DNA from: Lactobacillales bacterium
GTDB lineage: Bacteria; Bacillota; Bacilli; Lactobacillales; Streptococcaceae
Length of the DNA stretch: 64,000 bases
Reading direction: 5' to 3'
NCBI GenBank assembly: GCA_031261175.1
Contig: JAISJW010000022.1
Coordinates: forward strand, 178,154-242,153
The position numbers and the translations under genes were made by a program. Shown here one piece after another: positions 1 to 64,000 of the stretch (its first letter is position 1; every line of letters starts with the position of its first letter). Under the pieces are notes generated by a model. The model worked only from the letters and a program-made list of their open reading frames with translations, searched no databases and was not told where the DNA came from.

Positions 1-177
1 CGCTCCAAGTTCTTCATTTCGGTCAAAGTTAAAGTACGCAATGTTTTTGAATTCTTTTTCGCCAAACTCTTTTAGTATCCATGTTTTTCCAACCTGCCTT
101 GCACCTTTTAAGATCAGCGGTTTTCTATTTTTTTTATTCTTCCATTTGATTAAATCATTCAGTTTTTCTCTGTTCAT
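1..177 (-). CDS. AAA-type ATPase, N-terminal part (gene runs off the left edge)
   Basis: The first 59 codons are visible, starting with ATG at 177 behind a GGAGGTGT ribosome binding site at 181-188. The protein opens with a short basic helix and then a Walker A motif, KGARQVGKT, followed by a segment ending in AYFNFDRNEE. This arrangement is typical of the AAA_14/DUF4143 group of predicted ATPases, which are common in accessory regions and whose biological role is poorly known. The rest, including Walker B and the C-terminal nuclease-like DUF4143 domain, lies outside the window, so the call rests only on the N-terminus. Three 32-bp-spaced repeats lie directly upstream. Confidence 0.7.
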   Translation of the reverse strand, partial: MNREKLNDLIKWKNKKNRKPLILKGARQVGKTWILKEFGEKEFKNIAYFNFDRNEELGA

Positions 178-226
178 AATACACCTCCAACTAAGAAGAG
201 TATAACAAAAAGTGTTTATTTTGTCA

Positions 227-316
227 AAACAACCCGCTATTTGTGTTGTTTTTTATAAAAATAACCAGCTATTTATGTTGTTTTTCGAAAAATTAACTAG
301 ATATTCGTGTTGTTTT
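227..316. repeat. Three imperfect direct repeats, 32-bp period
   Basis: The core AACCNGCTATTTNTGTTGTT recurs three times at an exact 32-bp spacing (about three helical turns) just upstream of the AAA ATPase start. The third copy is the most diverged. There are no unique spacers, so this is not a CRISPR array. The position suggests an operator read from one face of the helix, or a target of the encoded protein; this is inference. Confidence 0.7.
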
Positions 317-331
317 TCTTTTGCTTCAATC

Positions 332-380
332 AAAAAGTTACAGACTCGTAAGAATGCGCCTTGCGAGTCTGTAACTTTTT
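332..380. terminator. 17-bp perfect hairpin, probable bidirectional terminator
   Basis: Arms 332-348 and 364-380 are perfectly complementary (AAAAAGTTACAGACTCG and its complement) with a 15-nt loop. Both strands end in a T run, so it can terminate the toxin-antitoxin operon arriving on the minus strand. Confidence 0.75.
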
Positions 381-391
381 TGCATTACCTA

Positions 392-511
392 TTAACGATA
401 AACAACCGAGAACTGCGAACTTCCGCTCGCCACCGATTCCGCCGCATTCTTATCGATAAACGGCCCTGCGATCGTATTCCCAAAGTTGTCCACCACATAC
501 CAATTTCCCAT
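392..511 (-). CDS. Small 39-residue protein downstream of the RelE-like toxin
   Basis: A short reading frame with ATG at 511, preceded by a GGGGGAATT ribosome binding site, ends with TAA at 392-394. It encodes a compact peptide beginning MGNWYVVDNFGNTIAGPF. It starts 15 bp after the toxin stop, on the same strand and before the hairpin terminator, so it looks like the third gene of the toxin-antitoxin operon. No transmembrane segment or cysteine is evident. The family is not one I can name; it could be an accessory to the toxin or an independent small protein. The good ribosome site, tight spacing and protein-like composition support a real gene. Confidence 0.6.
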   Translation of the reverse strand: MGNWYVVDNFGNTIAGPFIDKNAAESVASGSSQFSVVYR

Positions 512-526
512 TTTGAATTCCCCCTA

Positions 527-793
527 TTAATATATTTTTCTTCTATGTCCAACCGTAATCGCATGAATAATTAATTCTGCATCTTCGATTTGCACAATAA
601 CTCGATAATCTCCAATTCGATATCGCCACATACCCGCGTGATTGCCCACCAAAGCTTTAGCATTGGCATATGGGTTTTCTCGCCCATCAACATTATCATG
701 CAGCCATTGCAATATTCTTTTTGCTACCGCTTTATCTAACTTCCTGATTTGCTTATCAAACTTTTCTGTTCGTCTAATTTGATATTTCCCCAT
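527..793 (-). CDS. RelE/ParE-family type II toxin
   Basis: The 88-residue protein has the RelE/ParE fold signature: N-terminal KFDKQIRKLDKAVAKRILQWL helices, then GMWRYRIGDYRVIVQI in the central strands and a C-terminal HAITVGHRRKIY with the basic and aromatic residues typical of RelE-type mRNA interferases. Such toxins usually cleave mRNA in the ribosomal A site and are neutralised by the upstream antitoxin. The start ATG at 791-793 overlaps the antitoxin stop by one base (TAATG), indicating translational coupling. A RelE activity rather than ParE gyrase poisoning is the likelier reading but is not proved by sequence. Confidence 0.9.
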   Translation of the reverse strand: MGKYQIRRTEKFDKQIRKLDKAVAKRILQWLHDNVDGRENPYANAKALVGNHAGMWRYRIGDYRVIVQIEDAELIIHAITVGHRRKIY

Positions 794-1020
794 TACTTAA
801 TACCAAACTCCGCATACAAGTCATCCATCGGTTGCGACTTCGATCCGCCAGCAACCCATTCGGCAATTGATTCGTCACCGACTTTTGCATCATATTCATC
901 TTCAAGCTGCTCAAAAGTTTTTCTCTTCAACAACTCAGATATACTCAAACCTTCAAATTTCGCCATAAAATCGATAAAGTTTTTCTCTTCTTCCGTCACT
1001 CTAACTGATATAACTGCCAT
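793..1020 (-). CDS. RelB/DUF6290-like antitoxin
   Basis: The 75-residue protein starts MAVISVRVTEEEKNFIDFMAKFEGLSISELLK, a ribbon-helix-helix DNA-binding domain, followed by an acidic, flexible C-terminus ending AEFGIK that would wrap the toxin. I choose ATG at 1020 rather than the upstream GTG at 1029 because an AGGTGA site sits at the right distance. It would both neutralise the toxin and repress the operon through the palindrome in the promoter. Gene order is antitoxin then toxin. Confidence 0.88.
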   Translation of the reverse strand: MAVISVRVTEEEKNFIDFMAKFEGLSISELLKRKTFEQLEDEYDAKVGDESIAEWVAGGSKSQPMDDLYAEFGIK

Positions 1021-1046
1021 AATAATCACCTATTCCTTATATCACC

Positions 1047-1075
1047 ATTATAACACCAACTACATTTGTAGTCAA
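1047..1075 (-). promoter_or_regulatory. Promoter and operator of the toxin-antitoxin operon
   Basis: On the minus strand TTGACT (1070-1075) and TATAAT (1047-1052) are separated by exactly 17 bp. The palindrome ACTACA-TT-TGTAGT (1059-1072) overlaps the -35 box and spacer, as expected for an autorepressed RHH antitoxin operator. Confidence 0.8.
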
Positions 1076-1109
1076 GAATAGGTGGTTAGGCTTAATATTG
1101 TACGATTGT

Positions 1110-4100
1110 CTATCTACTTCTCAATTCTTTATATGAAACTTTCGCAACTTGGTGCATCACGAACTGATAGTATTCTGTATCTTTAAACAACTTCTCGTAA
1201 GCACTAGTATTCTCCATATATAACTTCATCGTCATTTTTTCAAACTCTTTTTTATACAGATCATTCACAAACATAGCCGAATCATTGTTCTTCGCCATAT
1301 GTTCCAGCTTGTGATCAGGATCATCCAGAGTTCCGTTAACAATGCTCGTCAAAATAACTCGATCAGCATCGCTAAACCCTTCGGGGAACCGACCATTAAC
1401 TCGGGCAATTATCTCTTCAAGAGTCTCATCTTCGTTCGGTGCTTTTAAACTGCTTCCAGCACCGTTAAGGTTTTCAAGAATACCCGCATCTTCGTCTTCT
1501 TTTACTAAAGGAATTGCTCCTTCAAAATCTTTGGTTATTTTGAAATATTCCAAACTTATTTTATCAGACAAATCAACATTGGCGCGTTTCTCAGCCGGCA
1601 AGAACGACAACAAATACTTCGCGAACATACTTTCTTCAAGCAGCTCCATATCGAGCATTCGAATCAACTGCGTAACGTAGCCGTAAATCTTGATAAACTT
1701 ACGCAACGATGCTCTGAAATCATATTTAACTTCATCCGACAAATCATTATAGCGGTCTACTACCGGTTTCAAAGCACTACTCATTCGTCCAAGCAAACGT
1801 TCGTCTTGCTTCTTAGATGCCGCTCGGTAAATTGCCATAACTTTTTCAATATCTGCGGAATTATAAATTTTAAATTCGCGCAATTTCATCTGCAAACTAT
1901 AAATAATATTTACGTCAATTTCGTGATCCAACGAAGTCTCTTCATAATAAGGTTGAAATGCTTCTAAAATCTCATTTTGCGTATTAACGAAATCCAAAAC
2001 GAAAGTATCATTCTTCCCTTGCATTGTCCGGTTCAACCGTGACAAAGTTTGCACCGCCTTGACTCCGCGCAACTTCTTATCAACAAACATCGTGTGCAAT
2101 AACGGCTCGTCAAATCCTGTTTGATATTTCTCTGCGACAATCAGCACGTTGAAATCTGGAGTGTGAAAAACATCTTTCAACTGATTTTCCTTAACACTTT
2201 TACCATCTTTCATAATGTTCAATTTCGGTTCTGTAAAGCTAGCACCATCATCGTCAACTTCGCCCGAGAACGCGACCAAAACATCCATATCCGCATAACC
2301 TTTTTCAGCGATATATTCTTTAAATGCCTTCATATAACGAACGGCGTGTAACCGTGATGCCGTAACAACCATCGCTTTTGCTCGCCCGTTGATAGCCGCT
2401 TTCGTCACTTCCCTAAACTGCTCAACCATAATCTGCGTCTTTTGCGCTAGTTCATACGGGTGCAATGATTCGAAGCGGGCAATTGCCCGGGTCGCCTCTG
2501 ACGTCGGAAGTTCTGGATTTTCTTCGATTTCTTTAGCGATTTTATACGACACGTTGTATGTCATATAGTTTTGCAACACATCTAAAATAAATCCTTCATC
2601 AATCGCTTGGCGCATCGAATAAATATGGAACGGTTTATACTTCCCATCGAGTTGCTTTTGTCCAAACGTTTCCAAAGTTACCTGTTTAGGAGTAGCTGTA
2701 AATGCAAAGAAGCTCAGATTCGGATGCTGTCCGTGGGCAAGTAATGTATTGACCATTTCATCTTGAGAATCGACTTCTTTAGCTTCGATTTCATCTTCGA
2801 GCTCTTGATATTCCTTCAACGCCTCGGTTTTATCGGACAAGGCAACCTTTAATTTCTGCGCGCTACTTCCCGTTTGCGAAGAATGGGCTTCATCGACGAT
2901 CACGGCGAAGTTGCGTTCTTTGATATCGTCGAGTTGGTCGAAGATAACCGGGAATTTTTGTAGCGTTGTGATAATGATTTTCTTGCCGTCGTTTATCGCA
3001 TTTTTCAAATCTTGCGCTGACTTGCCTTCGCCAATCGTCTCAACTAGACCCGGCTGGTGATCAAAACTCGTAATCGTGTTCTGCAGTTGGCGATCAAGCA
3101 CCGTTCTATCGGTCACTATGATGACTGTCGAGATAATCGATTCATCGGCCGCGTCGTGGGCGTTCGATAAATGATAGGCCAGCCACGCAATGGTGTTCGA
3201 TTTACCACTTCCTGCACTGTGTTGAATTAGATAGTTTTTACCCGTGCTGTTGAACAGGATATCTGCTTCAACCTTTTTAACCGCGTGCCATTGATGGAAT
3301 CTCGGGAAGATCAATTTGCCATCGTCAAGATTCATAAAGCGTTGTAAAATATCCATCAACGAATCTTTTTGCAAAACTTGTTCCCAAAGATAGCTTGTCG
3401 CATAGCCGGCGGTGTTTTCAGGATTGCCTTTTCCGCCAACTTCTCCCGGTCCGTTCGACCCTTGATTAAACGGCAAGAAATAAGTTTTCTTTCCATCTAA
3501 TTTTGTTGTCATCCAAGCCTCATAATGGTCGACGGCAAAATAGACTAAGAACCGGCGGTTAAATTGGAATGATAATTCGCGCGCATCGCGGTCATACATA
3601 AATTGCTTTTTCGCGTGTTCCACACTTTGATTGGTGAATTGATTTTTCAACTCAATCGCAACTAGCGGAATCCCGTTCAGCGACAACACCATATCAATCG
3701 TGTTACGATTGTTAGGGCTATACGCAAATTGGCGCGTGCAAGTCAAAATATTTTTGCGATAATTATCCATCGCCTCTTGATTCAACCTTGAACCCGGTTT
3801 GAAATAAACGAATTTCAGCGGTACGCCGCGATCCTTGATTCCGCCCCGCAAAACATCAAGTAAACCTCGACTTTGAACCTCGTCATCAAACCGCTTATAT
3901 AACTTCTCTGGTGCATCGCCCTTATAAATCGTTTCATAGCGTTTCCAAGCTTTTGGCTGCGTTTCTTTAACAAATGAAACTAATTTTTCCAAATCAATTC
4001 CTCGCTCAGCATCGAATCCACCATCCTGAAAAACTTCCTTCTGATATCCACCGTCAAAAGACGTCAAAAACGACTCAATATCCTGCTCAAACCTAATTTC

Positions 4101-4118
4101 TTTATTTTCTAATGCCAT
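1110..4118 (-). CDS. hsdR: Type I restriction enzyme R subunit HsdR
   Basis: This 1002-residue protein is the ATP-dependent translocase and endonuclease of a type I restriction system. An N-terminal nuclease domain carries the D...ELK motif (DMVLSLNGIPLVAIELKNQ, about residues 140-165). Two RecA-like motor domains follow, with Walker A SAGSGKSNT, the DEAH box VIVDEAHSSQ and FTATPK. A helical C-terminal domain would contact the methylase. Length is normal for HsdR and no frameshift is seen. It begins 2 bp after the HEPN gene and is last in the operon hsdM-hsdS-HEPN-hsdR. It would restrict DNA lacking the modification placed by HsdM/HsdS. Confidence 0.95.
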   Translation of the reverse strand: MALENKEIRFEQDIESFLTSFDGGYQKEVFQDGGFDAERGIDLEKLVSFVKETQPKAWKRYETIYKGDAPEKLYKRFDDEVQSRGLLDVLRGGIKDRGVPLKFVYFKPGSRLNQEAMDNYRKNILTCTRQFAYSPNNRNTIDMVLSLNGIPLVAIELKNQFTNQSVEHAKKQFMYDRDARELSFQFNRRFLVYFAVDHYEAWMTTKLDGKKTYFLPFNQGSNGPGEVGGKGNPENTAGYATSYLWEQVLQKDSLMDILQRFMNLDDGKLIFPRFHQWHAVKKVEADILFNSTGKNYLIQHSAGSGKSNTIAWLAYHLSNAHDAADESIISTVIIVTDRTVLDRQLQNTITSFDHQPGLVETIGEGKSAQDLKNAINDGKKIIITTLQKFPVIFDQLDDIKERNFAVIVDEAHSSQTGSSAQKLKVALSDKTEALKEYQELEDEIEAKEVDSQDEMVNTLLAHGQHPNLSFFAFTATPKQVTLETFGQKQLDGKYKPFHIYSMRQAIDEGFILDVLQNYMTYNVSYKIAKEIEENPELPTSEATRAIARFESLHPYELAQKTQIMVEQFREVTKAAINGRAKAMVVTASRLHAVRYMKAFKEYIAEKGYADMDVLVAFSGEVDDDGASFTEPKLNIMKDGKSVKENQLKDVFHTPDFNVLIVAEKYQTGFDEPLLHTMFVDKKLRGVKAVQTLSRLNRTMQGKNDTFVLDFVNTQNEILEAFQPYYEETSLDHEIDVNIIYSLQMKLREFKIYNSADIEKVMAIYRAASKKQDERLLGRMSSALKPVVDRYNDLSDEVKYDFRASLRKFIKIYGYVTQLIRMLDMELLEESMFAKYLLSFLPAEKRANVDLSDKISLEYFKITKDFEGAIPLVKEDEDAGILENLNGAGSSLKAPNEDETLEEIIARVNGRFPEGFSDADRVILTSIVNGTLDDPDHKLEHMAKNNDSAMFVNDLYKKEFEKMTMKLYMENTSAYEKLFKDTEYYQFVMHQVAKVSYKELRSR

Positions 4119-4120
4119 AA

Positions 4121-5329
4121 TTATTCTTCGCTCTCCTCATCAAATGAAATAGGCGTTACACTATCAAACTCCAAATTTGGAAATTTCATCACGCTAGTAA
4201 TCGACTCGACTTGCGTTCTATTGTAATCTAATATATCTTGCAACGGGCGCAATGTTTCGCTCATCGCATTAATAACCGCAACGCTTGGTGCCATCATTTT
4301 TGAAATTTTATCTGTATACTCACTCAACCACGAAAAGGATGGTAATTTTATAGCTGCAATTATTTCTCCCATTCTTTCGCTCGCAATTCTAATAGACTCT
4401 ACATATTCTTGAGATCTTTCGAGGCTAGCCGCTTCAAATATTTTGGCTCCGAATTTATTGTATATTACAGTGTCGCATAAAGAGTACAGCATATTTATGA
4501 ATTGCTTTGATTCTTTTTTTATAAACTCATATTCTTCAAAACTAACCGATTTATTATGTGCTACCTTATTTCTTATTTTATTAAATTCTAATATGAACGC
4601 TTCTACATTGACTACTTTAAATTCATCAGCGATTATCGGTTTGAAATATCGCTCCCAAACAGACGTATACTCTTCCAAAATCTCGCCGTTCGAAATTCTT
4701 TGTAAAATCCCCAACACTGCTGATTCCTCTAACAAAATTATATCACTCACATTTTTGGTTTGATTTTTCAATCCTACAAAAAGTTTTATAAATATAAATT
4801 TCTCCAAATCAGAAATAGTCATTTCATCAAATATATGTTCGCTTTTAGCACTTTTTTGATTGCTTTTTAGCTTTTTTATTTTAGTTTTATCTAAAAAATG
4901 ATTTTCCCACCCTTTGCCATGATCAAGAGAAAACGTCAACACTAATAATTTTCTCAAATTATTTTCCATCTCATTAATTATCGGATATAGCTTTCCTGAA
5001 TAATAAGCCGAAAGTGGTTTGTTTAGAAAAGTGATTTCATAATCATTTTTGCTACAGTGCTTTTTTAATTCGTATTTGAACTCATCGTAATATTTCATGT
5101 GCTGGTATCTAACATCAGTTATTGCATCTACCCATGCAAATAATATTCCATCGTCAACTTTGGCATCAATATTAAAAATAATTGATTTATTTATATCACT
5201 TGTTCGAAATGATAGTTCATCTCCTTCATACGAGAATGAGTCGTTCGAAAAGACTGAATCATATAGATTTTCAATTGATATTCCTTCTAGTTTAGGTATA
5301 ATTACAACTTCAAACGTCAATTTAGCCAA
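4121..5329 (-). CDS. HEPN-domain protein embedded in the type I restriction operon
   Basis: This 402-residue protein lies between hsdS and hsdR with 1-2 bp gaps, so it is part of the operon. Residues 115-145 (YPIINEMENNLRKLLVLTF) resemble the first helix of HEPN/Swt1-like domains. Residues 243-280 contain KIRNKVAHNK, an R-x4-H motif (R253, H258) that forms the RNase active site in HEPN families. The N-terminal 100 residues look like a beta-rich domain and the C-terminus (300-402) is helical. HEPN proteins are often RNases that kill or arrest phage-infected cells; PrrC is the known precedent for an anticodon nuclease kept silent by a type Ic restriction enzyme. A similar guard role here is inference. 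The gene is more AT-rich than hsdR and hsdM. Confidence 0.7.
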   Translation of the reverse strand: MAKLTFEVVIIPKLEGISIENLYDSVFSNDSFSYEGDELSFRTSDINKSIIFNIDAKVDDGILFAWVDAITDVRYQHMKYYDEFKYELKKHCSKNDYEITFLNKPLSAYYSGKLYPIINEMENNLRKLLVLTFSLDHGKGWENHFLDKTKIKKLKSNQKSAKSEHIFDEMTISDLEKFIFIKLFVGLKNQTKNVSDIILLEESAVLGILQRISNGEILEEYTSVWERYFKPIIADEFKVVNVEAFILEFNKIRNKVAHNKSVSFEEYEFIKKESKQFINMLYSLCDTVIYNKFGAKIFEAASLERSQEYVESIRIASERMGEIIAAIKLPSFSWLSEYTDKISKMMAPSVAVINAMSETLRPLQDILDYNRTQVESITSVMKFPNLEFDSVTPISFDEESEE

Positions 5330-5330
5330 C

Positions 5331-6590
5331 TCAAACCTCTTTCTTTCCGGTTACGTATTCGAAGATTATTGATTTTTTATAATTTTCGTATTCTACCACC
5401 AATTCGCTTTTTTCTGAAATCAACGATTCAATATCAGCAGATAACTTATCCAAGCTATCAGCAATTTCATTTTGTTCTTCTATTTGAGGCAAAGCCAACT
5501 TTAATTGTTTTATATCGTTATATGTGACTCCCTGCCGTACTCCAGACCCCATACCGTAATATCCTTTATTAATATCAAATGCATATAATTGATAGTAAAC
5601 AAATTTACTGTTGATTTTCAATTGTGGTCGCATAGTAATATAAGCAGATGTGATTATTCCTTTTTCCTCGACGAATCCTTGTCTAAGACTAGTATGATCG
5701 TTTTGTAGATCTGTCATCCTTAGCACAATATCTTTATAATTTATGATATTATATCCCTCGAACGATTCAGGTAATAATCCATCTCCGCCGTTAATGTTCT
5801 TTCGTTTTAGTTTGCCGTAAGACAAGGATAATAGGTTAGTTTCAACAAGATTTTTATTTTTATCTTTAACTTGAGTAAAATATTGCGAAATCGAATTAAT
5901 ACTCCACTTTTCGGGGATTTGGCCGATCCAATCGATGTGGCTGTCTTTGAGTGGGGCGTTGGGGTTGAGGCCGCGGGTGACGGCTTCGGTGATGATTGAT
6001 TGTTTATATTTTTTCAACTCTTCAATCGACTCTTTCGTCTCACCAATAATCGAATCAATGGTTGATATTTTCTCATCAATAAGAGAAACTATTGCGTTTT
6101 GTTCGATTAATTTAGGCAAAACTAGTGGCAATTTGCATATATCACTATACGTTACTCCCTGACGAACGCCAGAACCCATACCGTAATATCCTTTAACGAT
6201 ATCGAAAGCAAATAGTTGATAATAAACAAACTTACTATCTACTTCGTTTCGTTTTCTGATAGTTATATATGCTGATGTTAATATGCCTTTTTCATTTACA
6301 ATACCTTGTCGTAAGCTGTTATGATCGTTTTGTAAATCTGTCATTCTTAAAACAACGTCATCTATATCAACAATATTATATCCTTCAAAACTTTCAGGTA
6401 ATAATCCGTCACCAGAATTAATATCTCGTCGTTTTATTTTGCCGTAAGAAAGAGATAATAAGTTAGTTTCTTGCATACCGATATTTTTTTGTTTATGGTG
6501 CTTAAAATATTGCGATATTTTATTTATTGACCAACTGTCTGGCATTGTTCCAAACCAATCAATTCCACTATCTTTCATTTGTCTGGTCAT
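5331..6590 (-). CDS. hsdS: Type I specificity subunit HsdS with two near-identical recognition domains
   Basis: The 419-residue protein has the standard layout of two target recognition domains (TRD1 about 5-163, TRD2 about 215-373), each followed by a conserved coiled-coil helix (165-205 and 375-412). The two TRDs are almost the same sequence: ETNLLSLSYGK, DGLLPESFEGYNI, LRMTDLQNDH, GYYGMGSGVRQGVTY all occur twice at an offset of about 210 residues. In ordinary HsdS the TRDs differ and specify two unrelated half-sites. Because the halves sit in two-fold pseudo-symmetry, identical TRDs predict a palindromic bipartite target. Its start overlaps the hsdM stop by one base. No truncation is visible. 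Confidence 0.95.
   Translation of the reverse strand: MTRQMKDSGIDWFGTMPDSWSINKISQYFKHHKQKNIGMQETNLLSLSYGKIKRRDINSGDGLLPESFEGYNIVDIDDVVLRMTDLQNDHNSLRQGIVNEKGILTSAYITIRKRNEVDSKFVYYQLFAFDIVKGYYGMGSGVRQGVTYSDICKLPLVLPKLIEQNAIVSLIDEKISTIDSIIGETKESIEELKKYKQSIITEAVTRGLNPNAPLKDSHIDWIGQIPEKWSINSISQYFTQVKDKNKNLVETNLLSLSYGKLKRKNINGGDGLLPESFEGYNIINYKDIVLRMTDLQNDHTSLRQGFVEEKGIITSAYITMRPQLKINSKFVYYQLYAFDINKGYYGMGSGVRQGVTYNDIKQLKLALPQIEEQNEIADSLDKLSADIESLISEKSELVVEYENYKKSIIFEYVTGKKEV
5331..6590 (-). repeat. Intragenic tandem duplication of about 630 bp within hsdS
   Basis: The two halves of hsdS are direct repeats at DNA level in long stretches, for example around 5550-5600 and 6175-6230, with silent and conservative differences elsewhere. 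This indicates TRD duplication or gene conversion with later drift. Confidence 0.8.
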
Positions 6591-8383
6591 TATTTCACCT
6601 CGCCATTTGCTAGAGCGTCAAACGATTTCATAATGCTTGCTTCGAGTTCCTTGATGCGAGAAGCGATTGTTTCACTTGCCTCGGGAGCGACGTATTTATA
6701 GAAAAGGCGTGTGAACGGGATTTCATATCCGATTTTAGTCCCTTTTTCGTCAATCCAAGCGCCGGGATTATATGGTAAAACTTCGCGCTCGAAATAATCC
6801 TCGATATTTTCTTTTAACGGAATATCTTCGGTATCTTTGGCATCTTTATCGGCAGTTGGTTTTCCTTTTTTCAAGATTATTTCCCCCGCTTCATCTTTAA
6901 GCGGCGTTTGAACGACAATTTTGCTAAAACCAAAATCTTCGTTATCGAAAATTTTAGATTCTAAAACGTTGCCAGCTACTTCGTAATTCTTTTCTTGGAA
7001 ATCGCCATAAGCTTGAACGATCGCATCGCGATTTGCCGTATCAATTTCAACACGTTTGCTACCGATGTTTTTACGACGTTTAACATACATTTGCGAAGCG
7101 TCGATTAATTGAATTTTGCCTGCACGTTCAGCCGATTTGTTTTTGCTGAAGATCCAGACATAAGTTGAGATTCCGGTATTGTAAAATAAATCGGTTGGCA
7201 GTTGAACGATGGCTTCAAGATAATCATTTTCAATTACATAGCGACGGATTTCTGATTCGCCACCGCCGGCATTGCCAGAGAATAGAGCTGAGCCGTTATG
7301 GACAATTGCCATTCGACCGTGATCTTTTAATTTGCTCAAGCCGTTTAATTGGAACAGTAATTGCCCATCGCTGATTTTCGGAGTACCTGGCGCAAAGCGC
7401 CCGTTTTCGCCAAGCGCGTGCTCAGCCTCAACCGCGTCTTTTGCCGTCTTCCAGTCGATACCGAATGGTGGATTTGAAATACAGTAGTCGAAAGTATAGC
7501 CAGGAAATTGATCCTCAGAGAGCGTATTCCCTTTTTTCATATTATCAGGATTTCCGCCACGAATCATTGTATCTGATTTGGCGATAGCAAAGGTTTCGGG
7601 GTTGAATTCTTGCCCGTAGGTCACGACGTCGACCGATTTGTTAAGCTCGTGAATACGCTCTTGCATCGCGCTCAGCATTTGGCTCGTCCCCATCGTTTGG
7701 TCATAGACCGTTTTCGTGATGTTTTGTTTAGTCAGGATGTCCTTGTCGTTGACCAACAATAGGTCGGTCATTAGGTAGATGATGTCGCGGCTGGTGAAGT
7801 GTTCCCCCGCACCCTCGTTGGTGCTTTCTGAGAAGCGTCTAACCAATTCTTCGAAGACGTAGCCCATATCAGTGCTTGTCATTTCGTCGGCGCCTAGTTT
7901 GGCTTTGGCCGAGTTGAATTCCGTGATGATTAGGAATAATGAGTTGTTATCAGCTAGTTTTGAAATTTGATTTTCGAACTCGAAGTTTTCGAGGATTTCT
8001 TGAACGTTTTCCGAGAATCCATTTAGGTAGGCTCGGAAGTTAGTTTCGATTTGATCAGCATCCGCTAATAGTTTATCGAAGGTGAACGGACTCGTGTTGA
8101 AGAAGTCGTAGCCGTTCGGGTTTTCCGGCGTTTTAGTCGCTTCTTTGATGAACATAGCGGCAAGTTCAGTAGCTTTGTCTTTATGCTGTTCAGCTGCTTT
8201 GATGACCGCTTCGTGCGTTGGTAGTAAGGTATCGTGAAGGCGTTTGATGACGGTCATCGGTAGAATTACTTTACCGTATTCGTAAGGTTTGTATGCGCCT
8301 CTTAATAAGTTGGCGATATTCCAAATTAGGTTTGATTTTTCTTGAACGTTAGCGTTAGTTTGTTTTGTGTGATTGTTTTCCAT
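6590..8383 (-). CDS. hsdM: Type I DNA adenine methyltransferase HsdM
   Basis: The 597-residue protein starts with the helical N-terminal domain of HsdM (NLIWNIANLLRGAYKPYEYGKVILPMTVIKRL) and continues into an N6-adenine methylase domain. The catalytic motif IV is intact (YCISNPPFGIDW). The SAM-binding motif reads VYDQTMGTSQML rather than the textbook DPxCGTGGML; I recall variants like this in other HsdM proteins, so it need not mean inactivity. With HsdS it forms the methylase that protects host DNA and anchors HsdR. It is the first gene of the operon, and its leader carries three palindromes. Confidence 0.95.
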   Translation of the reverse strand: MENNHTKQTNANVQEKSNLIWNIANLLRGAYKPYEYGKVILPMTVIKRLHDTLLPTHEAVIKAAEQHKDKATELAAMFIKEATKTPENPNGYDFFNTSPFTFDKLLADADQIETNFRAYLNGFSENVQEILENFEFENQISKLADNNSLFLIITEFNSAKAKLGADEMTSTDMGYVFEELVRRFSESTNEGAGEHFTSRDIIYLMTDLLLVNDKDILTKQNITKTVYDQTMGTSQMLSAMQERIHELNKSVDVVTYGQEFNPETFAIAKSDTMIRGGNPDNMKKGNTLSEDQFPGYTFDYCISNPPFGIDWKTAKDAVEAEHALGENGRFAPGTPKISDGQLLFQLNGLSKLKDHGRMAIVHNGSALFSGNAGGGESEIRRYVIENDYLEAIVQLPTDLFYNTGISTYVWIFSKNKSAERAGKIQLIDASQMYVKRRKNIGSKRVEIDTANRDAIVQAYGDFQEKNYEVAGNVLESKIFDNEDFGFSKIVVQTPLKDEAGEIILKKGKPTADKDAKDTEDIPLKENIEDYFEREVLPYNPGAWIDEKGTKIGYEIPFTRLFYKYVAPEASETIASRIKELEASIMKSFDALANGEVK

Positions 8384-8400
8384 TTTAATGGGTTCTCCTA

Positions 8401-8469
8401 TTGTTAGGTTAACCTCCTAACAATGTCTTTACCCCTAGGGGTAAAGACAAAAAGAAAAGGTATACCTTT
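8401..8469 (-). promoter_or_regulatory. Leader of hsdM with three palindromes
   Basis: Within 70 bp upstream of hsdM there are three symmetric elements: arms 8401-8408/8416-8423 (TTGTTAGG and complement, with the perfect palindrome AGGTTAACCT inside); a perfect 24-bp palindrome at 8425-8448 (half GTCTTTACCCCT); and a perfect 14-bp palindrome AAAGGTATACCTTT at 8456-8469. In the mRNA the first forms a stem whose loop includes AGGAGG. A TATAAT lies further upstream on the minus strand (near 8500). They look like operators or RNA switches limiting methylase expression; the mechanism is unknown. Confidence 0.65.
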
Positions 8470-8532
8470 GAAATTTTTTCTTCGTATTTTTAATTATAAC
8501 ATTGATAATGCTTGTTTTCTATTATATCTAGC

Positions 8533-10290
8533 TTATTTGATCTCGAACAAATCCGAAATATTCATATCTTGAAAAAGTTGTTGATCTAGCTCTTTTTCTC
8601 TTTGTTTGAGTTCTTGAATTTTCTTATTTAATTTATCTTTTTTATTATTGTAATTCTCAACTGATAAAATTTGATCGCGCAATCCGATTTTTGGTAATTT
8701 CAATGATCTTAAATTATTAGGCGATATTTGTTTGATTGTGCCCCCTTCAGACATCTGCTCCAATTGAGCCAATCCAATCGGGCTCTTCAAATACTCAAAC
8801 AGCCACTCGCTATCTGTTCTGCTTGGATAAGGACGAATGCAAATAAGATTCGAATTAAAAATCACATTTTCATAATCTTCTTTTATAATGCAAATTTTAT
8901 TAGTCGTTCCGCGAACCGATAACAAGACGTCACCTTTTCTTACCTTGTAATTTTCTATTCGCGAATTTTCTCTTGCCTTCACCTTTTTTAGTAACTTTGT
9001 ATCCAATTCATTGTCAATAATATCTGAAATTTTGATTATTCTATAAGCTCCTTCATCGTTTTCATCGCTCGTCGAGTAGTTTAACCCTCGATGCAAATCG
9101 GTAACCTCATCTAATCGTTCAGTCAATTTTTCCGGCATCTCTGCAAATTTTACCTCGACCACTCCATAATCGCCCAATTCGATTTCGTTTGAGAATACAT
9201 ATCTCGATGGCAAAATAACCGCATCTTCTAAATCTTCAACTTTGACGAATTTAGAAAAACCGTCGATTTCATTGCGTTCCGCATAAGCGAACAATATTTT
9301 TTCGAAGTGATCCTTAAGCTCGTTTTCGAACTCCATAGATCTGCGTTCTACTTTAAATTCTGATGCGTTTACCATAAAAATATCTTTTTCTTTTTTATTT
9401 TTATTGATAATTAAAATCGAGCTCCCTCGATTAGTGCTTAGCAGCGACCCTTCTGGTAATTCAATAATAGCCTCGACCCACTCATTTGCCAACATTCCTC
9501 TTCTGATTTCTGCAACAATAGATCCTTTAAAAAGAAGACCGTTAGGTATTAGGAAGATTGCTTTCCCTGTTTCATTAAGGGCTGCGATTCCGTTGCAAAC
9601 AAATGCTAATTCGGGCGTATTGTGTGGTGGCATACCAAACATAAATCTGTTATATTTATCGTTATCAAAGAATGAACTACTTCTTATCGTCGTACCCATT
9701 GGAGGGACCGTAATGACTTTATCGAATTTTTCGTTTTTATAGGCCGGAGTGTCTAAAACATCTCCTTTATATATTTTTATATTTTCTTTTTTTAACAAAA
9801 TAGCCTTCATCCTAAGCAAAGCTACATTGCTTGGATTAATATCTTGCAAACTGAAATTATCAGTTATTTCCTCGCTAAGAATAGTTTGCAATGCGCTACC
9901 TTCCCCAGCTGTCGGGTCTAGCACACTATCTCCTTCTTTCAAATCTCCTAACGCATATAACAATTCGTTTATCGCTGGTGAATCAACGTGATCAGCAAAT
10001 CGTCTTCCCCCGTATTCACCGATTGTGTCTACAATGTCAACGATTAATCCTGATTGTTCATTTTTGAAGGCTTCAACTATAACTTCGTACGCACCTGCAT
10101 CAATTTTTTGGGCGAAATCGAAAAGCCTTATGTCGATTAGCGAATCGTTTAATTCTTTCAAGGTCGTAATTAATTCACTCGTACTCTTTGCTCTTGTTAC
10201 TCCGTATCCAGCTACTAAAAGCTGTACTTGTTGCAATTCAGCCTGTCCTCTAAATTTTTTAGTTATTTCATACATAATTCCTTTTTCCAT
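8533..10290 (-). CDS. N6-methylase-like protein fused to a type I recognition domain, catalytic motif degenerate
   Basis: The 585-residue protein has an HsdM-like helical N-terminus (about 7-110), a methylase Rossmann domain (about 115-330) with an intact SAM-binding motif LDPTAGEGSA (residues 124-133), and a C-terminal HsdS-like recognition domain (about 395-550, including GDVLLSVRGT and the GGTIKQISP signature) ending in a coiled coil. Motif IV, which should read NPPF or similar, is TVPPM (194-198), so the base-flipping and catalytic residues are missing. It may therefore bind DNA and SAM without methylating. The start is uncertain: ATG at 10290 (CGGAGAA site) or ATG at 10275 (AAAAGGAATT site). 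It lies 150 bp upstream of hsdM on the same strand with its own promoter. Confidence 0.82.
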   Translation of the reverse strand: MEKGIMYEITKKFRGQAELQQVQLLVAGYGVTRAKSTSELITTLKELNDSLIDIRLFDFAQKIDAGAYEVIVEAFKNEQSGLIVDIVDTIGEYGGRRFADHVDSPAINELLYALGDLKEGDSVLDPTAGEGSALQTILSEEITDNFSLQDINPSNVALLRMKAILLKKENIKIYKGDVLDTPAYKNEKFDKVITVPPMGTTIRSSSFFDNDKYNRFMFGMPPHNTPELAFVCNGIAALNETGKAIFLIPNGLLFKGSIVAEIRRGMLANEWVEAIIELPEGSLLSTNRGSSILIINKNKKEKDIFMVNASEFKVERRSMEFENELKDHFEKILFAYAERNEIDGFSKFVKVEDLEDAVILPSRYVFSNEIELGDYGVVEVKFAEMPEKLTERLDEVTDLHRGLNYSTSDENDEGAYRIIKISDIIDNELDTKLLKKVKARENSRIENYKVRKGDVLLSVRGTTNKICIIKEDYENVIFNSNLICIRPYPSRTDSEWLFEYLKSPIGLAQLEQMSEGGTIKQISPNNLRSLKLPKIGLRDQILSVENYNNKKDKLNKKIQELKQREKELDQQLFQDMNISDLFEIK

Positions 10291-10387
10291 TTTATCTTAT
10301 TCTCCGTTTCAATTTTTCTTTAATTTGTTTTAGAACCACCGCCATTCATGCATTAATAGCGAAAAGTCGTCACTTTTATTCTACTTT

Positions 10388-10420
10388 GTATATCATATAC
10401 TGTTCTAAATGATTTGTCAA
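10388..10420 (-). promoter_or_regulatory. Promoter of the methylase-recognition fusion, with operator-like palindrome
   Basis: Minus-strand TTGACA (10415-10420) and TATGAT (10392-10397) are 17 bp apart. The perfect palindrome GTATAT-C-ATATAC (10388-10400) covers the -10 box, so a dimeric repressor could occlude it. Confidence 0.7.
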
Positions 10421-10572
10421 TGTTTTTAAACGGTATTATTAATACTCTTTTATACAGAGCGTTTTCTTTAAATTTTTTTAATTATTTTGCCGGAAAATGT
10501 AACAAAACCGAAAAAAATACGTATATATATAGTATAGGGTAAAAAAATTAAATCAAGAAAGGAAACCCCTTT

Positions 10573-11583
10573 ATGAACAAAATTGAATCAAACGAAACAG
10601 AATTTTTCTACAATGTCGCTAGACTAATCAACGATGCGCGAAGTCACATCGTCAAGACCGTCAATTCCACAATGGTCATCACCTACTATGAGATTGGACG
10701 GAGAATTGTCGAGAAGGAGCAGAAAGGAGCGGATAGAGCTGAGTATGGTCAAAAGTTAATTAAAGGGATGTCTACGTATTTAACCGAACATTTAGGGCGC
10801 GGATTTTCTATTACTAATCTCAAACAAATGAAGAAATTTTACTTGATTTATTCATCAAATCAAAAAGGTCAGTTGTTAACTGACCTTTTCGAACCTGCGA
10901 TAAGTTGGACTCATTATGTCCAATTAATGAGGATTACGAATATAGATGAGCGCTCGTTTTACGAACAGGAAATATCAAGTAACAATTGGACAATTAAAGA
11001 ATTTCAACGCCAATTCGACAGCGCCCTATATGAACGTCTGGTCTTGTCCAAAGACAAAGAAAAAGTTAGCGCCCTGTCCCAAATCGGGCAAATCATCGAA
11101 AGCCCAGTAGATATTATCAAAGATCCCTATATCTTGGAATTTCTAAACTTGCCCGAGCACTCCAACTATTCAGAAAGCGAGTTGGAGCAAGAAATTATCG
11201 ACCACCTTCAGGAGTTTATGCTCGAACTAGGCAAAGGATTCTCATTTGTCGCACGCCAAGAACGCTTCACATTTGCCGAAGATTCGTTTTTCGTCGACCT
11301 GGTTTTTTACAACCGCTTGCTTCGCTGCTTCGTGCTGGTCGATTTAAAAATCGGGAAAATCACTCCGCAAGACGCTGGGCAAATGCAGCTCTACGTAAAC
11401 TATTATGATCGCGAAGTCATAGTAGACAGCGAGCACCCAACGATTGGAATTATTCTTTGTAAAAACAAGAACGATAGCGTCGTCAAAATGATGTTACCTG
11501 AGGATAATAAGCAGATTTTCGCCTCGAAATACGAAACTGTTTTACCTACTAAAGAGCAACTTTTAAAACTTCTTAATGATTGA
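10573..11583 (+). CDS. YhcG/DUF1016-family PD-(D/E)XK nuclease-like protein
   Basis: The 336-residue protein has the DUF1016 N-terminal domain (NDARSHIVKTVNSTMVITYYEIGRRIVEKEQKG, then FSITNLKQMKKFYLIY and SWTHYVQLMRI) and a C-terminal PD-(D/E)XK nuclease fold with D in FFVDLVFYN, the DLK core of VLVDLKIGK, and Q in GQMQLYVNYY. This family is often found near type I restriction and other defence loci, although its molecular target is not settled. The ribosome site AAGAAAGGAAA precedes ATG. It is transcribed divergently from the fusion gene. A perfect 12-bp inverted repeat lies inside the gene. Confidence 0.88.
   Translation: MNKIESNETEFFYNVARLINDARSHIVKTVNSTMVITYYEIGRRIVEKEQKGADRAEYGQKLIKGMSTYLTEHLGRGFSITNLKQMKKFYLIYSSNQKGQLLTDLFEPAISWTHYVQLMRITNIDERSFYEQEISSNNWTIKEFQRQFDSALYERLVLSKDKEKVSALSQIGQIIESPVDIIKDPYILEFLNLPEHSNYSESELEQEIIDHLQEFMLELGKGFSFVARQERFTFAEDSFFVDLVFYNRLLRCFVLVDLKIGKITPQDAGQMQLYVNYYDREVIVDSEHPTIGIILCKNKNDSVVKMMLPEDNKQIFASKYETVLPTKEQLLKLLND
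10863..10889. repeat. Perfect 12-bp intragenic inverted repeat
   Basis: AAAAGGTCAGTT, loop GTT, then its exact complement, inside the YhcG-family gene in the linker before SWTHY. It encodes KGQLLTDLF. It is an unusually strong hairpin for coding DNA. Confidence 0.85.
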
Positions 11584-11719
11584 GCTCTACACTTTTTCTG
11601 TCATAATTTTCCCGGTTCTTACATTTTTTCTACCATAGTTTTTTTAATTTTAACATTTTTTCTACCATAACGTTACCAAACTTTACAATTTTGTATGCTT
11701 AAACTTTACAATTTACACA

Positions 11720-11755
11720 AAAGCAGCAACCTCTACTCAAAGATATTGCTGCTTT
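11720..11755. terminator. Hairpin in the 340-bp gap before the LCP gene
   Basis: AAAGCAGCAA (11720-11729) pairs with TTGCTGCTTT (11746-11755). It can end the YhcG transcript. The rest of 11584-11920 is AT-rich with three similar short runs (TTTACAATTT and ACATTTTTTCTACCATA repeated twice) and no convincing gene. Confidence 0.55.
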
Positions 11756-11882
11756 CATTTCATTTTAAACTCTAATTTAAACAAAACCTACTATTCTATA
11801 CCAATCTTCAAAATTTACAACCCTTAAACAATTAAGTTTGAAAAAACTTAACTTTTAGAACTCCCAAAACCTTGAATTTTTT

Positions 11883-11891
11883 TGCTATACT
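11883..11891 (+). promoter_or_regulatory. Extended -10 promoter of the LCP gene
   Basis: TGC-TATACT is an extended -10 element, with no good -35 box. The start codon follows an AAAGGGAG ribosome site. Confidence 0.55.
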
Positions 11892-11923
11892 ATCATTAGA
11901 TTAGATTAAAAGGGAGATTACAA

Positions 11924-13042
11924 ATGAAATTACGTAAAAAAATCATCATCATCGTCGTAGCAGCTCTCATCGTAGTTGGTACCGGCGTCGGGGCATTTGC
12001 CTCAATCGCAATTCACGACAGCAAAAAAGCAATGAACAAAATGTACAAAGCAGTCAACAAAGATAGCTTCAAAGCCGACAGCAAAGACAGCGTCTACGTC
12101 GATCCACTGAAAAGCCTGAAACCAGTCAGCTTCCTCTTGATGGGCGTCGATACAGGTAGCGTCGAAGGTCGTTCTGACCGCGGTCGCTCGGACACAACAC
12201 TCGTCGTGACGATCAACCCACTCACTCGCAAAACGACGATCCTATCGATGGAACGCGACGTCTACACGCAAATCGTCGGCCACGGCACGTACGACAAATA
12301 CAACACGGCTTACGCCTTCGGCGGGGCAGAGATGGCAATTAACACCACTCAACAATTCCTGAACATCCCAATTGATCACTACATCGCAGTCAATATGAAC
12401 GCAGTAGTTGCCATGGTTGACCAACTTGGCGGAATCGATGTCGATAACCCTTACGCTTTCAGCCTTGATGGTGTTCACCTTGAAAAAGGTCCTCAACACT
12501 TAAATGGTTACCAAGCGCTTCAATATGCTCGTTATCGCCATGAAGATCCCGAGAGTGATTACGGTCGTCAACGTCGTACTCGTGATGTTGTTGTCAAAAT
12601 TCTTGACCAACTTCTTAGTGTTAAAGGTGTTTCTCAATACAAAGCCCTTCTTGATACAATGTCAACAAACGTTACAACTGACCTGACTTGGGACGATATG
12701 CTTGCTCTTCAAAAGAGCTACACGCCTGCCCTTAAAGATGTCGATGAGCTTCAAGTTCACGGTGTCGGCACAATGAAATTCCCTGGCCACGCTGGCGTTT
12801 CTTACCAAGTTATGCCTAAAGATGAGCTTCTTCGCATCCAAAATGAAATGCGCGCTTCGCTTGGTCTTGACCCCGTCACTGACCTTTCGCCGAATCTTAC
12901 GACTTACGAAAGTGCGTTCGGCTACACTCCTAACTACGATTTCTCGACTTCGGCCGATACGAAAACGCAGTTCAACAATCCAAATGCTGCCCCTGACGAA
13001 CCTCAGGACAGCATGCCGGATTCGACCGATTCAGGCAAGTAA
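11924..13042 (+). CDS. LytR-CpsA-Psr (LCP) family cell-wall polymer ligase
   Basis: The 372-residue protein has a short cytoplasmic basic start, one transmembrane anchor (about 6-28), and an extracellular LCP domain (about 70-290). Signature segments are FLLMGVDT, GRSDTTLVVTINP, ILSMERDV and ALQYARYRHEDPESDYGRQRRTRDVV with the conserved arginines and aspartates that bind polyprenyl-pyrophosphate substrates. LCP enzymes transfer teichoic acids or capsule from the lipid carrier to peptidoglycan. The C-terminal 70 residues are Pro/Asp/Ser-rich and probably disordered. It is monocistronic, with its own promoter and terminator, and runs toward the origin. Confidence 0.93.
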   Translation: MKLRKKIIIIVVAALIVVGTGVGAFASIAIHDSKKAMNKMYKAVNKDSFKADSKDSVYVDPLKSLKPVSFLLMGVDTGSVEGRSDRGRSDTTLVVTINPLTRKTTILSMERDVYTQIVGHGTYDKYNTAYAFGGAEMAINTTQQFLNIPIDHYIAVNMNAVVAMVDQLGGIDVDNPYAFSLDGVHLEKGPQHLNGYQALQYARYRHEDPESDYGRQRRTRDVVVKILDQLLSVKGVSQYKALLDTMSTNVTTDLTWDDMLALQKSYTPALKDVDELQVHGVGTMKFPGHAGVSYQVMPKDELLRIQNEMRASLGLDPVTDLSPNLTTYESAFGYTPNYDFSTSADTKTQFNNPNAAPDEPQDSMPDSTDSGK

Positions 13043-13052
13043 ACCCAACAAA

Positions 13053-13080
13053 AAATCTCACTCCTATTGGGGTGAGATTT
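13053..13080. terminator. Terminator between converging genes
   Basis: AAATCTCAC (13053-13061) pairs with GTGAGATTT (13072-13080), with a T run on both strands; it can serve both the LCP gene and the converging gene at 13088-13498. Confidence 0.85.
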
Positions 13081-13087
13081 TTTCTTT

Positions 13088-13498
13088 TTATTTAGTTAAA
13101 CCTTCGAACAAGTCAGTGTAGATTGCTGTCCAAGATTTTGCACCTTCTAAATATTTGACGTTTAATCCGTCTGTCAACACTTGGAATAAGCCAGTCAATG
13201 CTAATTTTTCCTCATCAGTTGCAGGACTTGATGCGATTTTCGATGCGATCAAGGCGTTCGCTTGACGTGTACGTAAGGCTTCCCATTCGTTGTAAGTCAT
13301 TGAGATGAATTTTGAATCTAAGTTTTCGTTTAAGACAAATGTGTCAGCTTGAACGATCGCTTTCAACGTAGCTTCTAAATCAGTCGTTGCGAAATCTAGT
13401 GTTCCAGCTTCTTCTAAACCTGTGAACGCTCCATCCGCAAATGCGATTCTGATAAAGCTGTCATTTTTTTCATTGTACAAAATAATGTCTTGTGCCAT
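13088..13498 (-). CDS. Hypothetical 136-residue acidic protein
   Basis: I do not recognise the family. The protein is soluble and without signal peptide, opening MAQDIILYNEKNDSFIRIAF and continuing with a mostly helical body (EEKLALTGLFQVLTDGLNVKYLEG). It is acidic and has no cysteines. An AGGAAGAGG ribosome site supports the ATG. It has its own promoter (13533-13543) and converges on the LCP gene, sharing the terminator. It could be a small cytosolic or tail-like structural protein; nothing in the sequence decides this. Confidence 0.75.
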   Translation of the reverse strand: MAQDIILYNEKNDSFIRIAFADGAFTGLEEAGTLDFATTDLEATLKAIVQADTFVLNENLDSKFISMTYNEWEALRTRQANALIASKIASSPATDEEKLALTGLFQVLTDGLNVKYLEGAKSWTAIYTDLFEGLTK

Positions 13499-13532
13499 TG
13501 TAAAATACCTCTTCCTTTTATTTAATATTAAA

Positions 13533-13543
13533 ATTATATCACA
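13533..13543 (-). promoter_or_regulatory. Extended -10 promoter
   Basis: Minus-strand TGTGATATAAT, the same extended -10 seen at dnaN, rpsF, the LytTR gene and yitT in this window. Confidence 0.65.
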
Positions 13544-13546
13544 GTT

Positions 13547-13679
13547 TCAGGCCCCAAATGACACGATTTCTAAAGTTTTGCCCTTATTTTGGCACAAAAG
13601 GGCCTGATTAAAAAGTAATCAGGCCCTTTTGTGCCAAAAAATGACCTTTTTTCGGAAAATCTCGTCATTTGGGGCCTGA
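13547..13679. repeat. Nested inverted-repeat element, copy 1
   Basis: Outer arms 13547-13562 and 13664-13679 (TCAGGCCCCAAATGAC and complement) enclose a perfect 24-bp inner stem, 13587-13610 and 13616-13639, with loop AAAAG. The spacers (CACGATTTCTAAAG...CCCTTATTTTGG and AATGACCTTTTTTCGG) resemble those of the elements at 18063-18198 and 49966-50088. It lies between two minus-strand genes and could terminate transcription from the right. Confidence 0.85.
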
Positions 13680-13682
13680 TCA

Positions 13683-14231
13683 TTATAATTTCTTTTCTAG
13701 GTCGCCAATTTTTTCCATAATTTTCGAGCCGCGATAATTATATAAAACTCGTTGCATGCCGAGCGAGACGAAAAGATATAGCGCAGTTGTAGCGGAGCCG
13801 AAGCCCGAGTTACCACCTGTGGCATGCGCGACAATCTGATCATAGCCCAAATGAAGCGAAATAGAGATAATCCACAATAACGCCGATAGCCAGGTTCCTT
13901 GTTTATAAATAATGCCATCTTCCTTCCAAATCTTAAAAGTTGGAACGCGGATGAACGCCATTACAAATGCTAAAACAAAGCTCCCTAGAATAGCAATAAT
14001 TAAATGGGCCGTAACTAAATGTTCAAAAGTCAGATGATTTAGAACACTCAAATCTTTCCCGTCGACCAGTTGTTTAATCTGCTTTTCACCCAAAAGATAC
14101 TCTGCTAATTGCACCAAACCGACCGCTAATAGGATAAATAAACCTTTATAATCTGCCTTAACTGGTTTCTTTTTCAGCTGTTTTGCTATCACTAAAATAA
14201 CAACAACTAATGTAACTAATGAACTTGTCAT
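13683..14231 (-). CDS. Multi-pass membrane protein of unknown function
   Basis: The 182-residue protein has about five hydrophobic segments (roughly 3-17, 29-47, 75-97, 112-130, 145-165) with a cytoplasmic KQLKKKPVK loop after the first. The C-terminal tail is charged (KIMEKIGDLEKKL). I do not recognise a family motif. It follows mnmE by 11 bp on the same strand and is probably co-transcribed with it, taking the place that mnmG has in many Bacilli. Confidence 0.75.
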   Translation of the reverse strand: MTSSLVTLVVVILVIAKQLKKKPVKADYKGLFILLAVGLVQLAEYLLGEKQIKQLVDGKDLSVLNHLTFEHLVTAHLIIAILGSFVLAFVMAFIRVPTFKIWKEDGIIYKQGTWLSALLWIISISLHLGYDQIVAHATGGNSGFGSATTALYLFVSLGMQRVLYNYRGSKIMEKIGDLEKKL

Positions 14232-14242
14232 GAAAATTTCTC

Positions 14243-15616
14243 CTATTTACCTAAACAAAATTGCGTAAATAATTCAGTGATCAATTCATCAGGCATCGAG
14301 TCACCCGTGATTTCGCCTAATTTGTTCCACACATCTGTGAAGTCGATTTGCACTAAATCGATTGGCATTCCATTTTCAATTCCCGAAATCGCTTCGTTCA
14401 ACGAGGCGCGCGCTTCTTCTAATAAAGCTACGTGTCTCGTGTTTGTCACCAAGCTGTCCTCGTCGAGTTGGATATGTCCGTCGTTGAACATCACTTCGAT
14501 TGCTTCCTCGATTTCGACGTTCGTCGCGTCATTTTTTAAAGACATCTCGATAAACTCATCGGGCAAGTCAGCAACGTCAAGTTTATGCTCTAAATCACTT
14601 TTGTTTAAAATAATAATTCGTTTTTTATCTTTAGACAATTCCAGTAATTCGCGGTCCATCGAGGTTAATTCTTCATTATAATTTAGAACTAATAAAACCA
14701 ACTGCGCCTTAGCTAGTGCAGCTTGGCTGCGTTCCACCCCGATTTTTTCAACAACGTCATCGGTTTCACGAATCCCTGCGGTATCGATTAAGCGCAAAGG
14801 AATTCCGTTGATATTTAAAAACTCTTCGATCGTGTCACGCGTTGTTCCGGCAATTTCAGTTACGATTGCTTTTTCTTCATCTAATAATTTATTCAACAAA
14901 GTAGACTTCCCAACATTTGGGCGACCAATAATAGCAGTCGTTATCCCATCGCGATACAATTTAGAATACGCTGCGCTCTTAATCAATTTATCAATCCGCG
15001 AAGAAACCGACTTAGCCTTATCCATAAATTCAAGATGAGTCATTTCACTGACATCTTCATATTCCGGATAGTCGATATTTACTTCAACCTGCGCAATAAT
15101 ATCTAAAATAACCCGACGCAAAGAGCCAATTAACTTCGACAAGCGCCCGTCCAACTGATTCAACGCCAATTGAGCAGATTTCTCCGTTTTAGCATGGATT
15201 AAATCCATAATCGCTTCTGATTGAGATAAATCAATCCGTCCGTTCAAAAAAGCTCGTTTTGTAAACTCACCAGGTTCAGCTAAACGCGCTCCGCCATTCA
15301 ACAATAAACGTAAAACGCGATTGCACGTAACCATTCCCCCGTGACAGTTGATTTCCACAACATCTTCACGCGTGAAAGTTTTCGGAGCGCGCAAAACACT
15401 CACCATTACTTCGTCGACCAACTCGCCGTCGCCGTCATATAGATGTCCATAAACAATCCGGTGACTTTCCACCGAAACCAAAGGCGTAGCACCCCGATAG
15501 AACGAATCGGCGATTTTAATTGCCGCCTCACCGCTCAGGCGGACGATCCCAATTGCCCCGATGGCGTTGGCGGTTGAGATGGCTGCGATTGTGTCGAATT
15601 CTTTGATAATGCTCAT
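14243..15616 (-). CDS. mnmE: tRNA modification GTPase MnmE
   Basis: The 457-residue protein has the three MnmE parts: an N-terminal tetrahydrofolate-binding domain ([25 protein letters not shown]), a helical domain, and an inserted G domain (about 217-375) with [17 protein letters not shown] and NKSD. It ends in CLGK, the C-terminal cysteine motif. With MnmG it installs carboxymethylaminomethyl groups at wobble U34 of certain tRNAs. Length is standard. mnmG is not adjacent, unlike in many relatives. Confidence 0.97.
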
Positions 15617-15638
15617 ATAATTTCCTCGATAGGCAAAA

Positions 15639-15658
15639 GCCTACACAAAAGTGTAGGC
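15639..15658 (-). terminator. Hairpin between jag and mnmE
   Basis: GCCTACAC-AAAA-GTGTAGGC followed on the minus strand by TTTT. It may attenuate readthrough from jag into mnmE. Confidence 0.7.
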
Positions 15659-15665
15659 CCTGATA

Positions 15666-16460
15666 TTAAATACTAAATTTACTTGCTTCAACGACCACGT
15701 AGCGGTTCGGCTCTTGACCTTGCGAAGATGTCTTGATGTAGCTATCTTCAGATAGGACAGCGTGCACGATGCGACGTTCAAAACTCGGCATTGGCTCAAG
15801 TTTAACAATCTTGCGATCATATTTCGCGTCACGCGCAGCATCTTTCGCCAAACGAGTCAGGATGCGTTCACGTTTTTCGCGGTAGTCACCAACGTTGACG
15901 TTCACGATAATCTTGTTTTTCGAGATACGGTGAACGTAAATTTGAATCATGTATTGAATTGAGTTAATCAGTTTCCCGTGTTTCCCAATAACCATCCCTT
16001 GATGGTCGCTCGAAATTTGGAAAATCACTTTCCCGCTTTCGCGCTCAACTTTAAATGTCGCCGTTTCGTCAATGTGTTTCAAAATCCGGCTCAAGTAAAT
16101 ACCCGCTTCTTTAATAGCGTCGGTATCACTCAAACGACGAGTAATAACACCTTCAGCCGCGGCTTCTTCAGCTGCAACTTCTTCTTCGGCAATTTCCTCT
16201 TTAATCGACTCAACATCGATCAATTCAGCAATGCGATCTTTATAAGAATCATCAACCTCGAAGTTTTCTGCTTCGATGCGTGCTTCTTCAACTTTTTCGT
16301 GGATTGGCTCCATGTCGACAACTGCGTCACGTTTACCAAATCCTAGAAAACCTTTTTTACCTTCTTCAATAACGTCAATTTCCACTAAATCACGCGATAA
16401 ATTAAGTAAATTCAACCCTTGGGTAATTGCTTCTTCAACAGTTTTTCCTGTGAATTCCAT
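15666..16460 (-). CDS. jag: RNA-binding protein Jag/KhpB (SpoIIIJ-associated)
   Basis: The 264-residue protein has a Jag-N domain (MEFTGKTVEEAITQGLNLL to EEGKKGFLGFGKRDA), a long acidic linker (about 60-115), a KH domain with GMVIGKHGKLINSIQYMI, and a C-terminal R3H domain (RLAKDAARDAKYDRKIVKLEPMPSFERRIVHAVL). Jag/KhpB binds small RNAs and mRNAs with KhpA and influences cell elongation and division in Gram-positives. It lies about 90 bp downstream of yidC on the same strand, as in most Bacilli. Confidence 0.95.
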   Translation of the reverse strand: MEFTGKTVEEAITQGLNLLNLSRDLVEIDVIEEGKKGFLGFGKRDAVVDMEPIHEKVEEARIEAENFEVDDSYKDRIAELIDVESIKEEIAEEEVAAEEAAAEGVITRRLSDTDAIKEAGIYLSRILKHIDETATFKVERESGKVIFQISSDHQGMVIGKHGKLINSIQYMIQIYVHRISKNKIIVNVNVGDYREKRERILTRLAKDAARDAKYDRKIVKLEPMPSFERRIVHAVLSEDSYIKTSSQGQEPNRYVVVEASKFSI

Positions 16461-16549
16461 ACCTTGGACCTTCCTTATACTAAGTCTTATATTTATTCAA
16501 TAAAATAAATACTTTTAAAATTATACCAAATAATACCTAAAAAGGCAAA

Positions 16550-17374
16550 TTAACGTTTTTTTTGAAGTTTTTTCAGCGCCTTTTGTTTAGCTTTTTCAGC
16601 GTCAATTTTCGCTTGACGTTCCGCTTTAATTGTAAACGGATTGTTTACGATCATCGTTTGACCCGCTTGGAACAAGTTTGAAATTGTCCAGTAAAGAGCG
16701 ACCCCACTTGCCAAACCAAGCCCCATGAAGAGGATCATAATCGGCATACCGTAAGTCATCATTGTCGTCGTCGAGTTTTTCTCAACTTGCGACATTTGGT
16801 TCAAATACGAGCTGGCGAACGTGGCAAGTGCCGCTAGAACCGGCAAGATTAGGTAGATCACGTTGTTCCCTGAGTTCGAGAAGTGCAGACCTAAATCCCA
16901 AATCCAGAAATGTCCGTTGTGGATTTCCTGGATGCGCGAGATACTTTGGTACAACGCCCAAAGAACTGGCATTTGAACTAGCATAGGCAGGCATCCGACG
17001 TAAGGATTAACACCGTTTTCTTTATAGATACGTTGTTGTTCTTCCATCGCTTTTTGCTTCGATTCCTGATCTTTCCCTGGATATTTAACTTTAAGTTTAT
17101 CCAGTTCCGGTTTCAAATCTTGCATTTTGCGCATGCTCTTCATTTGGAAGTGCATTAGCGGGAATAAAATTACCCGAATTACTAATGTAAATAGGATAAT
17201 CCCCACACCCATGCTCCCACCGAACGATAGGAACTTGATGACTTGCCCGAAGTTCCACACGAATCCGTGCTCCCAAAGGCCTGTTGATTTAGCAGTTATG
17301 GCAGAAGTTCCACAACCTGTCAATAGCACTAGCGACGAAAGGGCCGCGAATGCCAATAATAATTTCTTTTTCAT
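16550..17374 (-). CDS. yidC: Membrane protein insertase YidC/SpoIIIJ (lipoprotein form)
   Basis: The 274-residue protein has a lipoprotein signal peptide with lipobox LTGC (cysteine about 21), five membrane segments and the 60KD_IMP core (VIRVILFPLMHFQMKSMRKMQDLKPELDKLK, YKENGVNPYVGCLPMLVQMPVLWALYQSI). The conserved arginine of the hydrophilic groove lies in LVIRVILFP. The C-terminus is strongly basic (AKQKALKKLQKKR), typical of ribosome binding. It inserts membrane proteins alone or with Sec. Its ATG overlaps the rnpA stop by one base. Confidence 0.96.
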   Translation of the reverse strand: MKKKLLLAFAALSSLVLLTGCGTSAITAKSTGLWEHGFVWNFGQVIKFLSFGGSMGVGIILFTLVIRVILFPLMHFQMKSMRKMQDLKPELDKLKVKYPGKDQESKQKAMEEQQRIYKENGVNPYVGCLPMLVQMPVLWALYQSISRIQEIHNGHFWIWDLGLHFSNSGNNVIYLILPVLAALATFASSYLNQMSQVEKNSTTTMMTYGMPIMILFMGLGLASGVALYWTISNLFQAGQTMIVNNPFTIKAERQAKIDAEKAKQKALKKLQKKR

Positions 17375-17718
17375 TACTTTTCTCCCAGTAATTTCGCAAT
17401 TTTCAGCGCGTGCGTCAGATTTTTCTTGAATTCAGCGAACTCAAGCTCCTCGACCCCTGGCCTAGCTATCACGATAAATTTTTTATCTTTTTTTATATTT
17501 TGCGACAGCTCAGTCAGCGACTGCCGAATATATCTCTTCACTTTGTTGCGCGTGTGCGCCTTCCCAATCTTTTTCCCGACCGAAATCCCGACCCGAAAAT
17601 GCTGGGCAAGTCCCTCATCACCCTTGTAAATAACAAAGCAGCGATTCGCAATGCTATCTCTCGCGGTAATTAGATCGGCAAACTCTTGCTCTTTTTTTAT
17701 CCGATATGTTTTTCTCAT
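17374..17718 (-). CDS. rnpA: Ribonuclease P protein component
   Basis: The 114-residue basic protein has the RnpA core: [38 protein letters not shown] (the RNR-type RNA-binding motif) and a helical C-terminus. It assists the RNase P RNA in cleaving tRNA 5' leaders. It sits between rpmH and yidC. Confidence 0.97.
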
Positions 17719-17746
17719 TTTTCACCCGAACTATGGACATAATTTT

Positions 17747-17784
17747 AAAAACCCTCCCTAAACTACAATCTAGGAAGGGTTTTT
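17747..17784 (-). terminator. Hairpin between rpmH and rnpA
   Basis: AAAACCCTCCCTA pairs with TAGGAAGGGTTTT around a 10-nt loop. It probably makes rpmH transcripts more abundant than those of rnpA-yidC. Confidence 0.65.
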
Positions 17785-17799
17785 ATAGTAAATCGTTTA

Positions 17800-17934
17800 T
17801 TAAGCAGCTATTACTTTACGTCCTTTACGACGACGAGCAGCCAATACGCGACGTCCATTCTTTGTGCTCATGCGTTTACGGAAACCGTGAACTTTTTGAT
17901 GTTTACGTTTATTCGGTTGGTAAGTTCTTTTCAC
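17800..17934 (-). CDS. rpmH: 50S ribosomal protein L34
   Basis: A 44-residue, highly basic protein beginning [18 protein letters not shown] and ending GRKVIAA, the universal L34 sequence. The start is GTG at 17932-17934 behind a perfect GGAGGTG ribosome site. It is the first gene left of oriC, transcribed away from it. Confidence 0.98.
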
Positions 17935-18062
17935 TATGATACACCTCCTCGTCCAACTTATTTAAATGACATGCTTGAATATTCTACCAAAAATTGAGGT
18001 CATAAGTCAACTAAAGTTAATTTTGCTTTAACTTTATTAATAGTTTGGATTCTCAGACAGCA

Positions 18063-18198
18063 AACTCGCTCTTTTTTAACACGATTTTTAATTTTTAACC
18101 CTTTTTTGTGAAGAAAGAGCGATCTCTTAAATGTATACTCGCTCTTTCTTCACAAAATACCCAGTTTTCGCCTAAATATTGTTAAAAAAGAGCGAGTT
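18063..18198. repeat. Nested inverted-repeat element, copy 2, beside oriC
   Basis: Outer arms 18063-18081 and 18180-18198 (19 bp, perfect, containing CTCGCTCTTTTTT) enclose a perfect 19-bp inner stem (18104-18122 and 18139-18157, containing GAAGAAAGAGCGA). Both stems share the GCTCTTT/AAAGAGC core, so alternative pairings are possible. The spacers (AACACGATTTTTAATTTTT, CCCTTTTTTG, AGTTTTCGCC) resemble those of the element at 13547-13679. Confidence 0.85.
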
Positions 18199-18203
18199 GA
18201 AAA

Positions 18204-18527
18204 AAATATCCACAGTTGTGTATAAGTTGTGTTTATCAACATCTTTTTCCATAAGTTTTTCCCTTAATTATCCCTAATTAACAAGTGTTTTCGATAACAT
18301 TTGTTCACAGGTTATTAATAATTGGATAACTCCTTTATTTGTAACGTTCTATTGCTAAATTTTATCCCCAATAACTATGTTAATAAAACGTTTTCTTTTT
18401 AATTTATCCACAAAATTCACAACTTGTTGAAAACTTTAATAACAGTCACTCTAATAAAACTCTTTTTATGTTAATAAAAAGGTTATTTAAACTTTTTTAT
18501 CCACATTTTAATGATAACTGTGGAAAA
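18204..18527. other. oriC: Chromosomal replication origin region with DnaA boxes
   Basis: Perfect DnaA boxes TTATCCACA lie at 18404-18412 and 18497-18505. Near-matches are ATATCCACA (18206-18214), TTATACACA on the minus strand (18217-18225), TTATCCAAT on the minus strand (18321-18329) and TTTTCCACA on the minus strand (18519-18527). The DNA between is very AT-rich, suitable for unwinding. Location between rpmH and dnaA and the divergent gene polarity agree. This plus the nested repeat fills the 675-bp gap between rpmH and dnaA. Confidence 0.9.
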
Positions 18528-18560
18528 CCTTAAAGAATGCGCCCATATACACTGTTTTTG

Positions 18561-18569
18561 TGTTATAAT
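18561..18569 (+). promoter_or_regulatory. Extended -10 promoter of dnaA
   Basis: TGT-TATAAT, 40 bp before the ATG; the -35 match is poor. The DnaA box at 18519-18527 lies just upstream, consistent with autoregulation by DnaA. Confidence 0.65.
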
Positions 18570-18608
18570 TGAACAACTTATTACTATATAAAGAAAGGAG
18601 GACCTAAA

Positions 18609-20063
18609 ATGGTTACTATTGATCAATTTTGGAATCGCTTAGTTGATGAATTTGCTACTCAAATGCAAACAGGAGCCCTAAATAACTGGGTTCACAAGGC
18701 TACACCGGTCAGTTTTGCCGGAAATACCCTGACAATTAGCGTTCCTAGCGATATTATGAAGCGTTATTGGGAAAGTAAATTAGTTGGTAGCGTCTTAGAA
18801 GTTGGTTTTGAATTAACTGGCGATGATGTAAACTTAGTAGTTAATGTCGAATCTAGCACATCTACTCCGGCTCCACCTATTGTTTCTGCACCGATTGAAC
18901 CTGTTCATACAACTGATTTCAACAACTTCGGTGTTACTTCAATCAACGATTCAAAAGATAAATTCAATAACATTCCAAGTGATTTCGGTGCTTATTATAC
19001 TGAAGTAAGTCCTCAAACTGATTACTATTTCGAAGAAAAGCTACGCGCCGCTAATTTAAGTGAACAATTCACCTTCACTAACTATGTGGTCGGCGAAAAC
19101 GAAATGGTTTATAACGCTGCCCTTAGTGCAGCTGAACGCCCTGGTCAATACAATCCGCTATTCATCAGAGGTAATTCCGGTCTTGGAAAAACTCACTTAC
19201 TTAAAGCTATCGGTTACGAGTTCTTGAAACAGTTCCCAAATTCAAATGTCTACTATACATCTACTGAATCATTTATGAACGAGTTCACTAATACGTTCAA
19301 AGATAAGACACAGGCTGAATTTAGAGAAAAATATCGCAATCTCGACTTACTTCTAATAGATGATATCCAGTTGATAGGACGCGCCACTCAATCGCAAGAA
19401 GAATTCTTCAATACCTTCAACGCTCTAGCTGATAATGGTAAACAAATAGTTATCGCAAGTGACTCGATGCCCCTACAAATCAGAGATTTAGCTGATCGTT
19501 TACGCACGCGATTTGTCCAAGGACTTAACGTTGAAGTCTTAGCACCAGGTTTAGATACACGGATCGCTATCTTGCAAAACATTTCAAATGCTGATAATAT
19601 CGTTATCCCATCTGATGCCCTTGTTTGGATTGCTCAGAATTTCAGCAGTGATGTCCGGACACTTAAAGGTGCTCTCAACACTGTTATGGTTCAGACTGTT
19701 ATGATGAACCGTGATATTGACCTTGAACTTGTGCAGAATTCACTTGCCCCGCAGTTAGGTTTTGATCCAACGATTGAAGTCACGATGGATCAGATTCAAA
19801 AGGCCGTTGCTGACAGTTTCGGGGTGACAATTGCCCAAATGAACAGCAAATCGCGCAAAAAAGAGATTACGACACCGCGCCACATCTCTTTTTATCTGAT
19901 GAAAGAGCTTTTGCACGAAAGTTATCCGAATATTGCGAAGAAATACAAGCGTGATCACACGACAATTATGAACTCTTATAAGAAGGCTAAGCAGATGCTC
20001 GATGCCGAGCTTGATCTGCGTGATCAGGTCGATAATATCAAGCAAAAACTGGGGACAAATTAA
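18609..20063 (+). CDS. dnaA: Chromosomal replication initiator DnaA
   Basis: The 484-residue protein has domain I (about 1-80, FWNRLVDEFATQMQTGALNNWV), a variable linker (about 85-145), the AAA+ domain III with Walker A GNSGLGKTHLLKA and Walker B LLLIDDIQLIG, the initiator arginine region RLRTRFVQGL, and the DNA-binding domain IV with the helix-turn-helix signature YKRDHTTIMNSYKKAK. It melts oriC and loads the helicase. The ribosome site AAAGGAGG is strong. Linker II is longish and Pro/Ser/Thr-rich. Confidence 0.98.
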   Translation: MVTIDQFWNRLVDEFATQMQTGALNNWVHKATPVSFAGNTLTISVPSDIMKRYWESKLVGSVLEVGFELTGDDVNLVVNVESSTSTPAPPIVSAPIEPVHTTDFNNFGVTSINDSKDKFNNIPSDFGAYYTEVSPQTDYYFEEKLRAANLSEQFTFTNYVVGENEMVYNAALSAAERPGQYNPLFIRGNSGLGKTHLLKAIGYEFLKQFPNSNVYYTSTESFMNEFTNTFKDKTQAEFREKYRNLDLLLIDDIQLIGRATQSQEEFFNTFNALADNGKQIVIASDSMPLQIRDLADRLRTRFVQGLNVEVLAPGLDTRIAILQNISNADNIVIPSDALVWIAQNFSSDVRTLKGALNTVMVQTVMMNRDIDLELVQNSLAPQLGFDPTIEVTMDQIQKAVADSFGVTIAQMNSKSRKKEITTPRHISFYLMKELLHESYPNIAKKYKRDHTTIMNSYKKAKQMLDAELDLRDQVDNIKQKLGTN

Positions 20064-20090
20064 GGGAAAACAGGGAAAAATCATCGATAT

Positions 20091-20101
20091 TGTGATATAA
20101 T
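20091..20101 (+). promoter_or_regulatory. Extended -10 promoter in the dnaA-dnaN gap
   Basis: TGTGATATAAT, 186 bp before dnaN. The rest of the 223-bp gap contains a DnaA-box-like GTTTTCCACC near 20110 and an AT-rich leader. Confidence 0.65.
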
Positions 20102-20286
20102 ATAGATAGTGTTTTCCACCCTATCGAAAGTTGTTTTCTACACCAAGTTAACAACCTTGCAACCTCGATGAACCCAGGTAAACACTTGCCTCAAAGCACT
20201 TATGCACTTATACACACACACTACTAATACTACTATAAATATATTAATAATATATATAAAGAACGCACCGAAAGGATTGGACCACT

Positions 20287-21423
20287 ATGGAATACTCTAT
20301 TTCACAACATTACTTCTTAAATGAACTTGCCCTAGCAGCAAGAGCCATCTCATCAAAAACAACAATCCCTGTCCTAACAGGAATTAAATTCGACGTCAAA
20401 GAAGAAGGCATCTACTTAACTAGTAGCAACTCAGACATCACAATCAAAACCTTCATCGATGCGGCAAGTGAAGACGCTAAACTTGAGATTCACCAAATTG
20501 GTGGATTGATTTTACCAGCTAGCCGTTTCATCGAAATGGTTAAATTGATTCCAAACGATATCATCACTATCAAATTGTTAGATAACGATGTTGTTTTAAT
20601 CAAAGGTGGATCAACTGAATACAAACTTCAAGGTGAACCGTTGGATGCTTATCCGCGCTTACCGGAATTCAATGCTGAAAAAACTTTCAAAATCGACGTC
20701 AACATTTTAGAGAAAACAGTCAACCAAACTAGCTTCTCGGCGTTGAACAATGAATTCCGTCCTATTTTGACTGGTATTCATTTCACTGTGAAAAATTCTT
20801 TACTAACAGTGGCGGCAACTGATGGTCACCGGATGTCTAAAGTTTCATTAAATAACTCTGACATCGAAGATATCGATTTCGTTATTCCTAAAAAGAATAT
20901 CACTGAACTTATCCGCTCTTTGGATAACGCCGAAGACAAAATCGAAGTTAGCGTAACTGAAAACCAAGTTTTATTCAATGCAGGTAATTTCGAATTCTAC
21001 TCTCGTTTATTACAAGGTAATTATCCAGATGTTGATAGAATCGTTCCAACTGAGTTTTCAACAACTATTGAATTCTCGCGTCAAAAACTTCGTGATTCAT
21101 TGAAGCGTGCATCTATCTTCTTTACTGAAAATGGCGATAACCGTATCATTTTAGAAATTACAACTGATGATATTCAACTATTTACTCAATCTCGTAGTGC
21201 AGATAACTATGAAGAGTATTTAACTTATGAAAATATCAAAGGTGATCCTTTGAAAATATCATTCAACCCGAACTATGTTGATGCTGCCTTAAATGCCATC
21301 GATACCGATAACGTCATCATCAAATTCGTTTCTAGCACGATGCCTTTCGTAATCTTACCAAAATCAGAAGATTTAAACGAAAACTTCATCCAACTAGTAA
21401 CCCCAATCCGCATTTCAGAATAA
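20287..21423 (+). CDS. dnaN: DNA polymerase III beta sliding clamp
   Basis: The 378-residue protein is full length with three clamp domains: MEYSISQHYFLNELALAARAISSKTTIPVLTGIKFD, the middle VAATDGHRMSKVSL, and a C-terminus ending PFVILPKSEDLNENFIQLVTPIRISE. It encircles DNA and tethers polymerase. An AAAGGA site precedes ATG. Confidence 0.98.
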   Translation: MEYSISQHYFLNELALAARAISSKTTIPVLTGIKFDVKEEGIYLTSSNSDITIKTFIDAASEDAKLEIHQIGGLILPASRFIEMVKLIPNDIITIKLLDNDVVLIKGGSTEYKLQGEPLDAYPRLPEFNAEKTFKIDVNILEKTVNQTSFSALNNEFRPILTGIHFTVKNSLLTVAATDGHRMSKVSLNNSDIEDIDFVIPKKNITELIRSLDNAEDKIEVSVTENQVLFNAGNFEFYSRLLQGNYPDVDRIVPTEFSTTIEFSRQKLRDSLKRASIFFTENGDNRIILEITTDDIQLFTQSRSADNYEEYLTYENIKGDPLKISFNPNYVDAALNAIDTDNVIIKFVSSTMPFVILPKSEDLNENFIQLVTPIRISE

Positions 21424-21426
21424 CAT

Positions 21427-21495
21427 TGTTCATTTTAATGCCGATTTGGGACATTTCGAGGTCTGAAATGTCCCAAATCGGCATTAAAATGAACA
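21427..21495. repeat. 31-bp perfect inverted repeat after dnaN
   Basis: Arms 21427-21457 and 21465-21495 match exactly over 31 bp with a 7-nt loop GAGGTCT. The tip, CATTTCGAGGTCTGAAATG, is nearly identical (18 of 19) to the reverse complement of the tip of the element at 63308-63378. Confidence 0.9.
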
Positions 21496-21514
21496 TTAGT
21501 GAAGTGAATCAATT

Positions 21515-21550
21515 AAAAAACGCGTATATCGGCCGATATGCGCGTTTTTT
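21515..21550 (+). terminator. Terminator between dnaN and yaaA
   Basis: AAAAAACGCGTATATCGG pairs with CCGATATGCGCGTTTTTT with a single G-U, ending in six T residues. Confidence 0.85.
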
Positions 21551-21607
21551 GGTGTTTAAAGGGTCCTATACTTGCCCTATATTAAAATGGAAATATCGTG
21601 GAAAAGA

Positions 21608-21636
21608 TTGAAAAATACGGCAATTTGTGGTATAAT
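21608..21636 (+). promoter_or_regulatory. Promoter of the yaaA-recF-gyrB-gyrA operon
   Basis: TTGAAA (21608-21613), 17-bp spacer, TATAAT (21631-21636) with an upstream TGTGG. Confidence 0.8.
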
Positions 21637-21663
21637 TTTACTAATATTTACGGAGGTTTACAG

Positions 21664-21879
21664 GTGCAAAAATATCTATTGAACGAAGATACTGAATTCA
21701 TCACTCTCGGTCAGTTATTAAAAGAACTTGGAATCATTCCAACTGGTGGCGCAGCTAAGTGGTTTTTAGCTGAAAATCCGGTCAAAATAGACGGCGAATT
21801 TGACGATCGACGCGGTCGTAAATTATATCGCTCGATGACTATCGAGATAGAAGAAGGTCTTGTAATTGAAATTAACTAA
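21664..21879 (+). CDS. yaaA: S4-domain protein YaaA (RlbA-like)
   Basis: A 71-residue S4-like RNA-binding protein: FITLGQLLKELGIIPTGGAAKWFLAENPVKIDGEFDDRRGRKLY. I place the start at GTG 21664, seven bases after a GGAGG site, rather than further upstream, because the family begins at this point. It is conserved between dnaN and recF in Bacilli; its precise role is unclear, possibly in ribosome assembly. The 3' end overlaps recF by 14 bp. Confidence 0.9.
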   Translation: MQKYLLNEDTEFITLGQLLKELGIIPTGGAAKWFLAENPVKIDGEFDDRRGRKLYRSMTIEIEEGLVIEIN

Positions 21880-22948
21880 TTTAAAACTACATAACTTTCG
21901 CAATTACGAAGACGTTAATCTCGAGTTCACTGAGCAGTTCAACGTCTTTATCGGTGAGAACGCTCAGGGGAAAACGAACTTACTTGAGTCAATTTACGCG
22001 CTCGGCGTTACCAAAAGTCATCGCACCAACAAATATCAGCAACTCATCCGGTTCGATACGGATGCTTCGCTGATCCAAGGAACAGTGGAAAAATCTACCA
22101 CTACAACTGAGCTTGAACTCGATTTGAGCGCAAAAGGTCGCAAAACAAAGGTCGACCACTTGCCGACGAGAAAAATCAGCGATTACTTCGGTAATCTCAA
22201 TGTCGTCCTTTTCTCCCCAGAAGATCTCTACTTGATCAAAGGCGGACCGAAACTGCGCAGAGACTTCCTCGACATCGAACTTGGGCAAATCAACAAAATA
22301 TACTTATACGAATTGATGGAGTATCAAAAAGTTTTAGCTAGCCGTAACGCTTACCTAAAACAGATAATAAATTACGCCGATATCGACGAGGTCTACCTTG
22401 AAGTGATCGACGAGCAACTTGCCAAACTTGGTAAACAGGTCGTCGACCTGAGAATCCAGTTCTTAGCACGCTTAGAAGAAACACTGCAAAAGATTTATCA
22501 GAACATCGCCCACAAAGACGAAAAGATTGAAGTTAGCTATCTGACTGATATCAAAGATGACTACGCAGCGCAGCTGAAAGCTAATCGCCGGCAGGACTTT
22601 ATCAAAGGTTCAACACAGATTGGTCCGCACCGTGACGATTTGATTTTTAAAATCAACGGTAAAGACGTCAAGAACTTTGGTTCACAAGGTCAACAGCGGA
22701 CGGTTATTTTAAGTCTTAAAATTGCCGAGATTCAGCTTTTCTTTGAAGAAACGAACGAATATCCGCTCTTGCTTCTTGATGACGTGCTGAGCGAACTCGA
22801 CCAACAACGGCAGGAACACATTTTTAACGCCATCAAAGACGATGTGCAAACTTTTATTACAACCACTGATTTAGGTATCTTGAAAGATAAACTAAATAAG
22901 AAATATGAAGTATTTGAGATTCAGGAAGGTAAAATAATCAATGACTAA
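21866..22948 (+). CDS. recF: Recombination mediator RecF
   Basis: The 360-residue SMC-like ATPase has Walker [13 protein letters not shown], the signature [17 protein letters not shown] and Walker [13 protein letters not shown]. It loads RecA at gaps. Start is TTG at 21866, inside the end of yaaA; the N-terminus [17 protein letters not shown] is the standard one, so the TTG start is well supported. Its 3' end overlaps gyrB by 8 bp. Confidence 0.97.
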
Positions 22949-24929
22949 CAAAGATGCGACGATTCGCGAACTAAATGACATTGAAGCCGTACGCCTGCGC
23001 CCTGGGATGTACATCGGTGCGACTGATTCGCGCGGATTGCACCACATGGTTTGGGAAATTGTGGACAACTCGATTGACGAGGCGCTTGCTGGCTATGCCA
23101 ACGAGATCAACCTGACCGTCGAGAAGGACAACTCGATTACCGTCGTCGACAACGGCCGCGGGATTCCCGTCGAAAAGCTAGAATCGGGCAAGTCAGCGCT
23201 CGAAGCCGTGTTCACGGTTCTTCACGCTGGTGGTAAGTTCGATAATGAAGGCTACAAATATTCAGGTGGACTTCACGGAGTTGGGGCTTCAGTTACTAAC
23301 TTCCTTTCTGAAGAACTTGATGTAACAGTTAAAAAAGATGGAAAAATCTATCGTCAAGCCTATAAACGCGGAGTTCCAACGAGTGAGTTGCAAATCTTAG
23401 GTGAAACGACTGAAACTGGAACGACTGTTCACTTTAAACCAGATTCAGAAATTTTCAAAGATCAAGAAGAAATTGCTGATGAGAATTTCAATACGGAAAT
23501 CAAAGAATTTGCGATTGAGTTCGATACGCGCATCTTAGAAACGCGCATTCAACAGCTTTCTTATCTGAACCGAGGGTTAAAACTTACTTTGCGCGACAAT
23601 CGCGAAAGTGATTATTATAAAGAATTCGTTTCTGATGACGGAATCAAGTCTTATATTACTGACTTGAACCACGACAAAGCAGTTATTTTCGATGATCCGA
23701 TCTATGTTGCGGGCGAAGAAGATGACAAAAATGCTGGTCTGATCAAAGTCGAAATTGCCCTGCAATATTCGAAAGATTTAGACACAAAAATGCTAGCATT
23801 CACCAACAACGTTATCAACTCTAAAGGCGGTAAACACGTCGAAGGTTTCAACCGAGCGCTAACGCGGGCAATTAACAACTACGGTCGCAACTCAGGGATC
23901 GTGAAAGAAAAAGATGAAAACTTCAAAGGTGAAGATGTGCAAAAAGGTTTGACTGCGGTTATTTCCTTGAAGCACCCTGATCCTCAGTTTACATCACAAA
24001 CCAAAGATGAACTTTCTTCTAAAGAAGTGTCGGGAATTGTTTCGCGAATCTTTGATAAAGAAATCACTAAATATTTGATGGAAAGCCCAGCGACGGGTAA
24101 AGAAATCGTTAAGCAAGCGCAAAACGCTCAAAAAGCGCGCAAACAAATGCAAAAAACGATTGAAGAATTCATCGCACCGCGTAAGGATGCTTTAGGAATT
24201 TCTTCGCTTCCCGGAAAACTTGCCGACTGTTCAAGTAACAAGGCAAGTGAATGCGAACTGTTCGTCGTCGAAGGAGATTCGGCCGGTGGTTCTGCTAAAT
24301 CTGGACGTGATCGTAATACTCAAGCTATTTTACCTATTCGTGGTAAAATCTTGAACGTTGAAAAAGCTTCGATTCAAAAAATACTTGCCAATCAAGAAAT
24401 TCGTTCGCTCTTTACAGCGATGGGTACTGGATTTGGTTCGGAATTCGATGTGACGAAGGCTCGTTATCACAAACTCGTGATTATGACCGATGCCGACGTC
24501 GATGGAGCGCACATTTCAACGCTGCTACTTACGTTATTCTACCGTCACTTCAAACCTTTGGTTGAAGCTGGCTATGTTTATATCGCTCAACCCCCTATTT
24601 ACGGGGTTAAACAAGGTCGCAGCATCACTTACGTTCAACCAGGAATGATTGAAGGTAAAGATCCTGAGCAGCGACTTGCCGAAACGATTGAAAGTCTGCC
24701 TCAGATTCCAAAACCTTCTGTTCAACGTTACAAAGGACTTGGGGAAATGGATGAAGAGCAACTTTGGGAAACGACGATGGATCCAGCGCGCCGCGTGATG
24801 AAACGTGTGACGGTGGATGACGCTGAACTTGCCAACGCTACTTTCGAGATGTTGATGGGTGACGAGGTTGAACCGCGTCGCAAATTCATTGAAGATAATG
24901 CAGTTTATGTTAAGAACTTAGATATCTAG
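22941..24929 (+). CDS. gyrB: DNA gyrase subunit B
   Basis: The 662-residue protein has the GHKL ATPase domain ([46 protein letters not shown]), the transducer domain, and the Toprim domain ([28 protein letters not shown]) with the standard C-terminus YVKNLDI. It supplies ATP hydrolysis for negative supercoiling with GyrA. Length is slightly above the Bacilli norm, consistent with small loop insertions. Confidence 0.98.
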
Positions 24930-24937
24930 GGGATAAA

Positions 24938-27595
24938 ATGTCTGAAGAAGAAAAAAATGAAGAGTTAGAAGCTCACGAGTTTCTCGAAGGAGAGATTTTA
25001 GATAAGGTTGAAGTTCCGCATTCGACGATAGTTGACGTTAAGCTATCGGAAGAAATGCGCAATTCATTCCTTGATTACTCGATGAGTGTAATCGTATCGC
25101 GTGCGATTCCAGATGTGCGTGATGGTCTGAAGCCAGTTCACCGCCGTATTTTATACGGAATGAGCGACCTTGGGATTACGCCTGACAAACCACACAAAAA
25201 ATCGGCCCGGATCGTCGGCGACGTAATGGGTAAATATCACCCCCACGGGGATTCGGCAATTTATGAAGCGATGGTCCGGATGGCTCAGCCGTTCAGCTAT
25301 CGGGCAATGCTTGTCGATGGTCACGGAAACTTTGGCTCGATGGATGGCGATGGTGCCGCAGCAATGCGTTATACCGAAGCTCGGATGTCGAAAATTGCCT
25401 TGGAGTTGGTTCGTGATTTAAAGAAAAATACTGTCGATTTCACCGGAAACTACGATGAAACCGAAGTTGAGCCGACTGTGCTCCCTGCCCGCTTCCCTAA
25501 CCTGTTGGTTAACGGAACGATGGGGATTGCCGTTGGGATGGCGACAAATATTCCGCCGCACAATTTAGGTGAAGTTATCGCGGCGACACAGTTGATGTTG
25601 CACAATCCGGATGTTAGTCTTCCTGAGTTGATGCAAGTTCTGCCCGGCCCTGACTTTCCGACGGGTGCGATTATTTCTGGTCGCAGCGGAATTCGTAAAG
25701 CGTTTGAAACTGGCCGTGGTTCGATTATTTTGCGCGCTAAGTGCGAAGTCGAAGTGCGCAAAGGCGGACGTGAACGAATTATCGTCACAGAAGTTCCTTA
25801 TATGGTTAATAAGGCTCGCTTGATTGAGCGAATTGCCGAATTGAACCATGATGGGAAAATCGAAGGGATTACTGAACTTCGCGACGAGTCTAACCGTGAA
25901 GGTGTCCGCGTCGTTATTGGAGTTCACAAAGATACGACAGCATCTGTCCTGTTGAACCATCTGTATAAAAACACTGCGCTACAATCTAGCTTCGGGATCA
26001 ATATGCTTGCGATTGACAAAGGTGTCCCTAAAACACTTGGTCTGCGTGAGATTTTAACGTTATATATTGCCCACCAAAACGAAGTTATTGTTCGTCGTAC
26101 TGAATTCGACAAGAAAAAAGCTGAAGAGCAAGCTCACATCTTAGCGGGTTTGCGAATTGCCCTCGATAATATCGATCGAATCATCAAGTTGATCCGCGAA
26201 TCGGCAACTGATGAAGAAGCGAAGCAAAGTCTGATTACTGAGTTCGATTTGAGCGATAAACAGGCTCAAGCGATTCTTGATATGCGTCTGCGCCGTTTGA
26301 CCGGCTTGCAACGCGACAAGATTGAAGCTGATTACCAAGCGTTGATGGAGTTGATCAAGGATCTCGAAGATATCTTGGCTCGACCTGAGCGCGTTAAGCA
26401 AATCATCGACGAAGAACTTGAGGATATCAAGGTTCGTTGGGGCGACGATCGCCGCACGGAAATTCAAGATGGGGCTGCCATTTCGCTTGAAGACGAAGAT
26501 CTGATTGAGGAAGAAGACGTCGTGATTACCCTTTCTTCGAAGGGCTACATCAAGCGCATTCCGAAATCTGAGTTCAAGGTGCAAAATCGTGGTGGTCGTG
26601 GCGTTAAAGGCATGACGACTTACGAGGATGACTACGTTTCGAACATGATCTCGACGTCGACGCACGATTATCTGTTGTTCATTACGAATCGTGGAGTGGC
26701 TTTCCGTCTGAAAGGTTATGAAATTCCTGAGTATTCGAAGACGGCCAAAGGTCTGCCGATTGTGAATCTTCTGCCGCTTGATGCCTCGAACGACGAGCAC
26801 ATCCAGGCGATCATCCAGATTCCGCGCGACATTTCGAATCAGGTGCACGCTGCTTCCGAAGAGGAAGATGGCAAGTACTCGCTCGTCTTTGTGACTCGCG
26901 ACGGTTTGATCAAGAAAACTAACGCTGAAGCGTATTCAAATATTCGTAAAAATGGCTTGCGTGCGATTAAACTTCGTGAAGATGATGAAATCGTGAACGT
27001 TATTCTAGCTCAACCGGACGATACAGTGATTGTTGCGAGCAAACGCGGCTATTCAGTTCGCTTTGCCTTGAATGGAATACGTAATATGGGTCGAATCTCA
27101 AGCGGGGTTAAAGCAATTCGCTTGCAAGGAGCTGATGACGCCGTAATCGGTGCAGCAGTCTTGCGTGAAGGTGAACAAGTCTTGATTATCACGGAAAAAG
27201 GCTTCGGTAAGCGGACAATTGCCCAACGTAAAGGCGATTACGATGTTTATCCAGTCAAAGGCCGCGGCGGTAAAGGTGTGAAAACCGTGAATATCACTGA
27301 GAAGAACGGTGATCTGGTTTCCCTATCTGTTATCAATGCGACTGAAGACGTGATGATTATGACGAACCACGGTGTCTTGATCCGTGTCCGTAGCGAATCA
27401 ATTCGCGAAACAGGACGTGTTTCTCAAGGTGTCCGGATCAAACGTCTTGACGAGGACGAAGCAATCGTTGCAGTTTCCATCGTGGAACCTGAACCGGATG
27501 CAGTCTACGACGAATCTGAGATCGATACAACCGCAGTGGTTGAGGAAATTGAAGAACTAGAGACTGAAATTGATGAAGAAATAATCGAAGAATAA
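24938..27595 (+). CDS. gyrA: DNA gyrase subunit A
   Basis: The 885-residue protein has the catalytic tyrosine in [11 protein letters not shown], the quinolone region [15 protein letters not shown] with the usual Ser and Glu (no resistance substitutions at those two positions), a GyrA-box [10 protein letters not shown], and six C-terminal beta-pinwheel repeats. The first 30 residues form an acidic N-terminal extension ([20 protein letters not shown]) and the tail is also acidic. It starts 8 bp after gyrB. Confidence 0.98.
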
Positions 27596-27599
27596 GCGA

Positions 27600-27629
27600 A
27601 ATGCCGGGCAATTAATTGCTCGGCATTTT
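27600..27629 (+). terminator. Terminator after gyrA
   Basis: ATGCCGGGCAA, loop TTAA, TTGCTCGGCAT, then TTTT. Confidence 0.88.
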
Positions 27630-27633
27630 TCGT

Positions 27634-27663
27634 TTGACTTGCCCGCCCTTTTTATGTTATGAT
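27634..27663 (+). promoter_or_regulatory. Promoter of ssrA
   Basis: TTGACT (27634-27639), 18-bp spacer, TATGAT (27658-27663), about 15 bp before the mature RNA. An ACTTGCC heptamer overlaps the -35 box. Confidence 0.75.
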
Positions 27664-27678
27664 AGAAGTCCGTAATTC

Positions 27679-28031
27679 GGGGGCGTTATGGATTCGACAG
27701 GCGAATCTGAGGCTTGAATTGCAGCTCGAGGGCATCTCGCTAATCTGCGCAGAAAATATAACTGCTAAAAATACAAACACTTACGCTTTAGCTGCCTAAA
27801 CCACAGTTAAACGTGGCCATCATTTAATCGCTTGCGTTAAATTGACTGGCCCTAACTTTAGCAAGATACGCTCGCTCTATTTCTAGGATTGCGGGAAGAG
27901 ATTTACTAGAATTGCTTGCTAGCTGCTTGGTCACGTGTGCTGCTAGTGGGTGAAATTTAACGCGCTGACTATGGCTGTAGATTTTTGGGTTATCACTCGT
28001 TTGGACAGGGGTTCGACTCCCCTCGCTTCCA
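27679..28031 (+). ncRNA. ssrA: Transfer-messenger RNA (tmRNA)
   Basis: The 5' end GGGGGCGTTATGGATTCGAC and the 3' end GGTTCGACTCCCCTCGCTTCC with discriminator A form the tRNA-like domain, with acceptor GGGGGCG pairing with CGCTTCC. CCA is not encoded. The tag frame runs GCT at 27764 to TAA at 27797-27799 and encodes AKNTNTYALAA, a typical Bacilli degradation tag ending ALAA. tmRNA rescues stalled ribosomes with SmpB; smpB is not in the window. Pseudoknot arms are visible, for example GGCCATCATTTAA further in. Confidence 0.97.
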
Positions 28032-28053
28032 TTTATTAAGAAAATAACGATAC

Positions 28054-28082
28054 TTGAATTTTTTCGAGTAATTTGTTATTAT
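28054..28082 (+). promoter_or_regulatory. Promoter of the putative antitoxin RNA
   Basis: TTGAAT (28054-28059), 17-bp spacer, TATTAT (28077-28082). Confidence 0.6.
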
Positions 28083-28088
28083 AGTAAA

Positions 28089-28211
28089 AGAAAAGAGCCG
28101 ATGCGTCAACATCGACCCTTAACACACTAGCGTCGCATAGCGGCAGCTCGTTATGTATTAATGTTTAGATTAACCACAAACTCGCAAAAGTCTGAGTGGT
28201 TAATCTTTTTT
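28089..28211 (+). ncRNA. Putative antisense RNA antitoxin
   Basis: A short transcript from the promoter at 28054-28082 would end at the terminator AGATTAACCAC (28167-28177) / GTGGTTAATCT (28196-28206) followed by T residues. Its 3' end overlaps the end of the small hydrophobic frame on the other strand. Its 5' end falls within the direct repeat GTAAAAGAAAAGAGC (28084-28098), which recurs at 28350-28364 and there lies opposite the toxin mRNA leader. Convergent RNAs with shared direct repeats match the par/Fst type I plan. This is inferred from layout, not homology. Confidence 0.5.
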
Positions 28212-28280
28212 CTTACCTTCACGAAACATGATGAGTAACATCATAATCTCGATCAAATGCAAAACGTCCGATGTGGACAT
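28200..28280 (-). CDS. Putative 26-residue hydrophobic type I toxin
   Basis: ATG at 28280 opens a 26-residue peptide, MSTSDVLHLIEIMMLLIMF plus a charged tail REGKKKD. One short hydrophobic helix followed by a basic tail is the form of holin-like or Fst-like type I toxins, which insert into the membrane. An AAAGGGG site lies 11 bases upstream, and the start lies inside a leader frame, so its translation may depend on the leader. The stop codon is within the stem of the antisense RNA terminator. The family assignment is tentative because the helix is short. Confidence 0.5.
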   Translation of the reverse strand: MSTSDVLHLIEIMMLLIMFREGKKKD

Positions 28281-28333
28281 AGATTTGGAAACCCCTTTCC
28301 TAAATTTTTAGTGCGCCATGGATTGTTTTCCAT
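28253..28333 (-). CDS. Leader peptide frame overlapping the small toxin
   Basis: ATG at 28333 sits behind the best ribosome site of the locus (GGAGGTGATACC) and encodes 26 residues, MENNPWRTKNLGKGFPNLC and on, ending with TGA inside the toxin frame (28-bp overlap, different frame). It could couple translation to the toxin as mok does for hok, or be a fortuitous frame. The CCATGG near the start repeats, forming a small hairpin around the initiation codon. Confidence 0.35.
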   Translation of the reverse strand: MENNPWRTKNLGKGFPNLCPHRTFCI

Positions 28334-28506
28334 GGTATCACCTCCAATCGTAAAAGAAAAGAGCTACCACCAATGACTTTAACTAGTGTAATAAATAGAA
28401 TAACACAATTCGCAACGGCGTGAAAACTCGATTTCCGAGCTTAATATTTTTTCTATCAAATAGGTTACATAGTGTAATTCATACAAATCTTAAGAGTTTA
28501 AGAAAT

Positions 28507-28536
28507 TTGACAGATTATGTGATTTTGTGATATAAT
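28507..28536 (+). promoter_or_regulatory. Promoter of rpsF-ssb-rpsR
   Basis: TTGACA (28507-28512), 18-bp spacer, TATAAT (28531-28536) preceded by TGTGA. Confidence 0.85.
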
Positions 28537-28539
28537 GTA

Positions 28540-28612
28540 TTTTCGGAGTTATGCCCTTGTGGCTGCTTCGCCTTGTGGGCACGTCGGGTGTCCACCAATA
28601 GACCAAAAGGAG
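28540..28612 (+). promoter_or_regulatory. Probable S6:S18 ribosomal protein leader RNA
   Basis: The 85-nt leader of rpsF folds around TGCCC (from 28551) pairing with GGGCA (to 28582), followed by GTCGGGTGTCCACC. Autoregulatory leaders bound by S6:S18 are widespread at this position in front of rpsF. I assign it by position and stem-loop; a covariance model would settle it. Confidence 0.55.
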
Positions 28613-28621
28613 GAAATAATT

Positions 28622-28924
28622 ATGAGCAAAGTTCAAGCTTATGAAATTACTTACATTATCCGTCCTAACATTGATGCCGATGCACAAAAAGCTTTAGTTG
28701 AACGTTTTGATTCTATCTTAACTGACAACGGAGCAACTATCGAATCATCTAAAGTTTGGGAAAAACGTAAGTTAGCTTATGAAGTTAAAGGATTTAACGA
28801 AGGTATCTACCATATCGTTAATGCTTCAGCTGCAACTGACGCTTTAGCTACTAGCGAGTTCGATCGTTTAGCTAAAATCAACGATGACATTATCCGTCAC
28901 GTTGTAATTAAAAAAGAAGCGTAA
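28622..28924 (+). CDS. rpsF: 30S ribosomal protein S6
   Basis: A 100-residue protein, [23 protein letters not shown] through [38 protein letters not shown], standard for S6. The start is ATG 28622 after AAAGGAGG; an in-frame extension upstream would run through the structured leader. It heads the rpsF-ssb-rpsR operon. Confidence 0.97.
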
Positions 28925-28936
28925 GGGGTAGAAATT

Positions 28937-29449
28937 ATGATTAATAATGTTGTTATTGTGGGACGTTTAACACGTGATCTTGATATTAAAACATCAGGTT
29001 CAGGTATGACTGTCGGCCGTTTCTCGCTAGCTGTTGATGCTAGTCGCAAGAACGCCAACGGAGAACGTCATACGAATTTCATCAACTGTGTGGCTTTTGG
29101 TAAAGCTGCTGAGTTGATCAATCAATACATGAAAAAAGGTAGCCAATTAGGCGTTACTGGTGAACTTCGCACTGGAAGTTATCAGAATCAACAAGGAAAC
29201 ACTGTTTACACTACAGATGTAGTCGTTAATGAGTTCCAATTCCTTGATTCTCGCAACTCTAACAGCGGAAGTGCGCCGGCAAGTGGTGGTTTCGCACCTC
29301 AGTCTGCTCCGGCTCCGACACAATCAACTGGTTTTAATCAACCTGCTCCTCAAAGCAACAACTTCAACGCTGGAGACCACAACTTAAGTGGTGGATTCTC
29401 AACGCCTGTTGACAATGTTGACTTTTCAGATGATGACTTACCGTTTTAA
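28937..29449 (+). CDS. ssb: Single-stranded DNA-binding protein
   Basis: The 170-residue protein has an OB fold (about 1-105, MINNVVIVGRLTRDLDIKTSGSG, NFINCVAFGKAAELINQYMKKG), a Gln/Asn/Pro/Ser-rich linker, and the acidic tip DFSDDDLPF that docks replication and repair partners. Located between rpsF and rpsR as usual. Confidence 0.98.
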   Translation: MINNVVIVGRLTRDLDIKTSGSGMTVGRFSLAVDASRKNANGERHTNFINCVAFGKAAELINQYMKKGSQLGVTGELRTGSYQNQQGNTVYTTDVVVNEFQFLDSRNSNSGSAPASGGFAPQSAPAPTQSTGFNQPAPQSNNFNAGDHNLSGGFSTPVDNVDFSDDDLPF

Positions 29450-29475
29450 ACAAATTGAATTAGGAGGAAAACAAA

Positions 29476-29712
29476 ATGGCTTTTCAAAAACGTCCGATGC
29501 GTAAACGTCGTAAAGTAGATTATATCGCTGCTAACAAAATCGAATACGTGGACTACAAAGATGTAGAATTATTACAACGCTTTATTTCAGAACGCGGTAA
29601 AATCTTACCTCGTCGTGTAACTGGTGCTTCTGCTAAGAACCAACGTAAAGTTACTACTGCAATCAAACGCGCTCGTGTAATGGCTCTATTACCATTCGTA
29701 GCTGAAGACTAA
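29476..29712 (+). CDS. rpsR: 30S ribosomal protein S18
   Basis: A 78-residue basic protein with [39 protein letters not shown] and [15 protein letters not shown]. No CXXC zinc motif, the usual Lactobacillales-type form. AGGAGG precedes the start. Confidence 0.98.
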
Positions 29713-29740
29713 GCGTCTGCTTGGTTATCTAAAAATAACG

Positions 29741-29760
29741 AAGAGGCCTCTGGGTCTCTT
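29741..29760 (+). terminator. Terminator after rpsR
   Basis: AAGAGGCC-TCTG-GGTCTCTT followed by TTTT; a parS site begins three bases later. Confidence 0.8.
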
Positions 29761-29762
29761 TT

Positions 29763-29778
29763 TGTTTCACGTGAAACA
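29763..29778. promoter_or_regulatory. parS: parS centromere site 1
   Basis: TGTTTCACGTGAAACA, a perfect 16-bp palindrome identical to the Bacillus ParB/Spo0J consensus site. Confidence 0.92.
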
Positions 29779-29799
29779 ATCGTATCATTGATGTGAAAA

Positions 29800-29815
29800 A
29801 GTTTCACGTGAAACA
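29800..29815. promoter_or_regulatory. parS: parS centromere site 2 (one mismatch)
   Basis: AGTTTCACGTGAAACA, one base off the consensus, 37 bp after site 1 and just upstream of the rplI promoter TATGGTATAAT. Confidence 0.85.
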
Positions 29816-29851
29816 TAGGTTTATGGTATAATATTAACAAGAGGTGACATT

Positions 29852-30301
29852 ATGAAAATAGTATTTATTAAAGATGTAAAAGGTAAAGGTAAGAAGGGTG
29901 AAATCAAAGAGATTGCATCTGGATATGCTCAATTCCTTATCAAAAATGGATCAGCTAAAGTAGCCAATAATACAGCGTTAGGCGAACTAGATGGTCAGAA
30001 GAAAGCTAAAGAAAAACACGAGGCCGAAATCTTGGCTGAAGCTCAAGAATTAAAAGCTTTCTTAGAAAAAGAAGACACAATCGTGCACTTTAAAGATAAA
30101 CCAAAAGCCGATGGAAGCAGTATTGGTGCGGTTTCATCGATTGTTCTAGTCAAAGAGCTAGAAAAACAATACGGTGTTAAAGTGGATAAGCACAAGCTAG
30201 AAATGAACCATCCAATCAAGTCTTTTGGTAACTCTGAAGTGCCAGTTAAGCTGCATAAAGACGTTAAATCTAAGATTCAATTAAGAGTAGATGAAGCATA
30301 A
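29852..30301 (+). CDS. rplI: 50S ribosomal protein L9
   Basis: The 149-residue protein has the L9 N-terminal domain (KIVFIKDVKGKGKKGEIKEIASGYAQFLIKNGSAKVA), a long connecting helix and a C-terminal domain with GSSIGAVSSIVLVKELEKQYG. Full length. AGAGGTGAC precedes the start. Followed within 20 bp by dnaB. Confidence 0.97.
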   Translation: MKIVFIKDVKGKGKKGEIKEIASGYAQFLIKNGSAKVANNTALGELDGQKKAKEKHEAEILAEAQELKAFLEKEDTIVHFKDKPKADGSSIGAVSSIVLVKELEKQYGVKVDKHKLEMNHPIKSFGNSEVPVKLHKDVKSKIQLRVDEA

Positions 30302-30304
30302 AAA

Positions 30305-30320
30305 TGTTTCACGTGAAACA
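30305..30320. promoter_or_regulatory. parS: parS centromere site 3
   Basis: Perfect TGTTTCACGTGAAACA in the four-base-flanked junction between rplI and dnaB; its last base is the A of the first possible dnaB ATG. Confidence 0.92.
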
Positions 30321-31708
30321 TGGTGAATGAAATGAATGAAGAAAGAGAATTACCACGCAACCAGGAAGCAGAACAAGCGGTTCTTGGTTCGATTCTGCTA
30401 GTTAATGAAGCGGTAATAACAGCGTTAGAGTTTGTCGAAAGTGCAGACTTCTATTATGTAGCTCACCGCATTATCTTCGATGCGATGACTCGTCTACATA
30501 ATATGAACCAAGCTATTGATGTTCTGACGCTGAAAGATCAACTAGAGCGCAACAATCAACTAGAAGATATCGGTGGAATCAGCTATTTAGCTGACTTAAC
30601 TAATGTTGTGCCAACTGCAGCGAGTGTTGAACACTACAGCAAGATAGTTCAAGAGGCTTCAACGCGCCGTAAAACTATCAGCTTTATGACTGGTGTCATC
30701 AAAGATGCCTACGATGGAGCGGCTACAGCTGAAGAGTTAGTTGCTAATGCTGAAGAAAAGGTCCAAGCGTTATCTAGCATCCGTAATGGTGGTGGAATGC
30801 GCCTGATTTCAGACGTTCTTCACACAACTGTCCAAGATATCGAGCGTCTATCTAAGTTCAAAGGTAATGTTACCGGTCTTCCTACTGGATTTACCGAATT
30901 AGATAAGATTACAGCAGGGCTTCATCCGGGGCAAATGATCATTGTTGGAGCACGTCCAGGGGTTGGTAAGACTGCGTTCGCACTGAACTTAGCGCAAAAC
31001 GCTGCTACTAAGACCGGCGGTTCAGTTGCCATCTTCAATATGGAAATGTCAGCCGAAGATTTGGTTAAACGGATGCTTTGTGCTGAAGGGATGATTGATG
31101 CTACCAATATGAAGACAGGTCAGTTAACACCTGATGAATGGGAAAAGTTGACGTTCGCTATGGGTCAACTAAGTCGTACTAACATCTATATTGATGACAC
31201 GGCCGGACTTAAGATTACTGAAATGCGTTCTAAGTGTCGTAAGTTAGCACAGGAAACTAAAGACCTAAAATTAATAGTTATCGATTACTTGCAACTGCTT
31301 ACGCCAGCTAATGCCCGGTTAGATCGTCAGAACCAAGTATCTGAAATGTCACGTGAGATTAAGAAGTTAGCATTGGAGCTTAAAGTTCCGATTGTGACCC
31401 TTACTCAATTATCACGTGGAGTTGAACAACGCCAAGACAAACGCCCAGTTCTAAGCGACATCCGGGAATCTGGTTCGATTGAGCAAGATGCCGATGTGGT
31501 AACGTTCCTTTACCGCGACGATTATTATCGTCCGGAAGAAGGTGCAGAAGAGCAAATGCCGCAGAAAGAAGACATCATCGAAATCATCGTTGAGAAGAAC
31601 CGTAGTGGTGCTCGCGGCACGGTCGAGTTGATCTTCAAGAAAGAATACAATAAATTCTCAGGTATCCTTACAGATAATTCCTGGGAAATGGCCGAAGGCT
31701 ACGTATAA
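30320..31708 (+). CDS. dnaB: Replicative DNA helicase DnaB
   Basis: The 462-residue protein has the N-terminal helical domain (RNQEAEQAVLGSILL) and a RecA-like C-terminal helicase domain with Walker A GARPGVGKTAFALN, LIVIDYLQLL and the DNA-binding loop. Named dnaB after E. coli (dnaC in B. subtilis). The start may be ATG 30320, which overlaps parS, or ATG 30332 with a GGTGA site five bases upstream; the second is more plausible. Unwinds DNA at the fork. Confidence 0.97.
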   Translation: MVNEMNEERELPRNQEAEQAVLGSILLVNEAVITALEFVESADFYYVAHRIIFDAMTRLHNMNQAIDVLTLKDQLERNNQLEDIGGISYLADLTNVVPTAASVEHYSKIVQEASTRRKTISFMTGVIKDAYDGAATAEELVANAEEKVQALSSIRNGGGMRLISDVLHTTVQDIERLSKFKGNVTGLPTGFTELDKITAGLHPGQMIIVGARPGVGKTAFALNLAQNAATKTGGSVAIFNMEMSAEDLVKRMLCAEGMIDATNMKTGQLTPDEWEKLTFAMGQLSRTNIYIDDTAGLKITEMRSKCRKLAQETKDLKLIVIDYLQLLTPANARLDRQNQVSEMSREIKKLALELKVPIVTLTQLSRGVEQRQDKRPVLSDIRESGSIEQDADVVTFLYRDDYYRPEEGAEEQMPQKEDIIEIIVEKNRSGARGTVELIFKKEYNKFSGILTDNSWEMAEGYV

Positions 31709-31714
31709 AAACCC

Positions 31715-31745
31715 AAAAGTTTTCCACAACCTGTGGAAAACTTTT
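31715..31745 (+). terminator. Terminator after dnaB
   Basis: AAAAGTTTTCCACA, loop ACC, then TGTGGAAAACTTTT. Each arm contains TTTTCCACA, a near DnaA box. Confidence 0.85.
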
Positions 31746-31767
31746 TCTTTAACAACAAACATCGCAG

Positions 31768-31797
31768 TTGAAAGAAACTCCCGCTTAATGTTATAAT
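31768..31797 (+). promoter_or_regulatory. Promoter of purA
   Basis: TTGAAA (31768-31773), 18-bp spacer, TATAAT (31792-31797) in TGTTATAAT. Confidence 0.75.
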
Positions 31798-31836
31798 TAG
31801 AGGTAATTGTTTCAAAAGACAAGGGAGGATTTATTT

Positions 31837-33129
31837 ATGTCATCAGTAGTAGTTGTTGGAACACAATGGGGCGACGAGGGTAAAGGTAAAATCACGGACT
31901 TTCTAAGTGAAAATGCCGAAGTTATCGCGCGCTACCAAGGTGGAGATAATGCAGGTCACACGATTCAATTCGATGGTGTAACTTATAAATTACATTTAAT
32001 TCCATCAGGGATTTTTGCACCTGAAAAAGTCAGCGTGATCGGAAACGGTGTCGTAGTCAATCCTGAAAGCCTAGTCAAAGAGCTTGCGTACTTACACGAA
32101 CGCAACATCACAACTGATAACCTGCGCATCAGCGACCGCGCGCACGTAATCCTGCCTTACCACATCCTTCAAGACCAATGTCAAGAAGACGCCAAAGGCG
32201 AAAACAAAATCGGAACAACGATCAAAGGTATCGGCCCTTGCTACATGGACAAGGCAAGTCGCATCGGAATCCGGATCGCCGACTTATTAGACAAAGAAAT
32301 TTTCGAGGAACGCTTACGTCGTAACCTTAAACATAAAAACGAAATCTTCGTAAAACTTTACGGTGTAGAGCCGCTAGTCTTCGAAGAAATTTTCGAGAAA
32401 TTCTACGACTTTGGTCAACAAATCAAAAAATACGTTGCTGATACTTCAGTTATCTTAAACGATGCTTTAGATGATGGTAAACGCGTCTTGTTCGAAGGTG
32501 CGCAAGGCGTAATGCTTGATATCGATCAAGGAACTTACCCATTCGTAACTTCATCTAACCCAGTGGCTGGTGGTGTAACTATCGGTTCGGGTGTTGGCCC
32601 TGTCAAAATCGACAAGGTTGTCGGTGTTTGTAAAGCCTACACTTCTCGTGTTGGTGATGGACCATTCCCGACAGAATTGTTCGACGAAACTGGTCACCAA
32701 ATCCGCGAAGTCGGTCGTGAATATGGAACGACGACTGGACGTCCGCGTCGTGTCGGTTGGTATGACTCAGTCGTGATGCGTCACTCTAAACGCGTGTCAG
32801 GAATCACCAACCTTTGCTTAAACTCAATCGACGTCTTGACTGGCCTGCCAGTCGTGAAAATCGCCGTGGCTTACGAGTTGGATGGCGAAAGAATCACGCA
32901 CTACCCGGCAAGTCTAAAACAATTAGAACGCTGCGTTCCAGTTTATGAAGAACTTCCAGGTTGGACAGAAGACATCACTGGTTGCCGCACGCTTGAAGAA
33001 TTACCAGAAAACGCTCGCAACTATGTTCGCCGCGTTGGTGAATTGGTTGGCGTTAAGATTTCAACATTCTCAGTTGGACCAGATCGCACTCAAACTAACG
33101 TCTTAGAAAACGTTTGGGCGAAAATCTAA
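31837..33129 (+). CDS. purA: Adenylosuccinate synthetase
   Basis: The 430-residue enzyme has the GTP-binding start [25 protein letters not shown]-like GGDNAGHTI, and the C-terminal [17 protein letters not shown]. It makes adenylosuccinate from IMP and aspartate, the first step to AMP. Start is ATG 31837 after AAGGGAGG. It follows dnaB as in many Lactobacillales. Confidence 0.98.
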
Positions 33130-33139
33130 TAAATAAATC

Positions 33140-33179
33140 ATAGTTGCGAACGGATAATTGCTTATCTGTTCGTAACTAT
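33140..33179 (+). terminator. Terminator after purA
   Basis: An 18-bp stem (ATAGTTGCGAACGGATAA and complement with two G-U pairs) around TTGC, then TTATCTTTTT. Confidence 0.8.
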
Positions 33180-33309
33180 TTATCTTTTTAGTGGTAAAAA
33201 TTAGATTGAAACGACAATATAATATATTAAGATAAAAAATAAAGTTATGATAATGTGGTAGAATTAAATAACTCATACTCAGATAAATTAACTTTTAAAG
33301 GAGTCTATT

Positions 33310-35670
33310 ATGGCAGATGAAAGAGTTTTAGCGACACAGAGATGGTTAAACGCAACTTATGGAAGTGTTTCTGGATTTGGATCGGTTCCAGAAGATGGCA
33401 AAACCGGATGGCTAACAATATATGGATTAATTCGCGGATTGCAACACGAATTTGGAATTGAGAATCTAGTAGATAATTTCGGACCGACAACAATTCGTAA
33501 CTGGGATGATTCTATTGCAGAATGGTGGAAAAACGCGCCTGCAAGGCTAAATGGCAATTTTGTGTATTTGATTCAAGGAGCATTTTGGTGCAAAGGAATT
33601 GATCCTGGAGGATTTAATGGTGAATATTCTGGAAGGTTAAAAGATGCACTTATGGAGTTGCAATCTGATGCTGGTTTTTCCACACCTAGCGGAACGTTTG
33701 AATCAATGTGGGCGAAATGCTTGTTCGATATGAGCGCATTTGTTTTAGTTCAAGGCGGAGATGACACGATTAGAAAAATCCAACAATGGATTAATGCTAA
33801 TTTTTACCAATATTGCGGTGTACTGTCTGCAGATGGTATTTATCAAAGGGATACAAATAGTGGACTTATTTACGCATTACAAGCTATGGAAGGAATGTCT
33901 CCAGAAGAATCCACGGGTACATATGGAAATAAGACTACTGAATTAACGCCTACAATCACCGCAAGTAGTCCTGAAAATTTAATTAAATTATTGCAAAGCG
34001 CTTTATATGTAAATGGATTTTATAAAGAAGGGGGTATTAATGGAAAATTCACTGAAGATTTATCTGAAAGCATTTATCAATTTAGAAAATTCATGAATTT
34101 AACTCCTTATAACAATATCGCAGATATGACAGTTGTTAAGGGGTTATTAAGCAGTTCGGGAAATGTTAATCGTAAAACCGAAGGTGTTGATGCTTCGACT
34201 AAAGTTTTAACAGAAAGTGTAATAAATACACTAAAAAATAATGGCATAACACATGTTGGTCGTTATTTAACAGGTACGGTTGGAGTGCCGCCTAATGATC
34301 GTGATAAAAGTTTATCTAGAGAAGAATTGCAATTATTATTCAATGCGGGACTATCAGTTTTCCCGATATACCAAGATGATAAGGCTCAATTGAGTTATTT
34401 TAGTTATTCACAGGGATTGAACGATGGAACAGTAGCTACAGCTAAAGCAAAATCTTTAGGGATACCAACTGGAACAGTCATTTATTTCGCAGTTGATATA
34501 GATGTTTTGGGTGATGATATTTCGGGAATAATAACTCCGCATTTTAAAGGAGTGATAGAAAACACGGCTAAAAACGGTTATGTTGTAGGAATTTATGGAA
34601 CGAGAAATGTTTGCAATAAAGTCATAGCCGCAGGATATGCTAAATTTGCATTTGTATCAGATATGTCTACTGGATTTAGTGGCAATTTAGGTTTTCCAAT
34701 GCCTAGACAGTGGGCATTTGATCAAATATTAGAAGAAACTATTGGTAGCGGAGATGGATCTATAGGAGTTGATCATGATGCGATTTCCGGAAGAGACAAT
34801 GGTTTTAATAGTTTTTCTGCTGGTGAGGATAAATACGAGCAATACATTGAACACAATAAAAAAATGATTGAACAAATGCTAAAAGTATATCAGTTATTAG
34901 AGACCGAAACTTTAGATTGCTCGATAAATCCGCATCTATCCTTTTATAGATACAAGGATTATAACGAGATGGCTTGGAACGTCTTAGCAGCACCAGTTAG
35001 CCAACACGATAAATTAATATTTGATGATTTGTGGGATAAATTGAATGCAGAGGAAACTATGTTAAAAACTATATTCGATCCTTATTCTGGAAAAGAAATA
35101 GATTTGAGTCACATGATTGTAACTTTGCAAACCCATCTGTTTTTATCGGCAATAATATATGAAGGAGTTGCTGATTTTGCTGGCTGGGCAGGAGATTTAT
35201 TGACATGTTGGGGATATGCAAAAACAAAAACTGAAAAAAAACCAGATGAATTAGAAAGTTTTTTATATGAATATATAGGAAGTGATGATTCATCAACTTT
35301 CGGAAAAGAGGATTTTTATCAAGATATAGATGCTTATAATTTGGCTCAATTAGTCAAAAAAGATGGAGATGAAAAAGCGATTACTGCAATGATAGAATAT
35401 TATATTAACGGCGGTTGCCAAAACAGAACTGCACTATTTATTAGGGATCGATTCGGAGGATCGGATCATATTTTTGATGAAACATTACAATTACTAACGT
35501 CCAATCCAACGATTGATATTTTAGGAGAAGGTCTATTATTATTTTTCATTACGTTAAAGGTTGAAAATCATACGATGAACGACTTCTTAGGAGATGGTAA
35601 AGTTACGGCAACGGCATGGGCGAATAAACTTAATTATTTCTTCAATAGTGGACTTTATGAGGAGGCGTAA
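33310..35670 (+). CDS. Leaderless multidomain protein with DUF1906 glycoside-hydrolase-like domain
   Basis: The 786-residue protein has no signal peptide (MADERVLATQRWLNATYG). Residues 1-290 hold three peptidoglycan-binding-like repeats (LATQRWLNATYG, DTIRKIQQWINANF, NLIKLLQSALYVNGFY), each followed by a D/NG turn. Residues about 295-500 form a DUF1906 (Rv2525c-like) TIM-barrel domain: EGVDASTKVLTESVINTLK, HVGRYLTGT, VIYFAVDID, VVGIYGTRNVCN. The C-terminal 280 residues are of unknown type and rich in helices. Such domains are thought to act on cell-wall glycans. AT-rich composition differs from the neighbouring core genes. AAAGGAG precedes ATG. It overlaps the lipoprotein gene start by one base. 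Confidence 0.8.
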   Translation: MADERVLATQRWLNATYGSVSGFGSVPEDGKTGWLTIYGLIRGLQHEFGIENLVDNFGPTTIRNWDDSIAEWWKNAPARLNGNFVYLIQGAFWCKGIDPGGFNGEYSGRLKDALMELQSDAGFSTPSGTFESMWAKCLFDMSAFVLVQGGDDTIRKIQQWINANFYQYCGVLSADGIYQRDTNSGLIYALQAMEGMSPEESTGTYGNKTTELTPTITASSPENLIKLLQSALYVNGFYKEGGINGKFTEDLSESIYQFRKFMNLTPYNNIADMTVVKGLLSSSGNVNRKTEGVDASTKVLTESVINTLKNNGITHVGRYLTGTVGVPPNDRDKSLSREELQLLFNAGLSVFPIYQDDKAQLSYFSYSQGLNDGTVATAKAKSLGIPTGTVIYFAVDIDVLGDDISGIITPHFKGVIENTAKNGYVVGIYGTRNVCNKVIAAGYAKFAFVSDMSTGFSGNLGFPMPRQWAFDQILEETIGSGDGSIGVDHDAISGRDNGFNSFSAGEDKYEQYIEHNKKMIEQMLKVYQLLETETLDCSINPHLSFYRYKDYNEMAWNVLAAPVSQHDKLIFDDLWDKLNAEETMLKTIFDPYSGKEIDLSHMIVTLQTHLFLSAIIYEGVADFAGWAGDLLTCWGYAKTKTEKKPDELESFLYEYIGSDDSSTFGKEDFYQDIDAYNLAQLVKKDGDEKAITAMIEYYINGGCQNRTALFIRDRFGGSDHIFDETLQLLTSNPTIDILGEGLLLFFITLKVENHTMNDFLGDGKVTATAWANKLNYFFNSGLYEEA

Positions 35671-36155
35671 TGAGAAAAATAATTAAATTACTATTTTTTT
35701 TAATACTTCTAATAGGTGTTTCAGGTTGCGGAAATGATATGTTTGAGGATTATACGCCAGAGGAGCTGGTCGAAGATGTCCAACGCCAAGCGGCAGATAA
35801 ACGGCCGCCTATTTCATACGAAATCCAAGATGAATACAAGCTTAGCGAATGTTTTAGATTTGATGGAGAAGAAGAGTATCAAAAAAATACAGAAGTAATT
35901 TCGTTCGGCCTGTTAGCTAGCCATACATCTTTTAATCAAAGGTTTAGGGAATTCAACGAAGAAGAACAAATAATATTTATAGAAGCTCTTTGTTCTTATC
36001 AAGGTAAATTGCTTAATAATTATAAATTTACATCAATAATTGTCAAAACAATATATAATTCCAGAGAAGCTTTAGGTGGACGAAGTTCGTATTACAAATT
36101 CATTATGACACTGGAAGATGGAACAAAAATATTCATATACAAGGATGGATTATAG
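35670..36155 (+). CDS. Small lipoprotein paired with the DUF1906 gene
   Basis: The 161-residue protein has a type II signal peptide (basic MRKIIK, hydrophobic LLFFLILLIGV, lipobox SGC with Cys about 20), so it would be anchored to the outer face of the membrane. The mature part is acidic and unrecognised. TAATG coupling to the upstream gene suggests a functional pair, perhaps an exported wall-active effector and a membrane-anchored partner or immunity protein; this is inference. The gene is AT-rich. Confidence 0.8.
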   Translation: MRKIIKLLFFLILLIGVSGCGNDMFEDYTPEELVEDVQRQAADKRPPISYEIQDEYKLSECFRFDGEEEYQKNTEVISFGLLASHTSFNQRFREFNEEEQIIFIEALCSYQGKLLNNYKFTSIIVKTIYNSREALGGRSSYYKFIMTLEDGTKIFIYKDGL

Positions 36156-36181
36156 ATAAGTCGTTAATGATAAAAATAATG

Positions 36182-36210
36182 AGCCGCTAAACTTGAGAAG
36201 TTTAGCGGCT
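36182..36210 (+). terminator. Terminator before the heat-shock operon
   Basis: AGCCGCTAAACTT, loop GAG, AAGTTTAGCGGCT, then TTT. The first CIRCE element starts two bases later. Confidence 0.88.
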
Positions 36211-36211
36211 T

Positions 36212-36238
36212 TTAGCACTCTTTTCAAAGAAGTGCTAA
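36212..36238. promoter_or_regulatory. CIRCE operator 1
   Basis: TTAGCACTC-N9-AAGTGCTAA, one base off the consensus HrcA operator, 28 bp upstream of the -35 box. Confidence 0.93.
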
Positions 36239-36265
36239 GTTTTTTAAGATATCTAAACTTTTTTC

Positions 36266-36294
36266 TTGACCGGACGTTCGCATTGCGATATAAT
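36266..36294 (+). promoter_or_regulatory. Promoter of hrcA-grpE-dnaK
   Basis: TTGACC (36266-36271), 17-bp spacer, TATAAT (36289-36294), flanked by the two CIRCE elements. Confidence 0.88.
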
Positions 36295-36305
36295 AGATTT
36301 TGTAA

Positions 36306-36332
36306 TTAGCACTCAAACAAATTAAGTGCTAA
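36306..36332. promoter_or_regulatory. CIRCE operator 2
   Basis: TTAGCACTC-N9-AAGTGCTAA directly downstream of the -10 box, where bound HrcA would block transcription. Confidence 0.95.
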
Positions 36333-36351
36333 AAAATATGGAGGTGTCACA

Positions 36352-37302
36352 TTGGATATTACTAATCGTCAACAAGCGATACTTGAAATGATAATTGACA
36401 ACTTCATTGAGAGCCAAGAGCCGGTTGGTTCAAAATCAATGCACGAGCTATTCAACGTTTCGAGCGCCACAATCAGAAATGAAATGGCGAAGCTTGAAAA
36501 GATGAATCTCTTGATGCAACCGCACACTTCAGCTGGACGTGTTCCGACGCTTCAAGGGTATCAGTACTATGCGAACAACCTCGAAATTCCAAAGGTGAGA
36601 CGCATCAAACAAGATATTACGGCTGGACTGAAACAAATTGCCGAAAAATACAACGTCTTAACATTCTCGAGTACATTGAGTTACGAGAATAAAATGTTGA
36701 CCCGAGTATTGATCGAACCGCTCGACCACGAAAAAGCGTTAGTCGCATTTGCCATCGATAACCGAGAATGTTATTCGCAAATCTTAAACCTAACAGGACT
36801 TGCCGATGTGGAGAAGCTCAACTTCGCGCAATTTGTGAAGCAAGAATTCGAAGGTGAATATCTCGGCGAGATTTATCACGCGATGAAGATTAAACTTCCG
36901 ATGATTGCGAGCAAGTATTTCAGCAACGTTCAAAAAATCTTTGAACTGGTTGAACAAATTTTCAGCAAGTTATTCGTAACGCAGATCAACGTGTTCAATA
37001 CCTTGAGCCTCGTTGAGAATGCACCGCAAGAGCTCATCGAGAAACGCAAGTTCCTCTATGAGAACTTCAAAAATGCGAACTTCATCGCTGAAACCTTAGA
37101 TCTCGGAACGAACAAAGAGTTCGAGGTCGTCATTAGGGAAAATGACAATAGTTTATTATCAGGACTGAGCATCATCTATCTTCCATATAAAGTGGACGAG
37201 AACGATGGCAAAAACGTCATCGGGGTAATTGCCCAAACGCCTGTTAATTATAAAGAAATCGCCGTGGATTTACAGCGGCTAACTGGAGGTAGAAATGTCT
37301 GA
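36352..37302 (+). CDS. hrcA: Heat-inducible repressor HrcA
   Basis: The 316-residue protein has an N-terminal winged helix ([41 protein letters not shown]) and a GAF-like C-terminal domain. It represses its own operon via CIRCE and is stabilised by GroEL in known systems. Start is TTG at 36352 after GGAGGTG; the sequence begins directly with the conserved DITNRQ. Overlaps grpE by 8 bp. Confidence 0.97.
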
Positions 37303-37807
37303 AGAAGAAAACGTTGACTCACCCGAAATCGAAGAAGTAATCGAGGACGTGGAAGAAATCATCGAAGTTGATGAGATCGCTGAACTAACAACAAAGGTCG
37401 GCGAATTAGAGAACAAGTATTTGAAGGCCCACGCGGAAGCGCAAAACGTCACGCGCCGCGCCAACGAAGAACGTCAAACCTTAATTAAGTATCGTTCGCA
37501 GGATTTAGCGAAAAAAATCCTTCCTGCGCTTGATAACATCGAAAGAGCCTTGGCAATTCCCGAGATGGACGACAGTGTCCGCAAAGGAATCGAAATGGTT
37601 CAAGAGAGTTTGGTAAATTCATTGAAGGACGAAGGCGTCACGGAAATCGCGACCGACCAAGTGTTCGACCCGAATTTACACATGGCGGTGCAAACCGTTG
37701 AGGCAAGTGAAGAGCAACCCGCTGAGTCAATTGCCCAAGTTTTACAAAAAGGATACGCTCTCCACGAGAGAGTTCTGCGACCGGCAATGGTTGTAGTGGC
37801 CCAGTAA
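37295..37807 (+). CDS. grpE: Nucleotide exchange factor GrpE
   Basis: The 170-residue protein has an acidic N-terminus, a long coiled coil ([26 protein letters not shown]) and the beta-wing domain ([54 protein letters not shown]). Drives ADP release from DnaK. Confidence 0.97.
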
Positions 37808-37819
37808 CATTAAATTTAA

Positions 37820-39676
<1,857 letters not shown>

Positions 39677-39692
39677 TTTCTCGGCAAATGAA

Positions 39693-39727
39693 GCGGCTAC
39701 GCCGCAACAGGGCGGCTAAGGCCGCCC
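39693..39727 (+). repeat. Two GC-rich hairpins between dnaK and dnaJ
   Basis: GCGGC-TAC-GCCGC at 39693-39705 and GGGCGGC-TAAG-GCCGCCC at 39710-39727, enclosed by GGCAA and TTGCC. No T run, so more likely an mRNA-stability or partial-attenuation element than a terminator. Confidence 0.75.
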
Positions 39728-39764
39728 TACTTGCCTAAGAGAATTAGAATTAGAGGAGAAAGCA

Positions 39765-40871
39765 ATGGCTTCGAAACAAGATTTTTACGATTTGCTTGGG
39801 GTGAGCCGTGGGGCGAGCGATGCCGAGATCAAGAAGGCATATCGCAAATTGAGCAAGCAATATCACCCGGATATCAACAAGGATGCCGGGGCTGAGGATA
39901 AATTCAAGGAAATTTCGGAAGCATACGAAGTTTTGAGCGACGAGCAAAAACGTGCGGCCTACGATCAATATGGTCACGCAGCCTTTGAACAAGGTGGCGG
40001 ACCGGGCGGATTTGGCGGCGGTGGCTTTGGTGGCTTCGGCGGTGGCGGCTTTGAAGGCGGCGGATTCGAGGATATTTTGAGTTCGATTTTCGGTGGCGGA
40101 GGTCGACGTCAACGTCGCGACCCGAATGCGCCAACGCAAGGCGAAGACCTTCAATATACGATTGATGTCACTTTTGAAGAAGCGATTTTCGGCACGGAAA
40201 CCGAGATTACCTATATGCGCGAGGAAACTTGCGATACTTGTCACGGTAACGGGGCGAAGGCTGGCACGAAACCGGAAACTTGTAGCGAGTGTCACGGTTC
40301 AGGTGCGGTAACGCGCGTTCAGCAGACGTTTATGGGTGCGGTTCAGTCGCAGACGACTTGCCCTAAATGTCACGGAACTGGTAAGGAAATCAAGGAAAAA
40401 TGTCCGACTTGCCACGGCGCGGGCCACAAGCGCGGCAAGCACAAAGTCAAGGTCAACGTGCCGGCTGGTGTGGATACCGGTCAGCAAATGCGTCTTGGCG
40501 GACAGGGTGAAGCCGGTCGCAACGGCGGACCTTACGGCGATTTATATGTTGTGTTCAACGTTAAGTCTTCGAACAAAGGCTTCAAGCGCGATGGCTTTAA
40601 TATTCATAAAGAGGTCGAAATCGATTTCGCTCAGGCAGCTTTAGGTGCTGAGATCGAGGTCGAAACGGTCCGCGGCGCGGTCATCCAGAAGATTCCGGAA
40701 GGTACGCAAAGCGGCACGAAATTCCGTCTTAAAGGAAAAGGTGTTCCGATGCTTCGCGGTAACGGAACGGGCGATCAGATTCTGACTGTTAAGGTCGTTA
40801 CGCCTAAGAAACTCAACAAGGCTCAACGCGAGGCACTTAAGGCGTTCGCCGAAGCTGGGAAGAAAAAATAA
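39765..40871 (+). CDS. dnaJ: Co-chaperone DnaJ
   Basis: The 368-residue protein has a J domain ([33 protein letters not shown] with HPD), a Gly/Phe region (about 75-105), four CxxCxGxG zinc repeats ([32 protein letters not shown]) and C-terminal substrate domains. Stimulates DnaK ATPase. Confidence 0.98.
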
Positions 40872-40884
40872 ATTTTATTTGAAT

Positions 40885-40918
40885 AAGCTATTGCACGTAA
40901 TATTGCGTGTGATAGCTT
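40885..40918 (+). terminator. Terminator after dnaJ
   Basis: AAGCTATTGCACG pairs with CGTGTGATAGCTT around an 8-nt loop, followed by a long T run. Confidence 0.85.
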
Positions 40919-40950
40919 TTTTTCTTTCGGGAATATTGAGGCGTGGCCAA

Positions 40951-41001
40951 TATACTTAAGTATATAAACTTTTTGTTTATCTTTGACAGATAAACAAGTT
41001 T
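40951..41001 (+). promoter_or_regulatory. Palindrome and leader hairpin before the membrane-protein island
   Basis: TATACTTAAGTATA (40951-40964) is a perfect 14-bp palindrome. It is followed by a hairpin with arms TGTTTATC (40974-40981) and GATAAACA (40989-40996), extended by AAACT/AGTTT, ending just before the TTTAGGAG ribosome site. They may be an operator and a translational control stem. Confidence 0.5.
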
Positions 41002-41012
41002 AGGAGCTGAAT

Positions 41013-41711
41013 ATGAAAATAAATTTAAAAATTTTTTTATCGTTGATAGTCTTCATGACCGTAGTTATTATGTTAATAGGAACAGGAATAAAACTTCTAA
41101 ATCCACCATTCATAGGAGGAAGCGAGGATGGATGGTTAGCATTTTGGGGAAGTTTGATAGGTACTGCTATAGGAGTGATAGGTGCTTATTTTGTAATGAG
41201 AATGCAGTTAGAAATTGATAAAAAACCTATTTTAGGATTCTTAAATAGAAATGAAACAAAATTTGAAAGCGATAGTAAGTTAGAAATGACAAGTATTAAT
41301 GGTGGAATAACTCCGATATTTAATGTTGTTATCGCTTATGAATTGTCAGAAAAAACAAAAAAAGAAATAAACTATAATGAAATAAGAAAAAAAGAATTTA
41401 TGGAAAGCTTTGATGTTATTTATCCACAAAAGGAGCAGACATTAAGTATTCCTCGAGAATATTGTAGCAAATTTTTGACACATATGAAAAAGAAAATAAC
41501 AGGGAAAACTGAAGAGATAATTTTCGAAGTTAATGCAGAAGTTTCATATGAGGATTATAATTTAATGCCCGTAATAGAATATTATATTATTTATGTAGTT
41601 TTCCGCTATTTAGTTTCAGAGGATCTTAATAATAGATGTTCCAGTATAATAAAATATAAAATAAAAATCAAAAAAGTAAGTAATCAAAATGTAAATAATA
41701 AATTAATATAA
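41013..41711 (+). CDS. Two-helix membrane protein, unknown, AT-rich island
   Basis: The 232-residue protein has two membrane segments (about 5-28 and 40-62) joined by a short NPPFIGGSEDGWLAFWGSL loop, then a cytoplasmic beta-rich domain of about 165 residues. The combination of a WLAFWGSLIGTAIGVIGAYF helix with a soluble tail is found in uncharacterised Firmicute proteins of accessory regions. Low G+C and many AAA/ATA codons mark it as foreign relative to dnaJ. The adjacent gene follows by 22 bp. Confidence 0.7.
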   Translation: MKINLKIFLSLIVFMTVVIMLIGTGIKLLNPPFIGGSEDGWLAFWGSLIGTAIGVIGAYFVMRMQLEIDKKPILGFLNRNETKFESDSKLEMTSINGGITPIFNVVIAYELSEKTKKEINYNEIRKKEFMESFDVIYPQKEQTLSIPREYCSKFLTHMKKKITGKTEEIIFEVNAEVSYEDYNLMPVIEYYIIYVVFRYLVSEDLNNRCSSIIKYKIKIKKVSNQNVNNKLI

Positions 41712-41733
41712 AAATTTCAAGGAGGAAATAATT

Positions 41734-42477
41734 ATGAATAAAAATTTGATATTAATAATTGCAGCGGTGGTATTGTTAATGATTATATTAACATTAATAG
41801 TGTACAAGATTATTAAGAGTAGAAAAGGAAAAAGAGAACGAGAAAGCTGGTTGGAATTAGGAAATTTATCTTGGGATGACGAAGACTATGAAATGGCGGT
41901 TTTTTATTACAGTTTAGTAGTAGAATCATCGGAAAATAAAAAATATGATAATGCTGGATATCGACTTGGCTTGCTAAGTAATTCAGGTATAGCGGTAGAG
42001 TTAAAAGGGGCCAATAATTTTATTGAAAAATATGGAGCTAAACTTGGAAAAAGTCGAAGTGATACTTTTCATGATTTAGAAACAGTTAAATATTTAGTAG
42101 CACCTAAAGTGGATGAGGAAAAAGTGCGATTGAAAGGGAAGTGTCACGCCATAATCCACAGCGCAAGTGCTGCTTGTGCAGGATTTGGCGGCGGTTTAGC
42201 ACAAATTCCTATGGCAGATACAATCCCAATAACTGCAGCTCAGGTAGCTATGATAATTGCAATAGGACAAGTTTACGGGGAATCAATTACAGAAGGCATA
42301 GCGAAGTCGGTTTTAGCAGAATTTGTTGCCGCAAATGGGGGTAGGGCTATAAGTCAGTGTTTAGTTGGTTGGATTCCTATTGTGGGTAATTTGATAAATG
42401 CTGGGACGGCAGGTGGAATCACCGAAGCATTGGGGTGGTACGTTCAAGCAGATTTAGAAAAACATTATTTTGAATAG
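41734..42477 (+). CDS. Membrane protein with DUF697-like C-terminal domain
   Basis: The 247-residue protein has an N-terminal anchor (about 5-27), a tetratricopeptide-like helical pair (WLELGNLSWDDEDYEMAVFYYSLVVE, about 40-70), and a C-terminal domain of about 110 residues resembling DUF697/YcjF: HAIIHSASAACAGFGG, IPMADTIPITAAQVAMIIAIGQVYG, GRAISQCLVGWIPIVGNLINAGTAG and ITEALGW. Such domains form hydrophobic hairpins, often linked to GTPases or pore-like proteins. No GTPase is encoded here. The gene is AT-rich and sits in the same operon as its neighbours; AAGGAGG precedes ATG. Confidence 0.72.
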   Translation: MNKNLILIIAAVVLLMIILTLIVYKIIKSRKGKRERESWLELGNLSWDDEDYEMAVFYYSLVVESSENKKYDNAGYRLGLLSNSGIAVELKGANNFIEKYGAKLGKSRSDTFHDLETVKYLVAPKVDEEKVRLKGKCHAIIHSASAACAGFGGGLAQIPMADTIPITAAQVAMIIAIGQVYGESITEGIAKSVLAEFVAANGGRAISQCLVGWIPIVGNLINAGTAGGITEALGWYVQADLEKHYFE

Positions 42478-42490
42478 ACAGAGGATTATT

Positions 42491-42673
42491 ATGAGAGAAG
42501 AAAAACCAAAAAGATTCAGGACAGCTAGAAAAGATGGGACAGTTGGTGCTATGGAGAAAAAGATCGCCAAAGAAATTAACGTCCCAGGTGTAAAAATTCA
42601 GAAACCAAATGGCAAAAAAGCTCGAACTGATATGAAAATAGAAACGCTGCGAAAACACTACAAAAACAAATAG
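42491..42673 (+). CDS. Small basic 60-residue protein, third gene of the island
   Basis: ATG at 42491 follows an AGAGG site, 13 bp after the DUF697-like gene. The peptide is highly basic (MREEKPKRFRTARKDGTVGAME, then KIQKPNGKKARTDMKIETL), with GT and DM turns typical of small nucleic-acid-binding proteins. No known family is recognised. It probably belongs with the two membrane proteins upstream. Confidence 0.62.
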   Translation: MREEKPKRFRTARKDGTVGAMEKKIAKEINVPGVKIQKPNGKKARTDMKIETLRKHYKNK

Positions 42674-42697
42674 AAGTAAAAATTTAGACACCAAATC

Positions 42698-42828
42698 AAT
42701 AGTATAAGAATTCTTAGCATAAGATTTCTTATACTATTTTCGCTAATAAACGTAGTTTATTAGCGAAAAAACCACTTATAAAATGTGTTTATAAGTGAAA
42801 ACTTCACCTATAAAAGCATTTTATAAGT
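42698..42828. repeat. Cluster of three or four AT-rich inverted repeats
   Basis: Stem 1: 42698-42710/42726-42738 (13 bp). Stem 2: 42737-42751/42755-42769 (15 bp, loop GTA). Stem 3: 42773-42782/42788-42797 (10 bp). A fourth arm at 42817-42828 (CATTTTATAAGT) is complementary to 42774-42785, so it competes with stem 3. This fills most of the gap to the LytTR gene; the remaining bases up to 42930 hold a loose AAAAAGGG...CCCTTTTTT hairpin. Confidence 0.8.
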
Positions 42829-42953
42829 CAAAAGTTGGAAAAGCAGATTAATTGTAAAGTTTAACAAATTTTAAAGCACCTTAAAAAGGGTTATTCACCA
42901 CTTGGTATGCGAAATTTACCACTTGGGAATAGGCCCTTTTTTCGTGCGAATTT

Positions 42954-42964
42954 TGTGATATAAT
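42954..42964 (+). promoter_or_regulatory. Extended -10 promoter of the LytTR gene
   Basis: TGTGATATAAT, 31 bp before the GTG start. Confidence 0.65.
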
Positions 42965-42994
42965 TAGGGTGTCTTAAGGAAAGGAGGTATGCAC

Positions 42995-43447
42995 GTGACC
43001 ATCAACTTCATCTACAACGACGAATTGCCGGAACGCGACGTCAACATCGAAATCAACCCGCTCAACAGCGAAATGCTTAGAGAGCTCAAAGCAATCGTAA
43101 ATCGGGCAAGTGGCGACCGCATAACGTATATGCAGGGAGAGAAACACTACTATTTGGGGCTTGACGAAGTTTTGTTCTTCGACACGAGTCAAAAGCAAGT
43201 GTATGCGCATACCAAAAATGACATCTACAAGACGGACAAAAAGCTTTACCAACTCGAAGAAATTCTACCGATGAGTTTTATGCGAGTTTCGAAAGCGACC
43301 ATCGTGAACACGAAGAAAATCCGGTCGATCACCCACAATATCACCTCGAGTTCTTTAGTCGAGTTTGCGGGAACGGTCAAGGAAACCTACGTTTCACGCC
43401 AATATTACAAATCATTAGTCGAAAAAATCAATAACGGAGGACTTTAA
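42995..43447 (+). CDS. LytTR-family DNA-binding regulator
   Basis: About 150 residues, with an N-terminal beta segment (TINFIYNDELPERDVNIEIN) and a C-terminal LytTR domain (about 45-148: EVLFFDTSQKQVYAHTKNDIYKT, RVSKATIVNTKKIRSI, YVSRQYYKSL). There is no receiver domain, so it is a one-component-style regulator. I prefer GTG 42995, seven bases after GGAGG, to the ATG at 42989 which abuts the ribosome site. It is coupled by one base to the LiaF-like membrane protein gene, a common pairing in Bacilli. Confidence 0.88.
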   Translation: MTINFIYNDELPERDVNIEINPLNSEMLRELKAIVNRASGDRITYMQGEKHYYLGLDEVLFFDTSQKQVYAHTKNDIYKTDKKLYQLEEILPMSFMRVSKATIVNTKKIRSITHNITSSSLVEFAGTVKETYVSRQYYKSLVEKINNGGL

Positions 43448-43448
43448 A

Positions 43449-44225
43449 ATGAAAAAAGGAAATAATATTTTACTCGGAATTATCTTCATCGCTTGCGCTG
43501 TCTTGTTCCTATTCGGTGGGCAATTGCACCTGAACACTTGGACAATTATCTGCGCGATCGCAGCAGTTTACATCTTTGTCAAAGGGCTGATTAGACTTGA
43601 CTGGTTCAAAATCGCTCTAGGTCTGGTCATCGGATTATATGCAGCGAGCGGAACTATCCTGACAGTGTTCAATATTAGTTTGAACTTATGGCAAATCACA
43701 GTTGCGGTGATTTTAGTCGGAATTGGTCTAAACTTCATCTTCAAACCTAAATATCAATTTGGTAAATACGTTTATTTTTCAAGTGACAAGAAAACGAAAA
43801 AAGAAGATGACGGAATCGTTGATGCTGAATTCGTTGAAATTGAAACCGAAGAAAGCGAGCACATTGGAGCAAAAACGTATTATTCGAGCGATGACGAAGA
43901 AGTTATCGAAGTTAAAAACCGGATCGGTGCAATCACAACCTATATAACTAGCCAAGCTGTCCGCGAAATCCACGTTGAATCAAAAATCGGCGCAGTTGAA
44001 GTTCACTTGGAAAACGCTGGCCTAAAAACTGGTGAAGCAGTTCTATATGCCGATATTAAAATGGGCGCTTTGGAACTTTACGTACCCAAAGGTTGGATCC
44101 TTAAAAACCAAACAGACGTAGCGTTCGGTGCTTTAGATGGAATTAAGAGCGGCGATGAAGGCGGAAATGTCCTAATCATTCGCGGCGACGTCAAACTAGG
44201 TGCAATCGATGTAAAATACATCTAA
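43449..44225 (+). CDS. LiaF-like membrane protein
   Basis: The 258-residue protein has four membrane helices (about 6-24, 31-45, 53-70, 75-93), an acidic linker, and a C-terminal beta-helix-like LiaF_C/toast-rack domain with the repeated IGAI/MGAL/FGAL/LGAI motifs. LiaF-type proteins sense or relay cell-envelope stress. With the LytTR gene just upstream it probably forms a regulator and membrane-sensor pair. Confidence 0.85.
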   Translation: MKKGNNILLGIIFIACAVLFLFGGQLHLNTWTIICAIAAVYIFVKGLIRLDWFKIALGLVIGLYAASGTILTVFNISLNLWQITVAVILVGIGLNFIFKPKYQFGKYVYFSSDKKTKKEDDGIVDAEFVEIETEESEHIGAKTYYSSDDEEVIEVKNRIGAITTYITSQAVREIHVESKIGAVEVHLENAGLKTGEAVLYADIKMGALELYVPKGWILKNQTDVAFGALDGIKSGDEGGNVLIIRGDVKLGAIDVKYI

Positions 44226-44235
44226 AAACTCTCGG

Positions 44236-44260
44236 AGAGTGGGCTTAATTGCCCGCTCTT
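44236..44260 (+). terminator. Terminator after the LiaF-like gene
   Basis: AGAGTGGGC-TTAATT-GCCCGCTCT then TTTTT. Confidence 0.85.
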
Positions 44261-44275
44261 TTTCTTATTTGATTT

Positions 44276-44342
44276 TTTGCGAGTATAAACTCGCCGAAAT
44301 TGGCTAAATTTATAGCGAAAAATGCAAGTTTATACTCGCAAA
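44276..44342. repeat. 16-bp inverted repeat with structured interior
   Basis: TTTGCGAGTATAAACT (44276-44291) and its exact complement (44327-44342) enclose 35 bases that include GCCGAAATTGGC. It is simpler than the nested elements elsewhere but similar in length and position. Confidence 0.8.
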
Positions 44343-44396
44343 TTTCAAATAAGCAAGTTACTTTGAAAATTTGATGGATTCAAGTAAAATAAGGGT

Positions 44397-44597
44397 ATGG
44401 AAATTATCGAAAAAATCTTATCGGCGGTCAACTACTACTCAGCGGTTGCGATGGAGCCGTTCAAATTTAGCGGTTTGGCTGGAAAAATCACGGCTGAAAT
44501 ATTTTTAGGGATCCTGATTATCGGGTTATGCTCTAAATTAGTATCTATGGGAAAATTAGTAGTGCGTAGAGCGAGAGGTGTCAGATGGAAACGTTGA
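44397..44597 (+). CDS. Small membrane protein, paralogue of the next gene
   Basis: A 66-residue protein with an amphipathic N-terminus (MEIIEKILSAVNYYSAVAMEP) and one membrane helix (about 29-50), ending in basic RRARGVRWKR. Its start resembles that of the downstream protein: ME-x3-x-L...YY...EP..F.G occurs in both. The frames overlap by 13 bp. Family unknown. Confidence 0.6.
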   Translation: MEIIEKILSAVNYYSAVAMEPFKFSGLAGKITAEIFLGILIIGLCSKLVSMGKLVVRRARGVRWKR

Positions 44598-45232
44598 ATG
44601 AAGTTTTAGGGGTTCTTTGGTACTATGTTTCGAAACTGATTGAGCCGATAACTTTCTACGGAAAGCGACTTTTGTTTGGTGGCTACACAGCAGGAAATAT
44701 TACGGGATTTATAATCGGAGTAAGCGTAGCGATTCTCGTCCCCTGGCTATTTTTCGGCACTTTGATAGGGTTAAAAAGGCAGTATTTGGGTTCTGATGAC
44801 GAATCGCCCGAGCCACGCAGAGCAACGAGTGGAAGAAGTCATTACTATGAAGAGGATGAGCCTAGTTGTTCAACTTCGGATAATGATCGAGAGGTTGACA
44901 ATAGTTATTCCAGGCCGCGGCGGAATCAAGGTTTTAACCACCAGCAACCTACTTACCATTCCTACGATGACAATGCTTGGCGAACTTCGGCTACGTCACG
45001 CACAACTTCGAGTTCGAACGGTTTCAACACTTATTCGAACGGCGATTCGAGTTTTAATTCGGGTTCAACTACCTTTTACAACAACGGTGGTTCATCGCAG
45101 AAATCGGGCAGTTCGACCTTCTATTCGGGTGGCGTAATGAGCCAAAAAATTGGGAATACTGAGTATTTCAGCAACGGCTATTCGCGCACGGATTTCGGTG
45201 GTGGGAACAGCACGACACGCAAAAATTGGTAA
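44585..45232 (+). CDS. Membrane protein with Ser/Gly/Asn-rich repetitive tail
   Basis: The 215-residue protein begins METLNEVLGVLWYYVSKLIEP, has one strong membrane helix (about 38-60), then a charged region and a low-complexity C-terminus (about 120-215) made of repeats like TFYNNGGSSQKSGSS, TFYSGGVMSQKIG and NTEYFSNGYSRTDFGG. The repeats suggest an extended or beta-solenoid surface. The ribosome site lies in the end of the previous gene, suggesting coupling. Function unknown. Confidence 0.65.
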   Translation: METLNEVLGVLWYYVSKLIEPITFYGKRLLFGGYTAGNITGFIIGVSVAILVPWLFFGTLIGLKRQYLGSDDESPEPRRATSGRSHYYEEDEPSCSTSDNDREVDNSYSRPRRNQGFNHQQPTYHSYDDNAWRTSATSRTTSSSNGFNTYSNGDSSFNSGSTTFYNNGGSSQKSGSSTFYSGGVMSQKIGNTEYFSNGYSRTDFGGGNSTTRKNW

Positions 45233-45234
45233 CG

Positions 45235-45283
45235 AAGCGGGTTTAATTGCCCGCTTTTTAAGGCGAATGAAATTGTTCGCCTT
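45235..45283 (+). terminator. Two successive hairpins before the ABC operon
   Basis: AAGCGGG (45235-45241) pairs with CCCGCTT (45250-45256) followed by TTTA, then AAGGCGAA (45260-45267) pairs with TTCGCCTT (45276-45283). Confidence 0.8.
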
Positions 45284-45335
45284 ACTTGCCAAAAAGCGGT
45301 ATAATTTAATTAACGACACGAAAGAGGGCGAGAAT

Positions 45336-46016
45336 ATGAGTTTGATTGAAGTGAGAAATCTGAACCGGGTTTACGGGAAGGGCGAGTCGCGGTTTGAGGC
45401 GCTGAAGAACATCAATTTCAGCATCGAGCAGGGCGAGTCAGTGGCGATTATCGGGAAGAGTGGATCGGGCAAGTCAACCCTGATGCACCTACTGGCGCTG
45501 CTTGATCATCCGACGAGTGGTGAGATTCTGTTGAACGGCGAAAACACGGCGAAGATGAAGAAAAAAGAGCTGAATAAGACGCGAAATAAGGTGTTCGGGT
45601 TTGTGTTCCAGCAGTTTTTTATGAATGCGAAAGAGTCGGTTTTGAATAACGTGACGCTACCGCTGAAAATTGCTGGCGTGAAAAAGAAAACGCGAAAAGC
45701 GCAGGCTATGAAGGCGCTCGAGCAGGTAGAGATTGATTCTAAGGCGCGGAATCGGGCGACGGATTTGTCAGGCGGGCAGAAGCAGCGGGTGTGTATCGCG
45801 CGGGCTTTGGTAAACGATCCGCAGATTATTTTCGCGGATGAGCCGACTGGGAATCTCGATTCGAAAACTGGTGAAAAGGTTGAGGATATTTTGTTCGGAC
45901 TGAATAAAAATCAAGGAATCACCCTGATTGTGGTTACTCACGACGACGAGCTGGCTGCGAAGTGCGATCGCCAGATTAAGATTGTCGACGGCGAAATTGT
46001 AGAGGGTGGTGAGTAG
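45336..46016 (+). CDS. MacB-type ABC transporter ATP-binding protein
   Basis: The 226-residue ATPase has Walker A GKSGSGKST, Q-loop FQQFFMN, signature LSGGQKQR, Walker B IIFADEPTGNLDS and H-loop VTHDDEL. It belongs to the LolD/MacB group that powers FtsX-like permeases exporting peptides or lipids, or responding to antimicrobial stress. Start is ATG 45336 behind an AGAGGGCGAG site; the in-frame sequence before it runs through the hairpins and is not conserved. A TATAAT at about 45300 is the promoter. Confidence 0.93.
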   Translation: MSLIEVRNLNRVYGKGESRFEALKNINFSIEQGESVAIIGKSGSGKSTLMHLLALLDHPTSGEILLNGENTAKMKKKELNKTRNKVFGFVFQQFFMNAKESVLNNVTLPLKIAGVKKKTRKAQAMKALEQVEIDSKARNRATDLSGGQKQRVCIARALVNDPQIIFADEPTGNLDSKTGEKVEDILFGLNKNQGITLIVVTHDDELAAKCDRQIKIVDGEIVEGGE

Positions 46017-46017
46017 G

Positions 46018-47322
46018 ATGAAATTAAGAGATATTTTCACTACGGCAAGTAGCAACCTAATGCGCAACAAAGGGCGGACAATCCTAACCATCGTGGCAAT
46101 TTTCATCGGCGCGGTGACAATTTCGCTGACGACCGGGTTGAATGCCGGAATTAATAATTACATCGATAATCAGCTGAATAGCGCAGGCGGAAAAAACGTT
46201 TTGGTTGTGCTGAATCAGCCTGAAACGAAGTCTTCTGGACCCGCGAAATATGAGCCGGAGACGGAAGTCCCCGCTTCGACGCCCGGTAGTAACGGAGCCG
46301 TTAAGATTATTACAAAGGCGCAGTTGGCTAAAATTTCTGCGGTGAAAAACGTGAAGCATGCTGGTGAATATGCGATGCCGTCGATTACCTATATTGAAGG
46401 GCCAAACGGCACTAAATATGAAGGCGCGGTGAACGCGACAGTGCCTGGGGTAGAGATGCCTTTGAAAGTGGGCGTTCATTTTGATGGCGACAACAAAACG
46501 AAACCTGAAATTATTTTGACGCCGGAATATGTAAAACCTCTTGGATTTAAATCTGCGGAGGCGTCGCTTGGAAAAACAGTAACTTTGGCGGCAAGTACAA
46601 CGCCAGGACCTACGGGGCCGAGCGTGGTTAAAACTTTTGAAGCCAAGGTCGTTGCGGTCGGCGAAAAATCTTTGCTGATGTCTAATACGTCGATTTTGAA
46701 TTCGGCTGCGACGGATAAGATTCGTGAAATCACACAAATTGGGATGCCTGAAGAAATGAAGGATAACTACTTAGCCGTGATGGCGCAGTTAAAACCTGGC
46801 TTGACGGATTCGCAAATCAATGACGCAAAAAAAGCCGTTGAAAAACTAGGATTCAAAGCGACAACGATCGATGACGAAATCGGGATGGTCAAAAACATCA
46901 TCAACGCAATTACCGGTGTCTTGACGTTCTTTGGCGCAATCGCTTTGGTGGCGGCGGCGTTCGGTATCATCAACACATTGTTTATGTCAGTTCAAGAACG
47001 AACTCGTGAAATCGGCTTGATGAAAGCGATGGGATTATCAAGTGGAAAAGTTTTCCTTAGCTTCTCTGTCGAAGCGATTTTGATCGGCTTCTGGGGTTCA
47101 GCTTTAGGCGTTCTAGGTGCAACAGGTTTCGGAGCATTGGTCAACACGGTCGCTCAAAAGTCCTTCCTAAAAGGACTTGATGGCTTGACTTTGATTTCGA
47201 TGACTCCACAAAACGTGGTGCTCGTTATGGCAATTATCATTTTCATCGCCTTCCTAGCAGGCACGCTTCCGGCTCGCCGCGCAGCAGCACAAGATCCAAT
47301 CGAAGCTCTACGTTACGAATAA
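46018..47322 (+). CDS. FtsX-like ABC transporter permease (MacB type)
   Basis: The protein (434 residues from ATG 46018) has an N-terminal helix (about 17-40), a large extracytoplasmic MacB periplasmic-core-like domain rich in Thr/Pro/Gly (about 45-275), and three C-terminal helices with TREIGLMKAMGLSSGKVFLSF. ATG 46018 lies directly after the ATPase stop; an upstream GTG at 46006 is possible but lacks spacing to the ribosome site. Works with the preceding ATPase. No regulator lies adjacent. Confidence 0.93.
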   Translation: MKLRDIFTTASSNLMRNKGRTILTIVAIFIGAVTISLTTGLNAGINNYIDNQLNSAGGKNVLVVLNQPETKSSGPAKYEPETEVPASTPGSNGAVKIITKAQLAKISAVKNVKHAGEYAMPSITYIEGPNGTKYEGAVNATVPGVEMPLKVGVHFDGDNKTKPEIILTPEYVKPLGFKSAEASLGKTVTLAASTTPGPTGPSVVKTFEAKVVAVGEKSLLMSNTSILNSAATDKIREITQIGMPEEMKDNYLAVMAQLKPGLTDSQINDAKKAVEKLGFKATTIDDEIGMVKNIINAITGVLTFFGAIALVAAAFGIINTLFMSVQERTREIGLMKAMGLSSGKVFLSFSVEAILIGFWGSALGVLGATGFGALVNTVAQKSFLKGLDGLTLISMTPQNVVLVMAIIIFIAFLAGTLPARRAAAQDPIEALRYE

Positions 47323-47332
47323 TAATTTTGCG

Positions 47333-47361
47333 AAACAGATGGCTTAAAATGTCATCTGTTT
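47333..47361 (+). terminator. Terminator after the ABC operon
   Basis: AAACAGATG (47333-47341) and CATCTGTTT (47353-47361), then TTTT. Confidence 0.8.
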
Positions 47362-47384
47362 TTTATTGTTAAAAAGCTAATGTG

Positions 47385-47457
47385 AATTTTAGGAGGAGTC
47401 AGGTGCATTTCTGAGCCTAAAAAGTAGGGATATTAGCGTTTAACTCCTCCCAAAATT
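47385..47457. repeat. Inverted repeat with two competing pairings
   Basis: AATTTTAGGAGGAGT (47385-47399) pairs with ACTCCTCCCAAAATT (47443-47457) with one mismatch. The inner part of the same left arm, TTTTAGG, can instead pair with CCTAAAA (from 47416). The element precedes the yitT promoter. Confidence 0.7.
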
Positions 47458-47463
47458 AAAAGA

Positions 47464-47474
47464 TGTGATATAAT
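47464..47474 (+). promoter_or_regulatory. Extended -10 promoter of yitT
   Basis: TGTGATATAAT, only 10 bp before the ATG, so the transcript leader is very short or nearly absent. Confidence 0.6.
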
Positions 47475-47483
47475 TAATCCATT

Positions 47484-48380
47484 ATGTTGAATAAATTAAA
47501 AAAATATTGCACGCCCGACGATTTGAAGGCGAGCATTCCCAAACTCAGCGCCATCGCGGTCTACGCCTTCCTGTCATCGGTGACGATCAACGCCTTCTAC
47601 CAGCCGGCCCACATCTACTCGAGCGGCCTGACGGGACTTGCCCAAATCATCGACACCCTGCTCGGAAAATTCATTGGGGCAAGTATCCCGATCGGATGGA
47701 TGATTTTCATTTGTAATCTGCCGATGTTTATCATCGCGTTTAAGTATATCGGGAAAAGGTTTACGCTGTTTACGGTGATGACGGTTTTCGCGAGTTCGCT
47801 CGTGATGAGTGTGCTGCCTTTACAGGCTTTGACGGGGGATCCGATAATGTCTGCGGTCTTCGGGGGAGCGACATTCGGACTGGGGATAGGGTTCTGTCTG
47901 AAAAATGGGATTAGTTCAGGTGGACTCGATATTATCGGAATTATCGTGCGTAAAAGAACGGGGAAAACGATAGGTTCGATTTCGATGATGTTTAATCTCG
48001 GAATCATCATTTTGAGTGGAATTTTGTTCGGACTTTCGAATATGTTTTATTCGGCGATTGCTATCTTTTTAAGTGGCATGGTGGTCGACGTAGTCTACAC
48101 GCGTCAGAAAAAATTGCAAATTATGATTGTGACGTCGCGTACTAAGGAAGTAGTTGATGAAGTGCAGTTGCTTTTGCGCCGGGGGATTACAATTATTCAC
48201 AGCGCTGAGGGGGCTTATTCGCACGAACGGCGCGAGGTTCTGATTTTAGTGATTACGCGTGATGAGATTCCGGTGTTCAAAAAAGCGATGCAAGTGGCCG
48301 ATCCAAATGCGTTCGTTTCGATCAGTGAAGACGTGAAAATTATGGGTAATTTTTACGATACGGAAAGCGAGATTCGCTAA
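47484..48380 (+). CDS. YitT/DUF2179-family membrane protein
   Basis: The 298-residue protein has five or six helices in the YitT domain (AFLSSVTINAFYQPAHIYSSGLTGLAQI, FGLGIGFCLKNGISSGGLDIIGIIV, GLSNMFYSAIAIFLSG) and a soluble C-terminal DUF2179 domain (QIMIVTSRTKEVVDEV, LLRRGITIIHSAEGAYSHERREVLILVITRDEI). Function in Bacilli is unsettled. With its -10 close to the ATG and no Shine-Dalgarno visible, it may be translated from a leaderless mRNA. Its stop overlaps the rsuA start. Confidence 0.92.
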   Translation: MLNKLKKYCTPDDLKASIPKLSAIAVYAFLSSVTINAFYQPAHIYSSGLTGLAQIIDTLLGKFIGASIPIGWMIFICNLPMFIIAFKYIGKRFTLFTVMTVFASSLVMSVLPLQALTGDPIMSAVFGGATFGLGIGFCLKNGISSGGLDIIGIIVRKRTGKTIGSISMMFNLGIIILSGILFGLSNMFYSAIAIFLSGMVVDVVYTRQKKLQIMIVTSRTKEVVDEVQLLLRRGITIIHSAEGAYSHERREVLILVITRDEIPVFKKAMQVADPNAFVSISEDVKIMGNFYDTESEIR

Positions 48381-49090
48381 TGAGACTCGATAAATACTTA
48401 GCTGATATGAATCTTGGCACACGGAGCGAAGCGAAAGTTTTGCTTAAGGGTAAGCGAGTTAAGGTCAACGGGAATATTATAAAGACCGGGAATCATCAGG
48501 TAGATTTACAAAATGATATAGTTGAATTAGATGGTCAGGTTATCAGCTATCAAAAATATTTTTATTATATGTTGAACAAACCAGCAGGAGTTGTAAGTTC
48601 GACGAAAGATCCATTGCACAAAACAGTGATGGAGCTGATTCGCAAAGAAGATTTTCGTGACGATTTATTTATGTGTGGTCGCCTGGATAAAGATACAGAG
48701 GGCTTGCTGCTCATAATGAACAACGGTGACCTGTCTTATAAATTATTAGCGCCTCAACATCACGTTGATAAAAAATATTATATCGAATGCGCCGAAGATT
48801 TAAAGGGCGAAGATATTATAACCTTAGCGCACGAAGTCCGCCTTAATGATGAGGAAACCGTTCGCGGCGGGAAACTCGAAATTGTTGGAAAACGCACGGC
48901 CTACCTAACTATTAACGAAGGGAAATTTCACCAAGTAAAACGAATGTTCCACGCTATTAATAACGAGGTATTGTATCTAGAACGTGTAACTTTCGGTCCG
49001 CTCGAACTTGATCCTTTACTAAGGCATGGCGAATATCGTCCTTTAACCGAAGATGAAGTCGGACTACTATTAGATTTTATAAAAAAATAA
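48380..49090 (+). CDS. 16S rRNA pseudouridine synthase (RsuA/RluB family)
   Basis: The 236-residue protein has an S4 domain (MRLDKYLADMNLGTRSEAKVLLKGKRVKVNG) and a catalytic domain with GRLDKDTEGLLLI, containing the active-site aspartate, and KFHQVKRMF. RsuA-type enzymes convert U516 of 16S rRNA to pseudouridine. Overlaps yitT by one base. Confidence 0.93.
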   Translation: MRLDKYLADMNLGTRSEAKVLLKGKRVKVNGNIIKTGNHQVDLQNDIVELDGQVISYQKYFYYMLNKPAGVVSSTKDPLHKTVMELIRKEDFRDDLFMCGRLDKDTEGLLLIMNNGDLSYKLLAPQHHVDKKYYIECAEDLKGEDIITLAHEVRLNDEETVRGGKLEIVGKRTAYLTINEGKFHQVKRMFHAINNEVLYLERVTFGPLELDPLLRHGEYRPLTEDEVGLLLDFIKK

Positions 49091-49102
49091 AGAGGAAATA
49101 AA

Positions 49103-49975
49103 TTGTTAGAGATTAAATCGGCAAAAATATTATCATCTGAAACAAAGCAAAGCGCAAATGAATTGTTTGCAGCTGTTCATAGAACTGATAATACATTTTT
49201 CAAACCTAACTTAACAAATGATTCAGGTGTGATAGAAAGTATCACACCTTATTTTTGGATTGAAAAAGATGGAAATGTATCTTCGCTTCTAGCAATATTC
49301 GTGGAAGGTTATGAGAGTAATTATGTGGCTAACGCTTGGCTAATGACTTGCCCGGATGATAGGGATCAAGGTTATGCGACTGCTCTGGTTGAGGCAGCTA
49401 AGGCTGAATTGAAAGTGCACAATATAGATGAATTGGTCTTTATGAGTGAAACGGCGTTCCTCGATCAAAACGAATGGTTCGTTGAAAAATATAATCTCAT
49501 TGAACCGTTGGCAAGTGCGTACGAAATGAAATTAGATAAGCTCGTTGAACCCCAAAAAAGCTGGATTGAGGTTCGATTAGCTTCGTTAGTAGATTTAGAA
49601 TTAGTGGCTGAATTACATTCGGTGATCTATTCTGTTCCGCGCGAAGCAACAACCTGTTCCGCAAAGAAAGACTTAAGCGATGAAAACACAAGGTGTTTTG
49701 TTTTTTATAAAGATAATGTCGGTATTGGTTTGGTTAAAGTAGATTTGGCGAATCAATCGGCATATATCCATACGGTAGGCATTTTGGAAGGGTATCGAGG
49801 AAAAGGATATGCACAAGAAGGCTTAGTGCAAGTAATCAAAGCTATTCAAAAAGAAACTTCGGCTATTCCCACTATTCAAGTAAGATCTCAAAATATCGTA
49901 GCGATAAAAGTCTACGAGAAAATTGGTTTTAAAGTGCGGACTATTTATAATTGGTTTGCAACTAGCTCCAAATGA
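49103..49975 (+). CDS. Protein with tandem GNAT acetyltransferase domains
   Basis: The 290-residue protein has two GNAT halves: about 1-140 with the acetyl-CoA loop RDQGYATAL and about 150-290 with RGKGYAQEGL and IKVYEKIGFK. Substrate unknown. Start is TTG 49103 after AGAGGAAA. A perfect 10-bp hairpin (49225-49234 with 49240-49249) lies within the gene. It follows rsuA by 12 bp. Confidence 0.85.
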   Translation: MLEIKSAKILSSETKQSANELFAAVHRTDNTFFKPNLTNDSGVIESITPYFWIEKDGNVSSLLAIFVEGYESNYVANAWLMTCPDDRDQGYATALVEAAKAELKVHNIDELVFMSETAFLDQNEWFVEKYNLIEPLASAYEMKLDKLVEPQKSWIEVRLASLVDLELVAELHSVIYSVPREATTCSAKKDLSDENTRCFVFYKDNVGIGLVKVDLANQSAYIHTVGILEGYRGKGYAQEGLVQVIKAIQKETSAIPTIQVRSQNIVAIKVYEKIGFKVRTIYNWFATSSK

Positions 49976-50088
49976 CCGAAAACTTTGAAATTTGGCCCTT
50001 TTTTGGACAGTTTGAGTACATATAGATTTTATATGTACTCAAACTGTCCAAAATTGGGTCATTTTCGTAAAAAAGCGGACATTTGGAG
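49966..50088. repeat. Nested inverted-repeat element, copy 3
   Basis: A perfect 24-bp inner stem (50001-50024 and 50030-50053, loop GATTT) is enclosed by outer arms CTCCAAATG (49966-49974) and CATTTGGAG (50080-50088); AATGACC (49971-49977) can also pair with GGTCATT (50057-50063). Spacers TTTGGCCCTTTTTTGG and GGGTCATTTTCG match those of the 13547-13679 copy. The left outer arm includes the GNAT stop codon. Confidence 0.85.
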
Positions 50089-50136
50089 TCGCTTTTAAAA
50101 ACCTTTTCATATAATTCCCAAAAAAACATAGTTTTT

Positions 50137-50202
50137 AGTGGCAGAAGGTGGGAGATTGTGGTATAATTTAGTTAAAGTGGGGCAAAGTGGGTGAAAGTGT
50201 CA
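50137..50202 (+). promoter_or_regulatory. mraZ promoter with phased MraZ boxes
   Basis: GTGG occurs at 50138, 50148 and 50158, and AAAGTG at 50174, 50184 and 50194: two sets of three direct repeats with exact 10-bp period on each side of TATAAT (50162-50167, within TGTGGTATAAT). MraZ is known to bind tandem TGGG-type repeats in its own promoter in E. coli and Mycoplasma. The layout is therefore a likely autoregulatory operator. Confidence 0.75.
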
Positions 50203-50237
50203 TATTTCACTTGCCTAAGGAAAAGGAGGTACAGCTT

Positions 50238-50669
50238 ATGTTTATGGGTGAATATTCCAACAACATCGACGAAAAAGGCAGACTGGTTATCCCGTCTAAA
50301 TTCCGTGCGATGCTTGGCGAAGAGTTCGTAATAACTCGTGGACTTGATGGATGTATCTTTGGATATCCGGTCCTTGAATGGAAGAAATTTGAGGCTAAAC
50401 TTAAAGAACTTCCGGTGGCTAACAAAAAAACTCGTGAGTTCGTTCGCTTCTTCTACTCGGCTGCTACGGAATGTGGCTTCGATAAAAGTGGGCGCGTGAG
50501 CATCCCGACGGCACTTCGTGAGCACGGTGATCTGCGCCGCGAATGCATTATCGTGGGTGTTGGTGGCCGCATCGAAATTTGGAACAAAGACGAGTGGCAA
50601 AAGAACACTCTTGCAGCTGAGGACGATTTCGAGTCGATTGCAGATGCAATGAGCGACTTCGGATTCTAG
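50238..50669 (+). CDS. mraZ: Transcriptional regulator MraZ
   Basis: The 143-residue protein has two AbrB-like swapped-hairpin repeats (MFMGEYSNNIDEKGRLVIPSKFR and ECGFDKSGRVSIPTALREHG). It controls the division and cell wall cluster. Start is ATG 50238 after AAAGGAGG; the possible upstream frame overlaps the operator repeats. Confidence 0.96.
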   Translation: MFMGEYSNNIDEKGRLVIPSKFRAMLGEEFVITRGLDGCIFGYPVLEWKKFEAKLKELPVANKKTREFVRFFYSAATECGFDKSGRVSIPTALREHGDLRRECIIVGVGGRIEIWNKDEWQKNTLAAEDDFESIADAMSDFGF

Positions 50670-50675
50670 AAAACT

Positions 50676-51626
50676 ATGACGGAAAACTTTAATCACGTCA
50701 CGGTTCTCCTGCACGAAACGGTCGATCAGCTCGACATAAATCCCGACGGCGTCTACGTTGACTGCACCCTTGGGGGCGCTGGTCACACGACATATCTCTT
50801 GGGCAAGTTAAGCCCGAAAGGCCGCCTGTATTCGTTCGACCAAGATATGGTCGCGATTGAAAATGCGGCGAAACTTTTAAAAGATGATATCGATTCAGGT
50901 AAGCTAACTTTGATTCACGCGAATTTCGCCGAATTAAAAGAGGCGCTAAACCTAGTCGGCATCGAAGAAGTTGATGGCGTTCTATACGACCTTGGAGTTT
51001 CATCTCCGCAACTCGATGTAGTGGAACGAGGTTTCAGCTATCATAACGATGCACCGCTTGATATGCGGATGAATCAGGAACAAGAATTAACAGCTTACAC
51101 AGTTGTGAACGAATATGCGTTCAACGACTTATTAAAAATATTTTCGCGCTACGGCGAAGAAAAATTCTCGAAACAAATAGCGAGAAAAATTGAGCAATAT
51201 CGCGATAACGTCGGCCCGATCGAAACAACGGGTCAGCTTGTCGAATTGATAAAAGAAGGAATCCCCGCAGCGGCTCGTCGCAACGGCGGACACCCTGCAA
51301 AACGGGTCTTCCAAGCAATCCGCATCGAGGTCAACAGCGAACTCGAGGTGATCGCCGAGTCCCTAGAACAGGCCATCGACATATTAAGAAAAGGTGGACG
51401 TATCAGCGTCATCACGTTCCACTCGCTCGAAGATCGCCTCGTCAAAAACATCTTCAAAGAACGCAGTTCGCTCCCTGACTTGCCACCCGGTCTGCCGGTC
51501 CTGCCAAGCGAGATGGAAGCCGAGCTGAGACTTATAACGCGGAAACCAATCGTGGCAAGTGAAGAAGAACTTGCCCACAATAACAGAGCTCGGAGCGCGA
51601 AGCTGCGGGTCGCACAAAAAAATTAG
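50676..51626 (+). CDS. rsmH: 16S rRNA m4C1402 methyltransferase RsmH
   Basis: The 316-residue enzyme has [13 protein letters not shown], the SAM motif [29 protein letters not shown], and [15 protein letters not shown]. Second gene of the dcw cluster, 6 bp after mraZ. Confidence 0.97.
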
Positions 51627-51638
51627 GAGGGTTAGATT

Positions 51639-52040
51639 ATGAATGCTGCACAAAAGTTAACGACGATTCGTCCATATGAAGTTGAGCAGCCGAAAATCGC
51701 GCCCAACGCCTATACGACTGAGCTGCAAAAATCATTTGCCCAAGCTCGCTCGAAAGAAATCCAAAAATTGCGTGTCGCTCACGTGAAATTCATTAAAGTT
51801 GCAATTGTCGCGGGATTGACGGTAGCGGGCTTGCTGGCTACGGTTATGATTACGACGACTAGCATCGCGACGCTTGAAGCGCAAATTTCACACTCGAAGG
51901 CAATTGTCCAAGCGAATAGCGACGAAATTGCCCAAAAAGTTGATGCTAAAAAAGATTTGATTAAAAAAGATCGCCTGACTGATATCGCCAAGAATCAAGG
52001 CCTAGTGCCGATGGCGACGAATGCACCGCGTCTAAAATAA
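51639..52040 (+). CDS. ftsL: Cell division protein FtsL
   Basis: The 133-residue protein has a cytoplasmic N-terminus (about 50 residues), one membrane helix (about 51-73) and an extracytoplasmic leucine-zipper-like helix ending in a short LTDIAKNQGLVPM motif. FtsL works with DivIC/FtsB in the divisome. Sequence identity is low across FtsL proteins, so the call leans on topology and place after rsmH. Confidence 0.88.
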   Translation: MNAAQKLTTIRPYEVEQPKIAPNAYTTELQKSFAQARSKEIQKLRVAHVKFIKVAIVAGLTVAGLLATVMITTTSIATLEAQISHSKAIVQANSDEIAQKVDAKKDLIKKDRLTDIAKNQGLVPMATNAPRLK

Positions 52041-52090
52041 ATAAAATTTAACAGCAGGCGACCCGTCTGTTGTTTTTCTATGGAGGAAAA

Positions 52091-53497
52091 ATGAGCAAAA
52101 ATTACACGTTCCCGGCCGGATTCTGGTGGGGCAGTGCGGCAAGTGGCCCGCAAACAGAAGGACGCTACGACGGAGATGGAAAAGGCGACAGCCTTTGGGA
52201 TTACTGGTTCGAGCAAGAACCCGAGAAATTTTTCGGTGGGGTCGGACCTGAGCGGACAAGTCGCGTTTACAAAATGTATAAAGAAGATGCGCGCTTGATG
52301 AAGGAAACGGGGCACAACTCGTTCAGGACTTCGATCCAGTGGAGCCGCTTGATCCCAGATGCGACGGGCGAGGTTAATCCAGAAGCGGTTAAGTTTTATA
52401 ACGATTATTTCGATGAATTAATCGCGAACGGAGTTGAACCTTTCGTCGGGTTATTCCACTTCGATATGCCGATGGCGCTCCAAAACGAAGGCGGCTGGTT
52501 GAACCGCAAAACGGTTGATGCCTACGCACGTTATGCTAAGATTGCATTTGAATTGTTCGGTGACAAAGTGAAACGTTGGTTCACCTATAATGAGCCGATC
52601 GTGCCGGTTGAGGGTGGGTATCTTTACGATTTCCACTACCCGAATCACAAGAATATGAAAGAAGCGATGCGAGTGATGTATCACGAAATAGTCGCTCAGG
52701 CTTTAGCGATCAAAGAATTCCACGAAGGCGGATTCGATGGGACGATTGGGGTGGTGTTGAACTTGACACCAAGTTACCCTCGTGATCCGGAAAATCCCGA
52801 AGACGTTAAGGCGGCGAAGCTCGCTGATGCGTTGTTTAATCGTTCATTCCTTGACCCTTCGATTTTGGGAACTTTACCAGAAGAGTTAAAATGGTTATGG
52901 GCCGATAGTGGTACAACGCCAGATATGCTCGAAGGTGATGCAGAATTAATCGCGAATAATACTATTGATTTATTGGGTATAAATTATTACCAGCCTCGCC
53001 GCATCAAGGCGAAGGAAACTCCGGTCGAAGGCGATGGTAAGGGCGGTCCGATGCCGGAAGATTATTTCGATAATTACGACTGGCCGGAGAAAAAAATGAA
53101 TCCGTATCGTGGTTGGGAAATCTACGAAAAAGGGATTTACGACTGCCTGATCAACGTTAAGGAAAATTACGGAAACATCGATTGCTACATTTCGGAAAAC
53201 GGAATGGGCGTCGAAGGCGAAGAGCGCTACATCGATGCCAACGGCGAAATCCAAGATGATTACCGCATCGAATTTGTCCGCGATCACCTGAAATGGGTGC
53301 ATCAAGCGATCGCCGAGGGTTCGAATTGCCACGGCTACCACATGTGGACTTGCATGGATTGCTGGAGTTGGACGAACGCCTACAAGAATCGCTACGGCTT
53401 CATCGCGGTCGACCTCGACAACGATGGCGCGCGCACAGTCAAAAAATCGGGCAAGTGGTTCCACCAAGTCGTTGCCGATAATGGATTTGAAGCTTAA
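52091..53497 (+). CDS. Family 1 glycoside hydrolase (6-phospho-beta-glucosidase-like)
   Basis: The 468-residue enzyme has the acid/base motif TYNEP, the nucleophile motif YISENGMG, and the N-terminal FPAGFWWGSAASGPQTEG signature. It cleaves (phospho-)beta-glucosides. Start is ATG 52091 after GGAGG. No PTS gene is adjacent; it occupies the position where pbp (ftsI) and mraY normally follow ftsL. Confidence 0.93.
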   Translation: MSKNYTFPAGFWWGSAASGPQTEGRYDGDGKGDSLWDYWFEQEPEKFFGGVGPERTSRVYKMYKEDARLMKETGHNSFRTSIQWSRLIPDATGEVNPEAVKFYNDYFDELIANGVEPFVGLFHFDMPMALQNEGGWLNRKTVDAYARYAKIAFELFGDKVKRWFTYNEPIVPVEGGYLYDFHYPNHKNMKEAMRVMYHEIVAQALAIKEFHEGGFDGTIGVVLNLTPSYPRDPENPEDVKAAKLADALFNRSFLDPSILGTLPEELKWLWADSGTTPDMLEGDAELIANNTIDLLGINYYQPRRIKAKETPVEGDGKGGPMPEDYFDNYDWPEKKMNPYRGWEIYEKGIYDCLINVKENYGNIDCYISENGMGVEGEERYIDANGEIQDDYRIEFVRDHLKWVHQAIAEGSNCHGYHMWTCMDCWSWTNAYKNRYGFIAVDLDNDGARTVKKSGKWFHQVVADNGFEA

Positions 53498-53577
53498 ATG
53501 CACCGTTACCTCGCAAAAACAGGCTAAAACTTCGAAAATATCACTTTTAGTGTGCGTTTCTCAATTATTAAGCTAAC

Positions 53578-53607
53578 AACCGGGCTAGTTACTCAACTAA
53601 CTCGGTT
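53578..53607 (+). terminator. Terminator after the glycosidase
   Basis: AACCGGGCTAGTT, loop ACTC, AACTAACTCGGTT followed by TTTTT. The -10 of the next operon (TGGTATAAT, 53611-53619) follows at once. Between 53498 and 53577 I see only short symmetric elements. Confidence 0.85.
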
Positions 53608-53654
53608 TTTTGGTATAATAGTAGAATAAAATCTAACAAGAAAGAGGCTGCGCG

Positions 53655-53906
53655 ATGCAAAAGAGTTTTTATCGCTTCATCGAGAGTGTAAAGGGTCCGA
53701 GGTTCCGGCCGCTTGCGAACAAAATTTACGCGGATACGAAGTTTCCAAAGCAGTCGAGCGACTACGAGGAGATTTCGACGTATCTCGAGATGAACTTAGA
53801 TTACATCGATGATATCGCGGAGTTTGACGATCTGTGGGATCGCTACTCGAACTTGGGGACGCACCTGCAGAAGGTTGTGCCCAATTATTTCCCGGAGGGG
53901 GTTTAG
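53655..53906 (+). CDS. yozE: YozE-family (UPF0346) protein
   Basis: The 83-residue protein (SFYRFIESVKGPRFRPLANKIYADTKFPKQSSDYEEISTYLE, then DDLWDRYSNLG) is the YozE SAM-like fold of unknown function conserved in Bacilli. It is followed by rbgA with one base between the stop and the ATG. AAGAAAGAGG precedes ATG. Confidence 0.93.
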   Translation: MQKSFYRFIESVKGPRFRPLANKIYADTKFPKQSSDYEEISTYLEMNLDYIDDIAEFDDLWDRYSNLGTHLQKVVPNYFPEGV

Positions 53907-53907
53907 A

Positions 53908-54753
53908 ATGGCAGTAATTCAATGGTTTCCGGGGCACATGGCGAAAGCCAAACGCGAAGTCCAGGAAAAATTAAAATATGTTGATATCGTGTTCGAGCTA
54001 GTCGATGCGCGCCTTCCTTTGTCGAGCCGCAACCCGCTGATGGACAAAATCGTCGGCGAGAAAAAACGCCTTGTTTTGCTCAATAAAGTCGACTTGGCCG
54101 ATCCGGCGAAAATCAAAAGCTGGATCGCCTATTTCGAACGTCAGGGGCACAAAGCGCTGGCGATCAATTCAAAAGAAAATTCGGCAAGTAAGCAAATCAT
54201 CAGCGCGGCAAAAGTCGAACTGAAAGAGAAGTTCGACCGCGAACGCTCGCGTGGGATTAAACCGCGTGCAATCCGTGCCATGACCATCGGGATTCCGAAC
54301 GTTGGGAAATCGACGTTGATGAACCGCTTGATCGGTAAAAAAATCGCGAACGTTGGGAATAAACCGGGTGTGACTAAGGGTCAACAGTGGCTGCGTCACA
54401 ATTCGGAATTGGAATTATTAGATACGCCAGGGATTTTGTGGCCGAAATTTGAGGATCCAGAAATCGCTAAAAAGCTAGCGCTGACTGGTGCGATTAAGGA
54501 TCAGCTGATTCCGATTGATGACATCGCTATTTATGCGATCGATTTCTTCAAGACGCACTATCCTGAATATCTGCGCAACCTTTACAAAATCGATAATTTC
54601 GAAGAAGACTCGGCGGAGATTTTATTGGAGCTGACCCGCAAGCGTGGGATGCGCGACGACTACGATCGCATGGCTGAGGTCATCCTGAACGACGTCCGCA
54701 GTGGCCGCCTTGGTCGCTACATCCTAGACGAGGTGCCTGTCGATGAAGATTAG
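53908..54753 (+). CDS. rbgA: Ribosome biogenesis GTPase RbgA (YlqF)
   Basis: The 281-residue circularly permuted GTPase has G4 [10 protein letters not shown]1 [13 protein letters not shown]3 DTPG, in the order G4-G5-G1-G2-G3, and a C-terminal RNA-binding domain. It matures the 50S subunit. Start is ATG 53908 after GGAGGGGG. It overlaps rnhB by 11 bp. Confidence 0.96.
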
Positions 54754-55528
54754 CGAAATCAAAGAAATCTTGGCAAGTGACGCTCCGCGAGCCGAACAGC
54801 TAGAAGAAATTAAAGCTGATCAGCGCGCTGGTGTGCAAAAATTATACGAATCTTATTTGAAACGATTAGCTAAACTCGAAGAAAAAAAAGAAGATTTTCA
54901 AAATCGTTTAAGCTATGAACGAGCAGCGCGCGCTAAAGGTGCAACCCTAATCGCCGGCATCGATGAAGTCGGACGCGGACCGTTGGCTGGACCAGTAGTT
55001 GCAGCAGCTGTAATTCTGCCAGAAGATTTCGATGTTATCGAAGTTAATGACTCGAAAAAAGTTCCGAAAAATAAACACCAAGAAATTTCAGATAAAATTT
55101 TAGAACAAGCGATTGCGGTTGGCGTGGGCGTAGTATCGCCTGCCACAATTGATCAAATCAACATCTACGAAGCAAGCAAACTCGCAATGGTTGAAGCGGT
55201 CACAAGACTTGCAACCGATTTTGGAAACGGGGAACAAGTCGTTCCGGATTATTTGCTAGTCGATGCGATGGAACTTCCGACAAAAACACCTCAAGACAAA
55301 ATCATCAAGGGTGATGCGAAAAGTGTTTCGATTGCGGCGGCGAGCATCGTCGCAAAAGTCGTGCGAGATGGCATGATGGCTGAATATGACAAGGCCTTTC
55401 CGGGCTACGGCTTCACTCAAAACGCCGGCTACGGCACGGCACTTCATCTCGAAGGTCTCGAAAAATACGGGATCACACCAATTCACCGTCTCACTTTCGA
55501 GCCGATTAAATCCATGGTGAACAAATAA
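54743..55528 (+). CDS. rnhB: Ribonuclease HII
   Basis: The 261-residue protein has an N-terminal extension (about 70 residues, helical, as in Bacilli RnhB) and the catalytic core [23 protein letters not shown] with D/E residues, VNDSKKVP, and DYLLVDAM. It removes ribonucleotides from DNA and RNA primers. Its stop overlaps the ribF start. Confidence 0.96.
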
Positions 55529-56415
55529 TGAAAAAAGATAAAGTAATAGTTCTCGGCTTTTTCGACGGCGTTCACCTCGCTCACCAAAAGCTGATTACCC
55601 TAGCGAAAACGCGTGCGGACGAATTAGGCCTGCCCTTAATGGTGCATACCTACGACCTTTCGCCAAAAATGGTGCGCAGTGGAGTTCATAATGAAACGCT
55701 GCTCAGCCCTGAAAAAAAAATAGAAATCTTCAAATGCCTCGGGGCAAATGAAATCTACGTCGAACATTTCGACGAAAATTTCGCGCACAAAACACCACAA
55801 GAATTCATCGAATATATCGAAGGATTCCACCCACATACAGTCGTAGTCGGCTATGACTACACTTTCGGTTGTAATAAATCCGGAAAAGCTCAAGACCTAA
55901 AAGGCGATTTCGAAACAATCATCATGCCCAAAGAAACGCTCCACGACACTAAAATTTCGTCGAGCGAAATCCGCAACCTAATCGCTAAAGGCGAACTCGA
56001 CAAGGTCGAAGAATACCTCGGCACAAGATACGAAATCACCGGCGAGGTCGTTCACGGCCGCGCGCTTGGCAGAACAATCGGATTCCCGACGGCGAACGTC
56101 GAAGCTGACTACGAATGTATGGTTCCCGACGACGGCGTCTATGCCACGCTCATAAAAGTCAAAGACAAAAAATACCCATCGATGACCTCTGTCGGCACTA
56201 ATGAAACCGTCAGCGACTCGAACAAACGCACCATCGAAACCAACATCTTCAACTTCGACGAAGACATCTACGGCGAAACCGTAACCGTCGAATTTATCAA
56301 AAAAATCCGCGATATGGTCAAATTCAGCTCGCTAGACGAACTCAAAAACCAAATCGAAACCGACCGCGAGGAGATCAAACGTGACTTCGATCTACATCCA
56401 CATCCCGTTTTGTAA
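55528..56415 (+). CDS. ribF: Bifunctional riboflavin kinase/FAD synthetase
   Basis: The 295-residue protein has an adenylyltransferase domain (VIVLGFFDGVHLAHQKLI, VVGYDYTFG, ISSSEIRNLI) and a riboflavin kinase domain (GEVVHGRALGRTIGFPTANVE). It converts riboflavin to FMN and FAD. Its end overlaps hemW by 35 bp. Confidence 0.96.
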   Translation: MKKDKVIVLGFFDGVHLAHQKLITLAKTRADELGLPLMVHTYDLSPKMVRSGVHNETLLSPEKKIEIFKCLGANEIYVEHFDENFAHKTPQEFIEYIEGFHPHTVVVGYDYTFGCNKSGKAQDLKGDFETIIMPKETLHDTKISSSEIRNLIAKGELDKVEEYLGTRYEITGEVVHGRALGRTIGFPTANVEADYECMVPDDGVYATLIKVKDKKYPSMTSVGTNETVSDSNKRTIETNIFNFDEDIYGETVTVEFIKKIRDMVKFSSLDELKNQIETDREEIKRDFDLHPHPVL

Positions 56416-57436
56416 AAGCCTCTGCCGCTACTGCGACTTCACCAAATTCGCCATCCACCACCAAAATGTGGACGCCTACCTCGATTCTCTCGAAAAAGAA
56501 ATTCGCGGGGCTTGTAAGGGCGCGCTCCCGCGCACCATCTACATCGGCGGCGGAACACCGACCGCGATGAACGCAGAGCAACTAAAACGCTTAATGAATA
56601 TCGTCGACGAAAATTTCGACTTATCAAAATTAGAAGAATTCACAATCGAAGCTAATCCAGGTGATTTAACACCGGAAAAATGTGCATTATTAAAAAATGT
56701 AACGCGCGTTTCGTTGGGGGTTCAGACGTTCGACCAAGATATTTTAATTAAAATCGGACGACTTCACTCGCAAAAAGATGTCGGAGAAAATATTAAAAAT
56801 TTAAAAGCAGTCGGAATAGATAACATCACGATCGACTTGATGTATGGACTTCCAACCCAAACAATCAAAACGATCCAAAAAGACCTCGAAATTTTCGACA
56901 AACTTGAAATTAATCACGTTTCCGTTTACTCATTAATTCTCGAAGAAGGAACTTATTTGTTTAATCATAAACAAGACCTTCCGGATGAAGACGAAGAATA
57001 CGAACAAGGAAAATTCATCGAGCGCGAACTTGAAAAACGCGGTCTAAAACGTTATGAAATCAGCAACTTCGCGCGAATTAATTACGAGAGCAAACACAAT
57101 CTCGTCTATTGGAACAACGAAGAATACTACGGATTCGGCTGTGGCGCATCGGGTTACATCAATAAAACCAGGTACGAAAACACGACCGATTTACAACAAT
57201 ATTTACAAGGTATCACCAAAATAAATGAACATAAATTAACACCTCAGGAGATCGAAGAAGAGCGCATATTCTTAGGATTGCGCAAAGTCGAAGGGGTTAA
57301 TTGCCCAGATCAGGATACGACGGATTTGGAAAAAAAGGGACTAATAATTAGAGAGAATGGACGGATTCGGCTTTCGGAGCGCGGGTTCGAGCTGGCGAAT
57401 GAAGTCATGAGCGAGTTTATCCAGGGGGAAGATTAA
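56381..57436 (+). CDS. hemW: Radical SAM protein HemW (heme chaperone)
   Basis: The 351-residue protein has the SAM iron-sulfur motif CKSLCRYC near the N-terminus with IHIPFC, the GGGTPT turn, and a C-terminal HemN-like domain. HemW, once annotated as coproporphyrinogen oxidase, lacks that activity and acts in heme transfer in studied species. Start is GTG 56381 after GAGGAG, inside ribF. No heme pathway gene is nearby. Confidence 0.93.
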   Translation: MTSIYIHIPFCKSLCRYCDFTKFAIHHQNVDAYLDSLEKEIRGACKGALPRTIYIGGGTPTAMNAEQLKRLMNIVDENFDLSKLEEFTIEANPGDLTPEKCALLKNVTRVSLGVQTFDQDILIKIGRLHSQKDVGENIKNLKAVGIDNITIDLMYGLPTQTIKTIQKDLEIFDKLEINHVSVYSLILEEGTYLFNHKQDLPDEDEEYEQGKFIERELEKRGLKRYEISNFARINYESKHNLVYWNNEEYYGFGCGASGYINKTRYENTTDLQQYLQGITKINEHKLTPQEIEEERIFLGLRKVEGVNCPDQDTTDLEKKGLIIRENGRIRLSERGFELANEVMSEFIQGED

Positions 57437-57437
57437 A

Positions 57438-59279
57438 ATGGCAACAGAAGAATTTGATAAATTGGATTTCGCGGAGACGAACCTCCTCGAGTTTACCCAA
57501 AGTATTGCGCTTGACGGGTTTGCGGTCACGCCGCTTGCCGAAGAGAAAGCACGCCCGGAGGCGTTCGTCGAAGGTTCGCGCAGTCAACGTCTGTATGGTG
57601 AAAAACGCACATCACCGTTTTCGTTCATCAAAAAATCGAAAGCGGGTGCGCAGGATAACCTGACGAGCCAACAAAAAGTTACGCGCGGCACGTTCTGGAT
57701 GAGCCTATCTAATCTCGGCTCGCGGATGCTCGGTGCGATTTATATCATCCCGTGGATGTTGTGGATGGGCGAACATAGCTACATCGCAAACGGACTCTAC
57801 GCAATGGGTTACAACATTTACGCGCTATTTTTGCTAATTTCGACAGTCGGAATTCCAGCTGCGATCGCTAAACAAACTAGTCGTTACAATGCGCTTGAAA
57901 TGTTTAAAGTCAGCCGTAAAATCCTTTATACAGCCCTGAAATTAATGGTTGTCATTGGAGTCGCGTTAGCTGCCCTAATGTTCTTCGGAGCGCATTTCTT
58001 AGCCGAAGTTTTCGTCGGCCCAGACAAGGTCGCTGACCTCGTTCCAACGATCCGCTCGCTATCATTTGCGCTATTATTGTTCCCATCGATGTCAGTCGTC
58101 CGCGGTTTCTTCCAAGGGAACAGCATGATGACGCCATACGCGATGAGCCAATTCTTCGAGCAAGTCGCCCGCGTGATCTACATGCTAGTCGCGACTTACG
58201 TAATTATGAAAGTCATGGGCGGAAGCTATGTCAGTGCCGTCGCGCAATCGACCTTCGCGGCGTTCATCGGAATCCTAGTCAGCTGCGGCTTCCTCTTCTT
58301 CTACTGGACTCGCGAAAAACCTTACTTCGACGCGCAACTTGCCCGCTCGAAAGACGACGAAGGCTTCAACGCAATTCGCCTACTTAAAGAAACAGTGCGC
58401 GAGGCAATTCCGTTCATCCTCGTTGGTAGTGCGGTGCAAATTTTCCGCATGATCGACCAGTTCACCTTCATCCGCGTGATGAGTGCAACGACGGAATATT
58501 CGAAGGATAAATTAATCGAATTATTCAGTGTGTTCAGTGCCAATCCCGATAAATTAACGATGGTTATTATCGCCCTTGCAACCTCTATTTCACTGACTTC
58601 GCTACCGTTAATCACCGAAAATATCGTCCTGAAAAAATACCAAGAATTAGCAAAATTAATCAACCATAATATCCAATTATTTATGATGATTATGCTACCA
58701 GCGGTTTCGATGCTAATCGTCTTCTCCAACGAAGTTTACGTCCTATTCTACAACCAAGATACGCTCGGATCACACGTCTTAATCGAGGCGGCACTCAGCT
58801 CAATCATCATCGGTTTCTACATGATGAGCATCACAATGCTGCAAGGAATGTGCGAAAACCGTTCGGCAATTAAATTCTTAGCCTACGCGCTTATAATTAA
58901 ATTAGTAATCCAAATCCCGTGCATCCACTTGTTCCAAGTGTACGGACCACTTCTTTCAACGTCAATCGCCTTATTAGTCGCAATCGTCTTAGTTTTGCGC
59001 AAAATGAAATCGGGTTCTGGGACAAACTACAAAATCACGTTCAGTCGCACGACTTTACTGCTTATCATTTCACTAATCAGCGCTGCAGTTGCGCTAATTC
59101 TGAAACATATCGTCTTGATTTTCATCCATGCCGAAAATAAACTTTTCGCCCTTATTATCATCGCAATCGCTGGTGGAATCGCAGGTCTAGTTTACTTAAT
59201 TCTAATCATCAAAGTTGGAATTGCCCGCAAGCTTTTAGGCAGTAAAATCGACGCCATCGAAGCGAAATTACCCTTTTAA
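57438..59279 (+). CDS. MurJ/YtgP-like lipid II flippase (MOP superfamily)
   Basis: The 613-residue protein has an unusual N-terminal cytoplasmic extension of about 75 residues, then 14 predicted helices from VTRGTFWMSLSNLGSRMLGAIYIIPWMLW onward. YtgP-like proteins are the MurJ group of Bacilli that flips lipid II across the membrane. It begins one base after hemW. Assignment to MurJ rather than another polysaccharide exporter follows the STVGIPAAIAKQTSRYNA and FPSMSVVRGFFQGNSMMTPYAMSQ motifs. Confidence 0.88.
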   Translation: MATEEFDKLDFAETNLLEFTQSIALDGFAVTPLAEEKARPEAFVEGSRSQRLYGEKRTSPFSFIKKSKAGAQDNLTSQQKVTRGTFWMSLSNLGSRMLGAIYIIPWMLWMGEHSYIANGLYAMGYNIYALFLLISTVGIPAAIAKQTSRYNALEMFKVSRKILYTALKLMVVIGVALAALMFFGAHFLAEVFVGPDKVADLVPTIRSLSFALLLFPSMSVVRGFFQGNSMMTPYAMSQFFEQVARVIYMLVATYVIMKVMGGSYVSAVAQSTFAAFIGILVSCGFLFFYWTREKPYFDAQLARSKDDEGFNAIRLLKETVREAIPFILVGSAVQIFRMIDQFTFIRVMSATTEYSKDKLIELFSVFSANPDKLTMVIIALATSISLTSLPLITENIVLKKYQELAKLINHNIQLFMMIMLPAVSMLIVFSNEVYVLFYNQDTLGSHVLIEAALSSIIIGFYMMSITMLQGMCENRSAIKFLAYALIIKLVIQIPCIHLFQVYGPLLSTSIALLVAIVLVLRKMKSGSGTNYKITFSRTTLLLIISLISAAVALILKHIVLIFIHAENKLFALIIIAIAGGIAGLVYLILIIKVGIARKLLGSKIDAIEAKLPF

Positions 59280-59340
59280 AAATGATGGACATTAGGCCGG
59301 TCATAGTGTATAATAATCTTATTATTGATGAGGTATTGCT

Positions 59341-59739
59341 ATGAAGAAAAAAACATTGATCTTCTCGGATCAGGAAGTGAAAGCGTTGAAGCATCTCCGC
59401 GGACAGCGCCGCAAGAAAAATGCGACTAAATACTGTGTTGTGCTCGCAGCGATTGTCATCATTTTTGCAACTTTCGGGGTCATTAACGGGAATTTACATA
59501 AAATTAAAGAGCTTAAAGTTCAGGCGGCTCAAGAAGCATCGGCTGCTAAAGAATCTAATCAGTTGAAAAAGCAGCTCGACCAAGAAATCGAAGAGTTGGC
59601 TGATCCGGAATTCGCCGGTAAAGTTGCCCGCGCTAAGCTGTTCTACAGCAAAGACGGCGAGGTGCTCTACTCGATTCCCGACGAACTGCTCAACAAAATG
59701 CTCAATCCAACCAATAAAATTCCAAACGAGGGCAAGTAG
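59341..59739 (+). CDS. divIC: Septum formation initiator DivIC/FtsB
   Basis: The 132-residue protein has a basic cytoplasmic start (KHLRGQRRKKNATKY), one membrane helix (about 32-50), a coiled coil (about 53-90) and a C-terminal ADPEFAGKVARAKLFYSKDGEVLYSIP segment typical of DivIC. It partners FtsL in the divisome. The stop is formed by the codon after GGCAAG, within a GGCAAGT heptamer. Confidence 0.9.
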   Translation: MKKKTLIFSDQEVKALKHLRGQRRKKNATKYCVVLAAIVIIFATFGVINGNLHKIKELKVQAAQEASAAKESNQLKKQLDQEIEELADPEFAGKVARAKLFYSKDGEVLYSIPDELLNKMLNPTNKIPNEGK

Positions 59740-59769
59740 TCCTCGTTTTTGCGCCTAAAAGAGGTAGTT

Positions 59770-60657
59770 ATGAAAAACAGATTTATGGAACACGTCACCA
59801 CGTCAAAATTCTTCAAACCGGGAAGTTCAGTACTTTTGGCAATTAGTGGCGGAGTGGACTCGATGGTTTTGCTCGACCTGTTTGAAAAAACGCATAGAGC
59901 GTTTAAAGTCGAATTTAAAATCGCTCATTTTAATCACAAACAACGCCAAGCATCAGACGAAGAAGAAAAATATTTTCAAGAACGTGGAGCGATTATCGGA
60001 ATTTATGAAGGCGACAAGAGCGACGAAGCTAGTCTACGTCAGGCGAGATACGATTTCTTTGAATCCCTCGAAGGTATCGACTACATCGTGACAGCTCATC
60101 ATGCCGACGACAATGCCGAAACTTATTTGCTAAAATTAATTAGAAATAATGATGGAATGCCAACCGGAATTAAAGAAATTCGGGGGAATATCGTCCGCCC
60201 GTTGTTACCGTTTAGCAAAAAAGAAATTATTAATTATGCTAACCAAAACAACCTAAAGTGGTTTGAAGATGAAACTAATGCACAAAACGATTATACCCGA
60301 AATAAAGTGCGCAATTTAATCATCCCCGAAATCGAAAAATTAAATCCCAGTTTTTCGACAAATATCAACGAAACAATTAAAGAAAATGAAATTCTAGAGC
60401 GTTACTTAGATGCGAAGCTAAGCCCGCTCTATGAGCGGGCGCGACTTGCCCAAGGGGTTTTCGACACGGAATATATCCAGTCGCTGAGCCTTGAAGAACA
60501 GCACCTTTTGCTCAAAAAAATGCCGTTCGAATTTAAGGTTGACGCGCTTGAGAAGGCGCTCGCGAAATTGCCGGTGCCGACGACTCTCGACTTGCCCGCG
60601 GGTTATGTAGTTGAAATAAAGAAAGATGCGATTAAATTTGTTTATTTTAACGGCTAA
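59770..60657 (+). CDS. tilS: tRNA(Ile)-lysidine synthase, short form
   Basis: The 295-residue protein has the PP-loop motif LLAISGGVDSMVLLDL, HFNHKQR and TAHHADDNAETYLLKL, so it would ligate lysine to C34 of tRNA-Ile2. Bacilli TilS usually exceeds 420 residues with C-terminal substrate domains; here only part of that region follows the N-terminal domain. The stop is clean, with no remnant in the 44 bp before secA. Start is ATG 59770 after AGAGG. hpt and ftsH, which usually follow, are absent. A perfect 8-bp hairpin (60422-60429/60433-60440) lies inside the gene. Confidence 0.9.
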   Translation: MKNRFMEHVTTSKFFKPGSSVLLAISGGVDSMVLLDLFEKTHRAFKVEFKIAHFNHKQRQASDEEEKYFQERGAIIGIYEGDKSDEASLRQARYDFFESLEGIDYIVTAHHADDNAETYLLKLIRNNDGMPTGIKEIRGNIVRPLLPFSKKEIINYANQNNLKWFEDETNAQNDYTRNKVRNLIIPEIEKLNPSFSTNINETIKENEILERYLDAKLSPLYERARLAQGVFDTEYIQSLSLEEQHLLLKKMPFEFKVDALEKALAKLPVPTTLDLPAGYVVEIKKDAIKFVYFNG

Positions 60658-60701
60658 ACGTGCTATAATAGGAGAGTTAATAAGATTAAAGGAAGAAAAA
60701 T

Positions 60702-63299
60702 ATGGCTAATATTTTAAAACAGATTATTGAAAGCGACAAACGAGAAGTTAAACGCTTGGACAGAATAGCTCATGAGGTTGATGCGTTAGCGGACCAAATG
60801 GCTGCTTTGACGGACGATGAATTAAAAGCAAAAACACCAGAATTTAAGGAACGTGTTCAAAACGGAGAAAGCTTGGATGACCTTTTGGTTGAAGCATTTG
60901 CCGTTGTTCGTGAAGCTGCGAAACGTGTTCTTGGATTGTATCCTTACCTTGTGCAAATTATGGGTGGGGTTGTCTTGCACGATGGGGATATCCCGGAAAT
61001 GCAAACCGGTGAAGGTAAAACCTTGACTGCGACAATGCCAGTTTACTTGAACGCTATCGGCGGAAAAGGTGTGCACGTTGTAACTGTCAATGAATATCTT
61101 TCTCATCGTGATGCGACTGAGATGGGTGAACTTTACAACTGGTTGGGGTTGAGTATTGGGATCAATATGAACGCCTTGAGCCCACAACAAAAACAAGAAG
61201 CTTACGCTGCTGATATCACTTATTCGACTAACTCGGAATTAGGGTTTGACTATTTGCGTGACAACATGGTTGTTTACAAAGAGCAAATGGTTCAACGTCC
61301 TTTGAACTACGCAATCGTCGATGAGGTCGATTCAATCTTAATCGATGAAGCTCGTACGCCGTTGATCATCTCGGGTCAAGCTGAAAAATCAAGTGCTGGT
61401 TACATCCAAGCTGACTTGTTTGCTAAGAGCTTAACTGAGGAAGAAGATTATACAATCGACGTTCAGTCTAAAACGATTTCGTTGACTGATGCCGGAATGG
61501 ATAAAGCGAACGATTACTTCCACGTTACGAATTTATACGATATCGAAAACACTGCGTTGACTCACTACGTTGAGCAAGCGCTTCGTGCGAACTACATCAT
61601 GTTGACTGACATCGATTACGTTGTCCGCGATGGTGAAGTTCAAATCGTCGATTCATTTACAGGTCGGATCATGGACGGACGTCGTTGGTCTGATGGTCTT
61701 CACCAAGCGGTTGAAGCCAAAGAAGGCGTTGAAATCGAAGATGAATCGAAAACAATGGCGACGATTACTTACCAAAACTTCTTCCGTATGTACCACAAAT
61801 TGTCAGGGATGACAGGTACTGCTAAAACCGAAGAAGAAGAATTCCGCGAAATCTACAACATCCAAGTTATCGGAATTCCAACTAACCGTCCTCGTATCCG
61901 TATCGATAAAGAAGATTTATTATATCCAACTTTGGAATCTAAATTCCGTGCCGTAGTCGAAGATGTTCGTCTTCGTTACGAAAAAGGCCAACCAGTTCTT
62001 TTGGGGACAGTTGCCGTTGAAACTTCTGAGTATTTGAGCGGGCTACTTGCCGAAGCGAAAATTCCTCACGAAGTGTTGAATGCCAAAAACCACGCGCGCG
62101 AAGCGGAAATCGTTATGAACGCTGGTCAAAAAGGCGCAATTACAATCGCGACAAACATGGCCGGTCGTGGTACCGATATCAAGCTTGGTCTTGGTGTTAA
62201 AGAAGTTGGTGGTCTGTGCGTTATCGGGACTGAACGTCACGAATCTCGCCGTATCGATAACCAATTGCGTGGTCGTGCGGGTCGTCAAGGGGACCCAGGT
62301 GAATCTCAATTCTACCTATCTCTTGAAGATGACTTGATGCGTCGTTTCGGTTCGGAACGCGTGAAGAAAGTTCTTGAAGCGTTCAAGATTACTGATGACG
62401 ATGCGATTATCCAATCTAAAATGTTGACGAAACAAGTTGAATCAGCGCAAAAACGCGTTGAGGGTAACAACTATGACCAACGTAAACACGTCCTTCAATA
62501 CGATGACGTAATGCGCGAGCAACGTGAGGTTATGTACAAACAACGTTTCGAAGTTATCACTGCCGAAAGCGACCTTGAAGAATTGGTTCTTCGCATGGCG
62601 CGTCACACGGTTGACCGAATCATCGCGAGCCACACGGTTCTCGACGACGCCAACGAGTGGGACTACGAAGGCATCACGAATTTCGCGACGAACGTAATCG
62701 TCCGCGAAGGCGAACTTGCTGTCGAAGACATCAGCGGGCAAGTGCCGGAGGCTTTACTTGCCGAAGGAAAACGCTCTAAGGAAAAAGATCGCGAAGAAGC
62801 GAAAGCGGCGATTAAAGAGTTGCTACTTGAGAAAACTCAAGAAGTTTACGCTGAAAAAGCGGCTCAAATCGGCGATCCAGCTCAATTGTTGGAATTCCAA
62901 AAAATCGTTATCTTGCGAGTTGTTGATAATAAGTGGACTGACCACATCGATGCGATGGAACAACTTCGTCAATCGATTACGCTACGTTCTTACGGACAAA
63001 ATAATCCGTTGGTTGCTTACCAAACAGAAGGTTACGCGATGTTTGAGTCGGTGGTCGGCGCGATCGAATATGAAGTTACACGTCTATTTATGAAATCTGT
63101 TTTACGTGGGGAAGCTCACCGCGAACAGGGTCAACTTGGCCACGCTCACCAAAGTGGCGTGACGAACGCTGATGGTGTCATCAATGGTGACGGTGGAAAC
63201 GCTCAACCTGTTTCTAAAGGCGAAAAAGTCGGACGTAACGAACAATGCCCTTGTGGCAGCGGCAAAAAATACAAAAATTGCTGCGGATTAAACGAATAA
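60702..63299 (+). CDS. secA: Preprotein translocase ATPase SecA
   Basis: The 865-residue motor has Walker [12 protein letters not shown], the [17 protein letters not shown] box, [12 protein letters not shown], helical scaffold and the C-terminal zinc motif [13 protein letters not shown] that binds SecB or ribosomes. Full length. Promoter-like GTGCTATAAT lies about 40 bp upstream. It is the general-secretion ATPase; no accessory-SecA features. Confidence 0.98.
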
Positions 63300-63307
63300 A
63301 ATTACTC

Positions 63308-63378
63308 TAATCGCTTTTAAGCCGTTTTTTAGGCATTTCGGACCTCGAAATGCCTAAAAAACGCCCTAAAAGCGATTA
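63308..63378. repeat. Long inverted repeat after secA
   Basis: Outer arms TAATCGCTTTTA (63308-63319) and complement (63367-63378) continue after a 4x4 internal loop into a perfect 17-bp stem (63324-63340 and 63346-63362) with loop GACCT. The tip is the reverse complement, with one change, of the tip of the 21427-21495 element. Confidence 0.88.
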
Positions 63379-63402
63379 CGCTTAAATGAAGGAGTTTAAA
63401 TT

Positions 63403-63927
63403 ATGAAAACAAGAACTATCACTTATGCAGCAATTGCGACAGCATTAGTCGTTGTTGTCCAATTCGCTGGAAAAACTTTATTCGCCGGTAACACAATCGT
63501 AACCGGAAGCCTAGTCAACGCGGTTCTAGTCGCAGCGACATTGCTGTTCGGATTAGGTGTCGGCGCGTCAGCTGCGTTGCTTTCGCCAATCTTCGCGACA
63601 ATCTTAGGTTTGAACGCAATGATCCCGTTAGTGCCATTTATTATGGTAGGTAACTTCGTTCTCATTTTATTAGTTCACCTATTCGCGAGCAAACTCAAAG
63701 GCATCGTCGGCGAGGTGGCTGGCGTAGTCATCGGCGCAGTCGTTAAATTTTTGTGGCTGTTTATCACGGTCGTCAACGTAATGATCCCAGTCGTGTTGGG
63801 CTTGCCAGCACCTAAGGCGGCAATTGTCGGCGCGCAATTCTCGTTCCCGCAACTAATCACAGCCCTAATCGGTGGTGCAATCGCAATCGTAATAGCAGCC
63901 GTCATCGGAAAAACAGTTAAAAAATAA
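63403..63927 (+). CDS. ECF transporter S-component-like membrane protein
   Basis: The 174-residue protein has five or six helices (TYAAIATALVVVVQFAGKTLF, LVNAVLVAATLLFGLGVGASAALLSPIF, MIPLVPFIMVGNFVLILLVHLFA) typical of small S components that bind vitamins or other micronutrients and share the ECF module. Substrate unknown; no riboswitch is visible upstream. AAGGAG precedes ATG. Confidence 0.7.
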   Translation: MKTRTITYAAIATALVVVVQFAGKTLFAGNTIVTGSLVNAVLVAATLLFGLGVGASAALLSPIFATILGLNAMIPLVPFIMVGNFVLILLVHLFASKLKGIVGEVAGVVIGAVVKFLWLFITVVNVMIPVVLGLPAPKAAIVGAQFSFPQLITALIGGAIAIVIAAVIGKTVKK

Positions 63928-63934
63928 TCAATCT

Positions 63935-63958
63935 AAAGTCGTCCACGCGGACGACTTT
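63935..63958 (+). terminator. Terminator after the S-component gene
   Basis: AAAGTCGTCC-ACGC-GGACGACTTT followed by TT. The last 40 bases of the window contain AGCGGACTTTTTGCG and GGTCATTTTT, similar to the right side of the nested element at 49966-50088. Confidence 0.85.
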
Positions 63959-64000
63959 TTCTATTTTAGCGGACTTTTTGCGTTTTGTGGTCATTTTTAG

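Follow-up and report, generated by a model that had tools for sequence, protein, structure and literature searches.

The 402-residue open reading frame (ORF) between hsdS and hsdR of a type I restriction operon in the window (the whole stretch of 64,000 nucleotides analysed here, from contig JAISJW010000022.1 of a Lactobacillales bacterium) probably encodes a HEPN-type protein, judging from its relatives and from profile matches. We give about an even chance to the explanation that fits best, namely that the gene is an abortive-infection payload of the hsdS–hsdR slot, controlled for the most part by itself. The ORF map of the window showed the order hsdM–hsdS–402-aa ORF–hsdR on the minus strand. 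The methyltransferase gene hsdM (6590–8383, minus strand, 597 aa) matched N6_Mtase (E = 1.4e-57) and HsdM_N (E = 3.5e-25), and the specificity subunit gene hsdS (5331–6590, minus strand, 419 aa) matched Methylase_S (PF01420, E = 5.7e-11) and the PADLOC model Specificity_I (E = 1.4e-81). The restriction subunit gene hsdR (1110–4118, minus strand, 1002 aa) matched HSDR_N (E = 6.1e-13) and SWI2_SNF2 (E = 4e-28), and the PDB matches of its product were solved HsdR/EcoR124-type chains only (best E = 6.3e-16). The 402-aa ORF (4121–5329, minus strand, TTG start) is separated by 1 base from the end of hsdS at 5331 and by 2 bases from the start of hsdR at 4118, as an earlier note on this DNA had described. 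Stops are abundant when the plus strand is read in the same register. The sequence GAAAGAGG precedes the TTG by 6 bases, and in alignment the N-terminus of the protein coincides with that of streptococcal copies, which start with ATG. Because the gaps are only 1–2 bases, hsdM–hsdS–HEPN–hsdR is probably one transcript. A consensus scan gave no terminator-like site on the minus strand from the hsdM start to the hsdR start; over positions 900–10700 it returned 35 promoter-like sites vs. 29.0 ± 5.9 in shuffles, and 9 terminator-like sites vs. 7.3 ± 2.7.

Additional genes surround the operon. A 585-aa methylase-specificity (M–S) fusion (N6_Mtase plus Methylase_S; 8533–10290) precedes hsdM by 149 bases and shares its (minus) strand. 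Relatives of this protein (32–35% identical) abut hsdM in loci L013 and L014, with a weaker one (26%) in L021; an extra M–S gene is recurrent beside the type I class of the window operon. A YhcG/DUF1016 PDDEXK nuclease gene (PADLOC PDC-S02; 10573–11583, plus strand) flanks the restriction genes, and a ParE-type toxin gene (527–793, minus strand) lies on their other flank.

Residues 253–258 of the protein read RNKVAH (codons at 4556–4573, minus strand), which is the R253-x4-H258 motif that had been picked out earlier. By itself the motif is no evidence for HEPN, because 16.5% of 5000 shuffles carry R-x4-H; for R-x4-6H the figure was 38.6% of 5000 shuffles. Chance occurrence was ruled out by conservation across relatives, not by the motif itself. 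R253 and H258 are invariant in 27/27 aligned relatives, at a mean column identity of 23%, in an alignment whose rows are in part nearly identical (the four type I copies from streptococci, five members that share one purine-locus type, and L043/L044) and which leaves aside six longer members and the fragmentary or weak G249, G809, G834, G575, and G837. E122 and R126 are the sole other invariant columns. The six longer relatives outside the alignment also carry R-N-H-x2-H according to a motif search.

Profile searches pointed in the same direction. The window protein matched Abi_2 (PF07751) over residues 114–261 with E = 1.1e-4 and 23.0 bits, below the gathering score of 25.6, and HEPN_Swt1 (PF18731) with E = 2.4e-4 and 21.8 bits, below the cut-off of 27.5. 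At E ≤ 0.01, Abi_2 was matched by 1/27 family members, the window protein itself, and HEPN_Swt1 by 16/27; one relative (L042) scored 28.4 bits against HEPN_Swt1, above the cut-off. At E ≤ 1e-3, the PADLOC CARF-HEPN model was matched by 5/27 members (in L010 over residues 204–281, the motif end), the PADLOC candidate PDC-M34B by 13/27 (over partial stretches in the members shown), and the PD-T4-5 profile by 2/27, with partial matches only. Matches of single members to Cas13a (E = 7.5e-4) and Cas13e (E = 0.0028) were too weak to count. NCBIfam held nothing for the window protein and gave 10 scattered one-member matches for the family, including Cas13e among clearly chance ones, and PHROGs gave one-member matches only across the family. 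Searched alone by sequence, the window protein had no PDB match at E ≤ 1; the 11 matches of the 27-sequence profile at E ≤ 1 (best E 0.029), none of them named HEPN, were judged to be chance. No ATPase family was found in the window protein in Pfam to E ≤ 1, in agreement with the earlier note, which held that the N-terminal ATPase of PrrC is lacking here. Together, the conservation of R253 and H258 and the weak Swt1- and Abi_2-like matches make the HEPN assignment likely.

An AlphaFold2 model, built on an alignment of 4 sequences, reached a mean pLDDT of 51.5 and a pTM of 0.41. It shows a beta/alpha domain of uncertain fold to about residue 105 (residues 1–105; 5015–5329, minus strand), helices at residues 106–293 (4451–5014, minus strand), and a long low-confidence C-terminal helix. 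The helical, HEPN-like region includes E122, R126, W225, R253, and H258, and every 10-residue block in it is below pLDDT 80. The N-terminus had previously been called beta-rich: beta strands are indeed predicted there, as part of a low-confidence beta/alpha domain. In a fold comparison with VIA-align, the rows mostly covered residues 1–105 and were ferredoxin-like, with middling Z-scores tied with those of unrelated proteins; a HEPN entry was not listed, which says little, as residues beyond 105 were barely covered. As to the C-terminal part in other family members, the protein of L009 (gene at 7507–9081) ends in a 44-residue tandem repeat that is almost perfect, and several others have looser proline-containing tails.

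Searching 395 order-level genomes by tBLASTn with the window protein retrieved 4 genomes plus its own. Profile searches retrieved 7 plus its own among 390 order-level genomes (the fragmentary G249 among them), 8 plus its own among 398 phylum-level genomes, and 6 of the 82 genomes in the class of G397, of which three hits were short and weak and one had a stop. Among 324 Streptococcaceae genomes the family was present in 19, own included. The order hsdS–HEPN–hsdR occurs in five of these carriers: the window, L050 (G075, S. parasanguinis), L051 (G988, S. sanguinis), L052 (G1100, Streptococcus sp. DD10), and L053 (G1014). These five operons occupy four genomic sites, with flanking genes common to L051 and L053 and different in the others; the linkage to type I operons, on which the earlier proposal depended, is a recurring one. 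Two of the four streptococcal HEPN operons have a 241-aa ORF that overlaps hsdM before hsdS (L050:5983–6708, L051:5986–6711) and that had no Pfam or PADLOC match.

The remaining 14/19 Streptococcaceae carriers have the gene without an HsdM/S/R-like ORF in the flanks examined, which were compared with the Hsd set of the window and two other sets (G308 with that of the window only) and some of which end at contig ends. In 8/19 carriers, all Streptococcus, the gene lies in a purine-synthesis cluster (L010, L055, L056, L058, L059, L063, L064, and L068; at least two distant types), with neighbours that we take to be purK-like and purB-like from their protein starts; in 6/19 it lies elsewhere, outside type I operons. 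The purine-synthesis locus is a possible defence hotspot. Other restriction genes were also found as neighbours: the family member of L008 precedes an MmeI-type enzyme gene by 50 bases, in L041 a 98-aa ORF stands between the family member and the genes of an Eco57I-like methylase and a ResIII/T5orf172 protein, and the member of L042 is the next gene after GmrSD. The family recurs in restriction operons, yet it is not confined to them. Two other arrangements were observed, in which a family gene overlaps the end of an Hsp70-like gene (L046:6198–9121; PF00012, E = 1.1e-65) and in which a KwaB/KwaA pair and a fragmentary family gene lie downstream of hsdR (L070:4947–8496, G249).

A search restricted to HSDR_N found a match elsewhere in the genome for 12/14 stand-alone carriers, the exceptions being G1009, with an intact HEPN gene in a 99%-complete genome, and G921, in which the HEPN gene is apparently split over two ORFs. 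Because 12/14 stand-alone genomes have an HSDR_N match, the absence of hsdR is mostly uninformative as a test of type I dependence, and a type I enzyme may still exert control in trans. Scanning a genome-contig collection gave nothing for the window protein and 3 loci for the L007 protein. There was no match to the HEPN protein at E ≤ 0.01 among 50,697 phage records, and no viral contig in five single-protein scans (P0001, L043, L042, L010, and L007 proteins), which find close relatives only. One weak match was obtained among 72,556 plasmid records, and none for the L050 protein. The empty phage and viral scans and the single weak plasmid match speak against its identity as a phage or plasmid gene.

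The HEPN gene and hsdR differ in history in one pair of operons. The streptococcal HEPN copies are under purifying selection, with dN/dS of 0.09–0.20 in 6/6 pairs of the four copies. HsdS is 39–62% identical among the four operons, indicating that HEPN is retained as the subunit for target recognition changes. Between L051 and L052, HEPN is 88% identical at the amino acid level with a dS of 0.43, vs. 74% for HsdR and 82% for HsdM, with synonymous sites saturated in both. In 150-base windows, DNA identity of the same pair was 83–97% in HEPN and 51–76% in hsdR past the first window; within hsdS it was 45–56% over the second variable part and 79% at the end, and it was 67–84% over most of hsdM. 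The contrast in identity between HEPN and hsdR is sharp, and on the hsdM side it rests on synonymous sites. HEPN, together with the hsdS end and the first hsdR bases, has a history that differs from that of hsdR; the block that moved may be either HEPN or hsdR. GC3 values agree with separate histories of HEPN and hsdR: in the window, hsdS (29.5) and HEPN (28.8) vs. hsdM (46.5) and hsdR (44.0), and for HEPN vs. hsdR 32.3 vs. 23.6 in L051, 28.1 vs. 33.3 in L052, and 30.7 vs. 25.2 in L053.

In the HsdM tree the window operon groups with the streptococcal HEPN operons (85/82), whereas in the HsdR tree the window HsdR does not (81/77 for the other order). Since the two trees disagree, there may have been one acquisition or several. 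The HEPN tree places the window protein, on a long branch, with the streptococcal type I copies and the stand-alone L060 (94/87). A tree with the type I-linked HEPN proteins as a clade of their own was rejected (AU p = 0.0015), with L060 falling inside and the window branch being long. In L050, HEPN is intact beside an hsdM with an in-frame stop at codon 184, in a single draft record in which hsdR is cut by the contig end and for which a sequencing error or a restart is possible; intact hsdM copies exist in relatives of L050.

To place the slot in context, HsdR was searched in 395 order-level genomes, of which 23 had a match at E ≤ 1e-100, own included, and the regions of all 22 others were examined. 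A HEPN-family ORF was present in 0/20 related operons examined, nor was it in L072; the hsdS–hsdR slot was empty in 17/20 and in L072. Cargo occupied the slot in 5/6 Streptococcaceae operons vs. 0/17 outside the family (Fisher p = 1.8e-4), in a comparison chosen after seeing the data and with rows that are not independent (G180, G332, and G384 are close in the HsdR tree). The five comprise HEPN in the window and in G075 and other cargo in G332, G180, and G384. The HEPN gene is apparently an exchangeable passenger in the restriction operon. The other occupants are diverse in their matches: a Kiwa-like pair in the streptococcal G332 operon (L028:3521–5026; KwaA E = 1.2e-16, KwaB E = 2e-7), PDC-M67A, PDC-M67B, and a Fic protein in G180 (L029:7112–9696), and in G384 (L027:3337–4666) two proteins, one of 283 aa that matched no family significantly and one that contains four hydrophobic segments. 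A similar HsdR was found in 753 plasmid records, of which three were examined; the slot was empty in two Enterococcus plasmids, and in the type I operon of a Selenomonas plasmid it was occupied by a RhuM gene (L075:4827–5831).

In the explanation that we favour, the gene would encode an endoribonuclease of a divergent Abi_2/Swt1-like HEPN family, with a beta/alpha N-terminal domain, a HEPN core, and a C-terminal tail, carried as an exchangeable payload in the hsdS–hsdR slot and probably translated from the restriction-enzyme message. Its own N-terminal and C-terminal parts would, most likely, mainly keep it quiet, a phage cue would switch it on, and the R253/H258 site would then cut host and/or phage RNA, such that growth stops and infections that survive restriction end aborted. 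The invariance of R253/H258 in 27/27 relatives, the purifying selection, the occurrence in five genomes at four sites, GC3, the distinct HEPN and hsdR histories, the 14/19 carriers outside type I operons, and the intact HEPN genes of L050 and G1009 all count for a self-controlled payload, as does, by analogy, the abortive defence reported for PD-T4-5, whose profile 2/27 members match (PMC9519451). The poor model (pLDDT 51.5) and the failure of both sequence and fold comparison to retrieve a solved HEPN chain count against it, as do the origin of the hsdM stop from one draft record and the possibility that hsdR rather than HEPN is the replaced block.

The self-controlled payload has to be weighed against a PrrC-like guard, in which HsdRMS (or HsdMS) would bind and silence HEPN until it is set free by overload or by anti-restriction proteins of a phage, whereupon it would cut host RNA. 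PrrC, embedded in and sequestered by a type IC operon, provides the precedent (PMC3874165), and Anantharaman et al. (2013; PMC3710099) suggested such a mechanism for HEPN genes that are linked to R-M systems. The fixed order hsdS–HEPN–hsdR in 5 genomes, the grouping of HEPN-bearing operons in the HsdM tree (85/82), the similarity that the hsdS 3′ end and the first hsdR bases keep along with HEPN, and the hsdR-like gene somewhere in 12/14 stand-alone genomes are consistent with a guard. Several observations count against it: an ATPase sensor was not found in Pfam to E ≤ 1, the slot is empty in 17/20 related operons and in L072, and a type I-only HEPN clade is rejected at AU p = 0.0015 with L060 inside, despite the length of the window branch as a caveat. 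Because 14/19 Streptococcaceae carriers are unlinked, the histories of HEPN and hsdR differ, and L050 has an intact HEPN next to its interrupted hsdM, the evidence leans against an obligate HsdRMS guard. We regard a PrrC-like guard as unlikely, yet as a serious contender; the different histories may be compatible with a conserved interface. A doubtful further proposal is that the hsdS–hsdR junction is a general payload bay, in which the ATPase-free HEPN would be an exchangeable occupant reading the state of the restriction complex via conserved parts of HsdS or HsdR, whose coding ends travel with the HEPN gene. If this were true, the family would be a restriction guard of separate evolutionary origin, able to work with HsdR subunits that differ from each other by 26%.

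Control by RNA instead of protein, with a small non-coding RNA beside the gene neutralising the toxin as the upstream RNA of C. difficile AbiF does (PMC12373285), would agree with the weak Abi_2 match of the window protein. It is highly improbable, given that there is no intergenic room (1–2 bases to the neighbours in the window, overlap with hsdS in the streptococcal copies) and that the abiF RNA (RF03085) was absent from window positions 900–11900 at E ≤ 1 and from 9 relative loci at the gathering score, although an RNA of this type may lie inside a gene or at another locus. The placement of the gene between hsdS and hsdR would also suit a non-toxic accessory, be it an RNA-binding HEPN of low catalytic activity that adjusts how HsdR/HsdS is translated or assembled, or simply a neutral passenger, and the RNase activity of the HEPN protein is a prediction; the purifying selection on the streptococcal copies and the invariance of the motif pair across 27 relatives, many in unrelated contexts, make such a role improbable.

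Both second-line defences nested in type I operons and HEPN genes in R-M operons are already published, and the window gene is a new example of back-up defence in restriction systems rather than a new kind. The earlier suggestion of a back-up abortive system held by the HsdRMS complex is not new either, having been put forward by Anantharaman et al. (2013; PMC3710099) for R-M-linked HEPN genes in general. No description of this HEPN family in the hsdS–hsdR slot was found among the titles and abstract openings listed from the open-licence literature. Its significance lies in an ATPase-free occupant, in streptococci and a related genus, joining the second-line defences nested in type I operons. 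It also lies in close natural variants, with nearly the same HEPN beside different HsdS and HsdR (L050–L053) and an intact HEPN beside an interrupted hsdM (L050). These variants make it testable whether the complex restrains a passenger toxin or the slot is a shared promoter and recombination dock.

Among known systems, the PrrC gene lies exactly between hsdS and hsdR. PrrC, the precedent invoked by the earlier note, is indeed a HEPN-type RNase, encoded within a type IC operon and sequestered by it (PMC3874165; PMC3710099), and the embedding in a type I operon is shared by the window gene and L050–L053. Its N-terminal ABC-ATPase domain was not found in the window protein (Pfam to E ≤ 1), which has a predicted beta/alpha N-terminus instead, and its cleavage of tRNA-Lys and its holding by HsdRMS may have no counterpart in the window protein, for which indirect signs lean against obligate holding. 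Anantharaman et al. (2013; PMC3710099) linked at least 16 HEPN clades to R-M systems and proposed a PrrC-type release, and the Abi2/AbiF/AbiD row of their Table 1 reads "embedded in R-M operons". The window protein resembles the Abi_2/AbiD/AbiF and Swt1-like proteins in both of its Pfam matches and in this embedding; it differs in scoring below the curated cut-offs, in the abiF RNA not being found, and in having a beta/alpha N-terminus (in a low-confidence model) and a C-terminal tail. PD-T4-5, an abortive defence called a distant relative of AbiF/D (PMC9519451), and PDC-M34B are similar to 2/27 and 13/27 members, respectively, although only partially; no mention of PDC-M34 was found in the open-licence literature. 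Embedded defences are the subject of a preprint by Payne et al. (2024), as cited in PMC12255303. The latter describes DarTG2 between hsdS and hsdR in the RptR island, at a site called a potential recombination hotspot. DarTG2 is likewise a second-line toxin in the hsdS–hsdR slot, though a different, ADP-ribosylating one with its own antitoxin gene, whereas the HEPN of the window is a single gene.
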